Assembly: GCA_000696115.1 (NCBI GenBank)
Contig: JJOH01000025.1
Span: 1-64,000, forward strand
Direction: 5' to 3'
Source of the DNA: Streptomyces olindensis
Lineage (GTDB): Bacteria > Actinomycetota > Actinomycetes > Streptomycetales > Streptomycetaceae
Length of the DNA: 64,000 bases
Part shown: positions 1 to 64,000 of the stretch, piece after piece
Numbering within the stretch: position 1 is the stretch's first letter
Layout: each line of letters begins with the position of its first letter
Made by a program: the position numbers and the translations under genes
The notes under the pieces: model-generated
Databases searched by the model: none
What the model was told of the DNA's origin: nothing
What the model saw: only the letters and a program-made list of their open reading frames with translations

Positions 1-1
1 C

Positions 2-883
2 GGCCAGGCCCCCGGCCAGACGGCCCCGCCACCTCCCGGTTACGGCCAGCCGCAGGCACCCCAGGCCCCGGTCCCGCCGCCCGGATACGGCCAGCCCACC
101 CCGCCCCCGGGCTACGGCCAGCCCACGCCGCCCCCCGGTTACGGCCAGCAACCACCGCCGTTCGGGCAGGCACCCTACGGAGCCCCGCAGCAGGGCGCCC
201 CGCAGGCCGCCGCTCCCCAGGGCGCGGGCGTGGCCGCCGCGCTCCAGCAGTTCAAGGAGACGCCCACCGGGCAGCGCTGGACGCAGCAGAACAAGAAGCT
301 CGTCCGCGTCGACCTCGGCATCGGCGGGCAGCCCGTGCTGGCGCGCCAGGGCAGCATGGTGCTCTACCAGGGCAAGGTCGACTTCAGCTACAAGGGCGCG
401 GGCTTCTCCGGGCGGATCGTGGGCAACGCGACCGGCCAGGAGATGCAGCTCATGCGCTGTACCGGCCAGGGGCAGGTCTTCCTCGCCGAGAACTCGACGA
501 TGCTGCACCCCATCGAGCTCCAGGGCGACGCCGTCTGCGTCTCCGCCGAGAACGTCCTCGCGTTCGACGAGAGCCTCACCTACGAGGTCCGCCGCATCGA
601 GGGGCACGGCATCCCCGGCGGCGCGCTGTTCACCATGCAGTTCCAGGGCACCGGCACGATCGTCGTGAAGACGCACGGCACGCCCGTGGTGCTGCCCGTC
701 ACGCCCACCACGTTCGCCGACTGCAACGCCGTGGTCGCCTGGTCGGCCGCCGCCCAGGTCGTCGTCTCCAGCCAGGTGCGGATGCGCCGCAACGCCTACC
801 CGGGCGACACCGGGGAGAGCGTCAACCTCCAGTTCCGGGGAGCGCCCGGCAACTTCATCGTCGTCCAGCCGTACGAGGTCTGA
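2..883 (+). CDS. AIM24 family protein, 5' partial, proline-rich linker
   Basis: The frame is open to the left edge, so the start lies outside the window. The visible first 75 or so residues are a low-complexity Pro/Gly/Gln/Tyr linker with repeated PPPGYGQ units. A roughly 215-residue AIM24-type beta-rich domain follows, containing the LARQGSMVLYQGKV stretch shared with the next two genes and ending in a VVQPYEV tail. AIM24 domains are named after a mitochondrial inner-membrane organising protein; the bacterial role is unknown. Streptomyces proteins of this layout often carry a TerD domain before the linker, but that part is not visible here. An internal GTG at 230 is not a credible start because the linker is in frame upstream. 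The stop is 11 bases before the next AIM24 gene, which suggests an operon. Confidence 0.85.
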   Translation, partial: GQAPGQTAPPPPGYGQPQAPQAPVPPPGYGQPTPPPGYGQPTPPPGYGQQPPPFGQAPYGAPQQGAPQAAAPQGAGVAAALQQFKETPTGQRWTQQNKKLVRVDLGIGGQPVLARQGSMVLYQGKVDFSYKGAGFSGRIVGNATGQEMQLMRCTGQGQVFLAENSTMLHPIELQGDAVCVSAENVLAFDESLTYEVRRIEGHGIPGGALFTMQFQGTGTIVVKTHGTPVVLPVTPTTFADCNAVVAWSAAAQVVVSSQVRMRRNAYPGDTGESVNLQFRGAPGNFIVVQPYEV

Positions 884-894
884 GGGAGCCCGTC

Positions 895-1575
895 ATGACA
901 CAGCAGCTCGCGGGCCACGCCCCCGCACCCGTCACCGCCCGCATGGAGAACCACGGCAACCACATGCTGAAGGTCGCCATGCAGACCGGTAACGACCTCC
1001 TCGCGCGCGTGGGGTCGATGGTCGCCTACGAAGGGTTCGTCCAGTACGAGCCCAACCCGCCGGCCGTGCGCCAGATCGCCAAGGACTGGCTGACCGGCGA
1101 GGGCGCGCCCCTGATGAAGTGCTCCGGCGACGGCCTGCTCTACCTCGCCGACTACGGGGCCAACGTCGTCGTGATCAACCTCAACGGTGACGGCATCTCC
1201 GTCAACGCCACCAACCTGCTCGCCTTCGACGCCCACCTCACCTGGGGCGTGGAGCGGGTCAAGGGCCTGGCCAAGTTCGCCGGGCAGGGCCTGTGGAACA
1301 CCAGGATCTCCGGGCAGGGCTGGGTCGCGCTGACCTCCCGGGGCAAGCCGATCGTGGTCGACTGCGGAGGCGGCGAGGACGAGACGTACGTCGACCCCGA
1401 CGCGCTCGTCGCCTGGTCCCCGAACCTCAAGGTGAAGGGCAAGCGCAGCTTCCGGGCGCAGTCGCTGATCGGCCGCGGCAGCGGCGAGGCCTACCAGATG
1501 GCCTTCTCCGGTCAGGGCATCGTCGTCGTCCAGCCCAGCGAGGACAGCACCGACCGCCTCCGGGTCCGGGGCTGA
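895..1575 (+). CDS. AIM24 family protein
   Basis: A 226-residue protein made almost entirely of one AIM24 domain, with the family signatures LLARVGSMVAYEGFV near residue 40 and GIVVVQPSE at the C-terminus. No signal peptide or membrane segment is visible, so it is probably cytoplasmic or peripherally attached. ATG at 895 is preceded by a GGGAG ribosome site. It is the middle of three tandem AIM24 genes with gaps of 11 and 17 bases, so all three are probably co-transcribed and arose by duplication. Function is unknown. Confidence 0.9.
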   Translation: MTQQLAGHAPAPVTARMENHGNHMLKVAMQTGNDLLARVGSMVAYEGFVQYEPNPPAVRQIAKDWLTGEGAPLMKCSGDGLLYLADYGANVVVINLNGDGISVNATNLLAFDAHLTWGVERVKGLAKFAGQGLWNTRISGQGWVALTSRGKPIVVDCGGGEDETYVDPDALVAWSPNLKVKGKRSFRAQSLIGRGSGEAYQMAFSGQGIVVVQPSEDSTDRLRVRG

Positions 1576-1592
1576 GGGGGAGCCAGAAAGCC

Positions 1593-2348
1593 ATGCAGAG
1601 CCCGATTTTCGCCTACAACGAGCAGCAGACCCAGGACCGCTGGAGCCTGCAGAACAAGCAGATGCTGCGTGTCGCCCTGGAGGGCCACGACGACATCCTG
1701 GCCCGCAAGGGCACCATGGTCGCCTACCAGGGGCTCGTCGAGTTCGACGCCGAGTACCAGAGCAACGACCAGGCACGCGCGCGTGCGCACACGGGTGAGG
1801 GACTCGACCTGATGCGCTGCCACGGGCAGGGCACGGTCTACCTCGCCAACCTCAAGCAGCACGTCCACGTCATGGACGTGGACCAGGACGGTCTCACCGT
1901 CGACAGCAGCTACGTGCTGGCGATGGACTCGTCCCTGCACCACGAGGTCATCGCCGTGGACAGCCTCTACGGCATCTCCGGCTCGGGGAAGTACCAGCTC
2001 AACATCTCCGGGCGGGGCAAGGTCGCGCTGATGACCTCGGGCATGCCGCTGCTGCTGCAGGTGACGCCGGACAAGTACGTCAACTGCGACGCCGACGCGA
2101 TCGTCGCCTGGTCGACGAGCCTGCGTGTGCAGATGCAGGCCCAGACGCACTCCTCGGGGGTGTGGCGGAGGCGCGGCAACACCGGCGAGGGCTGGGAGCT
2201 GAGCTTCATGGGCACCGGCTTCGCCCTCGTCCAGCCGAGCGAGCTGCTGCCGCCGCAGAACGCCCAGATCGGCTCGGGCCTCGCCGCGCAGTACGGCATG
2301 GGCCAGCAGGGGGCGCGGGGACAGAACCAGGGGAACGTCTGGAGCTGA
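1593..2348 (+). CDS. AIM24 family protein
   Basis: A 251-residue AIM24 protein with ILARKGTMVAYQGLV and a FALVQPSEL end. A short Gly/Gln-rich tail follows the domain, absent from the middle paralogue. The ATG at 1593 follows an AGGGGGAG-like site. The same frame is open much further upstream, but that extension overlaps the previous gene and has no homology-like composition. It is the last gene of the AIM24 triplet and is followed by a strong hairpin terminator. Confidence 0.9.
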   Translation: MQSPIFAYNEQQTQDRWSLQNKQMLRVALEGHDDILARKGTMVAYQGLVEFDAEYQSNDQARARAHTGEGLDLMRCHGQGTVYLANLKQHVHVMDVDQDGLTVDSSYVLAMDSSLHHEVIAVDSLYGISGSGKYQLNISGRGKVALMTSGMPLLLQVTPDKYVNCDADAIVAWSTSLRVQMQAQTHSSGVWRRRGNTGEGWELSFMGTGFALVQPSELLPPQNAQIGSGLAAQYGMGQQGARGQNQGNVWS

Positions 2349-2415
2349 GTGCTTCGCGGTTCGGCCGATCGGGTGAGGGGGGTGTGCGGGCCGGTGTGGC
2401 CGCCGGCCGTTCGTG

Positions 2416-2439
2416 GCTGGTCGCGCAGTTCCCCGCGCC
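2416..2439 (+). repeat. Dispersed Streptomyces intergenic repeat, copy 1
   Basis: The segment contains CGCGCAGTTCCCCGCGCC just after the AIM24 operon. The same core recurs at about 28540, after another gene end. Both copies lie in short intergenic spaces downstream of a stop codon. Confidence 0.6.
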
Positions 2440-2443
2440 GGCT

Positions 2444-2475
2444 GAGGGGGCGGCCGCCTTCGTGGCCGCCCCCTC
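2444..2475. terminator. Bidirectional hairpin terminator
   Basis: A perfect 12-bp stem (2444-2455 with 2464-2475, arm GAGGGGGCGGCC) with an 8-base loop sits between the convergent AIM24 operon and the NUDIX gene. It could end transcription from both sides. Confidence 0.8.
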
Positions 2476-2481
2476 ACCAGC

Positions 2482-3009
2482 TCACTCCGTGAGCCTCGCT
2501 CGTGTCGACTCCAGCAGCCGTACCACCGAGTCGTCCGCCACGTCCGCCACCTCGGCGTACGGGAACCAGCGCACGTCGAGCGACTCGTCGCTGACGGCGT
2601 GGGCGGCGCCGGGCGGTGCCAGGACCGCGTACTGGACGTCGAAGTGCCAGTGGCACGGCGGCGGGATCGGATGCCGGTCCAGGCGCACCGGGCCGCCCGG
2701 CAGCAGCGAGAGCCCCGAGACACCGGACTCCTCCGTCGCCTCCCGCAGGGCCACGGCGGCGAGCGTGGTGTCGCCCGGCTCGCAGTGGCCGCCCATCTGG
2801 AGCCACATCCGCAGCTTCCGGTGCAGGGTCAGCAGCACCCGGCCGCCCTCGGGGTCGATCACCAGGGCGCTGGCCGTGAGGTGACCCGCGTGACAGGCCT
2901 TCCAGAGGCCGTCCGGGTGATCCGCCAAGTGGTCCAGGTAGGCCTGGCGCAGCTTCAGCTGGTCCTCGTACTCCTTCAGCACGAGGACCGCGTCGTCGTA
3001 CAGGCTCAC
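2482..3009 (-). CDS. NUDIX hydrolase
   Basis: A 175-residue NUDIX protein. The Nudix box is seen as GHCEPGDTTLAAVALREATEESG around residues 75-95, with the catalytic RE..EE core. These enzymes cleave nucleoside diphosphates linked to another moiety; the substrate cannot be read from sequence. The GTG start at 3009 overlaps the stop of the upstream Zincin_2 gene by four bases (GTGA), so translation is probably coupled. The long reading frame upstream in the same phase is a shadow of that gene. Confidence 0.9.
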   Translation of the reverse strand: MSLYDDAVLVLKEYEDQLKLRQAYLDHLADHPDGLWKACHAGHLTASALVIDPEGGRVLLTLHRKLRMWLQMGGHCEPGDTTLAAVALREATEESGVSGLSLLPGGPVRLDRHPIPPPCHWHFDVQYAVLAPPGAAHAVSDESLDVRWFPYAEVADVADDSVVRLLESTRARLTE

Positions 3010-4457
3010 TCGGCGTCGTCGCCCTTGGTCTTGTCCTCGCCCTCGTCCTTCTTGCGCAGGTCGGGCTTGTCCGCCGCCTCGCCGAGCATCTTGTCCAGCT
3101 CGGAGAAGTCGATCTGCTCGCGGTGCACGAAGCCGTCCGGGTCGTCCAGGTCGCTCGCCGTCGGCAGCATGTCCGGGTGGTGCCACAGGGCGTCGCGGCC
3201 GTCGACTCCGCGCGCGTCCGTGAGGGAGGCCCACAGACGGGAGGCGTCGCGCAGGCGGCGCGGGCGCAGTTCCAGGCCGATCAGCGTGGCGAACGTCTGC
3301 TCGGCCGGGCCACCCGAGGCGCGGCGGCGGCGCAGCGTCTCGCGCAGGGCGTCGGCGGACGACAGGCGGGGCTTCGCGGCGGCGTGGACCACCGCGTCCA
3401 CCCAGCCCTCGACGAGCGCCAGAGCCGTCTCCAGACGGGCCAGGGCGGCCTTCTGCTCGGGCGTGTCCTCCGGCTGGAACATGCCCTGCTGGAGGGCTTC
3501 CTGCAGCTGCTCGGGGTTCTGCGGGTCGAACTGGCCGACCACGTCCTCCAGCTTGGCCGTGTCGACCTTGATCCCGCGGGCGTAGCCGTCGACCGCGCCG
3601 AACAGATGCGAGCGCAGCCACGGCACGTGGGCGAAGAGGCGCTGGTGGGCGGCCTCGCGCAGGGCGAGGTAGAGCCGTACCTCCTCCTGGGGGACGCTCA
3701 GGTCCTTGCCGAACGTCTCGATGTTCACCGGCAGCAGCGCGGCCTTGCCGGCCGGGCCGAGCGGCAGGCCGATGTCGGAGGAGCCGACCACCTCACCGGC
3801 GAGCACGCCGACGGCCTGCCCGATCTGCGTGCCGAACATGGCGCCGCCCATCGAGCGCATCATGCCGATCAGCGGGCCGGCCATGGCCTGCATCTCCTCC
3901 GGCAGGACGTCGCCCATGGCGGTGCCGACGCGCTCGGCGACCGGGTCGACGAGCTCCTTCCAGGCGGGCAGGGTCGCCTCGACCCACTCCGCGCGGCTCC
4001 AGGCCACGGCGGAGCCGGCGCCCGACGGCAGGGACGTGGCGTCGTCGAGCCAGAGGTCGGCCAGGCGGACGGCCTCCTCGACGGCTCGGCGCTCGGCGGG
4101 GCCGACGCTCGTGTCCTTGGTGCCGTCAGGGCTGCCCTGGGAGACCGTCTGGCGGGCGATCTGCTTGGCCATGTCCCAGTTCACCGGGCCGCCCTCGTAG
4201 GAGAGCATCTGGCCCAGCTGCTGGAACGCGGCGCCCAGGTCGGTGGGGTTCAGCGAGCCGAACATGGCTGCGAACGGATTGTCCGCACCGGGGCCGCCGG
4301 GTCCGCCGCCAAAGCCTCCGGCTCCGGGCAGGCCGCCGAAACCGAACGGGTTGGCAGGTCCCTGACCACCACCGCTCTGCTGGTCCTTCTTCTTGCCCTC
4401 GTCGCCGTCGTCCGGCTCCTCCGGCGGAAGGCCGAATCCGAATGGGGTGTCACTCAC
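3006..4457 (-). CDS. Zincin_2 (DUF2342) family putative zinc-dependent metalloprotease
   Basis: A 483-residue protein of the actinobacterial Zincin_2 family. Residues 1-80 are charged and then Gly/Pro-rich (GFGGLPGAGGFGG). The family core follows, with LREAAHQRLFAHVPWL as the likely metal-site helix and a downstream GIKVDTAKLED segment. The usual HExxH is replaced by EAAHQ, as is normal for this family, so real protease activity is unproven. GTG at 4457 is chosen because a GAGGA site lies 7 bases upstream; the 21 residues before it in frame have no coding look. It overlaps the NUDIX gene by four bases. Confidence 0.85.
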   Translation of the reverse strand: MSDTPFGFGLPPEEPDDGDEGKKKDQQSGGGQGPANPFGFGGLPGAGGFGGGPGGPGADNPFAAMFGSLNPTDLGAAFQQLGQMLSYEGGPVNWDMAKQIARQTVSQGSPDGTKDTSVGPAERRAVEEAVRLADLWLDDATSLPSGAGSAVAWSRAEWVEATLPAWKELVDPVAERVGTAMGDVLPEEMQAMAGPLIGMMRSMGGAMFGTQIGQAVGVLAGEVVGSSDIGLPLGPAGKAALLPVNIETFGKDLSVPQEEVRLYLALREAAHQRLFAHVPWLRSHLFGAVDGYARGIKVDTAKLEDVVGQFDPQNPEQLQEALQQGMFQPEDTPEQKAALARLETALALVEGWVDAVVHAAAKPRLSSADALRETLRRRRASGGPAEQTFATLIGLELRPRRLRDASRLWASLTDARGVDGRDALWHHPDMLPTASDLDDPDGFVHREQIDFSELDKMLGEAADKPDLRKKDEGEDKTKGDDAE

Positions 4458-4649
4458 GGGATTCCTCGGCTGGTAGGGCCGCCGGTTCTTTCCGGCGGCA
4501 CGGCTGCCCGACAACACCACCCAGCGTAGACACCTGGGGCGGATCGGGCCTCGGTGCTTCGCCGACTGCCGGCCTGCGGCAGGATGGATGCCACCTGGTA
4601 CGCACGCGTCGCACGCGCTCGTACTGAAGACAACCGCTGGAGACGCCCG

Positions 4650-5771
4650 GTGAGTTCCCCAGATCCGCAGGTTCGCGCAGCGCGAAACCAGTCAACCAGT
4701 TCCGCGAGCCCCGCCGCCCGCGGGCCCGTCGTCGCGGTCACCGGCGCCGCGTACGGCGTCGGCGCGCTGCTCACCGAGCAGCTCGCCGCGTCCGACGAGG
4801 TCAAGCAGGTCGTGGCCATCGACGAGCGGCGCGGCGAGTGCGCGGCGGCGCAGTGGCACATCCTGGACGTCCGGGACCCGGCCATCGCGGACAAGCTGCG
4901 CGGCGCCGACGTGGTGGTGCACCTGGCCCTCGATCTCGACCTGGAGACGGACGCGGCCGCCCGAACGGCCTACAACGTACGAGGGACGCAGACCGTCCTG
5001 ACGGCTGCCGCGGCGGCCGGAGTGCACCGGGTGGTGCTGTGCACCTCGGCGATGGTCTACGGGGCGCTGCCGGACAACGAGCTGCCGCTGTCGGAGGACG
5101 CGGAACTGCGCGCCACGGCGGAGGCCACGGGCGTCGGCGACCTGCTGGAGATCGAGCGGCTGGCGCGGCGGGCGCCGCGGGCCCACCCGGGACTCAACGT
5201 CACGGTGGTGCGGCCGGCGGTTCTGGTGGGAGGCACCGACACCGCGCTGACCAGGTACTTCGAGTCCCCTCGGCTGCTGGTCGTGGCCGGGTCGCGACCC
5301 GCGTGGCAGTTCTGCCACGTCGAGGACCTGTGCAGCGCGCTGGAGTACGCCGTCCTGGAGAAGGTCGACGGGGAACTCGCCGTCGGGTGCGACGGGTGGC
5401 TGGAGCAGGAGGAAGTGGAGGAGCTCAGCGGCATCCGGCGGATGGAGCTGCCGTCGGCGGTCGCGCTGGGTGCGGCGGCCCGGCTGCACCGGATCGGTCT
5501 CACGCCCTCTCCGGCGGGGGACCTGGCGTACACGATGTACCCCTGGGTGGTGAGCGGGAGCCGGCTGCACGACGCCGGGTGGCGGCCGCAGTACACCAAC
5601 GAGGAAGTGCTCGCGGAACTCCTGGAAGAGGTCTCCGGCCGGCACACGGTCGCCGGGCGGCGTCTGGGCCGCAAGGACGCGACGGCCGCGGGTGCCGCGG
5701 GAGCGACCGTGGCGCTGCTGGGCGCGGCGGCGGTGGTGCGCCGGGCCCGGAAGGCCCGGCGGCGGATCTGA
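4650..5771 (+). CDS. NAD-dependent epimerase/dehydratase (extended SDR)
   Basis: A 373-residue extended short-chain dehydrogenase. The dinucleotide loop is VAVTGAAYGVG near residue 30, and a DVVVHLA strand follows. The normal YxxxK active site is not obvious (TSAMVYGAL is the strand before it), so it may bind NAD(P) without standard catalysis. A C-terminal Ala-rich hydrophobic stretch of about 20 residues followed by RRARKARRR could be a membrane tail. GTG 4650 has a GGAG site. It is divergent from the Zincin_2 gene. Confidence 0.8.
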   Translation: MSSPDPQVRAARNQSTSSASPAARGPVVAVTGAAYGVGALLTEQLAASDEVKQVVAIDERRGECAAAQWHILDVRDPAIADKLRGADVVVHLALDLDLETDAAARTAYNVRGTQTVLTAAAAAGVHRVVLCTSAMVYGALPDNELPLSEDAELRATAEATGVGDLLEIERLARRAPRAHPGLNVTVVRPAVLVGGTDTALTRYFESPRLLVVAGSRPAWQFCHVEDLCSALEYAVLEKVDGELAVGCDGWLEQEEVEELSGIRRMELPSAVALGAAARLHRIGLTPSPAGDLAYTMYPWVVSGSRLHDAGWRPQYTNEEVLAELLEEVSGRHTVAGRRLGRKDATAAGAAGATVALLGAAAVVRRARKARRRI

Positions 5772-5886
5772 CGGGCACCTCCGCCGTGCAGGGGGACACC
5801 CCTGTAGGAGACTCCAAACGCGTACGCGCGCGTGCCGGTCGATAGCTCTATTCCGGGCTGTCGGTGGCGTGGGGCACGATGGAGGC

Positions 5887-6348
5887 ATGGCATCCACGAA
5901 CGATCACCCAGGCGAGCAGGGCGCGCAGGACCCGGTCAAGCTGATCGGGATTCGGGACACGGCCCTCTCCGTGGACGAGGTCTTCCGGGCGGTCGGGGAC
6001 GACGCGGCCGGCGGCACCGCGCTCTTCGTGGGGACCGTGCGCAACCACGACGGCGGTGCCGACGTGGCGGAGCTCGGCTATTCGTGCCACCCCAGCGCCG
6101 AGGCCGAGATGCGGCGGATCGCCGAGAAGGTGGTCGCCGAGTTCCCCGTGCGGGCGCTGGCGGCCGTGCACCGGGTGGGCGACCTCCGGGTCGGTGACCT
6201 CGCGGTGGTCGTCGCCGTCTCGTGTCCGCATCGCGGCGAGGCCTTCGAGGCCTGCCGGAAGCTCATCGACGACCTGAAGCACGAGGTGCCCATCTGGAAG
6301 CACCAGCGGTTCTCCGACGGCACCGAGGAGTGGGTGGGCGCCTGCTGA
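5887..6348 (+). CDS. moaE: Molybdopterin synthase catalytic subunit MoaE
   Basis: A 153-residue MoaE. MoaE with thiocarboxylated MoaD converts cyclic pyranopterin monophosphate to molybdopterin. The diagnostic C-terminal segment WKHQRFSDGTEEWVGA is intact, as are ALFVGTVRNHD and the SCPHRGEAF stretch. ATG 5887 follows a GGAGG site closely. No moaD or other moa gene lies next to it, so it is a stand-alone cofactor gene here. Confidence 0.93.
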   Translation: MASTNDHPGEQGAQDPVKLIGIRDTALSVDEVFRAVGDDAAGGTALFVGTVRNHDGGADVAELGYSCHPSAEAEMRRIAEKVVAEFPVRALAAVHRVGDLRVGDLAVVVAVSCPHRGEAFEACRKLIDDLKHEVPIWKHQRFSDGTEEWVGAC

Positions 6349-6463
6349 TCCGGGAGGCTGCCTTCCGGTTGCGTAACCGCACCCCTGGCGTGAGCGTTGT
6401 CACTGCGGATCGTTAATCTGCTGATCAGTCAGTTGCGGACGCTCAATGGGGTTGGAGGTCGGC

Positions 6464-6628
6464 ATGGCGGCGCTCGCCTGGTTGCTGATTCCGCTTGTGG
6501 CTGCGATCGGCGCGGGCCTGTGGGGGAGTTGGGCCAACCGGACCCGCAAGGTCCGTGGAGACGGCCCCGAACTCATCGGTTACGCCCGCTTCCGCGAGGC
6601 CATGGAGAAGCCCCGGCCGGGTAGCTGA
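6464..6628 (+). CDS. Small single-pass membrane protein
   Basis: A 54-residue protein with one hydrophobic segment (AALAWLLIPLVAAIGAGLWG) followed by a basic then acidic tail. ATG 6464 is preferred over the ATG at 6446 because GGAGG lies five bases before it. Orientation is probably N-out with a cytoplasmic tail. It lies between moaE and the PDZ protease on the same strand and ends before a hairpin. Function is unknown. Confidence 0.7.
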   Translation: MAALAWLLIPLVAAIGAGLWGSWANRTRKVRGDGPELIGYARFREAMEKPRPGS

Positions 6629-6665
6629 CGGCGGGAAAACAGCAGGTCACAGAGGCCTGAGCGCG

Positions 6666-6692
6666 CAGGGCCGCCCCGGACGGGCGGCCCTG
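6666..6692 (+). terminator. Hairpin terminator
   Basis: An 11-bp perfect stem (arm CAGGGCCGCCC) with a 5-base loop lies between the small membrane protein and the PDZ protease gene. Confidence 0.65.
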
Positions 6693-6729
6693 ACGGTGCG
6701 CTGACAGGACCGTCCCGTACTGTCGAGTC

Positions 6730-7821
6730 ATGCCACGCCGCACCGCGACGATGCTCGCCTCCACCCTGATGCTGATCGCGCTCCTGTGCGCGGGAGTGTT
6801 CATCCCCGTGCCGTATTCGGAGATGTCCCCGGGGCCGACGGTGAACACGCTCGGCGACCACGGCGGCGAGCCGGTGCTGCAGATCTCGGGCCGGAAGACC
6901 TATGCGACCAGTGGCCACCTGAACATGACCACGGTCCGGGTCACCAGCGCCGACTACCGGATGAACCTGGTGGAGGCCGTCTACGGCTGGCTCGCGCACG
7001 ACAACAAGGTCGTGCCGCACGAGACGCTCTACCCGGACGGCAAGACCGAGGAGCAGTCCACCCAGGAGAACGCCGAGGAGTTCAGCCAGTCCCAGGAGAG
7101 CGCCAAGGTCGCCGCCCTGAAGGAACTCGACGTGCCGGTGAAGTCATGGGTGATCGTCTCGACGGTCGTCAAGGGCTCCCCGGCCGAGGGCAAGCTGCAC
7201 GCCGGTGACGTGATCAAGGCCGTGGACGGCACGGCGGTCAAGGAGCCGGCCGACGTCGCGAAGCTGGTCACCAAGCACAAGCCCGGCCAGGACGTCCGCT
7301 TCACTATCGTGCCCGCCAAGGAGCAGGCCGCCGCGGAGAAGGAGAAGCGGACACCGACCAGGACGCAGGACATCACCATCACGACGACGACGTCCGACGA
7401 CGCGGGTGAGAAGCGCGCCATCGTCGGGATCTCCGCCGGCACCGACCACACGTTCCCGTTCACCATCGACATCAAGCTGGCCGACGTCGGCGGACCGAGC
7501 GCCGGTCTGATGTTCGCGCTCGGCATCTACGACAAGCTCACCCCGGGCAGCCTGACCGGAGGCACGTTCGTCGCCGGGACCGGCACGATCGACGACGAGG
7601 GCAAGGTCGGCCCGATCGGCGGCATCGAGATGAAGACCGTCGGCGCGCGGGCCAAGGGCGCCCAGTACTTCCTGACGCCCGCCGACAACTGCGCGGCCGC
7701 CGCCAAGGACACCCCGGAGGGCCTCACCCTCGTCAAGGTGGACACCATCCAGGACGCCCTCGGCGCCCTGAAGGACATCCGCGGCGGCGACACCGCGGAC
7801 CTTCCGCGGTGCGGTAGGTAG
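6730..7821 (+). CDS. PDZ-domain Lon-like serine protease (S16)
   Basis: A 363-residue membrane-anchored protease. An N-terminal hydrophobic segment (residues 8-26) is followed by an extracytoplasmic part. A PDZ domain spans about residues 125-200 (VKGSPAEGKLHAGDVIKAVDG), and a Lon-type proteolytic domain follows. The dyad is seen as Ser257 in GGPSAGL and Lys302 in GGIEMK, spaced 45 residues as in Lon. There is no ATPase domain. The start has no ribosome site; TACTGT ends 6 bases before the ATG, so the mRNA may be leaderless. It converges on the PPA1309-type gene. Confidence 0.9.
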   Translation: MPRRTATMLASTLMLIALLCAGVFIPVPYSEMSPGPTVNTLGDHGGEPVLQISGRKTYATSGHLNMTTVRVTSADYRMNLVEAVYGWLAHDNKVVPHETLYPDGKTEEQSTQENAEEFSQSQESAKVAALKELDVPVKSWVIVSTVVKGSPAEGKLHAGDVIKAVDGTAVKEPADVAKLVTKHKPGQDVRFTIVPAKEQAAAEKEKRTPTRTQDITITTTTSDDAGEKRAIVGISAGTDHTFPFTIDIKLADVGGPSAGLMFALGIYDKLTPGSLTGGTFVAGTGTIDDEGKVGPIGGIEMKTVGARAKGAQYFLTPADNCAAAAKDTPEGLTLVKVDTIQDALGALKDIRGGDTADLPRCGR

Positions 7822-7836
7822 CGAAGGGGGCGGGAA

Positions 7837-7854
7837 GGCCCGGCGGACCGGGCC
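7837..7854. terminator. Short hairpin between convergent genes
   Basis: A GGCCCGG stem of 7 bp with a CGGA loop sits between the PDZ protease stop and the stop of the opposing gene. Confidence 0.5.
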
Positions 7855-7868
7855 CCCGGCCCGTCCGG

Positions 7869-8411
7869 CTACTCCTCGAACGTCGCCGTCAGTGCCTCCG
7901 CCAGGCCCGGGACCAGGTCGGAGCCGGTGAGGACCTCCGTGGGGGAGTCCTTCTCGCGCAGGCGCAGGGCCGACTCGCGGGCACCGTCGCGCAGGACCGC
8001 GACCGTCATGCGGACCTCCTGGCGGTCCGGGTGCTCCGCCACCCACTTCGTCAGCGCCGCCTCGCTCAGATCCTTCGGGACCTGCGCCTCCGCGGACGGC
8101 GGCAGCATCAGGCGCTCCACGGCGAGGGCGCAGCCGGCCACCGCGTCGGGCCAGGCGATGGTGGCGAGGAACTCGTCGAGCGGCTTGCCCGTTGGAATTT
8201 CGTCCTGCTCGATCGGGGTGAGGCCGGAGCTTTCGGGCTCGTCCCCCAGACCGAGCCGGTCGGCGAGCGAGGGCTGTTCGGCCCGCAGCCGTGCGGTGTC
8301 GACGAGGGCGAAGAGGCGGGCCGGCTGGTCCCAGCCGAGGCCGGAGACGTACTCGTCGATCTCGAGCACGGCCCGGGTGAGCGGGTTCGCAGCCATGGGA
8401 GTGTTGGACAT
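7869..8411 (-). CDS. PPA1309 family protein
   Basis: A 180-residue soluble acidic protein of an actinobacterial family of unknown function. It has conserved features such as AVLEIDEYVSGLGWDQPARLFALV at the start and VAGCALAVERLMLPP in the middle. No catalytic motif or membrane segment is visible. ATG 8411 has a GAGAGG site; the longer in-frame extension to 8873 overlaps the divergent UPF0182 gene and is spurious. In Streptomyces it habitually sits divergent to the UPF0182 gene, as here. Confidence 0.85.
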   Translation of the reverse strand: MSNTPMAANPLTRAVLEIDEYVSGLGWDQPARLFALVDTARLRAEQPSLADRLGLGDEPESSGLTPIEQDEIPTGKPLDEFLATIAWPDAVAGCALAVERLMLPPSAEAQVPKDLSEAALTKWVAEHPDRQEVRMTVAVLRDGARESALRLREKDSPTEVLTGSDLVPGLAEALTATFEE

Positions 8412-8445
8412 GGTCACAATCCTCTCTCGTTCCTGGCCGGAATCG

Positions 8446-8471
8446 GGAACCGAGTAAACGGTGAGTAAGTT
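8446..8471 (+). promoter_or_regulatory. Candidate ECF-type promoter for the UPF0182 gene
   Basis: GGAAC at 8446-8450 is separated by exactly 18 bases from GTT at 8469-8471. This resembles the sigma-R pattern GGAAT-N18-GTT seen at 23411, with one changed base. It lies about 90 bases upstream of the UPF0182 start. Confidence 0.3.
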
Positions 8472-8562
8472 GCATAGGTGGGGGCCCACGATCACGGGGG
8501 CCACGCAGGGTCCGTGAAGACGCGGGCTTGACGAATCAACAGCGAACTTCGAGGTGCGCACC

Positions 8563-11514
8563 TTGGCTTTCCAGATGCCGGACCGCGGCGGAGGCCCGAC
8601 AGGGCCGCGGATCAGAGTGGGCCGCCCGTCCCGGCGTGTCCGGACCCTGCTCATGACGCTGGGCGTCCTGGCCGTCCTCGGCATGGCGTTCACCATGTTC
8701 GCGGGCTTTTGGACGGACTGGCTCTGGTACCGGTCGGTGAAGTACTCCTCGGTCTTCACCACGACCCTGTGGACCAAGATCGGTCTCTTCTTCGTCTTCG
8801 GCCTGCTCATGGCCCTCGCGGTCGGCGTCAACATCTGGCTGGCGCACCGGCTGCGGCCACCGCTGAGCGCCATGTCGATGGAGCAGCAGAACCTCGACCG
8901 CTACCGGATGGGCATCGCGCCCTACAAGAAGTGGCTGCTGTTCGGGATCACGGCCCTGGTCGGCCTGATCGCCGGCGCCTCCGCGTCCGGCCAGTGGCGG
9001 ACGTGGCTGATGTGGATCAACGGCGTGCCCTTCGGCCAGAAGGACCCCCAGTTCAAGCTGGACGTCTCCTTCTACGCCTTCGACCTGCCCTGGTACCGGT
9101 TCCTGCTCGGCTTCGGCTTCGCCGCCACGATCCTCTCCGTGATCGCCGCCGCGCTCACCCACTACCTGTACGGCGGGCTGCGCGTCACCAGCCCCGGCGC
9201 CCGCGCCACGGCGGCGGCCACCGGGCACCTGTCGGTGCTCATCGGCGTCTTCGTCGCCCTGAAGGCGGTCGCCTACTGGCTCGACCGGTACGGACTCGCG
9301 GTGAAGTCCAGCGACTTCAGGGCGACCGACAACTGGACGGGCCTGAGGTACGTCGACGCCAACGCCTACCTGCCGGCCAAGACGATCCTGTTCTGCATCG
9401 CCGTCATCTGCGCGCTGCTGTTCTTCGCCACCCTGTGGCGGCGCACCTGGCAGCTGCCCGTGATCGGCTTCGGGCTGATGGTGCTCTCCGCGATCCTCAT
9501 CGGCGGCCTGTACCCGGCGATCGTGCAGAAGTTCCAGGTCCAGCCGAACGAGCAGGCCAAGGAAGCGCCGTACGTCGAGAAGAACCTCGAGGCGACGCGC
9601 AAGGCCTACGGCATCGACGGGACCAAGGTCACCGACTACACCGGCACGAGCAAGACGGAGGACAAGACCACGCTCCGCGATGACGTCGACTCCACGGCGA
9701 GCATCCGGATCATGGACCCGAACATCGTCTCTCCGACGTTCCAGCAGCTCCAGCAGATCAGGAACTACTACGCGTTCCCGACCAACCTGGACGTCGACCG
9801 CTACGCCAAGGACGGCAAGGACCAGGACACGGTCATCGGTCTGCGCGAGATCAACCTCGCGGGCATCCCGAAGAAGAACTGGATCAACAACCACTTCCGT
9901 TACACGCACGGCTACGGAGTGGTCGCCGCCGAGGGCACCAGCGCCGACGCGCAGGGCCGGCCGGTCTTCACCGAGTCCGACCTGCCCTCCAAGGGCCAGC
10001 TCGGCACGTACGAGCAGCGGGTCTACTACGGCGAGAAGACCACCACGTACTCGATCGTCGGCGGTCCCCAGAAGGAGATCGACTACTCCGACGACAACGG
10101 CGAGAAGACCACCAGCTACAAGGGCGACAGCGGGGTCAACCTCTCCAACCCGGTCAACCGCGCGGCGTACGCGGTGGCGTTCGGCGAGCCGCAGATCCTG
10201 TACTCCGGCGCCATCGGCGACGGCTCGCGGATCCTGTACAACCGCACGCCCAAGGAGCGCGTCGAGGCGGTCGCCCCCTGGCTGACCATCGACGGCGACG
10301 CCTACCCGGCGGTCGTGGACGGCCGGATCCAGTGGATCGTCGACGCGTACACGACGACGAACGGCTACCCGTACTCCTCGCGCACGACCCTCGGCGACAC
10401 GACGGCCGACTCGCTGACCGCCACCAACGACAGCCGCGCGGTGGTGGCCCAGCAGAACCAGGTCAACTACATCCGCAACTCGGTGAAGGCGACCGTCGAC
10501 GCGTACACCGGCGAGGTCAAGCTCTTCCAGTGGGACACCAAGGACCCGGTCCTGAAGACCTGGATGAAGGCCTTCCCGAACACGGTGGAGCCCAAGAGCG
10601 ACATCTCCAAGTCGCTGATGGACCACCTGCGCTACCCCCAGGACCTGTTCAAGGTCCAGCGGGAGCTGCTCACGCGCTACCACGTGAAGGACGCCACGAC
10701 GTTCCTCAGCGGCAGCGAGGTGTGGCAGGTGCCGGACGACCCGACGAACCGGTCGGGCAACGCGGTGCCGCCGTACTACCTCAGCATGAAGATGCCCGAC
10801 CAGAAGGCGCAGGCGTTCTCGCTGACGACGACCTTCACGCCCAACGGCCGGGACAACCTCAGCGCCTTCATGGCGGTGGACGCCGAGGCGGGCACCAGCG
10901 ACTACGGCAAGATCAGAATCCTGAAACTGCCGACGAACACGACGGTCAACGGACCCAAGCAGGTCCAGAGCCAGTTCAACTCCCAAGAGGACATCGCCGA
11001 GTCCATCAGGCTCCTGAGAGGCGGCGACTCCGAAGTCGAGTACGGCAACCTGCTGACGGTGCCGCTCGACGGAGGACTGCTGTACGTGGAGCCGGTCTAC
11101 GTACGCGGTGGTGGACTGAAGTACCCGCTGCTGCGCAAGGTGCTGGTCACCTACGGAGGCCAGACCGCCTTCGAGAACACGCTCGAGGAGGCCCTCAACA
11201 AGGTCTTCGGAGCGGAGGGTGCCACCCCGGAGCCACCGGACGAGGGTGACACGACGACACCGCCGCCGACGTCCGACGACCCGACGGTCAAGCAGGCCCT
11301 GGAAGACGCTCAGAAGGCCTTCGACGCGGGCCAGGAGGCCCTGAAGAAGAACGACTGGGAGGCGTACGGCCGGGCGCAGGAGGACCTGGAGGACGCCCTG
11401 CGGCGGGCCGAGGAGGCGCAGGCCGCCGCGGACCGGGCCGGCGCTGCCGGGGGCGGCGAGAGCAAGCCCGGCGCCAGTCCGAGCGGCAGCCCCAGCCCGA
11501 AACCGAGCAGTTAG
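8563..11514 (+). CDS. UPF0182 family large membrane protein
   Basis: A 983-residue protein. The first 330 residues hold about seven transmembrane segments, and the remaining 600 or so are a hydrophilic, presumably extracytoplasmic domain rich in conserved YYGEKTT and [16 protein letters not shown]-like motifs. The last 100 residues are a charged Ala/Glu helix and a Pro/Ser tail. The molecular function of UPF0182 is unknown. TTG at 8563 ([11 protein letters not shown]) is chosen because GAGG lies 8 bases upstream; GTG 8554 overlaps that site and ATG 8575 lacks one. The gene ends just before the first initiator tRNA. Confidence 0.88.
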
Positions 11515-11537
11515 GGCCTGGCCTGGTCAAATGGCCC

Positions 11538-11579
11538 ACCCCGCGCCGTGATACGGTTGTGAACACAACGGCGCGGGGT
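11538..11579 (+). repeat. Inverted repeat spanning the 5' end of tRNA-fMet copy 1
   Basis: ACCCCGCGCCGT (11538-11549) is perfectly complementary to ACGGCGCGGGGT (11568-11579), which covers the tRNA acceptor strand. A second short palindrome, TTGTGAACACAA, lies in the loop at 11557-11568. It may act as a terminator for the upstream gene or a pre-tRNA fold. Confidence 0.5.
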
Positions 11580-11645
11580 GGAGCAGCTCGGTAGCTCGCT
11601 GGGCTCATAACCCAGAGGTCGCAGGTTCAAATCCTGTCCCCGCTA
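11572..11645 (+). tRNA. Initiator tRNA-fMet (CAT), copy 1
   Basis: A 74-base cloverleaf with anticodon CAT at 11606-11608. Initiator hallmarks are visible: the first base of the acceptor stem is unpaired (C1 opposite U72), and three consecutive G-C pairs sit at the bottom of the anticodon stem (CTGGG with CCCAG). CCA is not encoded. It is identical to the copy at 13782. Confidence 0.95.
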
Positions 11646-11677
11646 CTGAAGTCGCGATGTCCGAGTGACGCAGCGGC

Positions 11678-11718
11678 CACGAAGGCCCGGATTCCACAAA
11701 GGAATCCGGGCCTTCGTG
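11678..11718. terminator. Strong terminator after tRNA-fMet copy 1
   Basis: A perfect 18-bp stem (11678-11695 with 11701-11718) closes an ACAAA loop about 30 bases after the tRNA. Confidence 0.85.
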
Positions 11719-11879
11719 ATGTGTGAACGGATGTGCTGGTGCGGGCTTCGGCCGTGCCGACCGGGGGAGTTGGGAAGTCTGTGTTTGACTTGTCTCTCTG
11801 TGGGCATGTCGACAAAACGCTTCAGTGACCTCACTGGCTGCGGTATACCAGGTGTACCCGGGTTGCAGGTGGTGCGACG

Positions 11880-13703
11880 ATGGACGTTATGGGGGACAAG
11901 GCAACTCTGTTCGAGACAGGGCGTTTTGTGCAGCCTTCCAGCCGGGAGGACACCGACACCCCGGACGACGCCGGGGAACTCGCCGACGAGGCAGCCGAGG
12001 AGCTGCGTCAGCGGCTCGCCGCGGAGGCCGGCGACGTCGAGGCGATGAGTGTTCTCGGGGCCATGCTGCTGCGCCGTGGTGATCTCGACGGCGCCGAGCC
12101 CCATCTGCGTGCCGCCACCGCGGCGGGTGACCGGGCCGCCGCCAACAACCTGGGCGTCCTGCTTCACCAGCGGGGTTACGCCGACGAGGCCGCCGGATGG
12201 TGGCGGATCGCCGCCGTCGCCGGATCCGCGGCCGCCGCGCACGCCCTCGGACGGCACCACCGCGAGCGCGGTGACGAACCCGCCGCCGAGTACTGGCTGC
12301 GCCAGTCCGCCGAACAGGGCCACACGCTGGGCGCGTACGCCCTCGCCGATCTGCTGGAGCACCGCGGTGACGCCGCGGCCGAGCAGTGGATGCGGGTCGC
12401 GGCCGAGCGCGGGCACCGGGAGGCCGCGTACCGGCTGGCGCGGGCACTGGACCGCAGGGCGGCGCGGGAAACCGACGGTGACAACGGTGTCCAGGTGCCC
12501 GACGAGGTCGAGCAGTGGTACCGGCAGGCCGCCGCGCGCGGCCACCGGCGGGCCGCGCTGCACCTCGGGACCATCCTGGAGCGGCGCGGCGAGCTCAAGG
12601 AGGCCGGCCGCTGGTACCTGACGTCCGCCAAGGACGGCGAGCCGCGGGCCGCCTGCGCGCTCGGTTTCCTGCTGCGCGACGCCGGCGACACGGAGAACGC
12701 CGCCGTGTGGTGGCTGCGGGCCGCGCAGGACGGCGACGGCAACGCGGCGAACGCGCTCGGCGCGCTGCACGCCGAGCGGGGCGAGACCCAGACCGCCGAG
12801 CGGTGGTACCGGGCCGCCATGGACGCGGGCGATGTGAACGGCGCCTACAACCTCGGGCTGCTCTGCGCCGAACAGGGGCGCACCGCGCAGGCCGAGCAGT
12901 GGTACCGGCGTGCGGCCTACGCCGGGCACCGGGAGGCCGCGAACGCGCTGGCGATCCTGCTGCTGCGGGCCGGGGACGAGACGGGCGCGGAGCCGTGGTT
13001 CTCCAAGGCCGCCGAGGCCGGAAGCGTCGACGCCGCCTTCAATCTGGGCATCCTGCACGCCGGGCGCGGCGAGGAGAAGGCCGCGCTGCGCTGGTACGAG
13101 CGGGCCGCGGCCGCCGGGCACACGGAGGCGGCGCTCCAGGTCGGCATGGCAAAGCTGCGGGACGGCGACGAGCAGGAGGCCGAGCGGCACCTGCGGTGTG
13201 CGGCCGGGGGCGGGAGCGCGGAGGCCGCGTACCGGCTGGCGACCGTGCTCGACGCGCGCAGACCGCCGGAGCCGGCGCATGAGCTCGGGGAGCCGGTGCA
13301 CCGGCGGAGCGAGTGCGAGGAGTGGTACGAGCGTGCCGCCTCGCAGGGGCACCGGCGGGCGCAGGTGCGGGTCGGCATGCTGGCCGCGGCCCGGGGGGAC
13401 GTCGTCGAGGCGGCCCGGTGGTACCGGGAGGCGGCCGAGGCCGGGTCTCGCAACGGGGCGTTCAATCTCGGGCTGCTGCTGGCCCGGGAGGGGAGCGAGC
13501 CCGAGGCGGCGGTGTGGTGGACGCGGGCGGCTGACGCGGGGCACGGGCGGGCGGCGTTGCGGCTGGCCCTGGTCTACGCGCGTCGGGGTGAGCTGGCGGA
13601 AGGGCAGCGGTGGGCCGATCGGGCGGTGTCGCTGGGGCCGGCGTCCGTGGCTGAGCGGGCGGCGCGGTTGCGGGACGCGCTCAGGCAGGAGCTGTCCGCG
13701 TAG
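11880..13703 (+). CDS. Sel1/TPR repeat protein
   Basis: A 607-residue protein built of about 14 alpha-solenoid repeats of roughly 36 residues, each with a pattern like G(N/D)xxAAxxLGxLxxxRGExxxAExWYxxAA. An N-terminal acidic stretch of about 45 residues precedes them. Sel1 repeats act as protein-interaction scaffolds; no catalytic part is visible. ATG 11880 has a weak AGGTGG site; the ATG at 11889 is an alternative. It lies alone between two identical initiator tRNA genes. The partner is unknown. Confidence 0.88.
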   Translation: MDVMGDKATLFETGRFVQPSSREDTDTPDDAGELADEAAEELRQRLAAEAGDVEAMSVLGAMLLRRGDLDGAEPHLRAATAAGDRAAANNLGVLLHQRGYADEAAGWWRIAAVAGSAAAAHALGRHHRERGDEPAAEYWLRQSAEQGHTLGAYALADLLEHRGDAAAEQWMRVAAERGHREAAYRLARALDRRAARETDGDNGVQVPDEVEQWYRQAAARGHRRAALHLGTILERRGELKEAGRWYLTSAKDGEPRAACALGFLLRDAGDTENAAVWWLRAAQDGDGNAANALGALHAERGETQTAERWYRAAMDAGDVNGAYNLGLLCAEQGRTAQAEQWYRRAAYAGHREAANALAILLLRAGDETGAEPWFSKAAEAGSVDAAFNLGILHAGRGEEKAALRWYERAAAAGHTEAALQVGMAKLRDGDEQEAERHLRCAAGGGSAEAAYRLATVLDARRPPEPAHELGEPVHRRSECEEWYERAASQGHRRAQVRVGMLAAARGDVVEAARWYREAAEAGSRNGAFNLGLLLAREGSEPEAAVWWTRAADAGHGRAALRLALVYARRGELAEGQRWADRAVSLGPASVAERAARLRDALRQELSA

Positions 13704-13739
13704 CGCTGGGCGGCCGGGGCCCGCCGCCGGGTTAGCGAT

Positions 13740-13769
13740 TTGCATCCGTCCTCTGCGTTGACGTAACGT
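13740..13769 (+). promoter_or_regulatory. Promoter of tRNA-fMet copy 2
   Basis: TTGCAT (13740-13745) and TAACGT (13764-13769) are separated by 18 bases, placing transcription start about 6 bases before the tRNA. This resembles a housekeeping sigma promoter. Confidence 0.55.
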
Positions 13770-13781
13770 TGCATTCACCGA

Positions 13782-13855
13782 CGCGGGGTGGAGCAGCTCG
13801 GTAGCTCGCTGGGCTCATAACCCAGAGGTCGCAGGTTCAAATCCTGTCCCCGCTA
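13782..13855 (+). tRNA. Initiator tRNA-fMet (CAT), copy 2
   Basis: The sequence is identical over all 74 bases to copy 1, including four downstream bases, with anticodon CAT at 13816-13818 and the same initiator features (unpaired position 1-72, three G-C pairs in the anticodon stem). Confidence 0.95.
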
Positions 13856-13862
13856 CTGAAGG

Positions 13863-13898
13863 CCGAGGGCCGGAATCCGAAAGGGTTCCGGCCCTCGG
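13863..13898. terminator. Terminator after tRNA-fMet copy 2
   Basis: A 16-bp stem with one G-T pair closes a GAAA tetraloop (13879-13882). Confidence 0.8.
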
Positions 13899-13936
13899 TG
13901 TTTGCCTGGGTCGTCGCGGCCCGCGTGAGCAGCGAG

Positions 13937-13965
13937 AAGCCCCGGCACCGAGGGTGCCGGGGCTT
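13937..13965. terminator. Terminator for catR
   Basis: A perfect 13-bp stem (arm AAGCCCCGGCACC) with a GAG loop lies just past the catR stop on the minus strand. Confidence 0.7.
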
Positions 13966-13979
13966 TCACGTGCGTAGGG

Positions 13980-14396
13980 CTAGGCGGCCGCGCAGTTCGG
14001 GCAGACGCCGCGGTACGTCACCTCGACGTCGGAGACCGTGAAGCCGAAGCGCTCCGAGTCGGGGAGGTCCGCCAGGGGGTTGCCGACCGGATGCACGTCC
14101 CGGATCGCGCCGCACTGGGCGCAGACCAGGTGGTGGTGCGGCCGGTGGGCGTTCGGGTCGTACCGCTTGGCGCGCTGGTCGGTGGAGACCTCCAGCACCT
14201 CGCCGAGGGAGACGAGCTCGCCGAGCGTGTTGTAGACGGTCGCCCGGGAGATCTCGGGCAGCTTGGCGACGGCCCGGGCGTGGACCTCGTCGGCCGTCAG
14301 GTGGACGTGTTCGCCGTCGAGGACCTCGGCCACGACGCGCCGCTGCGCGGTCATACGCCATCCGCGTCCGCGCAGGCGTTCCAGAAGGTCACTCAT
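13980..14396 (-). CDS. catR: Fur-family peroxide regulator, CatR-like
   Basis: A 138-residue Fur/PerR-type repressor. The winged helix covers residues 1-80 (TADEVHARAVAKLPEISRATVYNTLGEL), and the metal-sensing part has HRPHHHLVCAQCGAIRDV and a C-terminal CPNC pair, giving two CxxC sites for structural zinc. It is divergent from catA with an operator-like palindrome between. In S. coelicolor a homologue named CatR represses catA and is inactivated by peroxide (from memory). ATG 14396 is chosen; TAGGCT ends 7 bases upstream with no ribosome site, so it may be leaderless. GTG 14402 is an alternative. Confidence 0.88.
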   Translation of the reverse strand: MSDLLERLRGRGWRMTAQRRVVAEVLDGEHVHLTADEVHARAVAKLPEISRATVYNTLGELVSLGEVLEVSTDQRAKRYDPNAHRPHHHLVCAQCGAIRDVHPVGNPLADLPDSERFGFTVSDVEVTYRGVCPNCAAA

Positions 14397-14457
14397 GGCC
14401 ACCAGCCTAACAGCTAAGTGGACCAGGTCCCGAACAGGTGTGAGTTTAGAGTCCCAC

Positions 14458-14485
14458 TTGCTTTAGACAATGTCTATTGTAGGAT
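14458..14485 (+). promoter_or_regulatory. catA promoter with operator in the spacer
   Basis: TTGCTT (14458-14463) and TAGGAT (14480-14485) are spaced by 16 bases. The spacer holds the perfect palindrome TAGACA-A-TGTCTA (14464-14476). A CatR dimer bound there would block RNA polymerase directly. Confidence 0.7.
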
Positions 14486-14541
14486 CGAGAATGGCTTTGG
14501 CCAAGGGACAGGTTTGGCCAGGATTGGTGCAGGAGGCGCAC

Positions 14542-15993
14542 GTGACGCAGGGACCGCTTACGACGGAGGCCGGGGCTCCGGTCGCCGACAACCAGAACAG
14601 CGAGACCGCGGGCGTCGGCGGCCCCGTGCTCGTCCAGGACCAGCTGCTGCTGGAGAAGCTGGCCCACTTCAACCGCGAGCGCATCCCGGAGCGCGTGGTG
14701 CACGCGCGCGGTGCGGGCGCCTACGGGACCTTCACGGTCACCGCCGATGTCACCCCGTACACGCGCGCCGCGTTCCTCTCCGGGATCGGCAAGCAGACCG
14801 AGGTCTTCCTGCGCTTCTCGACGGTCGCCGGCAACCTCGGCGCGGCCGACGCCGTCCGCGACCCGCGTGGTTTCGCGCTGAAGTTCTACACCGAGGAGGG
14901 CAACTACGACCTCGTCGGCAACAACACCCCGGTGTTCTTCATCAAGGACGCCATCAAGTTCCCCGACTTCATCCACACCCAGAAGCGCGACCCGTACACC
15001 GGCTCGACGGAGGCGGACAACGTCTGGGACTTCTGGAGCCTGTCGCCCGAGTCCACGCACCAGGTGACCTGGCTGTTCGGCGACCGGGGCATCCCGGCCT
15101 CCTACCGTCACATGGACGGTTTCGGCTCGCACACCTTCCAGTGGAGCAACGCGGCCGGCGAGGCCTTCTGGGTGAAGTACCACTTCAAGACGGACCAGGG
15201 GATCAAGAACCTGACCAGCGCGGAGGCGGCCCGGCTCGCCGGTGAGGACCCCGACTCCCACCAGCGCGACCTGCGTGAGGCCATCGAGCGCGGCGAGTAC
15301 CCGACCTGGACCGTCGGCGTGCAGATCATGCCGGTGGCCGAGGCGGCGACGTACCGCTTCAACCCGTTCGACCTGACCAAGGTGTGGCCGCACGCGGACT
15401 ACCCGGTCGTCGAGATCGGCAAGCTGGAGCTCAACCGCAACCCGGAGAACATCTTCGCCGAGGTCGAGCAGTCGATCTTCAGCCCCGCCCACTTCGTGCC
15501 GGGCATCGGTCCGTCCCCGGACAAGATGCTCCAGGGCCGCCTCTTCGCGTACGGCGACGCCCACCGCTACCGCGTCGGCATCAACGCCGACCACCTGCCG
15601 GTGAACCGCCCGCACGCCACCGTGGTGCGCACGAACTCGCGTGACGGGTACCTGTACGACGGCCGCCATGGGGGTGCGAAGAACTACGAGCCGAACAGCT
15701 TCGGCGGCCCGTTCCAGACGGATCGTCCGCTGTGGTCCGCCACGGCCGTGAGCGGCACCACGGGCAACCACCCGGCTCCGGTGCACGCCGAGGACGACGA
15801 CTTCGTCCAGGCGGGCAACCTCTACCGGCTGATGTCGGAGGACGAGAAGGAGCGCCTGATCGCGAACCTGGCGGGCTTCATCGCCGAGGTCTCGCGCGAC
15901 GACATCGTCGAGCGGGCGATCGACAACTTCCGTCGGGCCGACGGAGACTACGGCAAGCGGCTGGAGGCCGCGGTCCAGGCCCTGCGCGGCTGA
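14542..15993 (+). CDS. catA: Monofunctional haem catalase
   Basis: A 483-residue small-subunit catalase that decomposes hydrogen peroxide. The distal histidine is in [12 protein letters not shown], the distal Asn region in [14 protein letters not shown], and the proximal haem ligand Tyr in [12 protein letters not shown]. Length is normal for clade 3 catalases. GTG 14542 is chosen over the far-upstream ATG at 14470 because AGGAGG sits five bases before it and the promoter lies at 14458-14485. It is divergent from catR, which very likely controls it. Confidence 0.95.
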
Positions 15994-16021
15994 ACTCCAG
16001 CACTGGACCGCTTGCGGTAGT

Positions 16022-16059
16022 GGACGGGCCGGGTTGCCCACGGGGTGCCCGGCCCGTCC
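16022..16059. terminator. Terminator between catA and the CBS gene
   Basis: A 12-bp perfect stem (arm GGACGGGCCGGG) with a 14-base loop separates two convergent genes. Confidence 0.7.
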
Positions 16060-16074
16060 GTGCGTCCGGTGCCG

Positions 16075-16467
16075 TCAGGCGGGAACCTGCTGACGTGCCG
16101 GTGCCCAGCAGCGGATGATGTCGCGGACCGAGACGATGCCGGCGGGTTCGCCGCCGTCCAGCACGATGAGGTGCCGGAAACCGCCGTGTGCCATGGCGCC
16201 GGCCGCCTCCTCCAGGGTCCAGGCCGGAGCGGCGAACACGACGTCGGTGGTGGTGTGGGCGTGGGCGCGTTCGGTGTCCGGGTCCTGGCCGAGGCCCACG
16301 GAGTTGAGGATGTCGCGTTCGGTGAGGATGCCGATGCCGCCGGCGTCCGGGTCGTGGACCACGGCCGCGCCGACCCGGCGGGCGGACATCAGCGCGGCGG
16401 CCTGGCGGAGCGTGTGGGTCGGGCCGATGGTGAGGACGACGGTGCTCATGGCGTCACGGACGAGCAT
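16075..16467 (-). CDS. Two-CBS-domain protein
   Basis: A 130-residue protein consisting only of two CBS motifs (residues 1-60 and 68-128), with GIGILTERDILNSV and AGIVSVRDIIR as the typical adenosine-nucleotide-binding ends. Stand-alone CBS pairs usually sense AMP/ATP or similar ligands. ATG 16467 is chosen, with GGAGG about 11 bases upstream; GTG 16479 would leave no spacing. Confidence 0.85.
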   Translation of the reverse strand: MLVRDAMSTVVLTIGPTHTLRQAAALMSARRVGAAVVHDPDAGGIGILTERDILNSVGLGQDPDTERAHAHTTTDVVFAAPAWTLEEAAGAMAHGGFRHLIVLDGGEPAGIVSVRDIIRCWAPARQQVPA

Positions 16468-16577
16468 GGATGGAGCCACCTCCTGGGAGTGTCCCCGCCT
16501 TTGTTCAGGATTTCACAAGTTCACAAGTGGGGGGACTCTCAGAGTGGCAGGCAAAGGGAGGGTCAACAAGGGGGCGT

Positions 16578-17378
16578 TCAGTAGCGCTGGTTGAGGTACC
16601 CGAGCAACTCGTCGTGCAGCAGGCCGTTCGACGCGGCCGCGTTGCCGCTGTGCGGACCCGGGCGGCCGTCGAGTCCGGTGAAGCTGCCGCCGGCCTCCAT
16701 GACGATGATCGCGTTGGCGGCCATGTCCCACAGGGACAGTTCCGGCTCGGCGCACATGTCGACGGAGCCCTCCGCGACCATCATGTACGGCCAGAAGTCG
16801 CCGTACGCACGCGTGCGCCACACCTCGCGGGTCAGGTCCAGGAAGCCGTCCAGCCGGCCCTGCTCCTCCCAGCCGCTGAGCGAGGAGTACGCGAAGGAGG
16901 CGTCGGAGAGCTTGGAGACGCGGGAGACGTGCAGCTTGGAGGCCTTGGTGAGGCTGCGGCCGGAGAACGCGCCGTGGCCCTTGGCGGCCCACCAGCGGCG
17001 CCCCAGGGCCGGGGCGGAGACGACGCCGACGACCGGCTGGAAGCCGCCCTCACCGGCCTCCATGAGCGAGATGAGGGTGGCCCAGACGGGGACGCCGCGG
17101 ACGTAGTTCTTGGTGCCGTCGATCGGGTCGATCACCCAGCGGCGGGGGCCGGTGCCCTCGACGCCGTACTCCTCGCCGAGGATCGCGTCCCGGGGGCGGG
17201 CGCGCTGGAGTTGGCCGCGGATGAGTTCCTCCGCGGCCTTGTCCGCTTCGCTCACCGGGGTCATGTCCGGTTTCGTCTCGACCTTGAGGTCGAGGGCCTT
17301 GAACCGGTCCGTCGTCGCGGCGTCCGCGGCGTCGGCGAGGACGTGGGCGAGGCGCAGGTCGTCGAGATAGTCGGGCAT
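16578..17378 (-). CDS. hisN: Histidinol-phosphatase HisN
   Basis: A 266-residue inositol-monophosphatase-fold enzyme. Metal ligands are seen in [18 protein letters not shown] and the later LWDMAA motif. Its length and sequence fit the actinobacterial HisN type, which removes phosphate from histidinol phosphate in histidine synthesis; a general inositol monophosphatase is the alternative. TAGGTT ends 6 bases before the ATG and no ribosome site is present, suggesting a leaderless mRNA. Confidence 0.9.
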
Positions 17379-17604
17379 GTGACGAACCTATCTGCCGAGG
17401 TGGGGGTGGGGCTACAGGGGGTTTGTGTGGGTGGGGGAGCGGTGGGGTGACCCGCTTGAGGGGCGCGCGGTGTGCGGGACGGGGGTGCACCCGGTGTGCG
17501 GGCCGGGGGCGGATGGGCGTGCAGGTGAGCGGACGCACCCGGCGGCCGGGCGAATGCCCCGCGCGACACGGCCGAAACGCGCCCCCGCGCGCGTTCGAGA
17601 ACCC

Positions 17605-17633
17605 TTGACAGTGCTTTCACGCGCGTCAAATCT
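17605..17633 (+). promoter_or_regulatory. Possible promoter of the TetR gene
   Basis: TTGACA (17605-17610) followed after 17 bases by AAATCT. The -35 is perfect but the -10 is poor. It lies in the otherwise featureless 290-base GC-rich gap after hisN. Confidence 0.35.
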
Positions 17634-17668
17634 GGGCGCAGAGCCGCTCGCCCCAAGGGGAGGCGATG

Positions 17669-18274
17669 ATGCCTGCAGCGCGGGAATCTCTACTGGACGC
17701 CGCTTTCGCGGCGCTGGCGCGTCGGCCGTGGTCCGCTGTGCGCATGGTGGACGTGGCCGCGGCGGCCGGAGTGTCCCGGCAGACGCTGTACAACGAGTTC
17801 GGCAGCAAGGACGGCCTCGCCCGGGCGCTGGTGAGGAGGGAAGCCGACGGGTATCTCGCCGGGGTCGACCGCGCCCTCGCCGGGCACAGCGACCCGCGCG
17901 ACCGGCTCACCGCCACCGCCGAGTGGACGACGTCGGCGGCCCGTGACAACGCCCTCGTCCGCGCCATGCTCACCGGCTGCTGGAGCGAACGGCTGCCGTC
18001 CCCGGCCCTGTCGGCGGTCTCCTCCACCTCCGCCGTGCCGGCCCAGCGCCGCGCCGACGGCCCGCTGCCCTCGCCCGGCGACTTCGTGGCCCTCGTCCGC
18101 GACCGGGCCGTCTCGGTCCTGGCCGGGCCGGGCACACCCAAGTCCGACACCGCCGACCTGGCCCGCTCCTGTGAACTCGCCGTCCGCCTCGCGCTGTCCT
18201 GCGTGGCCGCGCCACCCGGCGAGGGCGGCGTCACCGACCTCGTCCGCAGCGCCCTGCAACGGCAAGCCGGTTGA
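17669..18274 (+). CDS. TetR-family transcriptional regulator
   Basis: A 201-residue regulator. The N-terminal helix-turn-helix is seen as MVDVAAAAGVSRQTLYNEFGSKDGLARAL (residues 25-55). The ligand-binding part has no recognisable specificity. The second of two adjacent ATGs (17669) is five bases after AGGGGAGG; ATG 17666 is possible. It converges on the SMR transporter gene, whose expression it could influence, but no operator is recognised. Confidence 0.88.
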   Translation: MPAARESLLDAAFAALARRPWSAVRMVDVAAAAGVSRQTLYNEFGSKDGLARALVRREADGYLAGVDRALAGHSDPRDRLTATAEWTTSAARDNALVRAMLTGCWSERLPSPALSAVSSTSAVPAQRRADGPLPSPGDFVALVRDRAVSVLAGPGTPKSDTADLARSCELAVRLALSCVAAPPGEGGVTDLVRSALQRQAG

Positions 18275-18281
18275 CGGCCCG

Positions 18282-18605
18282 TCAGTGCGCCGAGCCCGAC
18301 AACTGCAGCCCGATCACGCCGATGATGACGAGGCTGATCGACACGATCTTCAGCGTCGACACCAGGTCACCCAGGAACACCATGCCGTAGATCGCCGTCC
18401 CCGCCGCCCCGATGCCGGTCCACACGGCGTAGGCGGGACCGACGTCGAGTCTCTTCAGGGCAAGGGTCAGCAGACCGAAGCTGCCGAGGGCGAAGACGCA
18501 GAACGCGACCGTCGGCCAGAGCCGGGTGAAGCCGTGCGACAACTTCAGACAGACGGCGAAGCCGGTCTCGAGCAATCCGGCCACGATGACCAGCAGCCAC
18601 GCCAT
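18282..18605 (-). CDS. SMR-family transporter, SugE/Gdx-like
   Basis: A 107-residue protein with four transmembrane helices and the essential membrane Glu at residue 13 (LLETGFAVCLK). The start AWLLVIVAGLLETGFAV and the GPAYAVWTGIGAAGTAIYG loop fit the SugE/Gdx branch, which exports guanidinium or quaternary cations by proton antiport. GGGAGG lies seven bases before the ATG. The gene is alone on its strand. No convincing guanidine riboswitch is present upstream. Confidence 0.88.
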   Translation of the reverse strand: MAWLLVIVAGLLETGFAVCLKLSHGFTRLWPTVAFCVFALGSFGLLTLALKRLDVGPAYAVWTGIGAAGTAIYGMVFLGDLVSTLKIVSISLVIIGVIGLQLSGSAH

Positions 18606-18724
18606 GTGTCGTCCTCCCGTAGCCCACGTTCAGTGACCGCTTCGTCGCGTTTTGCTCAGGCTTGCATCCGGCTTGGTGCGATTATGCACTTACCGTCCGC
18701 ACGTCATCACAAACAACGCGGAGG

Positions 18725-19735
18725 TCAGTCGCCTTCCTTGCGCTCCCGCGTGGCCAGCAGTCGCCGCAGCGAGTACAGCCGGGCCGGGTCGGCGTGCCCC
18801 TCGGTGACCCAGGCGTCCAGGGCGCAGTCCGGCTCGTCGTGACTGCACGCGCGCGGGCAGCCCTCGGTGCCCGGCTCCAGGTCGGGGAAGGCGTGGATGA
18901 CCCGGGACGGATCGACGTGGTTGAGCCCGAAGGACCGCACGCCCGGCGTGTCGATCACCCAGCCGTCGCTGTCGGACAGCGGCAGCGCCAGCGCCGAGGT
19001 GGTGGTGTGCCGGCCGCGGCCCGTCACCGCGTTCACATGTCCGGTCGAACGCCGCCGCTCCTGTGGCACCAGCGCGTTGACCAGGGTCGTCTTGCCGACA
19101 CCGGAGTGCCCGACGAACGCGGTGATCTTGCCGTCGAGCTGCTCGCGGACCCGCTCGACGGCGGCGCCGGACTCCAGTTCCGCGCGGCTGGTGACGACGT
19201 AGGGGATGTCGAGGTCGCCGTAGAGCTCCAGCAGCTTCTCGGGCGGGGCGAGGTCCGACTTGGTCAGCACCAGCAGCGGTTCCAGGCCACCGTCGTAGGC
19301 GGCGACCAGACAGCGGTCGATCAGGCGCGGCCGGGGCTCCGGGTCGGCGAGGGCGGTGACGACGGCGAGCTGGTCGGCGTTGGCGACGACCACGCGCTCG
19401 TACGGATCGTCGTCGTCCGCCGTGCGGCGCAGCACGGACGTGCGCTCCTCGATGCGCACGATCCTCGCCAGCGTGTCCTTCCTGCCCGACAGGTCGCCCA
19501 CGAGGGCCACCCGGTCACCGACCACGGCCGCCTTGCGGCCCAGCTCGCGGGCCTTCATCGCCATGACGACCCGGTCCTCGACGAGGCAGGTCAGGCGGCC
19601 CCGGTCGACGGTGAGGACGAGGCCCTCGGCGGCGTCCTCGTGCTTGGGCCGGATATTCGTCCGGGGCCGGGTGTTCCGGCGGCCCGGGCGGGTGCGGATG
19701 TCGTCCTCGTCGGTGTGCTTGCCGTAGCGGCGCAT
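18725..19735 (-). CDS. rsgA: Ribosome small-subunit GTPase RsgA
   Basis: A 336-residue circularly permuted GTPase that aids 30S maturation. An OB-fold (about residues 40-115) precedes G4 (TKSD), then G1 (GHSGVGKTTL) and G3 (DTPG). A C-terminal zinc site is formed by CPRACSH and CAL. ATG 19735 starts 17 bases after the aroA stop, so the two genes form an operon; the frame upstream of it overlaps aroA. Confidence 0.93.
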   Translation of the reverse strand: MRRYGKHTDEDDIRTRPGRRNTRPRTNIRPKHEDAAEGLVLTVDRGRLTCLVEDRVVMAMKARELGRKAAVVGDRVALVGDLSGRKDTLARIVRIEERTSVLRRTADDDDPYERVVVANADQLAVVTALADPEPRPRLIDRCLVAAYDGGLEPLLVLTKSDLAPPEKLLELYGDLDIPYVVTSRAELESGAAVERVREQLDGKITAFVGHSGVGKTTLVNALVPQERRRSTGHVNAVTGRGRHTTTSALALPLSDSDGWVIDTPGVRSFGLNHVDPSRVIHAFPDLEPGTEGCPRACSHDEPDCALDAWVTEGHADPARLYSLRRLLATRERKEGD

Positions 19736-19752
19736 GACCTGGTCCCCGCGTC

Positions 19753-21069
19753 CTACGCCCCGAGCATCCCGGTCCACAGGTCGGGGAAGTCGGGCAGGGT
19801 CTTGGCCGTCGTCGCCACGTTCTCGATCTGCACGCCCTCCACCGCGAGGCCGATGATCGCGCCGGCCGTGGCCATGCGGTGGTCGTCGTAGGTGTGGAAG
19901 ATCCCGCCGTGCAGCCGGCGCGGGCGGATGTGCAGGCCGTCGGCGGTCTCCGTGACGTCACCGCCCAGCTCGTTGATCTCCTTGGTCAGCGCCGCCAGCC
20001 GGTCCGTCTCGTGCAGGCGCAGGTGGGCGACGCCGCGCAGGGTCGACGGGGAGTCGGCGAGGGCCGCGACGGCGGCGATGCCCGGCGTCAGCTCGCCGAC
20101 CTCGCCCAGGTCGACGTCGATGCCGTGGACCGAGCCGGAGCCGGTGAACACCAGCCCGTACTCGGTCAGCTCGCAGGAGCCGCCCATCTCGGTGAAGATC
20201 TCGCGCAGCCGGTCACCGGGCTGGGTGGTGCGGGCCGGCCAGTCCGGGATGACGACCTTGCCGCCCGTGACCAGCGCAGCCGCCAGGAACGGCTGGGCGT
20301 TCGACAGGTCCGGCTCGATGACCAGGTCCCGGCCGAGCAGGGCGCCCGGCGTGACCCGCCAGACGTTCGGCTCGCCGCCCGACTCGGGCGTGTCCACCTG
20401 GGCGCCGACCGCGCGCAGCATGTCCACGGTCATGCGGATGTGCGGCATGGAGGGCAGCGTGGCGCCGGTGTGGCGGACCTCGACGCCCTGGTTGAAGCGC
20501 GGGCCGGACAGCAGCAGCGCGCTCACGAACTGCGACGAGGAGGACGCGTCGATCGCGACCGGGCCGCCGTCCAGGGCACCGCCGCCGTGCACGGTCAGCG
20601 GCAGCGCGCCGCGGCCGTCGTCGTCGATCCGGGCGCCGAGCTGACGCAGCGCGTCGATGACGCCGTTCAGGGGACGCTCGTAGGAGCGGGGGTCGCCGTC
20701 GAAGCGGACGGGGCCGTCGGCGAGCGCCGCGACCGGCGGCAGGAACCGCATCACCGTGCCCGCGTTGCCGACGTCGACCGTGGCCGGACCGCGCAGGCCC
20801 GTGGGGAGCACCCGCCAGGCCTCGCCCGTGCCGTCGGGGCCCACGCCCTCCTCGATCTCGATGCCCATCGCGCGCAGCGCGCCCGCCATCAGCAGGGTGT
20901 CGCGGGAGCGCAGGGGGCGGCGCAGCCAGCCCGGCTCCGAGGCGAGGGAGGCGAGGACCAGGGCGCGGTTGGTGACCGACTTGGACCCGGGCACGTGGAC
21001 CGTCGCGTCGACGGCTCCGCTCGCGTGCGGGGCGGGCCAGAGGGCGGTGTCTGCGGTGTTCGGGGCCAT
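19753..21069 (-). CDS. aroA: 3-phosphoshikimate 1-carboxyvinyltransferase (EPSP synthase)
   Basis: A 438-residue shikimate-pathway enzyme that joins phosphoenolpyruvate to shikimate-3-phosphate. The [11 protein letters not shown] substrate motif is at residues 27-37 and [10 protein letters not shown] at about 101-110. The usual RxKESDR region reads [12 protein letters not shown], with His in place of Lys. TAAAGT ends six bases before the ATG; AAAGG between them is too close for a normal ribosome site, so a leaderless message is likely. It leads the aroA-rsgA operon. Confidence 0.94.
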
Positions 21070-21156
21070 GCCTTTACTTTATAAGCAGGCCGTCGCCGGA
21101 GTGCGGCGCCGCTGGGGCCGGTCGCGCCCACGCGGCACGGCGGTGCCGGCCCCCGG

Positions 21157-21879
21157 TCACATCTCCAGCAGCCAGCGCCCGCCCCCGATCAGCGAGCACA
21201 GCGACACGGCGTGGAACAGGAAGAACCACAACCCCGCCGGTACGTGCGTGAGCCGCGACAACTGGTCCGCGTCCGAGTCGCCCGCCCCGCCCCGCGCCCG
21301 CTTCGCCTGGAGTTCGAACGCCGGGCGCACCCCGCCGATCAGCAGGAACCACACCACCGCGTACGCGAACGCCGCCTGCACCTGGGGACCGGCCAGCCAG
21401 GACACCAGCACGAACATGCCGCCGGTGACGATCATCGTCAGGGCGCCGTAGGCGTTGCGGATCATCACGAGCATGGCCAGCAGCAGGGCCGTGGCCAGCC
21501 ACAGCAGCAGCGTGATGCGGCCGGCGCCGAGCAGGGCCGCGCCGCCGAGCCCGAGCAGGGGCGGGGCCGTGTAGCCGGAGGCCGCGGTGAGGATCATGCC
21601 GATGCCGTACGGCTTGCCGCGGCTGACGGTCAGGCCGCTGGTGTCCGAGTGCAGCCGTATGCCCGTCAGGGTGCGGCCGCTGAGCAGGGCCACCAGCCCG
21701 TGGCCGCCCTCGTGGGCGATGGTGATGGCGTTGCGCGAGATGCGCCACAGGCCGTGCGGTACCACCACGGCGAGCGCGGCGACCAGGGTCGCGATCACCA
21801 CCCACAGGTCGGGGTCGGGCTGGGTGCCGGACACCTCGTCCCAGAGGGACGCGAGCGAGGCGGTTGCGGTGCTGTCCAT
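21157..21879 (-). CDS. M50-type membrane metallopeptidase
   Basis: A 240-residue integral membrane protein with about six transmembrane segments. Zinc-binding AHEGGHG (HExxH) lies in the second segment, near residue 72, as in the M50 B-subfamily found in actinobacteria. The second metal-ligand motif of site-2 proteases is not evident. ATG 21879 is chosen; a longer frame to 21927 is possible but would overlap the promoter of the divergent SRAP gene. Confidence 0.82.
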   Translation of the reverse strand: MDSTATASLASLWDEVSGTQPDPDLWVVIATLVAALAVVVPHGLWRISRNAITIAHEGGHGLVALLSGRTLTGIRLHSDTSGLTVSRGKPYGIGMILTAASGYTAPPLLGLGGAALLGAGRITLLLWLATALLLAMLVMIRNAYGALTMIVTGGMFVLVSWLAGPQVQAAFAYAVVWFLLIGGVRPAFELQAKRARGGAGDSDADQLSRLTHVPAGLWFFLFHAVSLCSLIGGGRWLLEM

Positions 21880-21929
21880 GTGGGGCAATGGCTCCCTGTG
21901 GTCGGATGGAATCTGGCAGTGTGGCACGT

Positions 21930-22745
21930 ATGTGCGGACGGTATGCGGCGAGTCGTAGGCCAGAGGATCTCGCAGGAATCTTTGAGATCGAGAAGTGGGA
22001 GCCCGAGGAGACCCTCGAGCCCGACTACAACGTGGCGCCCACCAAGGAGGTCTACGCCGTCCTGGACCGCCCCCTGAAAGACGCGGACGAGCCGCGGCCG
22101 GTTCGGCAGCTGCGCACGCTGAAGTGGGGGCTCGTCCCGTCCTGGTCGAAGACCCCCGAGGGCGGCGCCCGGATGATCAACGCTCGCGCGGAGACCGTCC
22201 ACGAGAAGCCGTCCTACCGCCGCGCCTTCACCTCCCGGCGCTGCATTCTGCCCGCCGACGGCTACTACGAGTGGGTCACCGGCACGCAGGAGCGCGAGCT
22301 GGAGGTGGAGGGGAAGAAGAAGCGGCCCCGCAAGCAGCCGTACTTCGTGACCCCCGCGGACGGGTCGGTCTTCGCGATGGCCGGGCTGTACGAGTTCTGG
22401 CGGGACCGGACGCTGCCGGACGACCACCCGCAGGCCTGGTGGGTGACGTGTTCCGTCATCACCACCGAGGCCGAGCGGAGTCCGCTCGCCGTCGCCCCGG
22501 CCGAGGGGCCGCGGGCGCTGGCCGACATCCACCCCCGGATGCCGCTGATGCTCACGCCCGACCGCTGGGACGCCTGGCTCGACCCCTCCCGCACGGACGT
22601 GGACGACCTGCGCGAGCTGCTCGCCCCGCCGCCCGCCGGGCTGATGCGCGCCTACCCCGTCGCCACGGCCGTCAGCAACGTCCGCAACAACGGGCCGGAG
22701 CTGCTGAAGGAGCTGGAAGGGCCTGAAGAGGGCACACTCTTCTGA
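21930..22745 (+). CDS. SOS response-associated peptidase (SRAP/YedK/HMCES)
   Basis: A 271-residue SRAP protein. The start is fixed by Met-Cys-Gly-Arg-Tyr: after Met removal, Cys2 becomes the N-terminal residue that cross-links to abasic sites in single-stranded DNA. Other family signatures are NVAPTK, WGLVPSW, NARAET and DGYYEW. A lysine-rich insert lies near residues 120-130. No ribosome site is visible. The stop is one base before the GTG of the next gene. Confidence 0.92.
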   Translation: MCGRYAASRRPEDLAGIFEIEKWEPEETLEPDYNVAPTKEVYAVLDRPLKDADEPRPVRQLRTLKWGLVPSWSKTPEGGARMINARAETVHEKPSYRRAFTSRRCILPADGYYEWVTGTQERELEVEGKKKRPRKQPYFVTPADGSVFAMAGLYEFWRDRTLPDDHPQAWWVTCSVITTEAERSPLAVAPAEGPRALADIHPRMPLMLTPDRWDAWLDPSRTDVDDLRELLAPPPAGLMRAYPVATAVSNVRNNGPELLKELEGPEEGTLF

Positions 22746-22746
22746 C

Positions 22747-23403
22747 GTGACGAATGTGACGAAGGCGGCCCGTGAGACCACGGAGACCGTCGAGACCGAG
22801 GCCGGAACCGCCCGCATCACCTGGCATCCGGCCAGGAAGGCCCGGCTGGTCCTCGCCGTCAGCCACGGCGCCGGCGGCGGCATCGAGGCCCGCGACCTGA
22901 AGGCCCTCGCCGCCGTCCTGCCCGGCCACGGCGTGACCGTTGCCCGCGTGGAGCAGCCGTGGCGCGTGGCCGGGAAGAAGCTCGCACCCGCGCCGAAGAC
23001 CCTGGACACCGGCTGGCGGGGCATCTGGCCCGCGCTGACCGCGCCCGGACTGCCCGTGGTGTCCGGCGGGCGCAGTGCCGGAGCCCGGGTCGCCTGCCGC
23101 ACCGCCGGCGAGCTGGGCGCCCACGCCGTGCTCGCGCTCAGCTTCCCGCTCCACCCGCCGGGCAAGCCGGAGAAGTCCCGCGCCGAGGAGCTGCTGGGCG
23201 CCGGCGTGCCCACCCTGGTCGTCCAGGGCGGCAACGACCCGTTCGGCAAGCCGGAGGAGTTCCCCGAGGGGCCGTACGAGCTCGTGGAGGTCCCGTACAG
23301 CGATCATGGCTTCGCCGTGCCGAAACGTGCGGAGATCTCGCAGGACGAGGCCGTGGCGGTCATCACGGACGCGGTCGTGGAGTGGACCGGGTCACTCGGG
23401 TAA
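22747..23403 (+). CDS. Alpha/beta hydrolase family protein (KANL3/Tex30-like)
   Basis: A 218-residue alpha/beta hydrolase. The oxyanion strand SHGAGGG is at residues 39-45, the nucleophile elbow GRSAG near 109, Asp in GGNDPFG and His in SDHGFAV, so a complete Ser-Asp-His triad is visible. The substrate is unknown. GTG 22747 follows the SRAP stop by one base, so the genes are coupled. Confidence 0.85.
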
Positions 23404-23410
23404 AGCTTCG

Positions 23411-23436
23411 GGAATGCCGGGACGGCGAGCGCTGTT
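23411..23436 (+). promoter_or_regulatory. Sigma-R dependent promoter upstream of sigR
   Basis: GGAAT (23411-23415) is followed after exactly 18 bases by GTT (23434-23436), a perfect match to the published sigma-R consensus. It lies about 60 bases before the ATG of the long sigma-R form and would give positive autoregulation. Confidence 0.85.
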
Positions 23437-23494
23437 GTGCGGGACGTACGTGCTGGAGACCAGCACCGACGTCGTAGGAGAGGGAGTCCGCCGC

Positions 23495-23659
23495 ATGGGT
23501 TCGACCATCTGCCCGACCCGCAGCAGCCGTGCCGACCTGGACTGGACGGTGCTGCACGCGGGCAAGACCGCCTCTATTCGGGCGGCGGGCGGACCGGATC
23601 GTCGTCTATCCTCCGATTCGGGTGAGACCGGTCTCGGTCTCACGAGAACACCGGAGGAG
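23495..23659 (+). other. In-frame N-terminal extension giving the longer sigma-R' isoform
   Basis: ATG 23495, preceded by GGAGAGGGAG, opens a frame continuous with sigR. It adds exactly 55 codons before GTG 23660. This equals the 55-residue extension described for the unstable sigma-R' of S. coelicolor (from memory). It carries one Cys and no known domain. Confidence 0.75.
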
Positions 23660-24346
23660 GTGGGTCCGGTCACTGGGACCGACGCAGGGACCGAACACGG
23701 CCAGGCGGAGCAGCCCGAGGGCCAGGGCGGCACGGGCGCGGAGACGGCCGCGGAGCGCAGCGCGCGCTTCGAGCGGGACGCGCTCGAGTTCCTCGACCAG
23801 ATGTACTCGGCCGCGCTGCGCATGACGCGCAACCCGGCCGATGCCGAGGACCTGGTGCAGGAGACGTACGCCAAGGCGTACGCGTCCTTCCACCAGTTCC
23901 GTGAGGGCACCAACCTCAAGGCGTGGCTGTACCGGATCCTCACCAACACCTTCATCAACTCGTACCGCAAGAAGCAGCGGGAACCGCAGCGCTCGGCGGC
24001 CGAGGAGATCGAGGACTGGCAGCTCGCCCGCGCCGAGTCGCACATGTCGACGGGTCTGCGCTCCGCGGAGTCGCAGGCGCTCGACCACCTGCCCGACTCG
24101 GACGTGAAGGAAGCGCTCCAGGCGATCCCCGAGGAGTTCCGCATCGCCGTCTATCTGGCGGACGTCGAGGGCTTTGCCTACAAGGAGATCGCCGACATCA
24201 TGGGGACACCCATCGGTACGGTGATGTCCCGGCTGCACCGGGGCCGCCGTCAGCTGCGCGGCATGCTGGAGGACTACGCCCGCGAGCGGGGGATGGTTCC
24301 GGCCGGCGCCGGAGAGTCGAACGAAGCGAAAGGCTCGGGGTCATGA
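23660..24346 (+). CDS. sigR: ECF sigma factor SigR (thiol-oxidative stress)
   Basis: A 228-residue group IV sigma factor. Region 2 spans about residues 40-110 ([36 protein letters not shown]) and region 4 about 140-205 ([32 protein letters not shown]). It directs transcription of thioredoxin and other thiol-homeostasis genes when released from RsrA. GTG 23660 abuts GGAGGAG, so exact initiation may be a few codons later. The stop overlaps rsrA by four bases. The upstream sigma-R promoter makes the long form. Confidence 0.95.
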
Positions 24347-24654
24347 GCTGCGGAGAGCCGCACGAGACGGATTGCAGCGAAATCCTCGATCATCTCTACG
24401 AGTTCCTCGACCGTGAGATGCCGGACTCGGACTGCGTGAAGTTCGAGCACCACTTCGAGGAGTGCTCGCCGTGTCTGGAGAAGTACGGCCTGGAGCAGGC
24501 CGTGAAGAAGCTCGTCAAGCGCTGCTGCGGGCATGACGACGTGCCGGGCGACCTGCGCGCCAAGGTCATGGGGCGGATCGAGCTGATCCGCTCCGGCCAG
24601 GCCGTCCCCGAGCAGGACGTCACGGCCTCGCCCGCCACACCGCAGGAGTCCTGA
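24343..24654 (+). CDS. rsrA: Redox-sensitive zinc anti-sigma factor RsrA
   Basis: A 103-residue ZAS-family anti-sigma factor. The zinc ligands known in S. coelicolor RsrA are all present at the same positions: Cys11, His37, Cys41 and Cys44 (HFEECSPC is the H-x3-C-x2-C motif). Cys3, Cys31, Cys61 and Cys62 are also conserved. Under reducing conditions zinc-RsrA holds SigR; disulphide formation expels zinc and frees it. ATG overlaps the sigR stop (ATGA). Confidence 0.96.
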
Positions 24655-24807
24655 GACTCCCGCCCCTTTCCGACTACCCCGCCCCCGGGGCGGGCAGTCA
24701 TCCTCGAACGCGTCACTCGAACGTGCTAACCCGCGGGTCATCCGCCCGCGGAGCCCCCGCCACCGTCCTAGGCTCCGGGCCTGACGGTCATGGCCGGGGA
24801 GGGGCTC

Positions 24808-26166
24808 ATGGAAGCGGTACCGGCGCGGGTACGGACGTACGTCGCCTGTGTCGCCGTCGCGGCCCTGCTCTGCCTGCTGCCCCTGCCGGGCATCCGCACG
24901 CCCTGGTGGGCGGTGGCACTGCTCGCCGCGCTGTACGCGGGCTGCGAGCGCGTCGCCCGGTCCCGGTTCGTCGGGATCTCCCATCCGGCCGGGACCTTCT
25001 ACCCCGTGCTGCTCGCCGGTGCCTTCCTGCTGCCCGCGCCCGCCGCCGCCCTGGTGGCGGTACCCGGTGCGCTGCTCTCGCAGGTCGAGCACCGGCCCGT
25101 GGCGCTGCGGCGGATCTGGCGGGCCGCCCAGCTCGTCCTCGGGGTGTGGGCCGCGGCCAGGACGCACTGGCTGCTCGGCGGCCGGGACGCGGTCGCCGCC
25201 GGCGACGTGCCCTACGCGCTGGGGCCGGCCGGGGCGGCGGTGCTGGTGTTCTGCCTGGTGCTCGCCGTGCTGGACGGCGGGATCCTCGCCGTCGCCGAGC
25301 GGGTGCCGGTGCGGCGGGCCTGGCGGGGACTCGTGGCGCGCTCGCTCGCGCCGATCGCCGTGCACGGGCTGGCCGGGCTGATGATGGCCGTGCTGTGGCG
25401 CAGCCCCTACGGGCCCGTGGCCGCCCTGCTCGTGCTGCTGCCGATGTGCGTCTCGTGGTGGGCGTTCGCCCAGTACCACCGGGAACGGGCCGCCCACCAG
25501 GCGACCATCCGGGCCCTGGTGCAGGCCGTCGACATCAAGGACGGGTACACGCGCGGGCACAGCGAGCGCGTCGGGCAGGCCTCCATGATGATCGCCCGCG
25601 AGCTGGGCATGGACGACGAGCGCGTCGAGGTGCTCCGCTTCGCCGGGATCCTGCACGACGTGGGCAAACTCGGCGTGCCCACCCGGCTGCTCCGGAAGAA
25701 CGGGCCGCTGACGCCCGAGGAGCGGCGGGTGATCGAACTGCACCCCGAGTACGGGCACGAGATGGTGCGCGGCATCGGCTTCCTCGGCGAGGCCCGGGCC
25801 GCCGTGCTGCACCACCACGAACGGCTGGACGGCAGCGGCTACCCGTACGGCCTGGTGGGTCGTCAGATCCCGGAGTCGGCGCGGGTCGTGGCGGTCGCGG
25901 ACGCCTTCGACGCCATGACCTCCAACCGCTGCTACAGCAGGGCCCGGCCCGTGCCGGTGGCCCTGGCGGAGCTGGAGCGGTGCGCGGGCAGCCAGTTCGA
26001 CCCCGTGATGGTCGCCGCTCTCGTCGAGGCCGTGGGGCGGACGGGATGGCGCCCCGCCGTGACCGCCGACGACATCGAGGACACCGAGGGCGCGCAGGAC
26101 GTCCGCCCGCCCCGTGTGCCCCCGCCCGGCGCTCCCGTCTCCAGCCCGCCCGGAGCACACCGATGA
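24808..26166 (+). CDS. Membrane HD-GYP domain protein
   Basis: A 452-residue protein with about seven hydrophobic segments in residues 1-215 (MASE-like, no known ligand) and an HD-GYP domain at about 225-400. All signature parts are there: HSERV, HDVGKLG, HHHERLDGSGYP and DAFDAMTS. Such domains hydrolyse cyclic dinucleotides, usually c-di-GMP; activity is inferred only. ATG 24808 has GGAGG five bases upstream and is preferred to ATG 24790. The stop overlaps the next gene by four bases. Confidence 0.9.
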   Translation: MEAVPARVRTYVACVAVAALLCLLPLPGIRTPWWAVALLAALYAGCERVARSRFVGISHPAGTFYPVLLAGAFLLPAPAAALVAVPGALLSQVEHRPVALRRIWRAAQLVLGVWAAARTHWLLGGRDAVAAGDVPYALGPAGAAVLVFCLVLAVLDGGILAVAERVPVRRAWRGLVARSLAPIAVHGLAGLMMAVLWRSPYGPVAALLVLLPMCVSWWAFAQYHRERAAHQATIRALVQAVDIKDGYTRGHSERVGQASMMIARELGMDDERVEVLRFAGILHDVGKLGVPTRLLRKNGPLTPEERRVIELHPEYGHEMVRGIGFLGEARAAVLHHHERLDGSGYPYGLVGRQIPESARVVAVADAFDAMTSNRCYSRARPVPVALAELERCAGSQFDPVMVAALVEAVGRTGWRPAVTADDIEDTEGAQDVRPPRVPPPGAPVSSPPGAHR

Positions 26167-27410
26167 GGCCGCACCGGCAGCCCCCGCTCCTCACCCTCGT
26201 CCACGCCTGTGCCGCCCTGCTCGCCGCCGGATCCCTCGCGGTCACCCTCTACAGCGGACTCGAGGAACGCCGGGTCGCGCTCGCCTTCGGCGTCCTCGTC
26301 ACCGTCGGGGAACTCGCCCGGCGCAACGACGCGCAGGTCAGGGAGCCCGCGCCGCTCGGCGCCGCCGCGGCCCTGTCGTACGCGCTGCTCGGTGAGGCCG
26401 GCGGCCGGGCCACCCACCACGGTCCCGCCCAGGTCGTCGCCGTCGTCCTGGCCGCCTCGCTGCTCGGCAGCGTGCCGCACGTCGCACGCGGCCAGGGGCC
26501 CACGCTCGACCACCTGGCGCGCCGCGTCCTCACCGTCGGCTTCGTCGCCGTGTGCTTCCAGCCCCCCTACAACCGCGGCATGTTCGACGACTGGGGCGGC
26601 CCCGCCTACGCGCTGCTGCTGCTCGCGCTGCTGTCCCTGACCGCCCTGTGCGACGCCGTGCTCGCCGCCGCACTCGCCCACTCCCGCACCGGCTGGCCCT
26701 TCGGGCCGGTGCTGCGGGACGAGCTGCGGGCCCTGTACGGCATCGGGTCCGCCGTCATCGCGACCGGGGCGGTGATGGCGCTGGCGGTCGCCGTCGTGGG
26801 GCTGTGGGCGCTGCCCGTCTTCTCCGTGCCGCTGCTGCTCGCCCAGATGTCGTTCCGGCGGTACGCGGCCGTCCGGGCGACCTACCGGCAGACCATCGCC
26901 TCCCTCGCCCGGGCCACCGAGGTCGCCGGGTACACCCCCTGCGGGCACGCCCGGCGGGTCGCCGCGCTCAGCCAGGCCGTCGGGCGGGACCTGGGCCTGA
27001 CCGAGCCCGAGCTGGCCGTGCTGGAGTACGCCGCGCTCATGCACGACATCGGCCAGCTCAGCCTCGTCGACCCGGTGCCGGCGGGCGCCACCGCCGGCCT
27101 GCCCGCCGCGGAACAGCGGCGGATCGCGCTGCTCGGCGGCGCCGTCGTACGGCAGACGGGCGTCGACGAGGCGGTCGCCGTGGTCGTGGAGCGGCAGGCC
27201 GACCCCTACGCGGAGCAGCCGCTCGCCGCGCGCATCGTCCGGGCCGTGAACGCGTACGAGGAGAAGTCCCGGGAAGGCGGGCCCGGCGGGCCGCTGACGG
27301 CGCTGGAGGAACTCCGGCTCGCCACCGCCGGGGAGTACGCCCCGGAGGTGGTGGAATCACTGGCCCGGGTACTGGCAAGGAGCAGTCTGACCCTGCCCCT
27401 GGCTGGGTAA
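26163..27410 (+). CDS. Membrane protein with degenerate HD domain
   Basis: A 415-residue paralogue-like partner of the preceding gene: several membrane segments (residues 10-240), then an HD domain with GHARRVAALS and HDIGQLSL. The catalytic Lys of HDxGK is Gln, and the HHERxDGxGYP motif is missing, so it is probably inactive as a phosphodiesterase and may sense or regulate. ATG 26163 overlaps the upstream stop (ATGA), so the two are translated together and may form a complex. Confidence 0.87.
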   Translation: MRPHRQPPLLTLVHACAALLAAGSLAVTLYSGLEERRVALAFGVLVTVGELARRNDAQVREPAPLGAAAALSYALLGEAGGRATHHGPAQVVAVVLAASLLGSVPHVARGQGPTLDHLARRVLTVGFVAVCFQPPYNRGMFDDWGGPAYALLLLALLSLTALCDAVLAAALAHSRTGWPFGPVLRDELRALYGIGSAVIATGAVMALAVAVVGLWALPVFSVPLLLAQMSFRRYAAVRATYRQTIASLARATEVAGYTPCGHARRVAALSQAVGRDLGLTEPELAVLEYAALMHDIGQLSLVDPVPAGATAGLPAAEQRRIALLGGAVVRQTGVDEAVAVVVERQADPYAEQPLAARIVRAVNAYEEKSREGGPGGPLTALEELRLATAGEYAPEVVESLARVLARSSLTLPLAG

Positions 27411-27413
27411 CCC

Positions 27414-28505
27414 ATGGGTAATGAGCGCCCCGGAGGCCGTACGTGGTTGGATGCGAAGGAGAAGGTGTCCGGGGGCTCGAAGCACGGCTACGGCCAGCCC
27501 ACCGCACGGAACTGGCAGGGAATCGTGAGGATCTTCGGCAAGGGACGGCACCGGCCCTCCGCCTCCTGGCGGCAGGCCACAGACCGGGCGTTCACGCTCA
27601 TCGGCGACGGCCGGTACGAGGACGCGGGCGCACTGCTGACACGTGCCGCCGACCTGGAGCCCTGGCTGTCCGAGTCCTGGTTCAACCTGGCCCTGCTGCA
27701 CAAGTTCCGGCACGACTGGGAGCAGGCGCGGGCGGCGGGTCTGCGGGCCGTGGCACTGCTCGACCGGGACACCGGCGCGCCCGACTGGTGGAACGTCGGC
27801 ATCGCCGCCACCGCCCTCCAGGACTGGCCGCTGGCCCGGCGCGCCTGGCAGGCCTACGGGCTGCGGGTGCCGGGCGCGGCCAACGACTCCGGCGAGCCCG
27901 TCGGCATGGACCTCGGCAGCGCGGCCGTGCGGCTGTCCCCGGAGGGGGAGGCCGAGGTCGTGTGGGGACGGCGGCTGGATCCCGCGCGGATCGAGGTGCT
28001 TTCCATCCCGCTGCCGTCGTCGGGGCGACGCTGGGGCGAGGTCGTGCTGCACGACGGGGTGCCGCACGGGGAGCGGACCACGGCCGCCGGGCACACGTAC
28101 CCGGTCTTCGACGAGATCGAGCTGTGGGCGCCGTCGCCCGTGCCGACCTGGGTCGTCCTGCTGGAGGCGGCGACCGAGTCGGACCGGGACGCGCTGGAGC
28201 AGCTCGCCGCGGACGCCGGGTTCGCCGCGGAGGACTGGTCGTCCTCGGTGCGGTTGCTGTGCCGGATGTGCTCGGAGTCCCGGATGCCGTCCGACGAGGG
28301 CGACGGGGAGCACCTCGACCCGCATGATCACAGTGAGCCGGGGCATCCCGGGCCGCTGGGGCATCGGACGGACGGGCAGCTGTGGGTGCCGGAGCGGGAG
28401 TGCGGGTTGGCCGCGCCGGCTTCGCTCGTGCGGGGCCTTTTGGACGGGTGGGTCGCCGACAGTCCGGATTCTCGGGATTGGCGGGATCTGGAAGAGGTCT
28501 GTTAG
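27414..28505 (+). CDS. Tetratricopeptide repeat protein
   Basis: A protein of up to 363 residues with about two TPR units near residues 55-130 (AFTLIGDGRYEDAGALLTRAADLEPW, AWYNL-like helices) and a C-terminal domain with LLEAATESDRDALEQLAADAGF and several Cys (LCRMC). The start is uncertain: ATG 27414 has no ribosome site, and GTG 27465 and GTG 27525 are alternatives. No enzyme motif is recognised. The protein is soluble and acidic and lies four bases after the HD-domain gene. Confidence 0.75.
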   Translation: MGNERPGGRTWLDAKEKVSGGSKHGYGQPTARNWQGIVRIFGKGRHRPSASWRQATDRAFTLIGDGRYEDAGALLTRAADLEPWLSESWFNLALLHKFRHDWEQARAAGLRAVALLDRDTGAPDWWNVGIAATALQDWPLARRAWQAYGLRVPGAANDSGEPVGMDLGSAAVRLSPEGEAEVVWGRRLDPARIEVLSIPLPSSGRRWGEVVLHDGVPHGERTTAAGHTYPVFDEIELWAPSPVPTWVVLLEAATESDRDALEQLAADAGFAAEDWSSSVRLLCRMCSESRMPSDEGDGEHLDPHDHSEPGHPGPLGHRTDGQLWVPERECGLAAPASLVRGLLDGWVADSPDSRDWRDLEEVC

Positions 28506-28530
28506 CGCCGTCGTCGGGTGCGGCTGCGTT

Positions 28531-28559
28531 GTGGTTGCTCGCGCAGTTCCCCGCGCCCC
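28531..28559 (+). repeat. Dispersed Streptomyces intergenic repeat, copy 2
   Basis: The segment contains CGCGCAGTTCCCCGCGCC, shared exactly with 2422-2439, here between the TPR gene and def. Confidence 0.6.
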
Positions 28560-28637
28560 CGAAAACGGCGTCCGACACCCGCGTACCCTGTATCAGCATC
28601 TCAGCCCGGTTAGGTTCAGGAAGGCGTACGTAACGTC

Positions 28638-29288
28638 ATGGCTCAGCACGACACCGATCACCAGCGCGCGGGCGTGCTCCCCGTCGATGACGAGGGGTAC
28701 GTGATCGACACGGAGGACTGCGAGGAGCGCGAGGCGGCCTGGCGGGAGAAGGGGACCTCGCGGCCGATCACGGTGGTCGGGAATCCCGTGCTGCACAAGG
28801 AGTGCAAGGACGTCACCGACTTCGGCGAGGAGCTCCAGCAGCTCGTCGCGGACATGTTCGCCAGCCAGCGCACCGCCGAGGGCGTGGGGCTCGCCGCCAA
28901 CCAGATCGGCGTCGACGCGAAGGTCTTCGTCTACGACTGCCCGGACGACGAGGGCGTCCGGCACACCGGCGTCGTCTGCAACCCCAGGCTCGTCGAACTG
29001 CCCGCCGAGAAGCGTCGGCTCGACGACAGCAACGAGGGCTGCCTGTCGGTGCCGACCGCGTACGCGCCGCTCGCCCGGCCCGACTACGCCGAGGTGACCG
29101 GGCAGGACGAGAAGGGCAACCCGATCAAGGTGCGCGGCACCGGATACTTCGCACGGTGTTTGCAGCACGAGACCGACCACCTGTACGGATACCTGTACAT
29201 CGACCGGCTCTCCAAGCGCGAGCGCAAGGACGCGCTGCGGCAGATGGCCGAGAACGAGCCCCGCTACCCCGTGGTCGCGAACGACTGA
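28638..29288 (+). CDS. def: Peptide deformylase
   Basis: A 216-residue deformylase that removes formyl from new N-termini. All three motifs are present: [15 protein letters not shown] and QHETDHL. A 45-residue acidic N-terminal extension makes it longer than the usual 170 or so residues. ATG 28638 has an AGGAAGG site about 12 bases upstream. Streptomyces often have several def genes; this is one of them. Confidence 0.94.
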
Positions 29289-29583
29289 GACCCCAGCCTC
29301 ACCAGGCGCACGGCGTCTGTTCGGGATTCCCACCCTGAACAGGCGCCGTTCGTCTGTGCCGTTCGCCTGTCCGTCGCACGTTGGATCGCTTCTGCTCTCC
29401 TGGTGATCCCGCCGCAGTCACACAACGGGAGGATCCCGGCACTGTGGGGTAGCGAATGAAGCAAATGCGTTCCCAGAACGGTCAGTTGTAGTGCTGAATG
29501 GGATGAGCGGGGTATGCAACGGCGCACGCCCGGCACGAAGGGAGGGGCGCCCGCGCCAACTGGCGGCTGAGAGGGGTTAGTTC
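29289..29583. other. Upstream region of the terpene cyclase gene
   Basis: A 295-base intergenic stretch, noticeably less GC-rich around 29440-29510 than its surroundings. No gene, hairpin or confident promoter was found. GAGAGGGG at about 29568 is the ribosome site for the cyclase. Confidence 0.5.
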
Positions 29584-30669
29584 GTGCATGCTTTGTCACA
29601 CGGCACCACATCGGCACCGACCACGATCGCAGTACCACCGTCGCTCCATCTCCCGGTGATCGAGGCGGCGTTTCCCCGGCAACTCCACCCGTATTGGCCG
29701 AAGTGCCAGGAGAAGACCCGGGTCTGGCTCCTGGAAAAACGGCTCATGCCTGCGGACAAGGTGGAGGAATATGCCGACGGCCTGTGCTACACCGACCTCA
29801 TGGCGGGGTACTACATCGGCGCCTCCGACGAGGTGATGCAGGCGATCGCCGACTACAGCGCCTGGTTCTTCGTCTGGGACGACCGCCACGACCGGGACAT
29901 CGTGCACGGCCGTCCGGTCGCCTGGCGGCGGCTGCGGGACCGGCTGCACACGGCCCTCGGCTCCCCCGGGGAGCACCTGCACCACGAGGACCCACTGGTC
30001 GCGGGGTTCGCGGACAGCGTGCTGCGGCTGTACGCCTTCCTGCCGGAGACGTGGAACCTCCGGTTCGCCCGGCACTTCCACGCGGTGATCGAGGCGTACG
30101 ACCGCGAGTTCCACAACCGCACCCATGGAATCGTGCCGACGGTCGACGAATACCTCCGGTTGCGTCGGCTCACTTTCGCGCACTGGATCTGGACGGATCT
30201 GCTGGAGCCGACCGCTGGGTGCGAACTCCCGGACGCGGTGCGGAAACACCCGGCATACCGCAGGGCGGCGCTGCTGAGTCAGGAATTCGCCGCCTGGTAC
30301 AACGACCTCTGCTCGCTCCCCAAGGAATTAGCGGGTGACGAGGTGCACAATCTGGGAATCAGTCTCATCACCCATGAGGGACTGACCCTGGAACAGGCGG
30401 TCGTGGAAGTCAGGCGACGTGTCGAGGAATGCATCACTGATTTCCTCGACAGTGAGCGTGAGGCATTGCGGTTCGCCGACGACCTCGCCGACGGCACCGT
30501 GCGCGGAAAGGAACTGAGCACCGCCGTGCGGGCCTGTCTGAGCAATATGCGGAACTGGTTCAGCTCGGTCTACTGGTTCCACCACGAGTCCGGCCGGTAC
30601 ATGGTCGACAGCTGGGACGACCGGTCCACGCCCCCGTACGTCAACAACGAAGCGGCAGGTGAGAAATGA
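29584..30669 (+). CDS. eizA: Epi-isozizaene synthase (sesquiterpene cyclase)
   Basis: A 361-residue class I terpene cyclase converting farnesyl diphosphate to epi-isozizaene. The Asp-rich motif DDRHD is at residues 99-103 and the NSE metal motif NDLCSLPKE has Asn240, Ser244 and Glu248. Active-site aromatics Phe95, Phe96, Phe198 and Trp203 are all conserved. Length and numbering match the S. coelicolor enzyme exactly. The start GTG/ATG follows a GAGAGGGG site. It overlaps the next P450 gene by four bases. Confidence 0.95.
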
Positions 30670-32036
30670 CCGTCGAGTCTGTGCAGCCTGAAGCACCTCT
30701 GGTTCCGGAACTGCGCGAGCCGCCCCGGGCGGGCGGCGGGATCCCCGTCCTCGGCCACGGCTGGAAGCTGGTGCGCGACCCGCTGGCGTTCATGTCCCGG
30801 CTGCGCGACCACGGCGAGGTGGTCCGCCTGAAGCTCGGGCCGAAGACGGTCCACGCCGTCACCACCCCGGCGCTGACCGGCGCCCTGGCGCTGAGCAACG
30901 ACTTCATCATCGCCGGGCCGCTGTGGGAGTCCCTGGAGGGCCTGCTCGGCAAGGAGGGCGTGGCCACGGCGAACGGCCCGCGGCACCGGCGCCAGCGGCG
31001 CACCATCCAGCCCGCCTTCCGGCTCGACGCCATCCCCGCCTACGGGCCGATCATGGAGGAGGAGGCGCACGCGCTGACCGAGCGCTGGCAGCCCGGCCGG
31101 ACGATCGACTGCACCTCCGAGTCGTTCCGGGTGGCCGTGCGCATCGCGGCCCGCTGCCTGCTGCGCGGCGACTACATGGACGAGCGGGCGGAGCGGCTGT
31201 GCGTCGCGCTCGCCACGGTCTTCCGCGGCATGTACCGGCGGATGGTGATCCCGCTCGGACCGCTGTACCGGCTGCCGCTCCCGGCCAACCGCGAATTCAA
31301 CCGGGCCTTGGCCGATTTGCATCTCCTGGTCGACGAGATCATCGCCGAGCGCCGCGCATCCGGTCAAAAGCCGGACGATTTGCTGACGGCATTGCTGGAG
31401 GCGAAGGACGAGAATGGCGACCCCATCGGGGAACAGGAGATCCACGATCAGGTCGTCGCGATCCTCACCCCCGGCAGCGAAACCGTGGCCTCCACGATCA
31501 TGTGGCTGCTGCATATGCTGGCGGAACACCCTGAACAAGCCGACCGGGTGCGTGACGAAGTCGAAGCCGTCACCGGTGGGCGGCCGGTGGCATTTGCAGA
31601 CGTCCGAGGACTCAGGCACACCAACAATGTCGTCGTCGAGTCCATGCGCTTGAGCCCCGCCGTCTGGATTCTGACGCGCCGGGCGGTACGGGACACGGAA
31701 CTCGGCGGTTACCGCATTCCGGCGGGGGCGGACATCATCTACAGCCCGTACGCGATCCAGCGCGATCCGAAGTCGTACGACCGGCACCTGGAGTTCGACC
31801 CGGACCGCTGGCTTCCGGAGCGGGTCAAGGAGATCCCGAAACACGCCATGAGCCCGTTCAGCACCGGCAACCGCAAGTGCCCGAGCGACCACTTCTCGAT
31901 GGCCCAGCTGACGCTGATCACGGCGGCCCTGGCCACGAAGTACCGCTTCGAGCAGGTGGCGGGTTCGAACGACGGCACGCGCGTCGGCATCACGCTCCGG
32001 CCGCACGAGCTGCTGCTGCGGCCGGTGCCGAGGTGA
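30666..32036 (+). CDS. cyp170A1: Cytochrome P450 CYP170A1-type (albaflavenone synthase)
   Basis: A 456-residue P450 that oxidises epi-isozizaene in two steps via albaflavenol to albaflavenone. The I-helix reads [10 protein letters not shown], the ExxR motif ESMR, and the haem loop [13 protein letters not shown] keeps the Cys ligand but has Ser in place of the last Gly. The DDLLTALLE stretch corresponds to the region linked to moonlighting farnesene synthase activity in S. coelicolor CYP170A1 (from memory). ATG overlaps the cyclase stop, so the pair is translated together. Confidence 0.93.
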
Positions 32037-32050
32037 CCGCCCGGTGATCG

Positions 32051-33013
32051 TCAGGCCGCTTCGGGGCCCCTGAACGTCCGCCGGTAGGCGTTCGGTGTCG
32101 TGCCCACGGCCCGCACGAAGTGGTGGCGCAGCGCGGCCGCGTTGCCGAACCCCGTTCGACCGGCGATCGCGTCCATCGTCTCGTCCGTCGCCTCCAGCAA
32201 CCGCTGGGCCAGCAGCACCCGCTGCCGCAGGACCCAGCGGTACGGAGTCGTCCCGGTCTCCTGCTGGAAGCGGCGGGCGAAGGTGCGCGGCGACATGTGG
32301 GCCCGGGCGGCCAGCTGCTCGACCGTGACCTCCTCGTCGAGGTGCCGCTCCAGCCACGCGAGCAGCTCGCCGATGGTGTCGGCCTCGGGGTGCGGCAGCG
32401 GACGCTCGATGTACTGGGCCTGGCCGCCGTCGCGGTGCGGGGGCACCACCATCCGCCGGGCGATCTTGTTGGCGACCTCGGGGCCCTGCTCCTTGCGCAC
32501 CAGGTGGAGACAGGCGTCGATGCCGGCGGCCGTGCCGGCGGAGGTGATCACCGGGTCCTCGTCGACGTAGAGCACGTCCGGCTCGACGTCCACGCGTGGG
32601 TAGCGGCGGGCGAGGTCCTCCGCGTGCTTCCAGTGCACGGCGCAGCGCCGCCCGTCCAGCAGCCCGGCCGCGGCCAGCACGTAGGCGCCGGAGCAGACGC
32701 TGAGCACCCGGGCCCCGCGGTCGACGCCGCGCCGCAGGGCGTCCAGCAGTTCCGGCGGGAAGTCTCGGGTCGCGTAGCTGTGCCCGGCCGGCACGGCGAT
32801 CAGATCGGCCGTCTCCAGCCGCTCCAGGCCGTGCTCGACCTGGAGCGAGACGCCCGAGTTCATGCGCAGGGACGTGCCTTCGGCCGAGGCGACGGCGAAG
32901 TCGTACACCGGCAGTCCGTCGTCGCTGCGGTCGGTGCCGAAGACCTCGCACACCACGCCGAGTTCGAAGGGGTTCACGCCGTCGAGGAGGGCGACGGCCA
33001 CGTTCTGCAGCAT
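32051..33013 (-). CDS. nrdS: GlxA/AraC-family regulator, NrdS-like
   Basis: A 320-residue regulator with an N-terminal DJ-1/PfpI-like domain (residues 1-190, VCSGAYVLAAAGLLDG is the elbow-like loop) and a C-terminal AraC helix-turn-helix pair (TVEQLAARAHMSPRTFARRFQQETG and MDAIAGRTGFGNAAALRHHF). It lies downstream of nrdAB on the same strand, as nrdS does in the Streptomyces nrdABS operon (from memory). Two GGCAGT repeats just upstream may be its own site. Its targets are unknown. Confidence 0.82.
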   Translation of the reverse strand: MLQNVAVALLDGVNPFELGVVCEVFGTDRSDDGLPVYDFAVASAEGTSLRMNSGVSLQVEHGLERLETADLIAVPAGHSYATRDFPPELLDALRRGVDRGARVLSVCSGAYVLAAAGLLDGRRCAVHWKHAEDLARRYPRVDVEPDVLYVDEDPVITSAGTAAGIDACLHLVRKEQGPEVANKIARRMVVPPHRDGGQAQYIERPLPHPEADTIGELLAWLERHLDEEVTVEQLAARAHMSPRTFARRFQQETGTTPYRWVLRQRVLLAQRLLEATDETMDAIAGRTGFGNAAALRHHFVRAVGTTPNAYRRTFRGPEAA

Positions 33014-33106
33014 GACCCCAGTGTGCCTCGCCGTTGGCAGTAATTCGAGGGTCTACGGCAGTGCTGCCACTGACGGTAAGGACCATTCGGCGCGACAGTG
33101 GTGTCC

Positions 33107-33349
33107 ATGGACACGAACCAGGTACAGACACTCATCGCCATGATCTTCGTACTCGGGACGCTGGTCCTCCTGGTCCTCCCGTCCGTGCTCGGCATCGTGC
33201 GCGACCGGCGCATCGACCGTCGGATCCGGGAGGCCCAGGAGGCCCGGGAGAGCGAGTCGGCTCAGAAGTCCTCGTCCAGGTCGACGGTGCCCTCCACCGC
33301 CACCTGGTACGCGGAGGGCCGCCGCTCGAAGAAGTTGGTCAGCTCCTGA
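33107..33349 (+). CDS. Possible small single-pass membrane protein
   Basis: An 80-residue frame: a hydrophobic segment (TLIAMIFVLGTLVLLVLPSV) followed by RDRRIDRRIREAQEARE, a plausible membrane-anchored amphipathic helix. The last 29 codons run antisense into the 3' end of nrdB, so the true gene is doubtful or its tail is. No good ribosome site is seen. It sits between nrdS and nrdB on the opposite strand. Confidence 0.4.
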   Translation: MDTNQVQTLIAMIFVLGTLVLLVLPSVLGIVRDRRIDRRIREAQEARESESAQKSSSRSTVPSTATWYAEGRRSKKLVSS

Positions 33350-34269
33350 ACCCCCTGGAGCTCCATGAAGGAGAAGGGGTTCTCGGAGCCGTACACCGGG
33401 GCGAAGCCCAGGCGGGTCAGCCGCTGGTCGGCGACGCACTCCAGGTACTGCCGCATCGACTCGGTGTTCATGCCCGGGAGGCCGTCACCGCACAGGTCGC
33501 GCGCGAACTGCAGCTCGGCCTCGACGGCCTCGCGGAGCATGTCCGTCACCTCCTGCTGGAGCCGGTCGTCGAAGAGCTCCGGCTCCTCCTTGCGGACGGT
33601 GTCGACGACGTCGAACGCGAACGACATGTGCATGGTCTCGTCGCGGAACACCCAGTTGGTGCCGGTGGCGAGGCCGTGCAGCAGGCCCCGGCTGCGGAAC
33701 CAGTACACGTAGGCGAAGGCGCCGTAGAAGAACAGGCCTTCGATGCACGCGGCGAAGCAGATCAGGTTGAGCAGGAAGCGGCGCCGGTCGGCCTGGGACT
33801 CCAGCCGGTCGAGCTGCTCCACCGAGTCCATCCACGTGAAGCAGAACTCGGCCTTCTCGCGGATGGACGGGATGTTCTCCACGGCGGCGAAGGCGGCCGC
33901 GCGGTCCTCCGGATCGGGGAGGTAGGTGTCGAGCAGCGTCAGATAGAACTGGACGTGCACGGCCTCCTCGAAGAGCTGGCGCGACAGGTACAGGCGCGCC
34001 TCCGGGGAGTTGATGTGCTTGTACAGCGTCAGCACCAGGTTGTTCGCGACGATCGAGTCGCCCGTCGCGAAGAACGCCACCAGCCGGCCGATGAGGTGCT
34101 GCTCCGCCGGTGACAGCTTGGCGAGGTCGGCGACGTCCGAGTGGAGGTCGACCTCCTCCACGGTCCAGGTGTTCTTGATGGCGTCCCGGTAGCGCTCGTA
34201 GAAGTCCGGGTAGCGCATGGGGCGCAGGGTGAGCTCGAAGCCGGGGTCGAGCAGGTTCTGGGTGGTCAT
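33262..34269 (-). CDS. nrdB: Class Ia ribonucleotide reductase, radical (small) subunit
   Basis: A 335-residue R2 protein that holds the di-iron centre and tyrosyl radical. Likely first-site ligands are Asp71, Glu102 and His105, and the radical Tyr109 is present (EAVHVQFY), so this is not the Tyr-less Ic type. Its C-terminal tail DLDEDF should dock into NrdA. The ATG overlaps the nrdA stop by one base (TAATG), giving tight coupling. Confidence 0.95.
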   Translation of the reverse strand: MTTQNLLDPGFELTLRPMRYPDFYERYRDAIKNTWTVEEVDLHSDVADLAKLSPAEQHLIGRLVAFFATGDSIVANNLVLTLYKHINSPEARLYLSRQLFEEAVHVQFYLTLLDTYLPDPEDRAAAFAAVENIPSIREKAEFCFTWMDSVEQLDRLESQADRRRFLLNLICFAACIEGLFFYGAFAYVYWFRSRGLLHGLATGTNWVFRDETMHMSFAFDVVDTVRKEEPELFDDRLQQEVTDMLREAVEAELQFARDLCGDGLPGMNTESMRQYLECVADQRLTRLGFAPVYGSENPFSFMELQGVQELTNFFERRPSAYQVAVEGTVDLDEDF

Positions 34270-36620
34270 TACTGGCAGGCCTCGCAGGACTCGGGGTTTT
34301 CCAGGGAGCAGGCGACCGCTTCGGGGTCCGGGGTGGCCTGCACGGGGACGGTGGCCTGGGCGGCGCGGGCGATGCGGGTCGCCGGGCGCGAGCGCAGGTA
34401 GTACGTGGTCTTCAGCCCGGACTTCCAGGCGTAGGCGTACATCGAGGAGAGCTTTCCGATGGTCGGCGTCTCCAGGAAGAGGTTCAGGGACTGGGACTGG
34501 TCCAGGAACGGGGTCCTGGCCGCCGCCATGTCGATCAGTCCGCGCTGCGGGATCTCCCACGCCGTGCGGTAGAGCGCGCGGACGTCCTCGGGGATCCAGG
34601 CGAAGCCCTGCACCGAGCCGTTGGCCTCGCGCAGCGCCTCACGGGTGCGGGCGTCCCACACGCCGAGCCGCTTGAGCTCGTCCACCAGGTACGAGTTGAC
34701 CTGGAGGAACTCGCCGGACAGCGTCTCGCGCTTGAACAGGTTGGACACCTGCGGCTCGATGCACTCGTACACGCCCGCGATGGAGGCGATGGTGGCCGTC
34801 GGGGCGATGGCGAGGAGCAGGGAGTTGCGCATGCCGGTCGTGGCGATCCGCTCGCGCAGCGCCGCCCAGCGCTCCGGCCAGGCCGGCTCCACGTCGTAGT
34901 GGTCGGGGTGCAGCACGCCCCGGGCCGCACGGGTCTTCTCCCAGGCCGGCAGGGGGCCGTTGCGCTCGGCGAGGTCGGCGGAGGCCTCGTAGGCGGCGAG
35001 CATGATGCGCTCGGCGATCCGCGTGGACAGGTCCTTCGCCTCGGGCGAGTCGAAGGGCAGTCGCAGCTGGAAGAAGACGTCCTGGAGGCCCATCGCGCCG
35101 AGTCCGACCGGACGCCAGCGGGCGTTGGAGCGGCCCGCCTGCTCGGTGGGGTAGAAGTTGATGTCGACGACCCGGTCGAGGAACGTCACGGCCGTGCGGA
35201 CGGTCTCGTCCAGCCGCTCCCAGTCGATGTCCCCGCCGGTCACGAACGCGCCGAGGTTGACCGACCCCAGGTTGCAGACCGCCGTCTCGCCGTCGCTGGT
35301 GACCTCCAGGATCTCCGTGCAGAGGTTGGAGGAGTGGACGACGTGGCCCGGCTCGGCCGTCTGGTTGGCGGTGCGGTTGGCGGCGTCCTTGAAGGTCATC
35401 CAGCCGTTGCCGGTCTGCGCGAGGGTGCGCATCATGCGGCCGTACAGCTCGCGCGCGGGCAGCGTCTTCTTCGCCAGGCCCTTGGCCTCGGCGGCCCGGT
35501 AGGCGGTGTCGAACTCCTCGCCCCACAGGTCGACCAGCTCGGGCACGTCCGCGGGGGAGAACAGCGACCACGGGGCGTCGGCGTTCACACGGCGCATGAA
35601 CTCGTCCGGCACCCAGTGCGCGAGGTTCAGGTTGTGCGTGCGGCGGGCGTCCTCGCCGGTGTTGTCGCGCAGCTCCAGGAACTCCTCGATGTCGGAGTGC
35701 CAGGTCTCCAGGTAAACGGCGGCGGCGCCCTTGCGGCGGCCGCCCTGGTTCACGGCGGCGACCGAGGCGTCCAGGGTCTTCAGGAACGGGACGATGCCGT
35801 TGGAGTGGCCGTTCGTGCCGCGGATCAGCGAACCCCGGGCGCGGATGCGGGAGTAGGCGATGCCGATGCCCCCGGCGTGCTTCGACAGGCGGGCGACCTG
35901 GTGGTAGCGGTCGTAGATGGAGTCCAGCTCGTCCTTGGGGGAGTCGAGGAGGTAGCAGGACGACATCTGGGGGTGCCGGGTGCCGGAGTTGAAGAGGGTG
36001 GGGGAGGAGGGGAGGTAGTCGAGGCGGCTCATCAGCCGGTAGAGCGCCGCGACTTCGTCCACGGCCCGTGCGGTGTCGTCCTCGGCGAGGCCGCTCGCCA
36101 CGCGCAGCATGAAGTGCTGGGGCGTCTCGATCACCTTGCGGGTGATCGGGTGCCGGAGCAGGTAGCGGCTGTGCAGCGTGCGCAGGCCGAAGTAGCCGAA
36201 GCGGTCGTCGGCGGCGGTGTCGATCAGGGCGTCGAGCCGGGCCGCGTGCAGCCGGACGAACTCGGCGGTGCGGTCGGCGATGAGGCCCTCGCGGTGGCCG
36301 ACCGCGACGGACCCGGTGAAGGACGTGACGCCCTGGGAAGCGGCCTCCTCGCGGATGCCGATGGTCAGCAGCCGGGCGGCCAGCCGGGAGTAGGCGGGGT
36401 CCTCGGAGATGAGGCCGGCGGCCGCTTCCGTCGCCAGCTCGCGCAACTCCGCCGCGTCCGCCCGCGCGGACCGGCCGCGCAGCGCGGCGGCGGCGACCCG
36501 GCCGGGGTCGGCGTCGGGGAGGTCGGCGGTCAGCTCGGTCAGGGTCCGCAACAGCGCGGCACCGGGAGCGTCGTGCGCTTCTTCGGCGGCTGAGACCGGA
36601 TCGGCTGGCGCGATGGTCAC
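34269..36620 (-). CDS. nrdA: Class Ia ribonucleotide reductase, catalytic (large) subunit
   Basis: A 783-residue R1 protein reducing ribonucleoside diphosphates. The active-site residues are visible: first Cys in QMSSCYLL, NLCTEIL with the central Cys and Glu, VCNLGSVNL with the partner Cys, and a C-terminal CEAC thiol pair for thioredoxin. GTG 36620 has a GGGAG site. The frame upstream of it runs through the riboswitch and is not coding. It is the first gene of the nrdABS locus and is controlled by a cobalamin riboswitch and NrdR boxes. Confidence 0.95.
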   Translation of the reverse strand: MTIAPADPVSAAEEAHDAPGAALLRTLTELTADLPDADPGRVAAAALRGRSARADAAELRELATEAAAGLISEDPAYSRLAARLLTIGIREEAASQGVTSFTGSVAVGHREGLIADRTAEFVRLHAARLDALIDTAADDRFGYFGLRTLHSRYLLRHPITRKVIETPQHFMLRVASGLAEDDTARAVDEVAALYRLMSRLDYLPSSPTLFNSGTRHPQMSSCYLLDSPKDELDSIYDRYHQVARLSKHAGGIGIAYSRIRARGSLIRGTNGHSNGIVPFLKTLDASVAAVNQGGRRKGAAAVYLETWHSDIEEFLELRDNTGEDARRTHNLNLAHWVPDEFMRRVNADAPWSLFSPADVPELVDLWGEEFDTAYRAAEAKGLAKKTLPARELYGRMMRTLAQTGNGWMTFKDAANRTANQTAEPGHVVHSSNLCTEILEVTSDGETAVCNLGSVNLGAFVTGGDIDWERLDETVRTAVTFLDRVVDINFYPTEQAGRSNARWRPVGLGAMGLQDVFFQLRLPFDSPEAKDLSTRIAERIMLAAYEASADLAERNGPLPAWEKTRAARGVLHPDHYDVEPAWPERWAALRERIATTGMRNSLLLAIAPTATIASIAGVYECIEPQVSNLFKRETLSGEFLQVNSYLVDELKRLGVWDARTREALREANGSVQGFAWIPEDVRALYRTAWEIPQRGLIDMAAARTPFLDQSQSLNLFLETPTIGKLSSMYAYAWKSGLKTTYYLRSRPATRIARAAQATVPVQATPDPEAVACSLENPESCEACQ

Positions 36621-36636
36621 GTGGGGCTCTCCCTCG

Positions 36637-36658
36637 CTCGGCAGGGGGCCTCGCCGAG
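36637..36658 (-). promoter_or_regulatory. Candidate expression-platform hairpin before nrdA
   Basis: On the minus strand CTCGGC and GCCGAG pair around a 10-base loop, immediately upstream of the GGGAGAG ribosome site. It could mask or expose the site in response to the riboswitch. Confidence 0.4.
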
Positions 36659-36753
36659 GGCAGGGGGCGGCACACGAGCGCACGCGGCGTCGCGTCCACC
36701 GGCCCATTCCACGAGGCCCGGACGTCAGGCACACCGGCCGGATGGCCGGGCGC

Positions 36754-36860
36754 GCTGTCGGCAGGTCCTCGGACTGACGCCCATACCCGTGGAAACAGGC
36801 ATGGGTACACCGTTGCGGGACAGTTCCGGATTCGCACCGGATTCCCCTGCGGCGACAGCG
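36754..36860 (-). ncRNA. Adenosylcobalamin riboswitch of nrdABS
   Basis: On the minus strand the core reads GGGAATCCGGTGCGAATCC, then CTGTCCCGCAACGGTG, then a hairpin, and finally the B12 box AGTCCGAGGACCTGCC at 36759-36774. Outer strands GCTGTCG and CGACAGC (36853-36859 and 36754-36760) pair to close the element. Coenzyme B12 control of nrdABS through such a riboswitch is known in S. coelicolor: B12 allows use of the class II enzyme, so class Ia is switched off. Confidence 0.92.
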
Positions 36861-36866
36861 AGCATG

Positions 36867-36882
36867 AGCATACATCTTGTGC
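36867..36882 (-). promoter_or_regulatory. NrdR box 2, overlapping the nrdA -10
   Basis: The minus strand reads GCACAAGATGTATGCT, similar to the NrdR box consensus. It contains TATGCT, a likely -10, placing transcription start at about 36860, at the edge of the riboswitch. Its centre is 31 bases from box 1. Confidence 0.7.
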
Positions 36883-36897
36883 CGGGTGAGGATCACG

Positions 36898-36913
36898 CCC
36901 CTATATGTTGTGT
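36898..36913 (-). promoter_or_regulatory. NrdR box 1
   Basis: The minus strand reads ACACAACATATAGGGG, matching the NrdR pattern. It pairs with box 2 three helical turns away, the usual tandem arrangement for this ATP/dATP-sensing repressor. Confidence 0.7.
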
Positions 36914-36924
36914 CGTGGATGACT

Positions 36925-37431
36925 TCAGAGCGTCAACTCGTAGGTGAGCAGCGTGATGTCGTCCAGGTGCGGGACCGGGTTCCAGTCCCGCTCCGGGGTG
37001 CGGACGAAGCCCAGACGTTCGTAGATGCGGTGGGCGGAGCGCATGGTGTGCTGGGTGGACAGCACGATCCGGACGCAGCCCTCCGTGGCCCGTGCCCGGT
37101 CGACGCACGAGCGGACCAGGGCCTCGCCGACGCCCCGGCCGCGGGCCGCGCGGGAGACGGCGAGCATCCGGATCTCGGCCTCGCCCGGGCGGGCTATGTC
37201 GGCCATGGGGCCGCCGGAGGGTACGAACGTGACGCCGCCGAGCAGTTCGTCGCCCCGGAGCGCGACCAGGACCTCGGCGGCGGCCGCGCGCTTGGCCACG
37301 TCCTTCAGCTCGCCGAGGTACTCGTCGTTCTCGCCGAAGTCGAGCAGGCCGTCCTGGAGGTAGGCGTGGGCCGTGATGTCGCCGAGGGGTCCGTACTCGC
37401 CGGGTTCCGCCGGCCGGATGACGATGTCCAT
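36925..37431 (-). CDS. GNAT-family N-acetyltransferase
   Basis: A 168-residue acetyltransferase. The acetyl-CoA loop is AVSRAARGRGVGEALV (R/QxxGxG/A) and the C-terminal IYERLGFVRTPERDW is the usual end of the fold. The substrate is unknown. ATG 37431 is chosen over the longer frame. Its stop lies only 12 bases from NrdR box 1, so read-through into nrdA is possible. Confidence 0.87.
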   Translation of the reverse strand: MDIVIRPAEPGEYGPLGDITAHAYLQDGLLDFGENDEYLGELKDVAKRAAAAEVLVALRGDELLGGVTFVPSGGPMADIARPGEAEIRMLAVSRAARGRGVGEALVRSCVDRARATEGCVRIVLSTQHTMRSAHRIYERLGFVRTPERDWNPVPHLDDITLLTYELTL

Positions 37432-37583
37432 GGGCCGAGTGTGCCGGAGCGGAGTGACCACGGACCCCGGGTTTTCCGCGGCCGGCGGCCGGGTTGCGGG
37501 GGAGCCGGGAGTGATTCCATGGAAGTAGGCGTCGGCGCCCGTGGTCCTCCGTCCGAGAACGGCTCTCGGAAGGGGAGTTCACC

Positions 37584-38199
37584 ATGACCAGGGTCGTCCG
37601 TCACACCCCGGGCAAGGAGCGGCCGCGGAACGCTCCGATGGCGACGCTGGAGCTGAGACGGGCCTGGAGCCGGGTCAGACACGTCCACATCGGCTACTGG
37701 CACAGCCTGACGATCCGTGTGAAGGCCCGCCGCGGCACCCCGCGCCCCAAGAAGTGGCGCCGATGGGTCTCGTACGCCAACGCGACCAGGATGGTGTGGG
37801 CGATCGCCGTGCTCGCGGTCCTCGCCTGGTGCGGGGAGGCCCTGTACTCCCTGATCGCGGACGAGTCGACGGGCTTCGCCGACCTGAACAAGACCACGGG
37901 ATTCGAAACCGTCGTCCGCTGCGTCGGCCCGGTGCTCACCGCCTCGGTCGCCGCCGCCCTCTTCCTGTTCTGCTGGTACAGCTGGATGAAGCGCCGCTAC
38001 CTCGCGAAGGCGCGCAGACACCCCCGGAGACTGGTGCTCACCGCCGGGTCGGAGATCGCCGAGATCATCGGCTGTGAGGAAGGTCGCCCAGCCGCGCGGC
38101 CCCAGGGTCCTGCGGAGGAAGACACCCCACTGGGTCGGCATGCGGGTGGGCGAACTGGACCGTTTCTGGGATGCGATGGCGAGACGTACCCGGGACTAG
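37584..38199 (+). pseudogene. Truncated membrane protein, probable remnant of a larger NTPase
   Basis: The first 163 or so codons encode a basic N-terminus, two transmembrane segments (residues 70-90 and 110-132) and RRLVLTAGSEIAEIIG, after which composition changes abruptly. The frame then runs without a stop into the terminator. A different frame (38074-38199) gives a sensible 41-residue C-terminus ending LDRFWDAMARRTRD with a TAG. This fits a deletion that removed the central part of a longer protein and shifted the frame. The parent family is likely a membrane-linked P-loop NTPase, from memory only. GGGGAG precedes the ATG. Confidence 0.5.
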
Positions 38200-38216
38200 G
38201 GGGTGTCCGCACAGGG

Positions 38217-38255
38217 CAGCGGGCCGCCGTGAGTGGTGATCACGGCGGCCCGCTG
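38217..38255. terminator. Bidirectional terminator
   Basis: A perfect 16-bp stem (arm CAGCGGGCCGCCGTGA) with a 7-base loop lies between the remnant gene and the opposing symporter gene. Confidence 0.85.
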
Positions 38256-38281
38256 TGGGGTGGCTGCGGTTGTTCCTGGAG

Positions 38282-39910
38282 TCAGTGAGCGGACCCGGCG
38301 GTCGCCGGCGGGAGTTCCACCTGCACCCCGGGGTCGCCCGCGTCCGCCGTGTAGTCCTCCGGCCTGGTCTCGTCGACGCCGTCGGGAGCCTTCACGGCCC
38401 TGAGGACGAAGGTCAGGACCACCGTCACCACCACGTTCAGGACGAACGCCGTGAGGCCGATGTAGCCGATCTCACCGATGCCGGGGATCTCCTTGGAGGA
38501 GCCGCCGAAGTGCTTCTGGGTCGGCGAGGCGACGCCGTACGCGGCGACCGTGCCGTAGAGCATGCCGACCGCCCAGCCCGCGAGCAGTGCCCAGCGGTGG
38601 AACCAGCGGGTGAACAGGCCGCCGACCAGGGCCGGGAAGGTCTGCAGGATCCAGATGCCGCCCAGCAGCTGGAAGTTGATGGCGACCGTCTTGTCCATGG
38701 TGAGGACGAAGGCCAGCGCGCCCACCTTCACCAGCAGGGACACCAGCTTGGAGACCTTGGTCTCCTGCTCCGGCGTCGCGTCCGGCTTGATGAAGTCCTT
38801 GTAGATGTTGCGCGTGAAGAGGTTCGCGGCCGCGATGGACATGATGGCCGCCGGCACCAGCGCGCCGATGCCGATCGCCGCGAACGCCACGCCCGCGAAC
38901 CAGTCCGGGAACATCGTCTCGAACAGCTGCGGGATCGCCAGCTGACCGTTCTGCACCTTGATCCCGGCCGCGATCGCCATGAAACCGAGCAGCGCGAGCA
39001 GGCCCAGCATCAGCGAGTACAGCGGCAGGATCGTGGTGTTGCGGCGGATCACCTCACGGCTCTTCGAGGACAGCGTCGCCGTGATGGAGTGCGGGTACAT
39101 GAAGAGGGCCAGTGCGGAGCCCAACGCCAGGGTGGCGTAGGTCCACTGGCCCGCCTCCGGGGGCACCAGCGCACCGCGCGGCGCGCCCGTCGCCGGGTTG
39201 GTCTGGCCGTACGCCTCGCTCGCCTTGGCGAAGATGTCGTCGAAGCCGCCCAGCTTGATCGGGATGTAGATGATCGCCACCGCGATGACGATGTAGATCA
39301 GCGTGTCCTTCACGAACGCGATGAGCGCGGGCGCCCGCAGACCCGACGAGTACGTGTAGGCCGCCAGCACACCGAACGCGATCAGCAGCGGCAGGTCCTT
39401 GATGAACCAGTTGGTGTTCTCGCCGCCGCCGACGCCCATCACGTCCAGCACGGCCTGGATGCCGACCAGCTGGAGCGCGATGTACGGCATGGTCGCGAGG
39501 ATGCCGGTCAGCGCCACCGCCAGGGACAGGCCCTTGGAGCCGAAGCGCCCGCGCACGAAGTCGGAGGTCGTCACGTAGCCGTGCTTGTGGGACACCGACC
39601 ACAGGCGCGGGAGGAACGTGAAGATCAGCGGGTACACCAGGATCGTGTAGGGCACCGCGAAGAAGCCGGCCGCGCCCGCCGCGTAGATCGCCGCGGGGAC
39701 GGCGACGAAGGTGTAGGCGGTGTACAGGTCGCCACCGAGCAGGAACCAGGTGATCCAGGTGCCGAACGAGCGGCCGCCGAGGCCCCACTCGTCGAGGCTG
39801 TGCTCGTTCTCGGCCTTGCGCCAGCGCGCGGCCAGGAAGCCCATGACCGTGACGAGCAGGAAGAAGAAGATGAAGACGGCGAGTGCGACGCCGTTCACGC
39901 CGTCCTTCAC
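38282..39910 (-). CDS. Sodium:solute symporter, monocarboxylate type
   Basis: A 542-residue SSS-family transporter with about 13 transmembrane helices. It resembles the MctC/ActP branch for acetate, pyruvate or propionate. Sodium-site region GGRSFGTWITWFLLGGDLYTAYTF is intact. GTG 39910 overlaps the stop of the upstream DUF3311 gene (GTGA), the usual partner arrangement for this branch. The substrate is inferred. Confidence 0.9.
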   Translation of the reverse strand: MKDGVNGVALAVFIFFFLLVTVMGFLAARWRKAENEHSLDEWGLGGRSFGTWITWFLLGGDLYTAYTFVAVPAAIYAAGAAGFFAVPYTILVYPLIFTFLPRLWSVSHKHGYVTTSDFVRGRFGSKGLSLAVALTGILATMPYIALQLVGIQAVLDVMGVGGGENTNWFIKDLPLLIAFGVLAAYTYSSGLRAPALIAFVKDTLIYIVIAVAIIYIPIKLGGFDDIFAKASEAYGQTNPATGAPRGALVPPEAGQWTYATLALGSALALFMYPHSITATLSSKSREVIRRNTTILPLYSLMLGLLALLGFMAIAAGIKVQNGQLAIPQLFETMFPDWFAGVAFAAIGIGALVPAAIMSIAAANLFTRNIYKDFIKPDATPEQETKVSKLVSLLVKVGALAFVLTMDKTVAINFQLLGGIWILQTFPALVGGLFTRWFHRWALLAGWAVGMLYGTVAAYGVASPTQKHFGGSSKEIPGIGEIGYIGLTAFVLNVVVTVVLTFVLRAVKAPDGVDETRPEDYTADAGDPGVQVELPPATAGSAH

Positions 39911-40161
39911 CGCGCACCTTCCTTACGGGCGCGCTGGTCACGCTGCCACAGCTTGTAGGCGATCATCGTCAGCACGGTGGAGATCAGCACCCACGCCATC
40001 TGGTACCAGTAGAAGAACGGGATGCCGATGAAGGCGGGGTCGGTCTTGGCGTACGAGCCGACCCACAGCATGGCCACGAAGGGCGCTATGAGGCAGAGGG
40101 CGATGACGACGCGCATCGGCGTCACCACCGGCTCTCTGCTGGCTTCTGGGGCTTGCGACAT
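39907..40161 (-). CDS. DUF3311 small membrane protein
   Basis: An 84-residue protein with two transmembrane segments (about residues 17-37 and 47-68, PFFYWYQMAWVLIST). DUF3311 proteins are habitually encoded next to SSS monocarboxylate symporters and may be an accessory subunit. The stop overlaps the symporter start by four bases. Confidence 0.87.
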   Translation of the reverse strand: MSQAPEASREPVVTPMRVVIALCLIAPFVAMLWVGSYAKTDPAFIGIPFFYWYQMAWVLISTVLTMIAYKLWQRDQRARKEGAR

Positions 40162-40288
40162 CAGGCGGCTCCGTCCCCTCAGTGATCACCTGTGCAATGC
40201 GCAGGCAATCTAGGTCAGGGTGTGGCGAGAACGGAACCCCTCGTCCGTAATGCGGTACTCAAAAGAAATCAGCTTCCGACAGGAGTCC

Positions 40289-40489
40289 TCAGCAGCAGCG
40301 GAACCCCTGCCGGGGATCCTTCTCCTGACGTTCCGTGCGCATCCGTTCGAAGGCACGGCGGGACGGCACCTCCGCGTCCGGATGCTGCCGCCGGACGTGC
40401 GCGACATAGCGGTCGTAGGCGGACTCGCCGGTCAACTCCCGCAGGTACCAGCGCACACCCCTATACGCGCGTCTCAGCGCCGACCGCAT
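40289..40489 (-). CDS. YbdD/YjiX family small protein (DUF466)
   Basis: A 66-residue protein with RRAYRGVRWYLRELTGESAYDRYVAH and HPDAEVPSRRAFERMR, matching the YbdD/YjiX family found beside CstA-type transporters. Its start lies inside the 3' end of cstA (29-base overlap). Function is unknown, probably linked to pyruvate or peptide uptake. Confidence 0.88.
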   Translation of the reverse strand: MRSALRRAYRGVRWYLRELTGESAYDRYVAHVRRQHPDAEVPSRRAFERMRTERQEKDPRQGFRCC

Positions 40490-42599
40490 TCCGGGCCTCC
40501 TCCTTCTCCTGCTTCGTGGGGAACAACCCGGCCGGGGCGACGATCCCCGACTCGACGTAGGGCGCCTCGCTCAGCGAGGACAGGGCCGGGCGGCGGACGT
40601 GCCGGACGCACACCCGGGCCGCGTCCACGACGACGACCACGACCAGCAGGGCGAGGACGGCCGAGAGGACGCCGTCCACCGTGGAGTTGGTGACGACGGT
40701 GTGCATGTCGTCCATGGTCTTGGCGGGTGGCAGCACCTCGCCCCGGTCGATCGCGTCCCGGAACACCTGCCGCTGCTTGAAGAAGCCGACCTTGGGGTCG
40801 CTGGAGAACACCTTCTGCCAGCTCGCCGTCAGCGTCACCGCCGCGTCCCAGGCGAGCGGGATCCCGGTGATCCAGGCCCACTTCAGCCGGCCGCTCTTCA
40901 CCAGCAGCGTGGTGCACACCGCCAGGGCGACCGCCGCCAGCAGCTGGTTGGAGATGCCGAAGATCGGGAAGAGCTGGTTGATGCCGCCGAGGGGCTCGTG
41001 GACGCCGACCCAGAGGAAGTAGCCCCACAGCCCGCACACCAGCGCGCTCGTGATCACCAGGCCCGGCTTCCAACTGACGTTCCGGAACGGCCGGTAGACG
41101 TTGCCCAGCATGTCCTGGAGCATGAACCGGCCCACGCGGGTGCCGGCGTCCAGCGCGGTCAGGATGAACAGCGCCTCGAACATGATGGCGAAGTGGTACC
41201 AGAACGCCTTCAGGCCACCGCCCGTGACCTGCGAGAAGATCTCCGAGACGCCGACGGCCAGGGTGGGCGCGCCGCCGGTGCGGGACAGCAGGCTCGCCTC
41301 CTCGACGCTCTTCGCGGCCTGGGCGAGGTCCTGCGGCGAGATCTGGTAGCCCCAACCGCTCACGACCTGCGAGGCGTTCTCCACCGTCGTGCCGATCACC
41401 CCGGCCGGCGCGTTCATCGCGAAGTACAGGCCCGGGTCGATGATGCTCGCCGCGATCAGCGCCATCACCGCGACCGACGACTCCATCAGCATGGAGCCGT
41501 AGCCGATCATCCGGACCTGCGTCTCCTTCTGGATCATCTTCGGGGTGGTGCCGGACGAGATCAGCGCGTGGAAGCCGGACAGCGCGCCGCAGGCGATGGT
41601 GATGAAGGCGAACGGGAAGAGCGAGCCCGCGAAAACCGGCCCGTCGCCGCGCGAGGCGAAGTCCGTCACCGCGTCCATCCTCAGCGTCGGCAGCGCGATC
41701 AGCACACCGAGCGCCAGCAGCACGATCGTGCCGATCTTCATGAAGGTCGACAGGTAGTCGCGCGGCGCCAGCAGCATCCACACCGGCAGGATCGACGCGA
41801 TGAACCCGTAGGCCACCAGCCAGACGACCAGCGTCGAGGGCGCCAGCGTGAACGCCCCGGCCCAGGACGACTCGGCCACCCAGCGGCCCGCGACCAGCGC
41901 GAGCAGCAGCAGCGCCACGCCGATCAGCGACACCTCGACGACCCGGCCGGGCCGGAGCACCCGCAGGTAGAAGCCCATCAGCAGGGCGATCGGGATCGTC
42001 ATGCCGATGGAGAAGGTGCCCCAGGGCGACTCCGCGAGGGCGTTGACGATGACCAGGGCCAGCACACCGAGCAGGATGATCATGATGGCGAACGCGGCGA
42101 GGAGGGCCGCCGCCCCGCCGAACGGGCCGATCTCGTCCCGGGCCATCTGCCCCAGCGACCTGCCGTCGCGCCGCGTGGAGAAGAACAGCACCACCATGTC
42201 CTGGACCGCGCCGGCGAAGATCACGCCGGCGATGATCCAGATCGTGCCGGGCAGGTATCCCATCTGGGCGGCCAGCACCGGGCCGACCAGCGGGCCGGCG
42301 CCCGCGATGGCCGCGAAGTGGTGGCCGAGCAGGACCCGCCGGTCGGTGGGGTGGAAGTCGATGCCGTTGTTCAGCCGCTCCGCCGGGGTGGCCCGGGTCC
42401 GGTCCACCTTGAGCACCCGGTACGCGATGAACTTCGCGTAGAAGCGGTAGGCGATCGCGTACGACCCGAGAGCGGCCGCGACCATCCAGGCGGCCGAGAC
42501 CTCCTCGCCCCGGGACAGGGCCAGCACGGTCCAGCCGGCCGCGCCCACCAGCGCGACGAGGGTCCATACGGCGATGGTGCGGGGACTGGCGGTACGCAC
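40461..42599 (-). CDS. cstA: CstA-family carbon starvation protein (pyruvate/peptide transporter)
   Basis: A 712-residue transporter with about 16-18 membrane segments. The N-terminal HHFAAIAGAGPLVGPVLAAQMGYLPG and the VQDMVVLF stretch are CstA hallmarks. Related proteins in E. coli (CstA, BtsT) take up pyruvate or peptides. GTG 42599 is chosen because GGGAGGG lies eight bases upstream; ATG 42620 overlaps that site and lacks one of its own. Confidence 0.9.
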   Translation of the reverse strand: MRTASPRTIAVWTLVALVGAAGWTVLALSRGEEVSAAWMVAAALGSYAIAYRFYAKFIAYRVLKVDRTRATPAERLNNGIDFHPTDRRVLLGHHFAAIAGAGPLVGPVLAAQMGYLPGTIWIIAGVIFAGAVQDMVVLFFSTRRDGRSLGQMARDEIGPFGGAAALLAAFAIMIILLGVLALVIVNALAESPWGTFSIGMTIPIALLMGFYLRVLRPGRVVEVSLIGVALLLLALVAGRWVAESSWAGAFTLAPSTLVVWLVAYGFIASILPVWMLLAPRDYLSTFMKIGTIVLLALGVLIALPTLRMDAVTDFASRGDGPVFAGSLFPFAFITIACGALSGFHALISSGTTPKMIQKETQVRMIGYGSMLMESSVAVMALIAASIIDPGLYFAMNAPAGVIGTTVENASQVVSGWGYQISPQDLAQAAKSVEEASLLSRTGGAPTLAVGVSEIFSQVTGGGLKAFWYHFAIMFEALFILTALDAGTRVGRFMLQDMLGNVYRPFRNVSWKPGLVITSALVCGLWGYFLWVGVHEPLGGINQLFPIFGISNQLLAAVALAVCTTLLVKSGRLKWAWITGIPLAWDAAVTLTASWQKVFSSDPKVGFFKQRQVFRDAIDRGEVLPPAKTMDDMHTVVTNSTVDGVLSAVLALLVVVVVVDAARVCVRHVRRPALSSLSEAPYVESGIVAPAGLFPTKQEKEEARNAVGAETRV

Positions 42600-42678
42600 T
42601 GGGGGAGCCCTCCCGTCCATGCGGCGACGGGAGGAACGTAGAGCAGGAACAGGCGTTGCGCTACACCGCGTGCACTAC

Positions 42679-43606
<928 letters not shown>

Positions 43607-43611
43607 ATTCC

Positions 43612-43627
43612 TGTGGTCTACCCGCAG
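43612..43627. promoter_or_regulatory. Weak dre-like half site
   Basis: TGTGGTCTACCCGCAG keeps only the left half TGGTCTA. Confidence 0.35.
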
Positions 43628-43722
43628 TATGCCGTGCCCGGCCGGGTTTCCGCTGGCTTCTTACTTAAAGGTTCTTGCATATGTAGGTCGCATAACGGCT
43701 GGTCAGCGCCGTCTCGGAGCCC

Positions 43723-43751
43723 TTGACAGGCTTTCTGGTCTGGTCCAAGCT
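43723..43751 (+). promoter_or_regulatory. dasA promoter
   Basis: TTGACA (43723-43728) and CAAGCT (43746-43751) with 17 bases between. A dre-like site lies in the spacer. Confidence 0.55.
43735..43750. promoter_or_regulatory. dre-type operator in the dasA promoter
   Basis: CTGGTCTGGTCCAAGC is a dre-like palindrome placed between the -35 and -10, so DasR would block transcription. Confidence 0.6.
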
Positions 43752-43757
43752 CCCCCT

Positions 43758-43773
43758 ACTGGTCTACACCATT
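43758..43773. promoter_or_regulatory. dre-type operator downstream of the dasA -10
   Basis: ACTGGTCTACACCATT is close to the dre consensus; a further TTGGTCCAGG half site follows. Confidence 0.65.
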
Positions 43774-43844
43774 GGTCCAGGCCCGGCCCCACGTTCACTG
43801 CGGGGAGCCAGGGGGGTTGTGTGGGCATCCCTGAGGAGGGTGGC

Positions 43845-45128
43845 GTGAAGCGCAAGCTGACAGCCGCGATCGGTATCGCGGGCATGATGGTCTCCATCGC
43901 GGCGTGCGGGGGCGAGGGGGACGGAGGTTCGGACAAGGGCGGCGCGGACGCCAAGGAGCTGACCGTCTGGCTCACCGTCGACGCCCAGAACAACTGGCCG
44001 GAGCTGGTGAAGGCCGCCGACGCCGCGGTGCAGAAGAAGCACCCCGGCCTGAAGATCAACCACGAGTACTACGGCTGGCCCGACAAGAACGCCAAGCTCG
44101 ACGCCGTCCTCGCCACGGACAAGGCCCCCGACGTGGTCGAGATGGGCAACACCGAGATGCTCGGCTACATGGTCAAGGGCGCCTTCACGCCCCTCGACCC
44201 GGCCAAGTTCGACAACTCGGACGCCTGGCTGGACGGCCTCAAGGCCTCCGTGACCTACGAGGACAAGACCTACGGCGTCCCGTACTACGCCGGCGGCCGC
44301 GTCGCCAACTGGCGCAAGGACGTGGCGGCCTCGGTCGGCGTGAAGACGCCCCCGAAGACGTACCAGGAGCTGACCGACGCCCTGGACAGGATCCAGCGGA
44401 AGCAGGGCGACAAGTTCAACGCCTGGTACCAGCCCACCCGCGACTGGTACGCGGCCATGTCCTTCGTCTACGACGCCGGCGGCGCCATCGCCACCGAGTC
44501 GGGCGGCCAGTGGAAGGCCTCGCTCTCCTCGCCCGAGTCCGTCAAGGGCCTCAAGGAGTTCAAGAACGTCGTCGAGAAGTACATGCACGGCGACAAGACC
44601 AAGGACGAGTCCGACCGCTACATCGTCTACGGCCAGGGCAAGTCCGCCATGATCTTCGCCGCCGCCTGGGAGGGCGCGACCGCCGAGGACCCGAAGAACG
44701 ACAAGACCGGCAAGCTCAAGGGCAACCTCGAGAACTTCGTGATGCCCGGCCCGTCCGGCAAGAACATGCCCGTCTTCCTCGGCGGCTCCGACCTCGCCGT
44801 GCCGGTGAAGTCCGACGCGCAGGACCTGGCCGCCGAGTGGATCAACGCGTTCGCCGGCTCCTCCGGGCAGAAGGGCCTGATGGCCAAGGGCAACCTGCCC
44901 AACAACAAGACCGACCTCGCGACGCTGAAGAACGACCCCAAGACGGCCGTCCCCGCCATCGCGGCCGAGTCCAACTGGTTCGTCCCGATGGCCCCCGGCT
45001 GGGGCCAGGTCGAGAAGGCGCAGATCCTGCAGACCATGCTGCAGAACATCGGCACCGGCAAGAAGTCCGTCGAGGCCGCCGCCAAGGAGGCGGACGCCGC
45101 GATCGACAAGGTCATCAACACCAAGTGA
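43845..45128 (+). CDS. dasA: Chitobiose/GlcNAc ABC transporter substrate-binding lipoprotein
   Basis: A 427-residue extracellular sugar-binding lipoprotein. The signal peptide ends in SIAAC, with Cys21 as lipid-attachment site. It delivers chitobiose to DasBC; the ATPase MsiK is encoded elsewhere. GTG 43845 has GAGGAGGG four to five bases upstream. A hairpin after the gene may raise its level over dasBC. Confidence 0.94.
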   Translation: MKRKLTAAIGIAGMMVSIAACGGEGDGGSDKGGADAKELTVWLTVDAQNNWPELVKAADAAVQKKHPGLKINHEYYGWPDKNAKLDAVLATDKAPDVVEMGNTEMLGYMVKGAFTPLDPAKFDNSDAWLDGLKASVTYEDKTYGVPYYAGGRVANWRKDVAASVGVKTPPKTYQELTDALDRIQRKQGDKFNAWYQPTRDWYAAMSFVYDAGGAIATESGGQWKASLSSPESVKGLKEFKNVVEKYMHGDKTKDESDRYIVYGQGKSAMIFAAAWEGATAEDPKNDKTGKLKGNLENFVMPGPSGKNMPVFLGGSDLAVPVKSDAQDLAAEWINAFAGSSGQKGLMAKGNLPNNKTDLATLKNDPKTAVPAIAAESNWFVPMAPGWGQVEKAQILQTMLQNIGTGKKSVEAAAKEADAAIDKVINTK

Positions 45129-45134
45129 CCTACG

Positions 45135-45163
45135 GGCGGGGCTCCCTCACACGGAGCCCCGCC
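45135..45163 (+). terminator. Hairpin between dasA and dasB
   Basis: An 11-bp stem (arm GGCGGGGCTCC) and a 7-base loop. It is likely a partial terminator or mRNA 3' stabiliser for dasA. Confidence 0.65.
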
Positions 45164-45199
45164 GTCGTCAAGACCTGAGGGACCGCCAAGGAGCGCGCG

Positions 45200-46189
45200 A
45201 TGAGTGCCGCAGACACCCACATTCCCGCCAAGGTGCCGCCACCGCGGCAGGCACCCCCGCCGCCCCCCGAGGACCGGCGGCCCCGCGGGCGGCACACCTC
45301 GGGCGGTGCCGCCGTCCCCTGGCTGCTGCTCGCGCCCTGCCTGCTGATCCTGGCCCTGGTCATGGGCTATCCGCTGGTCCGGCTGGTCACCCTGTCCTTC
45401 CAGAAGTTCGGGCAGTCCCAGCTGTGGGGCTTCCAGCCGGCCGAGTCGGTCGGCTTCGACAACTTCGCCAAGGTGCTGGGCGACGGCGAGTTCTGGACCG
45501 TCGTCCTGCGCACGGTCGTCTTCGCGACCGGCGCCGTCGTCTTCACGATGGTGATCGGCATGGCGCTCGCCCTGCTGCTCCAGAGGGTCTCCGGCTGGCT
45601 GAAGGTCCTCATCAACATCGTGCTGGTGGCCAGTTGGGGCATGCCGGTGATCGTGGCGACCACGGTCTTCAAGTGGCTCTTCGACTCGGACTACGGCGTC
45701 TTCAACGCCCTGCTGAGCAAGCTGCCCGGCGTCGACATGATCGGCCACAACTGGTTCGCCAGCGGGCCCGAGGGCCTCGCCGTGATCATGCTGCTGGTGG
45801 TCTGGGGAGCCGTGCCGTTCGTGGTCATCACACTCAGCGCGGGTCTCACCCAGGTCCCGAAGGAACTGGAGGAGGCGGCCCGCCTGGACGGCGCCGGCTC
45901 CTGGGGCGTCTTCCGCTACGTCACCCTGCCCGTCCTCAAGCCGATCATCGTGATGCTCACGACCCTGTCGGTCATCTGGGACATGGGCGTCTTCCCCCAG
46001 GTGTTCGTCATGCGGGGCGGCCACCCCGAGCCGGAGTTCCAGGTCCTCAACACCTACTCCTACGACCGCGCCTTCGTGGTCAACGACTACGCCCAGGGCT
46101 CGGCCATCGCGCTGATCACCGTCCTGCTGCTGCTCGGCGTGGTCGCCGTCTACATGCGGCAGATGCTGAAGATCGGAGAGGTCGAATGA
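45200..46189 (+). CDS. dasB: ABC sugar transporter permease DasB
   Basis: A 329-residue permease with six membrane segments after a Pro-rich cytoplasmic N-terminus of about 40 residues. The EAA loop for ATPase contact reads EEAARLDGAGSWGVFRYVTLP. AAGGAG precedes ATG 45200. The stop overlaps dasC by four bases. Confidence 0.94.
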   Translation: MSAADTHIPAKVPPPRQAPPPPPEDRRPRGRHTSGGAAVPWLLLAPCLLILALVMGYPLVRLVTLSFQKFGQSQLWGFQPAESVGFDNFAKVLGDGEFWTVVLRTVVFATGAVVFTMVIGMALALLLQRVSGWLKVLINIVLVASWGMPVIVATTVFKWLFDSDYGVFNALLSKLPGVDMIGHNWFASGPEGLAVIMLLVVWGAVPFVVITLSAGLTQVPKELEEAARLDGAGSWGVFRYVTLPVLKPIIVMLTTLSVIWDMGVFPQVFVMRGGHPEPEFQVLNTYSYDRAFVVNDYAQGSAIALITVLLLLGVVAVYMRQMLKIGEVE

Positions 46190-47025
46190 GCAGCACCCTG
46201 ACCGGCCGCCGGGCGCCGAAGCTGTGGTGGAACGTCCTCGGGCTCCTCGTCTTCGTCACCGCCGGCTTCCCGCTCTACTGGATGCTCAACACGGCGTTCA
46301 AGCCCGCCAAGGACGCCATCGACCCCGACCCGAGCCTGCTGCCGACCGGCCTGACGTTCGACAACTTCGGCCGGGCGCTGGACATCGCCGACTTCTGGGG
46401 CCCGGTGGGCCGCAGCCTGGTGGTGTCGCTGGCGGTGGTCGTCATCGGCATGGTCGTCGGGCTGCTGGCCGCGCTCGCCATCTCCCGGTTCGCCTTCCGC
46501 GGCCGCAAGATCGTGATCGTCGGCATCCTCGCGGTCCAGATGGTGCCGCTGGTCGCCATGATCATCCCGGTGTTCCTGCTCCTGAACGACCTCGGCCAGT
46601 ACGACCGGCTCACCGGCCTCATCATCACGTACCTGACCTTCATCCTGCCGTTCACGGTCTGGACCCTGCGGGGCTTCATCGTCAACATCCCGAAGGAACT
46701 GGAGGAGGCGGCCATGGTCGACGGCTGCTCCCGCACCGGCGCCTTCCTCCGGGTCGTCTTCCCGCTCCTGGCCCCCGGCATGGTCGCCACCTCGGTCTAC
46801 GGCTTCATCCAGGCCTGGAACGAGTACCTGTACGCCCTGATGCTCCTCAGCCAGAAGAACCAGACCGCGACCGTCTGGCTCGGCAACTTCACCACCAAGC
46901 ACGGCACCGAATACGCCCCGATGATGGCCGGAGCCACGATGATGGCCGTGCCGATCGTCGCCCTGTTCCTCCTCGTCCAGCGCAAGATGGCCGCGGGCCT
47001 GACCGCGGGCGCCGTGAAGGGATGA
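46186..47025 (+). CDS. dasC: ABC sugar transporter permease DasC
   Basis: A 279-residue permease with six membrane segments and the EAA loop EEAAMVDGCSRTGAFLRVVFPL. It pairs with DasB. ATG 46186 overlaps the dasB stop (ATGA). Confidence 0.94.
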   Translation: MSSTLTGRRAPKLWWNVLGLLVFVTAGFPLYWMLNTAFKPAKDAIDPDPSLLPTGLTFDNFGRALDIADFWGPVGRSLVVSLAVVVIGMVVGLLAALAISRFAFRGRKIVIVGILAVQMVPLVAMIIPVFLLLNDLGQYDRLTGLIITYLTFILPFTVWTLRGFIVNIPKELEEAAMVDGCSRTGAFLRVVFPLLAPGMVATSVYGFIQAWNEYLYALMLLSQKNQTATVWLGNFTTKHGTEYAPMMAGATMMAVPIVALFLLVQRKMAAGLTAGAVKG

Positions 47026-47034
47026 CCCCACCCG

Positions 47035-48645
47035 ATGACGACACTCGCCAGCGGCACCGACACACTCACCCGCGACGCCCTGACGGTCCTCCAGCCCGGC
47101 TTCACCGGCACCACCGCCCCCGACTGGCTGCTGCGCCGCCTCGGTGAGGGCCTCGCCTCCGTCGGACTGTTCGGCCGCAACATCGCCTCCCCGGGCCAAC
47201 TGGCCGCGCTCACCGCCCAACTGCGGGCCGAGCGCGACGACGTTCTCGTCGCGATCGACGAGGAGGGCGGGGACGTGACCCGCCTGGAGGTGCGGTCCGG
47301 CTCCTCCTTCCCGGGCAACCACGCCCTCGGCGCCGTCGACGACGTCGAGCTCACGCGGGAGGTCGCCCACGAACTGGGCCGGCGTCTCGCGGCCTGCGGC
47401 GTGAACCTCAACTGGGCCCCGTCCGCCGACGTGAACTCCAACCCGTCCAACCCCGTCATCGGCGTCCGCTCCTTCGGCGCCGACACCGGCCTGGCCGCCC
47501 GGCACACCGCCGCCTACGTCACGGGCCTGCAGTCCGCCGGGGTCGCCGCCTGCACCAAGCACTTCCCGGGCCACGGCGACACGGCCGTCGACTCCCACCA
47601 CGCCCTGCCACGCATCGACGTGCCCGCGGAGGTGCTCGCCGATCGCGAACTCGCCCCGTTCCGCGCCGCCATCGCCGCCGGCACCCGGGCCGTGATGAGC
47701 GCCCACATCCTGGTCCCGGCCCTGGACCCCGACCGCCCCGCCACGCTCTCCCGCCGCATCCTCACCGGCCTGCTGCGCGGCGAACTCGGCTACGACGGCC
47801 TCATCGTCACCGACGGCATGGAGATGCGGGCCATCGCCGGCACCTACGGCATCGAACGCGGCAGCGTCCTCGCCATCGCCGCGGGCGCCGACGCCATCTG
47901 CGTCGGCGGCGGCCTGGCCGACGACGCGACCGTGCTGCGCCTGCGGGACGCCCTGGTCGCGGCGGTCCGCGCGGGCGAACTCCCCGAGGAACGCCTCGCC
48001 GACGCGGCCGACCGCGTACGGGCCCTGGCCGCCTGGGCCGGCTCGGCGGGCCGCTCACCCGGGGACGCGCCCGGCGGCGAGATCGGCCTGGAGGCCGCCC
48101 GCCGCGCCCTCACGGTGACCCCCGCCCCGGGCCTCGGCAGCCCGGGGGCCTTCATCCCCCTCACCGAACCGCCCTACGTCGCCGCCCTCACCCCCGTCGC
48201 CAACATCGCGGTCGGCGACGAGACCCCGTGGGGCATCGCCGCGGAACTCGTCCACCTGCTGCCGGGTACGGTGACGGGGAGCTTCTCCGCCGGGGACGCA
48301 GGGAACGCCGGAGACGCCGGGGACGACGGAAACGCCGGGGGCGCCGGAGGCGCCGGAGGCGCCGCGGGCGGGAAGAAGAGCGAGGCCGGGGAGAGTGCCG
48401 GCCGGGCCGCCCTCCAGGCGGCCGGTCCGCGCCGCATCGTGGCCGTCGTCCGCGACGAACACCGCCACCCCTGGATGGCCGCCGCCCTCGACACCCTGCT
48501 GGCCGCCCGCCCCGACACCATCGTCGTCGAGATGGGCGTCCCCCAGGCGGCCCCGCGCGGCGCCCTGCACATCGCCACCCACGGCGCGGCCCGCGTCTGC
48601 GCCCGGGCGGCGGCCGAGGTCATCGCCGGGATCTCGGAGCGGTAG
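47035..48645 (+). CDS. GH3 beta-N-acetylglucosaminidase (NagZ-like)
   Basis: A 536-residue glycoside hydrolase family 3 enzyme. KHFPGHGDTAVDSHH holds the catalytic His/Asp and VTDGMEM the nucleophile Asp. The catalytic domain covers residues 1-335. A C-terminal domain follows, interrupted at about residues 420-445 by a Gly/Ala/Asp low-complexity linker. There is no signal peptide, so it acts in the cytoplasm, releasing GlcNAc from chitobiose brought in by DasABC. The gene starts 9 bases after dasC. Confidence 0.92.
   Translation: MTTLASGTDTLTRDALTVLQPGFTGTTAPDWLLRRLGEGLASVGLFGRNIASPGQLAALTAQLRAERDDVLVAIDEEGGDVTRLEVRSGSSFPGNHALGAVDDVELTREVAHELGRRLAACGVNLNWAPSADVNSNPSNPVIGVRSFGADTGLAARHTAAYVTGLQSAGVAACTKHFPGHGDTAVDSHHALPRIDVPAEVLADRELAPFRAAIAAGTRAVMSAHILVPALDPDRPATLSRRILTGLLRGELGYDGLIVTDGMEMRAIAGTYGIERGSVLAIAAGADAICVGGGLADDATVLRLRDALVAAVRAGELPEERLADAADRVRALAAWAGSAGRSPGDAPGGEIGLEAARRALTVTPAPGLGSPGAFIPLTEPPYVAALTPVANIAVGDETPWGIAAELVHLLPGTVTGSFSAGDAGNAGDAGDDGNAGGAGGAGGAAGGKKSEAGESAGRAALQAAGPRRIVAVVRDEHRHPWMAAALDTLLAARPDTIVVEMGVPQAAPRGALHIATHGAARVCARAAAEVIAGISER
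48286..48375 (+). repeat. 9-bp coding microsatellite in the GH3 gene
   Basis: Imperfect tandem copies of a GCCGGGGAC-like unit encode repeated Ala-Gly-Asp/Asn/Gly. Such a tract is likely to vary in length between strains. Confidence 0.65.
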
Positions 48646-48706
48646 GACCGACCGCGATCAGGAACGCGGGTTGTAGAGCTGCACCCAGATGTAGTACTTC
48701 TTATAC

Positions 48707-48955
48707 ATGAGCGAGCAGGTGCACAACAGGTTGGCCATGGTGCGCGCCGAACGGAAGGTGTCGCGCCAGAGCCTGGCCGAGGCAGTGGGAGTCCACTACC
48801 AGACCATCGGCTACATCGAGCGGGGGCAGTACAACCCGAGCCTCGACCTGGCGCTGAAGATCTCGAAGTTCTTCGGGCTGCCGGTCGAGGCCCTGTTCTC
48901 CCTCGAACCGTTCCGGCCGCTCACGGACGAGGTCTACGGGAGGAACCAGCCATGA
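48707..48955 (+). CDS. Small XRE-type helix-turn-helix regulator
   Basis: An 82-residue single-domain regulator with SRQSLAEAVGVHYQTIGYIERGQYNPSL as the HTH. No ribosome site precedes ATG 48707, and TAGTAC lies 9 bases upstream; ATG 48728 would trim the first helix. The stop overlaps the next gene by four bases (ATGA). This regulator plus small membrane protein pairing is common in actinobacteria; the role is unknown. Confidence 0.85.
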   Translation: MSEQVHNRLAMVRAERKVSRQSLAEAVGVHYQTIGYIERGQYNPSLDLALKISKFFGLPVEALFSLEPFRPLTDEVYGRNQP

Positions 48956-49482
48956 CGACGACGCGCCTGACCCGCTACGACCGGAGCATGCTGCGGCTGA
49001 TGAACGACCGCCGCGGGGCGGCCTGGTACGCCACGGCGGCCCGCCGCCGGCTGACCGTCGCCGCGCACGTCACGCTCACCGTGGCTCTCGGCGGGCTGAT
49101 GACCCACCTCTTCCTCGCGGAGGGGGAGCCGCTGTGGACCATCGCGGCGATGGGGGCGCTGCTGCTCCCCTGGATGGTCGCGACGGGCGTGATCAACATC
49201 GCCACCCGAGGCCTGCTGGAACTGCGCGAACGGGTGCTGGACGAGCGGCAGTCGGCGGAGCGCAGCCGCGTCCTGGCCCTGGCCCACCGCGCCACGACCC
49301 TGCTCCTGGCCGCGGCGGTGCTCGGCCTGCTGGCGGCGGGCATGGCGGCCGGTCACGCCCCGAAGGCCTACGCCGGACCCGTGCTCATCGCCGTCCTGGT
49401 GGTCCACTGGCTGATGCCGCTGTGGGTGGCGGGCCTGCGCGCCCAGGACGAGCCGACCGAGGACGACCTCGTGCAGGCCTGA
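48952..49482 (+). CDS. Four-helix membrane protein
   Basis: A 176-residue integral membrane protein with hydrophobic segments at about 35-55, 62-84, 110-132 and 140-160. The loop ERVLDERQSAERSR lies between helices 2 and 3. It is translationally coupled to the small HTH regulator. Function is unknown. Confidence 0.82.
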   Translation: MTTTRLTRYDRSMLRLMNDRRGAAWYATAARRRLTVAAHVTLTVALGGLMTHLFLAEGEPLWTIAAMGALLLPWMVATGVINIATRGLLELRERVLDERQSAERSRVLALAHRATTLLLAAAVLGLLAAGMAAGHAPKAYAGPVLIAVLVVHWLMPLWVAGLRAQDEPTEDDLVQA

Positions 49483-49493
49483 GTTCCCGTTCC

Positions 49494-50279
49494 CTAGATG
49501 CCCTGCCACTCCGGCTTGTTGGCGTAGGTGTGCCGGAAGTAGTCCGCGAGCTTCAGCTTCGACGCGGCCGCCTCGTCGGCGACGACGGTCGCGTGCGGGT
49601 GGAGCTGGAGCGCGGACGCGGGGCACACCGCGGCGACCGGGCCTTCCACCGTCGCCGCGACGGCGTCCGCCTTGCCCTCGCCGGTGGCGAGCAGCACCAG
49701 GTGGCGGGCCTCCAGGATGGTGCCGATGCCTTGCGTGATCACGTGGTGCGGCACCTGGTCGATGTCGCCGTCGAAGAACCGGGCGTTGTCGATCCGGGTC
49801 TGCTCGGTCAGCGTCTTGATCCGCGTCCGGGACGCCAGCGACGAGCACGGCTCGTTGAACCCTATGTGCCCGTCGGTCCCGATCCCGAGCAGCTGGAGGT
49901 CCACGCCCCCGGCGTCCGCGAGGGCCTTGTCGTAGGCATCGCACGCCCCCTGCACGTCCTCGGCCGTGCCGTCCGGGCCCGTGAACCGGTCCATCCCGAT
50001 CCCGAGCGGCTCCAGCACCTCACGCCGCAGCACCGAGCGGTAGGACTCCGGATGGTCGGCGGGCAGCCCCACGTACTCGTCGAGCTGGGCGATCCGCGCC
50101 CGCGCGATGTCCACGGCACCGGAGCGCACCTTCGCCGCCAGCGCCTCGTACACGGGCAGCGGCGTCGAGCCGGTGGCCACGCCGAGCAGGGCGTCGGGCT
50201 TGCGCCGGAGCAGCTGGGCCATGGCCTCGGCGATGAGCTCGCCGCCCGCATTGGCGTCCGGAACGATGACAACTTCCAC
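49494..50279 (-). CDS. nagB: Glucosamine-6-phosphate deaminase NagB
   Basis: A 261-residue isomerase-deaminase that turns GlcN-6-P into fructose-6-P and ammonia, removing the DasR ligand. Key motifs are ATGSTPLPVYE, LDEYVGL with the catalytic Asp, and GIGTDGHIGFNEP with the His. The GTG start 50279 has a GGCAGG site. A dre operator lies at 50337. Allosteric C-terminal features of the E. coli hexamer are only partly visible. Confidence 0.94.
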   Translation of the reverse strand: MEVVIVPDANAGGELIAEAMAQLLRRKPDALLGVATGSTPLPVYEALAAKVRSGAVDIARARIAQLDEYVGLPADHPESYRSVLRREVLEPLGIGMDRFTGPDGTAEDVQGACDAYDKALADAGGVDLQLLGIGTDGHIGFNEPCSSLASRTRIKTLTEQTRIDNARFFDGDIDQVPHHVITQGIGTILEARHLVLLATGEGKADAVAATVEGPVAAVCPASALQLHPHATVVADEAAASKLKLADYFRHTYANKPEWQGI

Positions 50280-50336
50280 GCTGGGCCTGCCGATCTGAGA
50301 GGAGTGCTCGACTGGGACGGGACCCGGGAGGGGCCG

Positions 50337-50352
50337 TGTGGTTTAGACCAAT
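50337..50352. promoter_or_regulatory. dre-type operator upstream of nagB
   Basis: TGTGGTTTAGACCAAT is a near-perfect dre palindrome in the space between nagB and the divergent SIS gene. Confidence 0.75.
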
Positions 50353-50535
50353 CTAACAGAGCGGTGGCCGCCCTCCCAGGGTGGCGGCCACCCGTCCCGA
50401 GCAGGCGGCGGCACTGTGCCGACCAGGTCTCCGGCAGGTGAACACCACCTACCGGACCTGGGCGTTCCACGGCCCGGGGGAGTGGAATGGGACCTGCACG
50501 ACCCGCACCAGCCCGCGCCCGGAAGGACCCCCGCC

Positions 50536-51609
50536 ATGACCGCCGCCGCCACCCCGGATCCCCTCAGCGACCTCCCCGGCCGGATCATGGCCGGCGAGAT
50601 GGCGGAACAGCCCGCCGTCCTGCGCCGGATCCTGGCCGAGGGCGCCCCCGCGATCAGGGACGTGGCCCGGCGGATCGCCGCCCGCGCGCCCCGCTTCGTC
50701 CTGCTGACCGCCCGCGGCACCTCCGACAACGCCGCCCTGTACGCCAAGTACCTCCTGGAGATCCGGCTCGGCCTGCCCTGCGGACTCACCTCGATGTCCA
50801 CCACCACGGCCTACGGCGCCCGGCCCGACCTCACCGATGTCCTCGTCATCACCGTCAGCCAGTCCGGCGGCTCCCCGGACCTGGTCGCCTCGACCCGGGC
50901 CGCCCGCGAGGCCGGCGCGATCACGCTGGCCGTCACCAACAACCCCGGCTCACCGCTCGCGGACGTCTCCGAGTACCACATCGACATCATGGCCGGACCG
51001 GAGAAGGCCCTCCCCGCGACCAAGACCTACACCGCCTCCCTCCTCGCGCTCTACCTGTTCGTCGAGGGACTGCGCGGCGGCGACGGCGCGCCCGCGCAGG
51101 TGCTGCCGGAGCTCGCCGGGCAGCTGCTCGCCCGGCAGGACGAGGTGCGCACCCTCGCCGCCCGCTACCGCTTCGCCGAGCGCATGGTGATCACCTCGCG
51201 CGGCTACGGCTACCCCACGGCCAAGGAAGCCGCCCTGAAGCTGATGGAGACCAGCTACATCCCGGCCCTCTCCTACTCCGGCGCCGACCTGCTGCACGGA
51301 CCGCTCGCCATGGTCGACAACGTCTCCCCGGTCATCGCCGTGGTCACCGACGGCAAGGGCGGCGAAGCGCTCCAGCCCGTGCTGGACCGGCTGCGCGGCC
51401 GCGGCGCCGACCTCGTCGTCATCGGCCCCGAGAGCCAGGTCGAGCAGGCGTCGGCCGGTTTCGTGCTGCCGACGCGGGGCGTGGCCGAGGAGGTCCAGCC
51501 CGTTCTGGAGATCATCCCGCTCCAGCTCCTGGCCTACGAGGTCACCATCGCCCGCGGCCAGGACCCGGACGCCCCCCGCGCCCTGGCGAAGGTGACGGAG
51601 ACCCACTGA
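50536..51609 (+). CDS. SIS-domain sugar isomerase/deaminase (GlmS C-terminal type)
   Basis: A 357-residue protein with two SIS domains (residues 45-175 and 205-350). TARGTSDNAALYAKYLLE and VSQSGGSPDLV are substrate-binding loops, and YSGADLLHGPLAMV has the Lys/Glu region of GlmS isomerase. There is no glutaminase domain, so it likely works as a GlcN-6-P or related deaminase/isomerase. GGAAGGA precedes ATG 50536. It is divergent from nagB. Confidence 0.87.
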   Translation: MTAAATPDPLSDLPGRIMAGEMAEQPAVLRRILAEGAPAIRDVARRIAARAPRFVLLTARGTSDNAALYAKYLLEIRLGLPCGLTSMSTTTAYGARPDLTDVLVITVSQSGGSPDLVASTRAAREAGAITLAVTNNPGSPLADVSEYHIDIMAGPEKALPATKTYTASLLALYLFVEGLRGGDGAPAQVLPELAGQLLARQDEVRTLAARYRFAERMVITSRGYGYPTAKEAALKLMETSYIPALSYSGADLLHGPLAMVDNVSPVIAVVTDGKGGEALQPVLDRLRGRGADLVVIGPESQVEQASAGFVLPTRGVAEEVQPVLEIIPLQLLAYEVTIARGQDPDAPRALAKVTETH

Positions 51610-51763
51610 GAACACGCGCGCCGGCGACGGTCGCGGAAATTCACCTGCCCATCCGGCCCCGCACAGGAACCCACACGGGTTAGGCTGCGTGGTGGACGCC
51701 CGCGCGTCCGACGCGTCGCGGAATTAACAACAACGAACAGCCTCCAACGCATGGACACCCCCG

Positions 51764-51779
51764 AGTGGTCTAGTCCACA
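51764..51779. promoter_or_regulatory. Orphan dre-type operator
   Basis: AGTGGTCTAGTCCACA is the best dre match in the window. No start codon lies within 150 bases downstream of it on either strand. Confidence 0.65.
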
Positions 51780-51986
51780 ATGCGTGATGAGAGCGCGTGT
51801 GCAGCGCGCACCAGCCTCCGTCTTCCCCGCACAGGAGGACGGACCGAGGAACCGAGGCTCTCTGCCCTGACTGCCCCGGCTCCTCATCCTTCGGCCGACC
51901 GGGACCGCACACCCCACGGCCGATATTGCTCCGGGCTGCGGTGCCGAGAGGGTTGAGGGTCCCTCTCAGGCGCCGCGGCCCGCGGG

Positions 51987-52054
51987 TGTTTCCGGGCCCC
52001 TGCTGTTTCCGGGCCTCCGCTGTCTCCTGGCCCCTGGTGTTTCAGGGCCGTACA
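51987..52054 (+). repeat. Four 17-bp tandem repeats
   Basis: Units start at 51987, 52004, 52021 and 52038. The first two differ at two or three bases (TGTTTCCGGGCCCCTGC), the last two more. They end 23 bases before the histidine kinase start. Confidence 0.7.
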
Positions 52055-52076
52055 AACGCCCGGGTACGCTCGCCAC

Positions 52077-53552
52077 GTGCCCTCCATGAACGAACTCGTA
52101 CGCCAGCACACCGCCCTCGACGACACCCACCTCGAGTGGCTGCACCTGCTGGTCTCGGAGTGGCAGCTGCTCTCCGACCTCTCCTTCGCCGACCTGGTCC
52201 TGTGGGTCCCCACCAGCGACGGCACCCGGTACGTCTCGGTCGCCCAGATGCGGCCCAACACCGGCCCGACCTCGTACCAGGACGACATGGTGGGTCACCT
52301 CGTCCCGCGCGGCCGACGCCCCATGCTGGACGCCGCCCTCGACGAGGGCCGCATCGTGCGCGAGGGCGACCCCGAGTGGCGTGAGGAGGTCCCCGTCCGG
52401 GTCGAGTCGATCCCCGTACGGCGCGAGGGCCGCGTCCTCGGGGTCATCGCGCGCAACACCAACCTCCTCACCGTGCGCACCCCGAGCCGCCTGGAACTCA
52501 CCTATCTGCAGAGCGCCTCCGACCTCGCGCAGATGATCGCGGCGGGCTCCTTCCCGTTCGCGAACCAGCAGCTCGACATGGACGCCTCGCCCCGTGTCGG
52601 CGACGGCCTGATCAGGCTCGACGCCGACGGCCTCGTCCAGTACGCCTCCCCGAACGCCCTGTCCGCCTACCACCGCCTCGGCCTCGCCTCCGACCTCGTC
52701 GGCCAGCACCTGGGCCGGACCACCGCCGAACTCGCCCCGACCCGGGGCCCGGTGGACGAGGCGCTCGCCAAGGTCGCCAGCGGCTGGGCGCCGCGCGAGT
52801 TCGAGATCGAGGCCAACGACGGGGTCATCCAGTTCCGGGCGATCCCGCTGAAGCCCAAGGGCACGCGCATCGGTTCGCTGGTGCTGCTGCGGGACGTCAC
52901 CGAACTGCGTCGCCGCGAGCGCGAGTTGATCACCAAGGACGCGACGATCCGGGAGATCCACCACCGGGTCAAGAACAACCTCCAGACGGTGGCGGCCCTG
53001 CTCCGTCTCCAGGCCCGGCGCATCGAGTCCGACCGCGGCCGCGAGGCCCTCGAAGAGGCGGTGCGACGCGTCGGATCGATTGCGATCGTGCACGAGACGC
53101 TCTCCCAGAACCTGGACGAGCGGGTGGAGTTCGACGACATCGCCGACCGCGTCCTGGCGATGGTCGCGGAGATCTCCCCGGGCAAGGTCACGGGCCGGCG
53201 CACCGGCCGCTTCGGCATCCTCGACGCCGAGGTCGCCACCCCGCTGTCGATGGTGCTGACCGAGGTGCTGCAGAACGCGCTGGAGCACGGCTTCCGCGAG
53301 GGCGACACCGGCACGGTCGAGGTGTCGGCGGTCCGCGGCGGCACCACGAAGGAGGCCCGGCTGCTGGTCACCGTCCAGGACGACGGCGTCGGCCTGCCGG
53401 AAGGCTTCGATCCGCATACCGCCGGCAACCTCGGGCTGCAGATCGTACGGACCCTGGTGGAGGGCGAGTTGGGCGGCACCTTCGACATGGTCCCGGCCCC
53501 GGAGCGCGGCACCCGGGTGATCCTCGACATCCCGGTGCGTTCGCAGAAGTAG
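52077..53552 (+). CDS. PdtaS-type sensor histidine kinase
   Basis: A 491-residue soluble kinase of the HisKA_2 class. A GAF-like domain covers residues 1-150, PAS 175-290, and the phospho-acceptor motif is REIHHRVKNNLQTVAALLRLQARR near 305. The ATP-binding end has EVLQNALEHGF and DDGVGLP. It resembles mycobacterial PdtaS, whose partner PdtaR is an antiterminator-type regulator. No partner lies nearby. TACGCT is 6 bases before GTG 52077 and there is no ribosome site, so the mRNA is probably leaderless; ATG 52086 is an alternative. Confidence 0.9.
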   Translation: MPSMNELVRQHTALDDTHLEWLHLLVSEWQLLSDLSFADLVLWVPTSDGTRYVSVAQMRPNTGPTSYQDDMVGHLVPRGRRPMLDAALDEGRIVREGDPEWREEVPVRVESIPVRREGRVLGVIARNTNLLTVRTPSRLELTYLQSASDLAQMIAAGSFPFANQQLDMDASPRVGDGLIRLDADGLVQYASPNALSAYHRLGLASDLVGQHLGRTTAELAPTRGPVDEALAKVASGWAPREFEIEANDGVIQFRAIPLKPKGTRIGSLVLLRDVTELRRRERELITKDATIREIHHRVKNNLQTVAALLRLQARRIESDRGREALEEAVRRVGSIAIVHETLSQNLDERVEFDDIADRVLAMVAEISPGKVTGRRTGRFGILDAEVATPLSMVLTEVLQNALEHGFREGDTGTVEVSAVRGGTTKEARLLVTVQDDGVGLPEGFDPHTAGNLGLQIVRTLVEGELGGTFDMVPAPERGTRVILDIPVRSQK

Positions 53553-53608
53553 CGGATCCCCGGCCCGGCGAGCAGCCCGTCAAGGGAAGGGCAGCGCAAA
53601 CAGCATTG

Positions 53609-53637
53609 AGCCCCGGACCACTGGGTGGCCCGGGGCT
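53609..53637. terminator. Terminator after the histidine kinase
   Basis: The stem AGCCCCGG with CCGGGGCT is extended by four pairs after one mismatch, with a TGG loop. Confidence 0.65.
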
Positions 53638-53755
53638 TAAAGCTCGCTGCTGCTATGTAAGCGCATCGGGGGAACTGCGCGCTGCGGCTCGGGGGCGGGA
53701 GATGCGTACGCGGTGTACGCGCCGCCAAGCTCAGGCTGTCAGCAGGGGTGGGTTG

Positions 53756-54013
53756 TCAGGCGGAGGCCTGACGGGCCCGGTTGCGGGCGGCGCGGCGCTT
53801 CATGGCGCGGCGCTCGTCCTCGCTGAGACCACCCCAGACGCCGGAGTCCTGGCCGGACTCGAGCGCCCACTGCAGACACTGCTCGATCACCGGGCAGCGA
53901 CGGCAGACGGCCTTGGCTTCCTCGATCTGCAGCAGCGCAGGACCGGTGTTGCCGATGGGGAAGAAGAGCTCGGGGTCTTCCTCGCGGCAAACGGCGTTGT
54001 GACGCCAGTCCAT
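53756..54013 (-). CDS. wblE: WhiB-family iron-sulphur regulator WblE
   Basis: An 85-residue Wbl protein. Four Cys (residue 9, then CRRC at 37-40 and Cys46) bind a [4Fe-4S] cluster. The GVWGGLSEDERR turn and the basic RRAARNRAR tail are typical. Wbl proteins act with the principal sigma factor. AAGGAGAGG precedes ATG 54013. The gene has a long upstream region, which suggests complex control. Confidence 0.93.
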   Translation of the reverse strand: MDWRHNAVCREEDPELFFPIGNTGPALLQIEEAKAVCRRCPVIEQCLQWALESGQDSGVWGGLSEDERRAMKRRAARNRARQASA

Positions 54014-54332
54014 GGCTGCTACCTCTCCTTGGTATTACGTGCAGGTGCTTGTGAATGTGAACGCTTTCACGAATCCCTCAACAAGTGAAGGGCCGACCGC
54101 CAGGTTCCCTGGCGTGGGTCCTGTGAGTTGAAGAGGGGTTCTGGTGATCAGTGGAGGCCGGTGTTGCGGGCCGTCCCGATCGCCACGTAGAGACTCGCAA
54201 ACCTCAGCGGCGGATACAACCCCTTCTGGAAAGTTTTTTTTGATTCTTCGGTGTCGACTAGGTCACAGCCGTACTTCCATGGGGTGGATCCTGGCCTAAA
54301 CGTTCGAGTGAAAGGACTTTAGCCAGTTCTGC
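54014..54332. other. Long wblE upstream region
   Basis: 319 bases without a gene. It holds a palindrome GTGAACGCTTTCAC (54057-54070), and an eight-base T run near 54234-54241 that is striking in such GC-rich DNA. No consensus promoter was confidently placed. Confidence 0.5.
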
Positions 54333-55301
54333 TCACACAATCACACGCAGTGCACGGCGTACGCCTGTGAACGTCACGCTCGTTCGCAGCCCCAGGTGGT
54401 CACCGTCCATCTGGAGGGGGAGAGGCGCCTTCGAATGCAAGGTGAACTCTGTCAAGTCGTGCAGAGAGGTGGCGTGCTTGCCGTGGGGTCCGCGCTCGGG
54501 GGACGAAGTGAGCAACTGGGTGCCATACCGGGCAACCGCCGCGGTGGAGAGGCGGCTGAGAGCGAAGAGATCGAGCCCGGTATCGAACGAGGCCTTAGGC
54601 GCCGCGTATATCGGGCGATTCCCCAGAAACGTCCACGGGGAGGTGTTCGCGACTATGGACAGCACCAGATCCGAGACCGGGTCCTCGCCGGCCCGCTCCA
54701 GCGTGATCGTCCCGTGCCGCCGGTTTGGTTCGCCCAGGAGCTGCCGCATGGCCTGGCGTACGTAAAGAGCGTGTGTGGATTTCCGGCCGCGCTCGCGGTG
54801 CTGCTCCACCCGGCCCACCACACCGGCGTCGAAGCCGAGGCCCGCGTTGAAGGTGAACCAGCGGGCCGGCACCGCCTCGTCCTCCGTGCCCGGCGTCCCG
54901 GAGGCCAGGCCGAGTCCGACGGTGCGTTCGCTGCCGTCACGCAGCGCGTCCAGCAGGGCGCCGGTCGCCTCCACGGCGTCGTTGGGCAGGCCCAGGGCGC
55001 GGGCGAAGACGTTGGTGGAGCCGCCCGGCACCACCGCGAGGCCGGGGAGGTGCCCCGGGGCGGGTCCGGTGTGCAGCAGGCCGTTGACCACCTCGTTGAC
55101 CGTGCCGTCGCCGCCGAGCGCCACCACCAGGTCGATGTCGTCGCTGTCCGCCGCATGCCGGCCCAGGTCGCGCGCGTGGCCGCGGTACTCGGTGGTGACC
55201 GCCTCCAGCTTCATCTCACTGGCGAGCGCGTGGATCAGTACGTCGCGTGTGCGCGCACTTGTGGTGGTTGCCGCCGGATTGACCACGAGGAGTGCACGCA
55301 T
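54333..55301 (-). CDS. Diacylglycerol/lipid kinase family protein
   Basis: A 322-residue DAGK-catalytic protein. NPAA at residue 8 starts the nucleotide fold, and VVALGGDGTVNEVVNGL is the phosphate-binding motif. GGSTNVFARALGLP follows. The substrate may be diacylglycerol or another lipid. TACGCT ends 7 bases before the ATG and no ribosome site is seen. Confidence 0.9.
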   Translation of the reverse strand: MRALLVVNPAATTTSARTRDVLIHALASEMKLEAVTTEYRGHARDLGRHAADSDDIDLVVALGGDGTVNEVVNGLLHTGPAPGHLPGLAVVPGGSTNVFARALGLPNDAVEATGALLDALRDGSERTVGLGLASGTPGTEDEAVPARWFTFNAGLGFDAGVVGRVEQHRERGRKSTHALYVRQAMRQLLGEPNRRHGTITLERAGEDPVSDLVLSIVANTSPWTFLGNRPIYAAPKASFDTGLDLFALSRLSTAAVARYGTQLLTSSPERGPHGKHATSLHDLTEFTLHSKAPLPLQMDGDHLGLRTSVTFTGVRRALRVIV

Positions 55302-55417
55302 GACTGGCAGCGTACCTACTGGGGGGTACCGGGCCCAGACCGAGGTAGGGATCGGGTAAGAGACCTGGGGTGAACCTCGCCACGGGGGGCGCGTACGACG
55401 AGGGCTACCCTTCAGGG

Positions 55418-55867
55418 GTGAGCAGTGAGCAGACCCCCACCACCCCGGAGAACAGCGGCCCCCGCCCGCGCCGTCTGACGTACGCCGCGCTGCTGGCCGC
55501 GCTGGAGGGGCTCGCGCTGGTCGTCGGCGGCGTCTGGATCCTCGTCCTCGGCGTCACGGGTCATCCCGACGACCGGCAGCAGGCCGTCACCGGGGGGATC
55601 ACGCTGGTCGTGCTCGCGCTGCTGCCGCTGCTCGCCGCGCGCGGGCTGCTCGGCCGCCGCAGCTGGAGCCGCGGCCCGGCCGTCATCACCCAGCTCATGG
55701 CGCTGCCGGTCGCCTACAACCTGCTGCAGGCGGACAGCATGGCCATCCCGGGTGGCATCGCCCTCGCGGTCGTGGCCGTCGCCGCGCTCGTACTGCTGGT
55801 GAATCCGGAGACGACCCGGGCCCTCGGAATCCGCGGGCCCGGCAACCCCGGCGCTACGGAGAAGTAG
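55418..55867 (+). CDS. Integral membrane protein
   Basis: A 149-residue protein with four hydrophobic segments (about residues 22-45, 55-75, 88-105 and 108-130) after a Pro-rich polar N-terminus. GTG 55418 is chosen: TACCCT ends 6 bases upstream, a leaderless arrangement. GTG 55370 is a longer alternative. Function is unknown. It converges on sigH. Confidence 0.8.
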   Translation: MSSEQTPTTPENSGPRPRRLTYAALLAALEGLALVVGGVWILVLGVTGHPDDRQQAVTGGITLVVLALLPLLAARGLLGRRSWSRGPAVITQLMALPVAYNLLQADSMAIPGGIALAVVAVAALVLLVNPETTRALGIRGPGNPGATEK

Positions 55868-55870
55868 CCG

Positions 55871-57034
55871 TCACTCCTCGACGAGGAGCTTCTCCCGGAG
55901 CTGCGCCAGCGTGCGCGCCAGCAGCCGGGAGACGTGCATCTGCGAGATGCCGACCTCCTGCGCGATCTGCGACTGGGTCATGTTCCCGAAGAAGCGCAGC
56001 AGCAGGATCCGCTTCTCGCGCGGCGGGAGGTCCTCCAGCAGCGGCTTGAGGGACTCCCGGTACTCCACGCCCTCCAGCGCCTCGTCCTCCGCGCCGAGGG
56101 TGTCGGCGACCGCCGGGGACTCGTCGTCGGTGTCGGGGACGTCCAGGGACAGCGTGGAGTACGCGTTGGCGGACTCCAGGCCCTCCAGGACCTCCTCCTC
56201 CGAGATCGCCAGCTTCTCGGCGAGTTCGTGGACCGTGGGGGAGCGGCCGTGCAGCTGCGAGAGCTCGGCCGTCGCCGTGGTCAGCGACAGGCGCAGCTCC
56301 TGCAGCCGGCGCGGGACGCGCACCGCCCAGCCCTTGTCGCGGAAGTGGCGCTTGATCTCGCCGACGACCGTCGGGGTCGCGTACGTGGAGAACTCCACGC
56401 CGCGGTCCGGGTCGAAGCGGTCGACCGACTTGATCAGCCCGATCGTGGCGACCTGTGTCAGGTCGTCCAGCGGCTCGCCGCGGTTGCGGAAGCGGCGCGC
56501 CAGGTGCTCCACGAGCGGCAGGTGCATGCGGACCAGCTGATTGCGCAGCTCCGCGTACTCGGGACTGCCGTTGCTCAGGGTGCGCAGCTTGAGGAACATC
56601 TCGCGCGCCCCGCTGCGGTCCGGCGAGCCGTGCTGCGCGCCCTGGGTGTGGTGCGCGCTCGGCGTGTCGTCCTCGGAGTGTCGCTCGTGCTCGCTCATCG
56701 TCCCGCCCGTCGCCCTTCCCCGAGCCCTCGCCTCCTCCGCCACTCTCGACTTCCCGCGAGTGGGAGGACCCCCCTGGACGGGGGATGCGGTGATCCCCCC
56801 GCCCGGAGGCGCGCTCCGCACGGCACCGTCCCGCTCCTGCCGCCCGCCGCCCGGGAGGACGGCCCCCGCGGAGTCGTCCTCAGGATGCGGGCGGGCCTGT
56901 TCGGGGATGCCGTCGATACCGTCCGCCATGGGCCGGGGCCCGCTCGGACCGCCCGTGCCCGTGCCTGTGCCCTCGGCCGGCAGCTCTCGTGTGCTGCGCT
57001 CTTCGTCCCGCACCGGCCCGTCCTCGTTCCTCAC
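55871..57034 (-). CDS. sigH: SigB/SigF-family stress sigma factor SigH (long form)
   Basis: The sigma core (from about 56600) has region 2 with DLTQVATIGLIKSVDRFDP, region 3, and region 4 with MTQSQIAQEVGISQMHVSRLLARTL. ATG 56698 gives a 275-residue normal-size factor. The same frame continues upstream to GTG 57034 (387 residues), whose start overlaps the anti-sigma stop by four bases; ATG 56929 lies between. S. coelicolor sigH is known to make several isoforms with N-terminal extensions (from memory). The extension is Pro/Gly/Glu-rich and disordered. Confidence 0.9.
   Translation of the reverse strand: MRNEDGPVRDEERSTRELPAEGTGTGTGGPSGPRPMADGIDGIPEQARPHPEDDSAGAVLPGGGRQERDGAVRSAPPGGGITASPVQGGPPTRGKSRVAEEARARGRATGGTMSEHERHSEDDTPSAHHTQGAQHGSPDRSGAREMFLKLRTLSNGSPEYAELRNQLVRMHLPLVEHLARRFRNRGEPLDDLTQVATIGLIKSVDRFDPDRGVEFSTYATPTVVGEIKRHFRDKGWAVRVPRRLQELRLSLTTATAELSQLHGRSPTVHELAEKLAISEEEVLEGLESANAYSTLSLDVPDTDDESPAVADTLGAEDEALEGVEYRESLKPLLEDLPPREKRILLLRFFGNMTQSQIAQEVGISQMHVSRLLARTLAQLREKLLVEE
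56696..56698 (-). other. Internal start of the short SigH form
   Basis: ATG 56698 begins MSEHERHSED, the normal N-terminus of sigma factors in this family. No clear ribosome site precedes it. Confidence 0.55.
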
Positions 57035-57456
57035 GCCGGCCCGGGTCCCGCGCCGCGCTGTTTGTAGAGGCTGATCGAAACGGTTTTGTCCTTGTCCACG
57101 GCAGAGGAGACCTTGCCCGCCAGGGCGGACAGGACGGTCCAGGCGAACGTGTCCCGCGAGGGGGCATGACCATCCGTGGTCGGTGCCGAGACGGTGACCT
57201 CGAGTGAGTCGTCGACGAGGCGGAAGACACAGCTGAGCACCGAGCCGGGCACGGCCTGCTGCAGCAGGATCGCGCAGGCCTCGTCCACCGCGATGCGCAG
57301 GTCCTCGATCTCGTCGAGGGTGAAGTCCAAACGGGCCGCGAGACCGGCCGTGGCCGTACGCAGCACCGACAGGTAGGCACCCGCGGCCGGCAGCCGGACT
57401 TCCACGAAGTCCTGGGTCGCGGGCTCGCCTGCGATCTGGGACACCCTCACCTCCAT
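57031..57456 (-). CDS. prsH: RsbW-type anti-sigma factor for SigH
   Basis: A 141-residue HATPase-fold anti-sigma factor. The N-box region is DEACAILLQQ, less canonical than in RsbW, and a G-box glycine pattern is weak. It probably binds SigH and is released by an anti-anti-sigma protein. The S. coelicolor equivalent is PrsH/UshX. The stop overlaps the sigH long-form start (GTGA). Confidence 0.88.
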   Translation of the reverse strand: MEVRVSQIAGEPATQDFVEVRLPAAGAYLSVLRTATAGLAARLDFTLDEIEDLRIAVDEACAILLQQAVPGSVLSCVFRLVDDSLEVTVSAPTTDGHAPSRDTFAWTVLSALAGKVSSAVDKDKTVSISLYKQRGAGPGPA

Positions 57457-57705
57457 GGTGGTACAAGCGTTCTAGGACCGAGGGTCGCCCCCCGGGGGTA
57501 ACGCGATACGTGGTTCAGCGGTGACGCTATCGCGCTCTCAACGGTCCTGTCCCCGGGACCCCAACCCCTTGCAGTCACTCACAGTAAACCTGTGGATACG
57601 CTCCGTGTCTAGGGGTTGGGCGGGCCCAAATGGGAAGAGCGCGCGCCGGGTTGACGTACCCAGACGTCAGACGGTCGAACCGTCCGCCGCCGGGGTCCTG
57701 TCGAG

Positions 57706-57966
57706 TCACACCAGAACATGGTCGACGAAACACCACCGCCAGGTCTCCCCGGGCTCGTGGGTCCGCATCACGGGGTGACCGGACTGCTTGTGGTGCTCCG
57801 CCGCGTGCCGTCCCGGCGAGGAGTCGCAGCAGCCGACGTGACCGCAGCTGAGGCACAGCCGCAGTTGCACCGGGTCCATGCCCTCCGCCAGACACTCCGG
57901 ACACGTCTCGCTGAGCGGGACGGGCTCGGGGTGCGGCAGCGCGTCGGCATGCGTGCACTGTTTCAT
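57706..57966 (-). CDS. UBP-type zinc-finger protein
   Basis: An 86-residue protein with one ZnF-UBP fold: CPEC, LCLSCGHVGCCD, HAAEHH and HPV supply the zinc ligands. In eukaryotes the fold binds ubiquitin tails; in actinobacteria the ligand is unknown. ATG 57966 is chosen over an upstream in-frame extension that overlaps the antiporter promoter. Confidence 0.87.
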   Translation of the reverse strand: MKQCTHADALPHPEPVPLSETCPECLAEGMDPVQLRLCLSCGHVGCCDSSPGRHAAEHHKQSGHPVMRTHEPGETWRWCFVDHVLV

Positions 57967-58028
57967 GATTGCCAGGTTACGACGGTCCAGCGGAAGACCG
58001 CGTCGAAAAAAGAGGGCGGGCGAGAACG

Positions 58029-59627
58029 ATGGACGTGATGCCACTGTTGCTGCTGGTGGCGGGCAGCGCCGCGATCGCCGCGGCCGCGCGGCGCACCCCG
58101 GTGCCGGCGCCGCTGCTGCTGGTGGCGGTGGGGCTGGTGGTCAGCTACGTCCCCGGGGTGCCCGACTACACCCTCGACCCGCACATCGTCCTGCCGCTCA
58201 TCCTGCCCCCGCTGCTGCACACGGCCGCCACCGACAGCTCGTACCTCGACCTGCGGGCACAGCTGCGGCCGGTCGCCATGCTGTCCGTCGGGTACGTACT
58301 GTTCGCGACCTTCGTCGTCGGCTGGGCCCTGTACCTGATCGTGCCGGACCTGCCGCTGACGGCGGCCCTGGTGTTCGGCGCGGTCGTGGCGCCGCCGGAC
58401 GCGGTCGCGGCCACCGCCGTGGCACGTCGGGTCGGGCTGCCGTCGCGGATCACCACGATCCTCCAGGGCGAGTCCCTGCTGAACGACGCCACCGCGATCA
58501 CCGCCTACCGGGTCGCCCTGGCCGCCGCCGTCGGCGAGGGCGCGACCTGGGCCGGGGGCATCGGCGAGTTCCTGGTCGCGGCGGTCGGCGGCGTCCTGTT
58601 CGGGCTGGTGCTGATGGCGCCGATCCACTGGCTGCGGACGCACGTGAAGGAGGCGCTGCTGCAGAACACGCTCTCCCTGCTGATCCCGTTCGTCGCGTAC
58701 GCCGCCGCCGAGCAGGTGCACGCCTCCGGGGTCCTCGCGGTCGTGGTCGTCGCGCTCTACCTGGGACATCGCGCGTGGGAGGTCGACTTCGCCACGCGTC
58801 TCCAGGAGGAGGCGGTGTGGAAGATGGTCGCCTTCGTCCTGGAGTCCGCGGTGTTCGCGCTGATCGGGCTGCAGCTGCCGGTGGTGCTCCGGGGCCTCGG
58901 CGAGTACGAGGGCGTCGAGGCCGCCTGGTACGCCGTCGCCGTCTTCCTGGTGGTCGTCGCGGCCCGGTTCGTCTGGGTCTACCCGGCGACCTTCCTGCCA
59001 CGGATGATGTCGGCGCGCATCCGGGAGCGGGAGGGGCGGCTGACCTGGAAGGGGCCGTTCGTCATCGCGTGGGCCGGCATGCGGGGCGTGGTCTCGCTGG
59101 CGATCGCCTTCTCCATCCCGCTGACCATGCACGGCGGCGAGGAACCGTTCCCGCAGCGCAACCTCATCCTGTTCCTGACCTTCACGACGGTCATCGGGAC
59201 CCTGGTCGTGCAGGGCCTGACCCTGCCGCCGCTGATCCGCCTGCTGAAGTTCCCCGGGCGGGACGCGCAGGCCGAGACGCTCGCCGAGGCCAACGCCCAG
59301 GCGCAGGCCTCCCGGGCCGCCGAGCGGCGCCTGGACGAACTCCTCTCCGACGAGCGCAACGCCCTGCCCGGGCCGCTCGTCGACCGGCTGCGCACCGTCC
59401 TGGAGCGCCGCCGCAACGCCGTCTGGGAGCGGCTCGGGCAGGCCAACCCGGTCACCGGTGAGTCCGTCGACGACACCTACCGGCGGCTGTCCCGGGAGAT
59501 GATCAGCGCCGAACGCGAGGTGTTCGTCAGGCTCCGGGACGGCCGGTACATCGACGACGAGATGCTGCGGACCCTGTTGCGCAGGCTGGACCTGGAGGAG
59601 GCGGCGGCCTTCCGGGAGGCGGCGTAG
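58029..59627 (+). CDS. CPA1-type sodium/proton antiporter
   Basis: A 532-residue cation antiporter. About 12 membrane segments cover residues 1-410, with VVAPPDAVAATA and GESLLNDATAI carrying the Asp residues of ion transport. A 120-residue charged helical tail (ASRAAERRLDELLSDERNALPG) is cytoplasmic. ATG 58029 is chosen with a weak ribosome site; ATG 58038 is close behind. Confidence 0.92.
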   Translation: MDVMPLLLLVAGSAAIAAAARRTPVPAPLLLVAVGLVVSYVPGVPDYTLDPHIVLPLILPPLLHTAATDSSYLDLRAQLRPVAMLSVGYVLFATFVVGWALYLIVPDLPLTAALVFGAVVAPPDAVAATAVARRVGLPSRITTILQGESLLNDATAITAYRVALAAAVGEGATWAGGIGEFLVAAVGGVLFGLVLMAPIHWLRTHVKEALLQNTLSLLIPFVAYAAAEQVHASGVLAVVVVALYLGHRAWEVDFATRLQEEAVWKMVAFVLESAVFALIGLQLPVVLRGLGEYEGVEAAWYAVAVFLVVVAARFVWVYPATFLPRMMSARIREREGRLTWKGPFVIAWAGMRGVVSLAIAFSIPLTMHGGEEPFPQRNLILFLTFTTVIGTLVVQGLTLPPLIRLLKFPGRDAQAETLAEANAQAQASRAAERRLDELLSDERNALPGPLVDRLRTVLERRRNAVWERLGQANPVTGESVDDTYRRLSREMISAEREVFVRLRDGRYIDDEMLRTLLRRLDLEEAAAFREAA

Positions 59628-59642
59628 CGACCGGGCCGGGCG

Positions 59643-60551
59643 TCACGGGAAGGGGCGGCCGGTGACCACGGCCGCCACCGTCGTCCCGCGCGCGAAGGCG
59701 CCCTCCTCGGCCAGGGCGACGAGCCCGTACAGCAGCTTGGCGACGTACAGGCGCTCGACGGGCAGGCCGTGACGGTGCTCGAAGTCCGCAGCGAAGGCGT
59801 CCAGCTCGTCGGGCACGCGCGCGTAGCCGCCGAAATGGAAGCGGTCGTCCATGCCCCAGTCACCGCGCGGCCCGCCGAAGGCCTGCCGCTGCAGTGCCTC
59901 CGTGTCGGCGGTCAGGAAGCCGCCCTTGAGGACCGGCACTCCCAGGGCGCGCTGCCCCGGGGCCAGACCGGCGGCCAGGCCCGCCAGCGTGCCGCCGGTG
60001 CCGCAGGCCACGGCGACCACCTCGGCCCGGCCGTGCAGTTCGGCGCCGAGCGCCCGGCAGCCGCGCACCGCCGCGGCGTTGCTGCCGCCCTCGGGGACGA
60101 CGTAGCCCTCCTCGGCGTCCGCCGCGCGCAGGATCCCGGCCAGGACTCCCGGCTCGGACGTGCGGCGGTACGTGGCCCTGTCGACGAAGTGCAGCCGCAT
60201 GCCGTCGGCCGCGCACCGGGCCAGCGACGGGTTGAGGGGCCGGCCGGCCAGCTCGTCGCCGCGGACGACGCCGACCGTGGGGATGCCGAGCAGCCGGCCG
60301 GCGGCGGCCGTGGCACGCAGGTGGTTGGACCAGGCGCCGCCGAAGGTGACGACGGTACGGTCGGCCGCCGCCGCCAGGTTCGGTGCCAGCTTGCGCCACT
60401 TGTTGCCGATCAGCTCCGGGTGGATCAGGTCGTCCCGCTTCAGCAGCAGCCGGACGCCCCGGCGCTCGAACCGGCCGTCCACGACCTCCTGCACCGGCGA
60501 CGGCAGCCGGGGGCCCAGTGCGGCGAGTCCGGGGGTGTCGGGGCTGGTCAC
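59643..60551 (-). CDS. PLP-dependent ACC deaminase/D-cysteine desulfhydrase family enzyme
   Basis: A 302-residue fold type II PLP enzyme. The PLP lysine is in LIGNKWRKL and the phosphate loop in ACGTGGTLAGL. These enzymes deaminate 1-aminocyclopropane-1-carboxylate or desulphurate D-cysteine; the sequence alone does not separate the two. The start GTG/ATG at 60551 overlaps nothing. Confidence 0.87.
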   Translation of the reverse strand: MTSPDTPGLAALGPRLPSPVQEVVDGRFERRGVRLLLKRDDLIHPELIGNKWRKLAPNLAAAADRTVVTFGGAWSNHLRATAAAGRLLGIPTVGVVRGDELAGRPLNPSLARCAADGMRLHFVDRATYRRTSEPGVLAGILRAADAEEGYVVPEGGSNAAAVRGCRALGAELHGRAEVVAVACGTGGTLAGLAAGLAPGQRALGVPVLKGGFLTADTEALQRQAFGGPRGDWGMDDRFHFGGYARVPDELDAFAADFEHRHGLPVERLYVAKLLYGLVALAEEGAFARGTTVAAVVTGRPFP

Positions 60552-60561
60552 GCGGCCATTG

Positions 60562-61014
60562 TCACCCGCGCGTGGGGGACGGGGTCTCGCGGCTGACGTC
60601 CGGACCGGGTTCCGACGGCCCCCGCCCGCGCCGGTTGCGCGCGAGCGCGAGGAGCGACGGCCCTCCGCACAGGCACCAGAGCGCGATCACCGGGTCGCAG
60701 ATCGCGCAGCCCAGGGAGGACGTGTGGGCGAACGGGATGATCGGGTCGCCCTTGATGTGGTGGACGACGTCCCAGGCAGTGTGCAGCAGCCATCCGACGC
60801 CGATCCAGGTCCACGACTCCAGGCCGCGGAAGGCCACGTAGGTGACGAGCGCGGTGAAGGCGAACTCCCAGCCGCCCAGGCCGCCGCCGCTGAGGTACGC
60901 GGCGCCGGCACCGGCGACCATCACGGCGTTCAGCCGCCGCCGGTGAGGCTCGCGGACGAAGGACATCAACAGGGCGTAGAGGACCCCGATCACGATCGGC
61001 GCGATGTACTGCAT
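60562..61014 (-). CDS. DUF6010-like membrane protein
   Basis: A 150-residue protein with four membrane segments in the first 120 residues, including LHTAWDVVHHIKGDPIIPF, and a Pro/Arg-rich tail. His and Asp residues in the third segment could bind metal. Function is unknown. The gene ends 11 bases upstream of the deaminase gene's start. Confidence 0.8.
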   Translation of the reverse strand: MQYIAPIVIGVLYALLMSFVREPHRRRLNAVMVAGAGAAYLSGGGLGGWEFAFTALVTYVAFRGLESWTWIGVGWLLHTAWDVVHHIKGDPIIPFAHTSSLGCAICDPVIALWCLCGGPSLLALARNRRGRGPSEPGPDVSRETPSPTRG

Positions 61015-61305
61015 GGAGGGACCGTTTCTGGGATGGCCGGCGGGGACGGGCCACCACGCTAGAACCGGCCCCGGGCGGGCCCCAGAGGCATTACCGACAG
61101 GTTCCCACCGGTTGTCGCCACCCGGCCCTGGCTCCGCCGCGGGCCCGTCGAACGCCGGAACGGGCCCCCTCCTGCCCAGTAGTACGAAGATCCATTCCCG
61201 CTCTTTCGGGTAATAGCACAGCCGCGCTTCCTGCGGAAGGCTTGGGCGTGCACGTCGATGCCCGAGGCATATGGGCGTCGATCACAACCGGGAGGGCAGT
61301 TCTCT

Positions 61306-62712
61306 ATGTCGGTAGGCGAAGAGGTCCGCACGGAGGAGACCAAGCCGCAGCAGAGTCTCGGCACGGCGGCCGCGCGGAACCTGGCCACCACGACCAAGTC
61401 CGTGCCGCAGATGCAGGAGATCAGCTCCCGCTGGCTGCTGCGCATGCTGCCCTGGGTGGACATCCAGGGTGGTACGTACCGGGTGAACCGGCGACTGACG
61501 TTCGCCGTGGGTGACGGCCGGATGACGTTCGTGAAGACCGGCGACCGGGTCGAGATCATCCCCGCGGAGCTGGGCGAACTGCCCGCTCTACGGTCGTACG
61601 AGGACGAGGAGGTGCTCTCCGAGATCGCCCGCCGCTGCGAACAGCGGGAGATCCAGGCCGGGGAGGTGATCGCCTCCTTCGGCAGCCAGTCCGACGAGGT
61701 GTACCTGCTCGCACACGGCAGGGTGGAGAAGATCGGCACGGGCCCGTACGGCGACGATGAGTCGCTCGGAGTCCTCGCCGACGGCGCCTACTTCGGCGAC
61801 GAGGCCCTGCTGAACCAGGACGCCATCTGGGAGTACACCGCCCGCGCGCTCACCGCGTGCACCGTACTCGTGCTGCCCCGCCAGGACTTCGAGCAGATCG
61901 CGGAGCGCTCGGACTCGCTGCGCGAGCACCTGGAGCAGCGCCGCGCGATCCCCCGGCAGCGCTCCAACAAGTACGGCGAAAAGGAGATCGACCTCGCCGC
62001 CGGCCACTCCGGCGAGCCGGACATCCCGCACACGTTCGTCGACTACGAGGCCCGGCCCCGTGAGTACGAACTGAGCGTCGCCCAGACCGTGCTGCGCATC
62101 CACACGCGCGTGGCCGACCTCTACAACCAGCCGATGAACCAGACCGAGCAGCAGATCCGGCTGACGGTCGAGGCGCTGAAGGAGCGCCAGGAACACGAAC
62201 TCATCAACAACCGCGACTTCGGCCTCCTGCACAACTGCGAGTACGACCAGCGGATCCAGCCGCACGACGGCGTGCCCAGCCCGGACGACCTGGACGAGCT
62301 GCTCAGCCGGCGCCGCGGCACCAAGCTGCTCCTCGCCCACCCGCGCGCGATCGCCGCGATCGGCCGTGAGCTCAACAAGCGGGGGCTGGTCCCGGAGACC
62401 ATCGACATGGCCGGCAACCGCATCCCCACCTGGCGCGGCGTGCCGATCTTCCCGTGCAACAAGATCCCGGTGACGGAAGCCCGTACGACGTCGATCATCG
62501 CCATGCGTACCGGCGAGAGCGACCAGGGCGTCATCGGTCTGCGGGCCTCCGGCATCCCGGACGAGATCGAGCCGAGCCTGTCGGTGCGCTTCATGGGCAT
62601 CAACGAACAGGCCATCATCAAGTACCTGGTCACGGCGTACTACTCGGCCGCGGTCCTGGTACCGGACGCGCTCGGCGTCCTGGAGAACGTCGAGATCGGC
62701 CGCTGGCGGTGA
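61306..62712 (+). CDS. eshA: Family 2B encapsulin shell protein with cyclic-nucleotide-binding domain
   Basis: A 468-residue shell protein. The first 90 residues ([32 protein letters not shown]) and the part after residue 225 form the HK97-type fold. A cNMP-binding domain of about 120 residues is inserted at 95-215, with [19 protein letters not shown] and a phosphate-cassette-like [10 protein letters not shown]. The canonical cassette Arg is missing (EYTARALT). S. griseus EshA and other family 2B encapsulins have this layout. ATG 61306 has GGAGG about ten bases upstream. The polyprenyl synthase downstream is its likely cargo. Confidence 0.9.
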
Positions 62713-62823
62713 CGCTTCCGGTACGTCGGCCGTGTCCCCGCCCGGCGGGGCGGGTACACCCCCGGGGTACGCGCCCAGCGGCAGCGGAAGCGCCACCGTC
62801 CGCTCGTTCTCCGAGGCGGTCCC

Positions 62824-63999
62824 ATGGGTGAGTCCCTCACGGATACCGAGTCCAGGACGGAGACGACGGTGCCCGCACCCGGCGGGCGGCGCGTCGCCGA
62901 GCCCCGGCGTGCGGCCGGGGCGCCGGAAAGGCGGGAGCCCATCGAGACGCAGCAGGACGGCCGGCCGGGACCGGCCGAGGGGCACGAGGCGGTCATGCTC
63001 CTGGAGCGGGCCCGGGCGGAGGTCGACCCGGTGCTGCGGGCCGCGGTCGGCTCGCTGCCCGGGCCGATGCGCCGGATCGCGCTCTACCACCTCGGCTGGG
63101 AACGGGAGGACGGAACTCCGGCCGAGGGCGGCTCGGGCAAGGCGATCCGCCCCGCGCTCGTCCTCACCGCCGCGGCCGCCCTCGGCGGACCCGAGGCCCG
63201 GGCGGGGGCGGTCCGGGCGGCCGCGGCGGTGGAGCTGGTCCACAACTTCACGTTGCTGCACGACGACGTGATGGACCGGGACGCCACCCGCCGCCACCGG
63301 CCCACCGCGTGGACCGTGTTCGGCGACGCCGACGCGATCCTCGCCGGGGACGCCCTGCAGGCGCTGGCCCTGCGGCTGCTCGTCGAGGACCCGCATCCGG
63401 CGTCCCCGGCCGCCGCCGCCCGGCTCGCGGACTGCGTGGTCGAACTGTGCGCCGGACAGCACGCCGACACGGCCCTGGAGCGGCGCGGCCCCGGCGAGGT
63501 CACGCTGGACGAGGTGCTCGCCATGGCGGAGGCCAAGACCGGCGCGTTGCTGGGCAGCGCGTGCGCGATCGGCGGGCTGTACGCGGGCGCCGGGGACGCG
63601 GACGTGGCGGCGCTGGACGCGTTCGGCCGGGAGGCCGGGCTCGCCTTCCAGCTCATCGACGACGTCATCGGCATATGGGGCGATCCGAGCCGTACCGGCA
63701 AGCCCGTCGGTGCGGACCTGGCCGCGCGCAAGAAGTCCCTGCCGATCGTCGCGGCCTGCGCCTCCGGCACACCGGCGGCCGCCGAACTCGCCGAACTGTA
63801 CGCACGTCCCCACGACAAGGAGGACCTGGACCACATCGCCCTGACCGTGGAGCGCGCGGGCGGCCGTGACTGGGCCCAGGGCCAGGCGGCCGACCGGATG
63901 GCCCGGGCGATGCAGCAACTGGCGCGCGCGGTGCCGGACCCGGAGGCGGCGGGCGGTCTGCTGGCCCTCGCCGAGTTCGTGACGCGGCGCAGCAGCTGA
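62824..63999 (+). CDS. Polyprenyl diphosphate synthase, likely encapsulin cargo
   Basis: A 391-residue trans-isoprenyl diphosphate synthase. The first Asp-rich motif DDVMD is at 147-151 and the second DDVIG at 279-283. GSGKAIRP binds isopentenyl diphosphate. Phe142, five residues before the first motif, suggests a product of about C20. The first 55 residues are disordered and rich in Pro, Arg and Glu, unusual for this family, and probably act as the cargo-loading region. The gene is 111 bases after the shell gene with GAGGCGG before the ATG. Confidence 0.92.
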   Translation: MGESLTDTESRTETTVPAPGGRRVAEPRRAAGAPERREPIETQQDGRPGPAEGHEAVMLLERARAEVDPVLRAAVGSLPGPMRRIALYHLGWEREDGTPAEGGSGKAIRPALVLTAAAALGGPEARAGAVRAAAAVELVHNFTLLHDDVMDRDATRRHRPTAWTVFGDADAILAGDALQALALRLLVEDPHPASPAAAARLADCVVELCAGQHADTALERRGPGEVTLDEVLAMAEAKTGALLGSACAIGGLYAGAGDADVAALDAFGREAGLAFQLIDDVIGIWGDPSRTGKPVGADLAARKKSLPIVAACASGTPAAAELAELYARPHDKEDLDHIALTVERAGGRDWAQGQAADRMARAMQQLARAVPDPEAAGGLLALAEFVTRRSS

Positions 64000-64000
64000 C

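Follow-up and report, generated by a model that had tools for sequence, protein, structure and literature searches.

Within the analysed stretch of DNA (the window, positions 1-64000 of contig C25 in a 9.37 Mb genome of 112 contigs) a family 2B encapsulin shell gene is followed on the same strand by the gene of a trans-prenyl diphosphate synthase (PT). The two genes quite probably constitute a single-shell family 2B PT operon, in which a T=1 shell would enclose an active PT. An earlier note on this DNA had already named the shell gene, a cyclic-nucleotide-type domain inserted into the shell, the synthase gene, and the pairing of the two genes, and all of these are borne out by the searches and comparisons described below. 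The features of the locus are:

61290-61296, plus strand: ribosome-binding-site-like GGGAGGG of the shell gene, largely conserved in an alignment of 27 sequences
61306-62712, plus strand: family 2B encapsulin shell gene, from the ATG at 61306 to the stop codon ending at 62712, 468 residues (NF041163, PF19307, PDB 9bhu)
61306-61323, plus strand: 18-nt block ATGTCGGTAGGCGAAGAG at the shell start, in which every codon position is conserved
61645-61908, plus strand: CRP-type insertion domain of the shell, residues 114-201 (PF00027, 1.5e-18), without the canonical phosphate-binding arginine
61951-62703, plus strand: C-terminal HK97-type (SrpI-like) part of the shell, residues 216-466 (PF19307, 5.1e-137)
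62732-62759, plus strand: inverted repeat that may form a hairpin, GTGT-C-CCCGCCC-N4-GGGCGGG-T-ACAC, directly behind the shell stop codon
62824-63999, plus strand: PT gene, the putative cargo, from the ATG at 62824 to the stop codon ending at 63999, 391 residues (NF041169, AlphaFold2, 3nf2)
62824-62973, plus strand: disordered N-terminal extension of PT, residues 1-50, pLDDT below 50
63262-63276, plus strand: first Asp-rich motif of PT, DDVMD, residues 147-151, with F142 at position -5 (D147, D151, and F142 in 39/39 sequences, D148 in 38/39)
63658-63663, plus strand: second Asp-rich motif of PT, D279-D280 of DDVIGIWGD (39/39)

The PT gene starts 111 nt downstream of the shell gene. The shell is read from the ATG at 61306 and not from the in-frame ATG at 61258 because the GGGAGGG and the highly conserved block both point to the former. 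Upstream of the pair are genes for a DUF6010 protein, a PLP enzyme, and a Na/H exchanger, and downstream follow genes for a GNAT, a TetR, and a RibD-like protein and then for a Pit-type transporter, which was named from its translation. None of these nearest genes has an evident terpenoid function, and the module is therefore taken to consist of two genes. On the operon strand, a promoter and terminator scan gave no site resembling either. The minus strand at positions 61340-61844, which faces the 5' part of the shell gene, matches Rfam RF02735 (Sernc350, an antisense RNA of Saccharopolyspora) with 152.6 bits, for which coding conservation may be the sole cause. Elsewhere in the window, at 11572-11646 and 13782-13856, two tRNA-Met genes that share their anticodon are separated by about 2 kb.

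The shell protein scores 772.6 bits against the 'family 2B encapsulin shell' model NF041163 (cut-off 400), and it is the only match above the cut-off in the whole genome. The HK97 fold, on which the earlier assignment depended, is found by sequence homology as the SrpI-like domain in the C-terminal part. In addition, the protein aligns nearly end to end with the solved chains 9bhu, 9bix, and 9bje (E-values between 5e-201, for 9bhu, and 2.6e-181), being co-linear with 9bhu over residues 8-467. We take 9bix and 9bje to be Enc2 and Enc1 of S. lydicus, respectively, and 9bhu to be the 2-MIB shell of S. griseus, which is tied to a terpene cyclase. The diagnostic shell motif 1 reads RRR, as printed for S. 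lydicus Enc2. The AlphaFold2 model of the shell, built from a shallow alignment, reached a mean pLDDT of only 43.7 and is uninformative on the fold. By analogy with the solved relatives the subunits would be expected to self-assemble into a closed icosahedral particle. In the sections of PMC12407261 devoted to it, the S. lydicus system is described as having two shell genes and being of the xylulose-kinase type, whereas here a single shell gene is combined with PT. The same sections give Enc2 as a T=1 shell whose two-fold pores measure 14 by 60 A and are partly occluded by the insertion domains sitting over them.

The PF00027 domain precedes the HK97-type part, and going by the solved relatives it would occupy the position of the E-loop. 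No other large part of the shell varies as much; the mean identity of the domain is 0.77 compared to 0.91 for residues 241-466 (39 sequences). Within the domain, W175, E176, T178, R180, and T183 are invariant in 39/39 shells. In cyclic-nucleotide-binding domains the canonical phosphate-binding arginine is part of a P-R-S/T-A motif. In the alignment, the corresponding arginine of the cGMP-dependent kinases falls to a gap beside I174/W175 of the shell. The better local matches of the insertion domain include chain 5dyk with its third matched stretch (FGDQYVLNQKQPFKHT), presumably the degenerate, non-binding domain of Plasmodium PKG. Where PMC12407261 deals with 2B insertion domains it reports, itself citing a preprint (its ref. 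35), that they bind no cyclic nucleotide, and it suggests another small-molecule ligand. Because of this reported non-binding and the missing arginine a cyclic-nucleotide gate is unlikely; a different ligand is possible.

PT matches PF00348, as one of five such matches in the genome, and the model NF041169 ('family 2 encapsulin cargo, polyprenyl transferase') with 480.2 bits (cut-off 450). Its AlphaFold2 model is mostly confident (mean pLDDT 82.4), mainly helical, and well folded after residue 50, and the closest solved folds are 3nf2 followed by the GGPP synthase of P. horikoshii, 1wy0. K106, R109, K238, Q276, and K293 are, like D147, D151, D279, and D280, the same in 39/39 sequences. Since the catalytic Asp, Lys, Arg, and Gln residues are conserved, PT should be active, probably as a trans-prenyl diphosphate synthase. 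As a rule, a phenylalanine at position -5 of the DDxxD motif points to a C20 product, and with F142 at this position PT perhaps produces a geranylgeranyl-type chain. The GGPP synthase model of IdsB, NF045549, is not passed by PT (367.8 compared to a cut-off of 475 bits), so that its family does not assign a product length and C20 is a prediction only. IdsB of S. coelicolor, the polyprenyl synthetase with the structure 3nf2, has the same fold and the same DDxxG type of second motif, and a close homologue of it, the likewise DDxxG-type L008, is encoded in this genome. PT differs from IdsB in failing the IdsB model, in passing its own model NF041169, and in having an adjacent shell gene. A further IdsB-like synthase of this genome, L007 (C3), has an open frame with a long Pro/Thr-rich N-terminal stretch; it resides in a genome with one shell gene above the cut-off.

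The linkage of the two genes was followed through loci that were fetched by PT alone. All 30 loci (L011-L040) taken from 186 genomes above the PT cut-off have a shell gene upstream of PT on the same strand, and so do 78 of the best 80 of 466 PT loci (L071-L150). In the two exceptions, L111 and L113, only 350 and 22 bases, respectively, separate the start of the PT match from the contig end. Combined, this amounts to 108 of 110 fetched PT loci, but the loci are not independent, because they are best-scoring matches and closest relatives and because some species are common to both sets. The nearest relative by shell and PT, among the best 80 of 466 loci, is Streptomyces lomondensis with 92% identity in PT and 98.5% in the shell. 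The 246 congeneric genomes pass the PT model in 186 cases and the shell model in 240 cases.

In a class-wide sample of 148 genomes, 17 contain PT at E <= 1e-133, of which seven belong to other genera. The shell gene is beside PT in three of these seven loci (L158, L167, L168), whereby PT stands behind two shell genes in two of the three, and the shell match of L168 ends at the contig end after 134 matched residues. In L165, L169, L170, and L171, from other actinobacterial genera, PT scores above the NF041169 cut-off and there is no shell within 1.5 kb. In the genomes of these loci the shell model does find matches, on other contigs, with no more than a shorter one in G263. Therefore, the 'cargo' label of NF041169 alone is no proof of a shell partner and may over-call. 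A phage collection gave two shell-like matches, in CAKLQH020000001.1 and CAKLQF020000001.1 (329 and 379 kb, annotated mmpI). Both records are named 'Acinetobacter phage MD-2021a' and are perhaps mislabelled bacterial contigs.

The shell-PT pairing as such is already in print in two papers of 2021 (PMC8346489, PMC8049743). In the parts of these papers that concern the pairing, 900 PT operons are counted (PMC8346489), and a polyprenyl diphosphate synthase gene is given as the most frequent neighbour of family 2b shells (PMC8049743). With this number, shell-plus-PT operons belong to the commonest encapsulin systems. The mostly actinobacterial family 2B PT operons outlined there consist of a shell with a CRP-like E-loop insertion and an adjacent prenyl diphosphate synthase, which is the same shell architecture with an adjacent synthase as in the window.

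The encapsulin-associated PTs are characterised in the relevant part of PMC8346489 by a disordered N-terminal domain that is 50 to 100 residues long and lacks a conserved motif, whereas among the loci compared here some shell-adjacent PTs have a short N-terminus only. With start codons called by pattern, 14 of 109 sequences (the window and 108 loci) have a short start of the MTMTSTDA type; 17 of the 109 stayed unclassed, including L073, whose MGESLTA start the pattern did not catch. The space between the shell match and the catalytic domain of PT leaves room for no more than about 20 residues in L158, L167, and L168, as judged for the latter two loci from printed translations. In addition, residues 9-53 diverge similarly at all three codon positions. 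In 19 close sequences (the window and 18 others) the differences at codon positions 1, 2, and 3 are 0.17, 0.19, and 0.19 for residues 9-35 compared to 0.062, 0.049, and 0.193 for residues 54-391. At the level of these comparisons the tail, except for its first residues, appears to be under no visible protein-level constraint. Because of this, and because of the short-tailed PTs beside shells, the tail is a poor candidate for a loading signal, which suggests that a long tail is a lineage feature. The long disordered N-terminus described earlier is thus real in this protein, but the comparison does not support it as a feature of the cargo. Two shorter elements were considered and rejected as signals. 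The P-I-G-T-Q motif near the end of the tail recurs partly, in many but far from all PTs, and is not universal. The first six residues, MGESLT, are conserved, but were dropped as targeting signal because the neighbouring RibD-like gene of the same set is equally conserved at codons 2-6.

At the shell start, 74 of 75 loci have exactly the 18-nt block of the window, without deviation even at third codon positions, and the codons GTA and GAA, with A in the third position, are kept in 76/76 and 75/76 sequences, respectively. The same identity test gave 26/62, 5/43, 4/12, 0/21, 15/38, and 16/20 for six neighbouring genes. The shell counts cover only the shells whose match begins at residue 1 (76 of 81, the window and the best 80 of 466 loci), and for the codon count the match also had to reach residue 464 or more. 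Of the 30 shell loci L041-L070 eight contain the exact block; L056 (G218) and L058 (G129) lack it but nevertheless have PT beside the shell. The block thus seems to mark one clade of shell-PT operons. Its function might lie in translation initiation or in the binding of a protein or an RNA, and its conservation may be new. As an element of a regulon it was rejected: the genome contains a single exact copy, and with up to three mismatches six sites were found compared to six for the reversed control.

The inverted repeat behind the shell gene folds with an MFE of -24.8 kcal/mol and a z of -2.1 in the window. Of six loci folded at this place, three have a z below -2, and L082 and L125 fold otherwise. 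A loose version of the pattern occurs in 55 of 78 loci of L071-L150 (best 80 of 466), in 8 of 30 of L011-L040, and in 4 of 30 of L041-L070. The repeat is conserved by sequence and no covariation support was found for it; because of this and of the two folded loci without the hairpin, it may be either an RNA hairpin or a DNA operator. Attenuation, protection of the mRNA end, and an operator are possible functions. Tail and start block might be joined in a single, rather tentative reading. PT would then be loaded without a long tail, via the folded enzyme or the last about 20 residues before it, and a dedicated nucleotide element at the shell start, GGGAGGG...ATGTCGGTAGGCGAAGAG, acting in the DNA or the mRNA, would fix the output of shell relative to cargo.

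The sesquiterpene cyclase-P450 pair, to which the earlier note had drawn attention at a distance of 31 kb, is present:

29584-30669: epi-isozizaene synthase (735 bits, cut-off 675)
30666-32036: albaflavenone monooxygenase-type P450 (851 bits, cut-off 700), overlapping the synthase gene

Its supposed connection to the shell and PT is not supported. Among 28 of the 246 genomes, all with PT above the cut-off, 16 have a match to the synthase model (E <= 1e-100), in every case upstream of PT on the same strand at 21-38 kb; the other 12 have no match but keep PT. The pair is therefore background synteny, and its position relative to the shell and PT genes, as far as gene order tells, reflects a conserved chromosome order and is not evidence for a pathway link. 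The same order offers a name for the shell. According to the passages on these genes, albaflavenone synthesis in S. coelicolor needs sco5222-5223 (PMC5733532), and eshB is SCO5249, a putative cyclic-nucleotide-binding protein, which like eshA is up-regulated during development (PMC3878966). Because the numbering of SCO5249 near SCO5222-5223 fits the order found here, the gene order with the albaflavenone pair, on its own, suggests the shell as a candidate EshB orthologue; both share the putative cyclic-nucleotide-binding character.

Taken together, we regard it as likely that the locus works as follows. Going by the geometry of the solved relatives, about 60 shell subunits would form a T=1 particle, which would enclose the co-encoded PT. 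IPP and an allylic diphosphate might enter through large two-fold pores like those of the relatives, and PT would convert them to a linear prenyl diphosphate, most probably with a C20 chain. Over the pores would be the CRP-like insertion domains, which might have a ligand that is not a cyclic nucleotide, or no ligand at all.

The encapsulation of PT is an inferred step in this scheme, and we found no paper showing PT inside a 2B shell in the open-licence PMC literature. Shell and PT could instead be co-expressed while PT stays outside, the shell acting alone or holding another protein in a developmental role of the EshB type. This would agree with the developmental up-regulation of eshA and eshB (PMC3878966), with eshA being dispensable for 2-MIB biosynthesis despite its membership in that operon, as stated where PMC6428758 treats this gene, with the unconserved PT tail, and with shells being found in more of the congeneric genomes than PT. 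However, the adjacency in nearly all fetched loci is tight, it recurs in three loci of other genera, in two of them behind two shell genes, and terpene cyclases are listed as encapsulin cargo in the respective part of PMC12407261. Therefore, we consider a PT outside the shell rather unlikely.

Two further explanations concern the insertion domain. Binding of another small molecule, for instance a prenyl phosphate or some different metabolite, which would tune the pore or the enzyme, is a possibility that we regard with reserve: five residues are fixed in a domain that is otherwise the least conserved, and such a ligand has been suggested (PMC12407261, in its remarks on these domains), but the conservation could be structural and the candidate ligand is still putative. 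It is compatible with an enclosed PT as the best explanation. The gate proposed earlier, in which a cyclic nucleotide controls the entry of prenyl substrates and the shell feeds FPP to the nearby sesquiterpene cyclase, is in contrast highly improbable. The PF00027 domain and the strongly conserved W175-R180 would fit to it, as would the insertion domains over the two-fold pores of a relative, at least in part (PMC12407261, structural passages). However, these very pores measure 14 by 60 A and are only partly occluded, cyclic-nucleotide binding is reported to be absent, the domain lacks the phosphate-binding arginine, the cyclase pair belongs to the background synteny, and the genome has four other PF00348 genes.

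With a PT enclosed by its shell as the preferred explanation, the locus represents a clean single-shell example of the common shell-plus-prenyl-synthase operons. The comparison speaks against a long-tail loading signal and against a nucleotide gate, and it shifts the attention to the folded PT domain, the conserved W175-R180 pocket of the shell, and the 18-nt block at the shell start.
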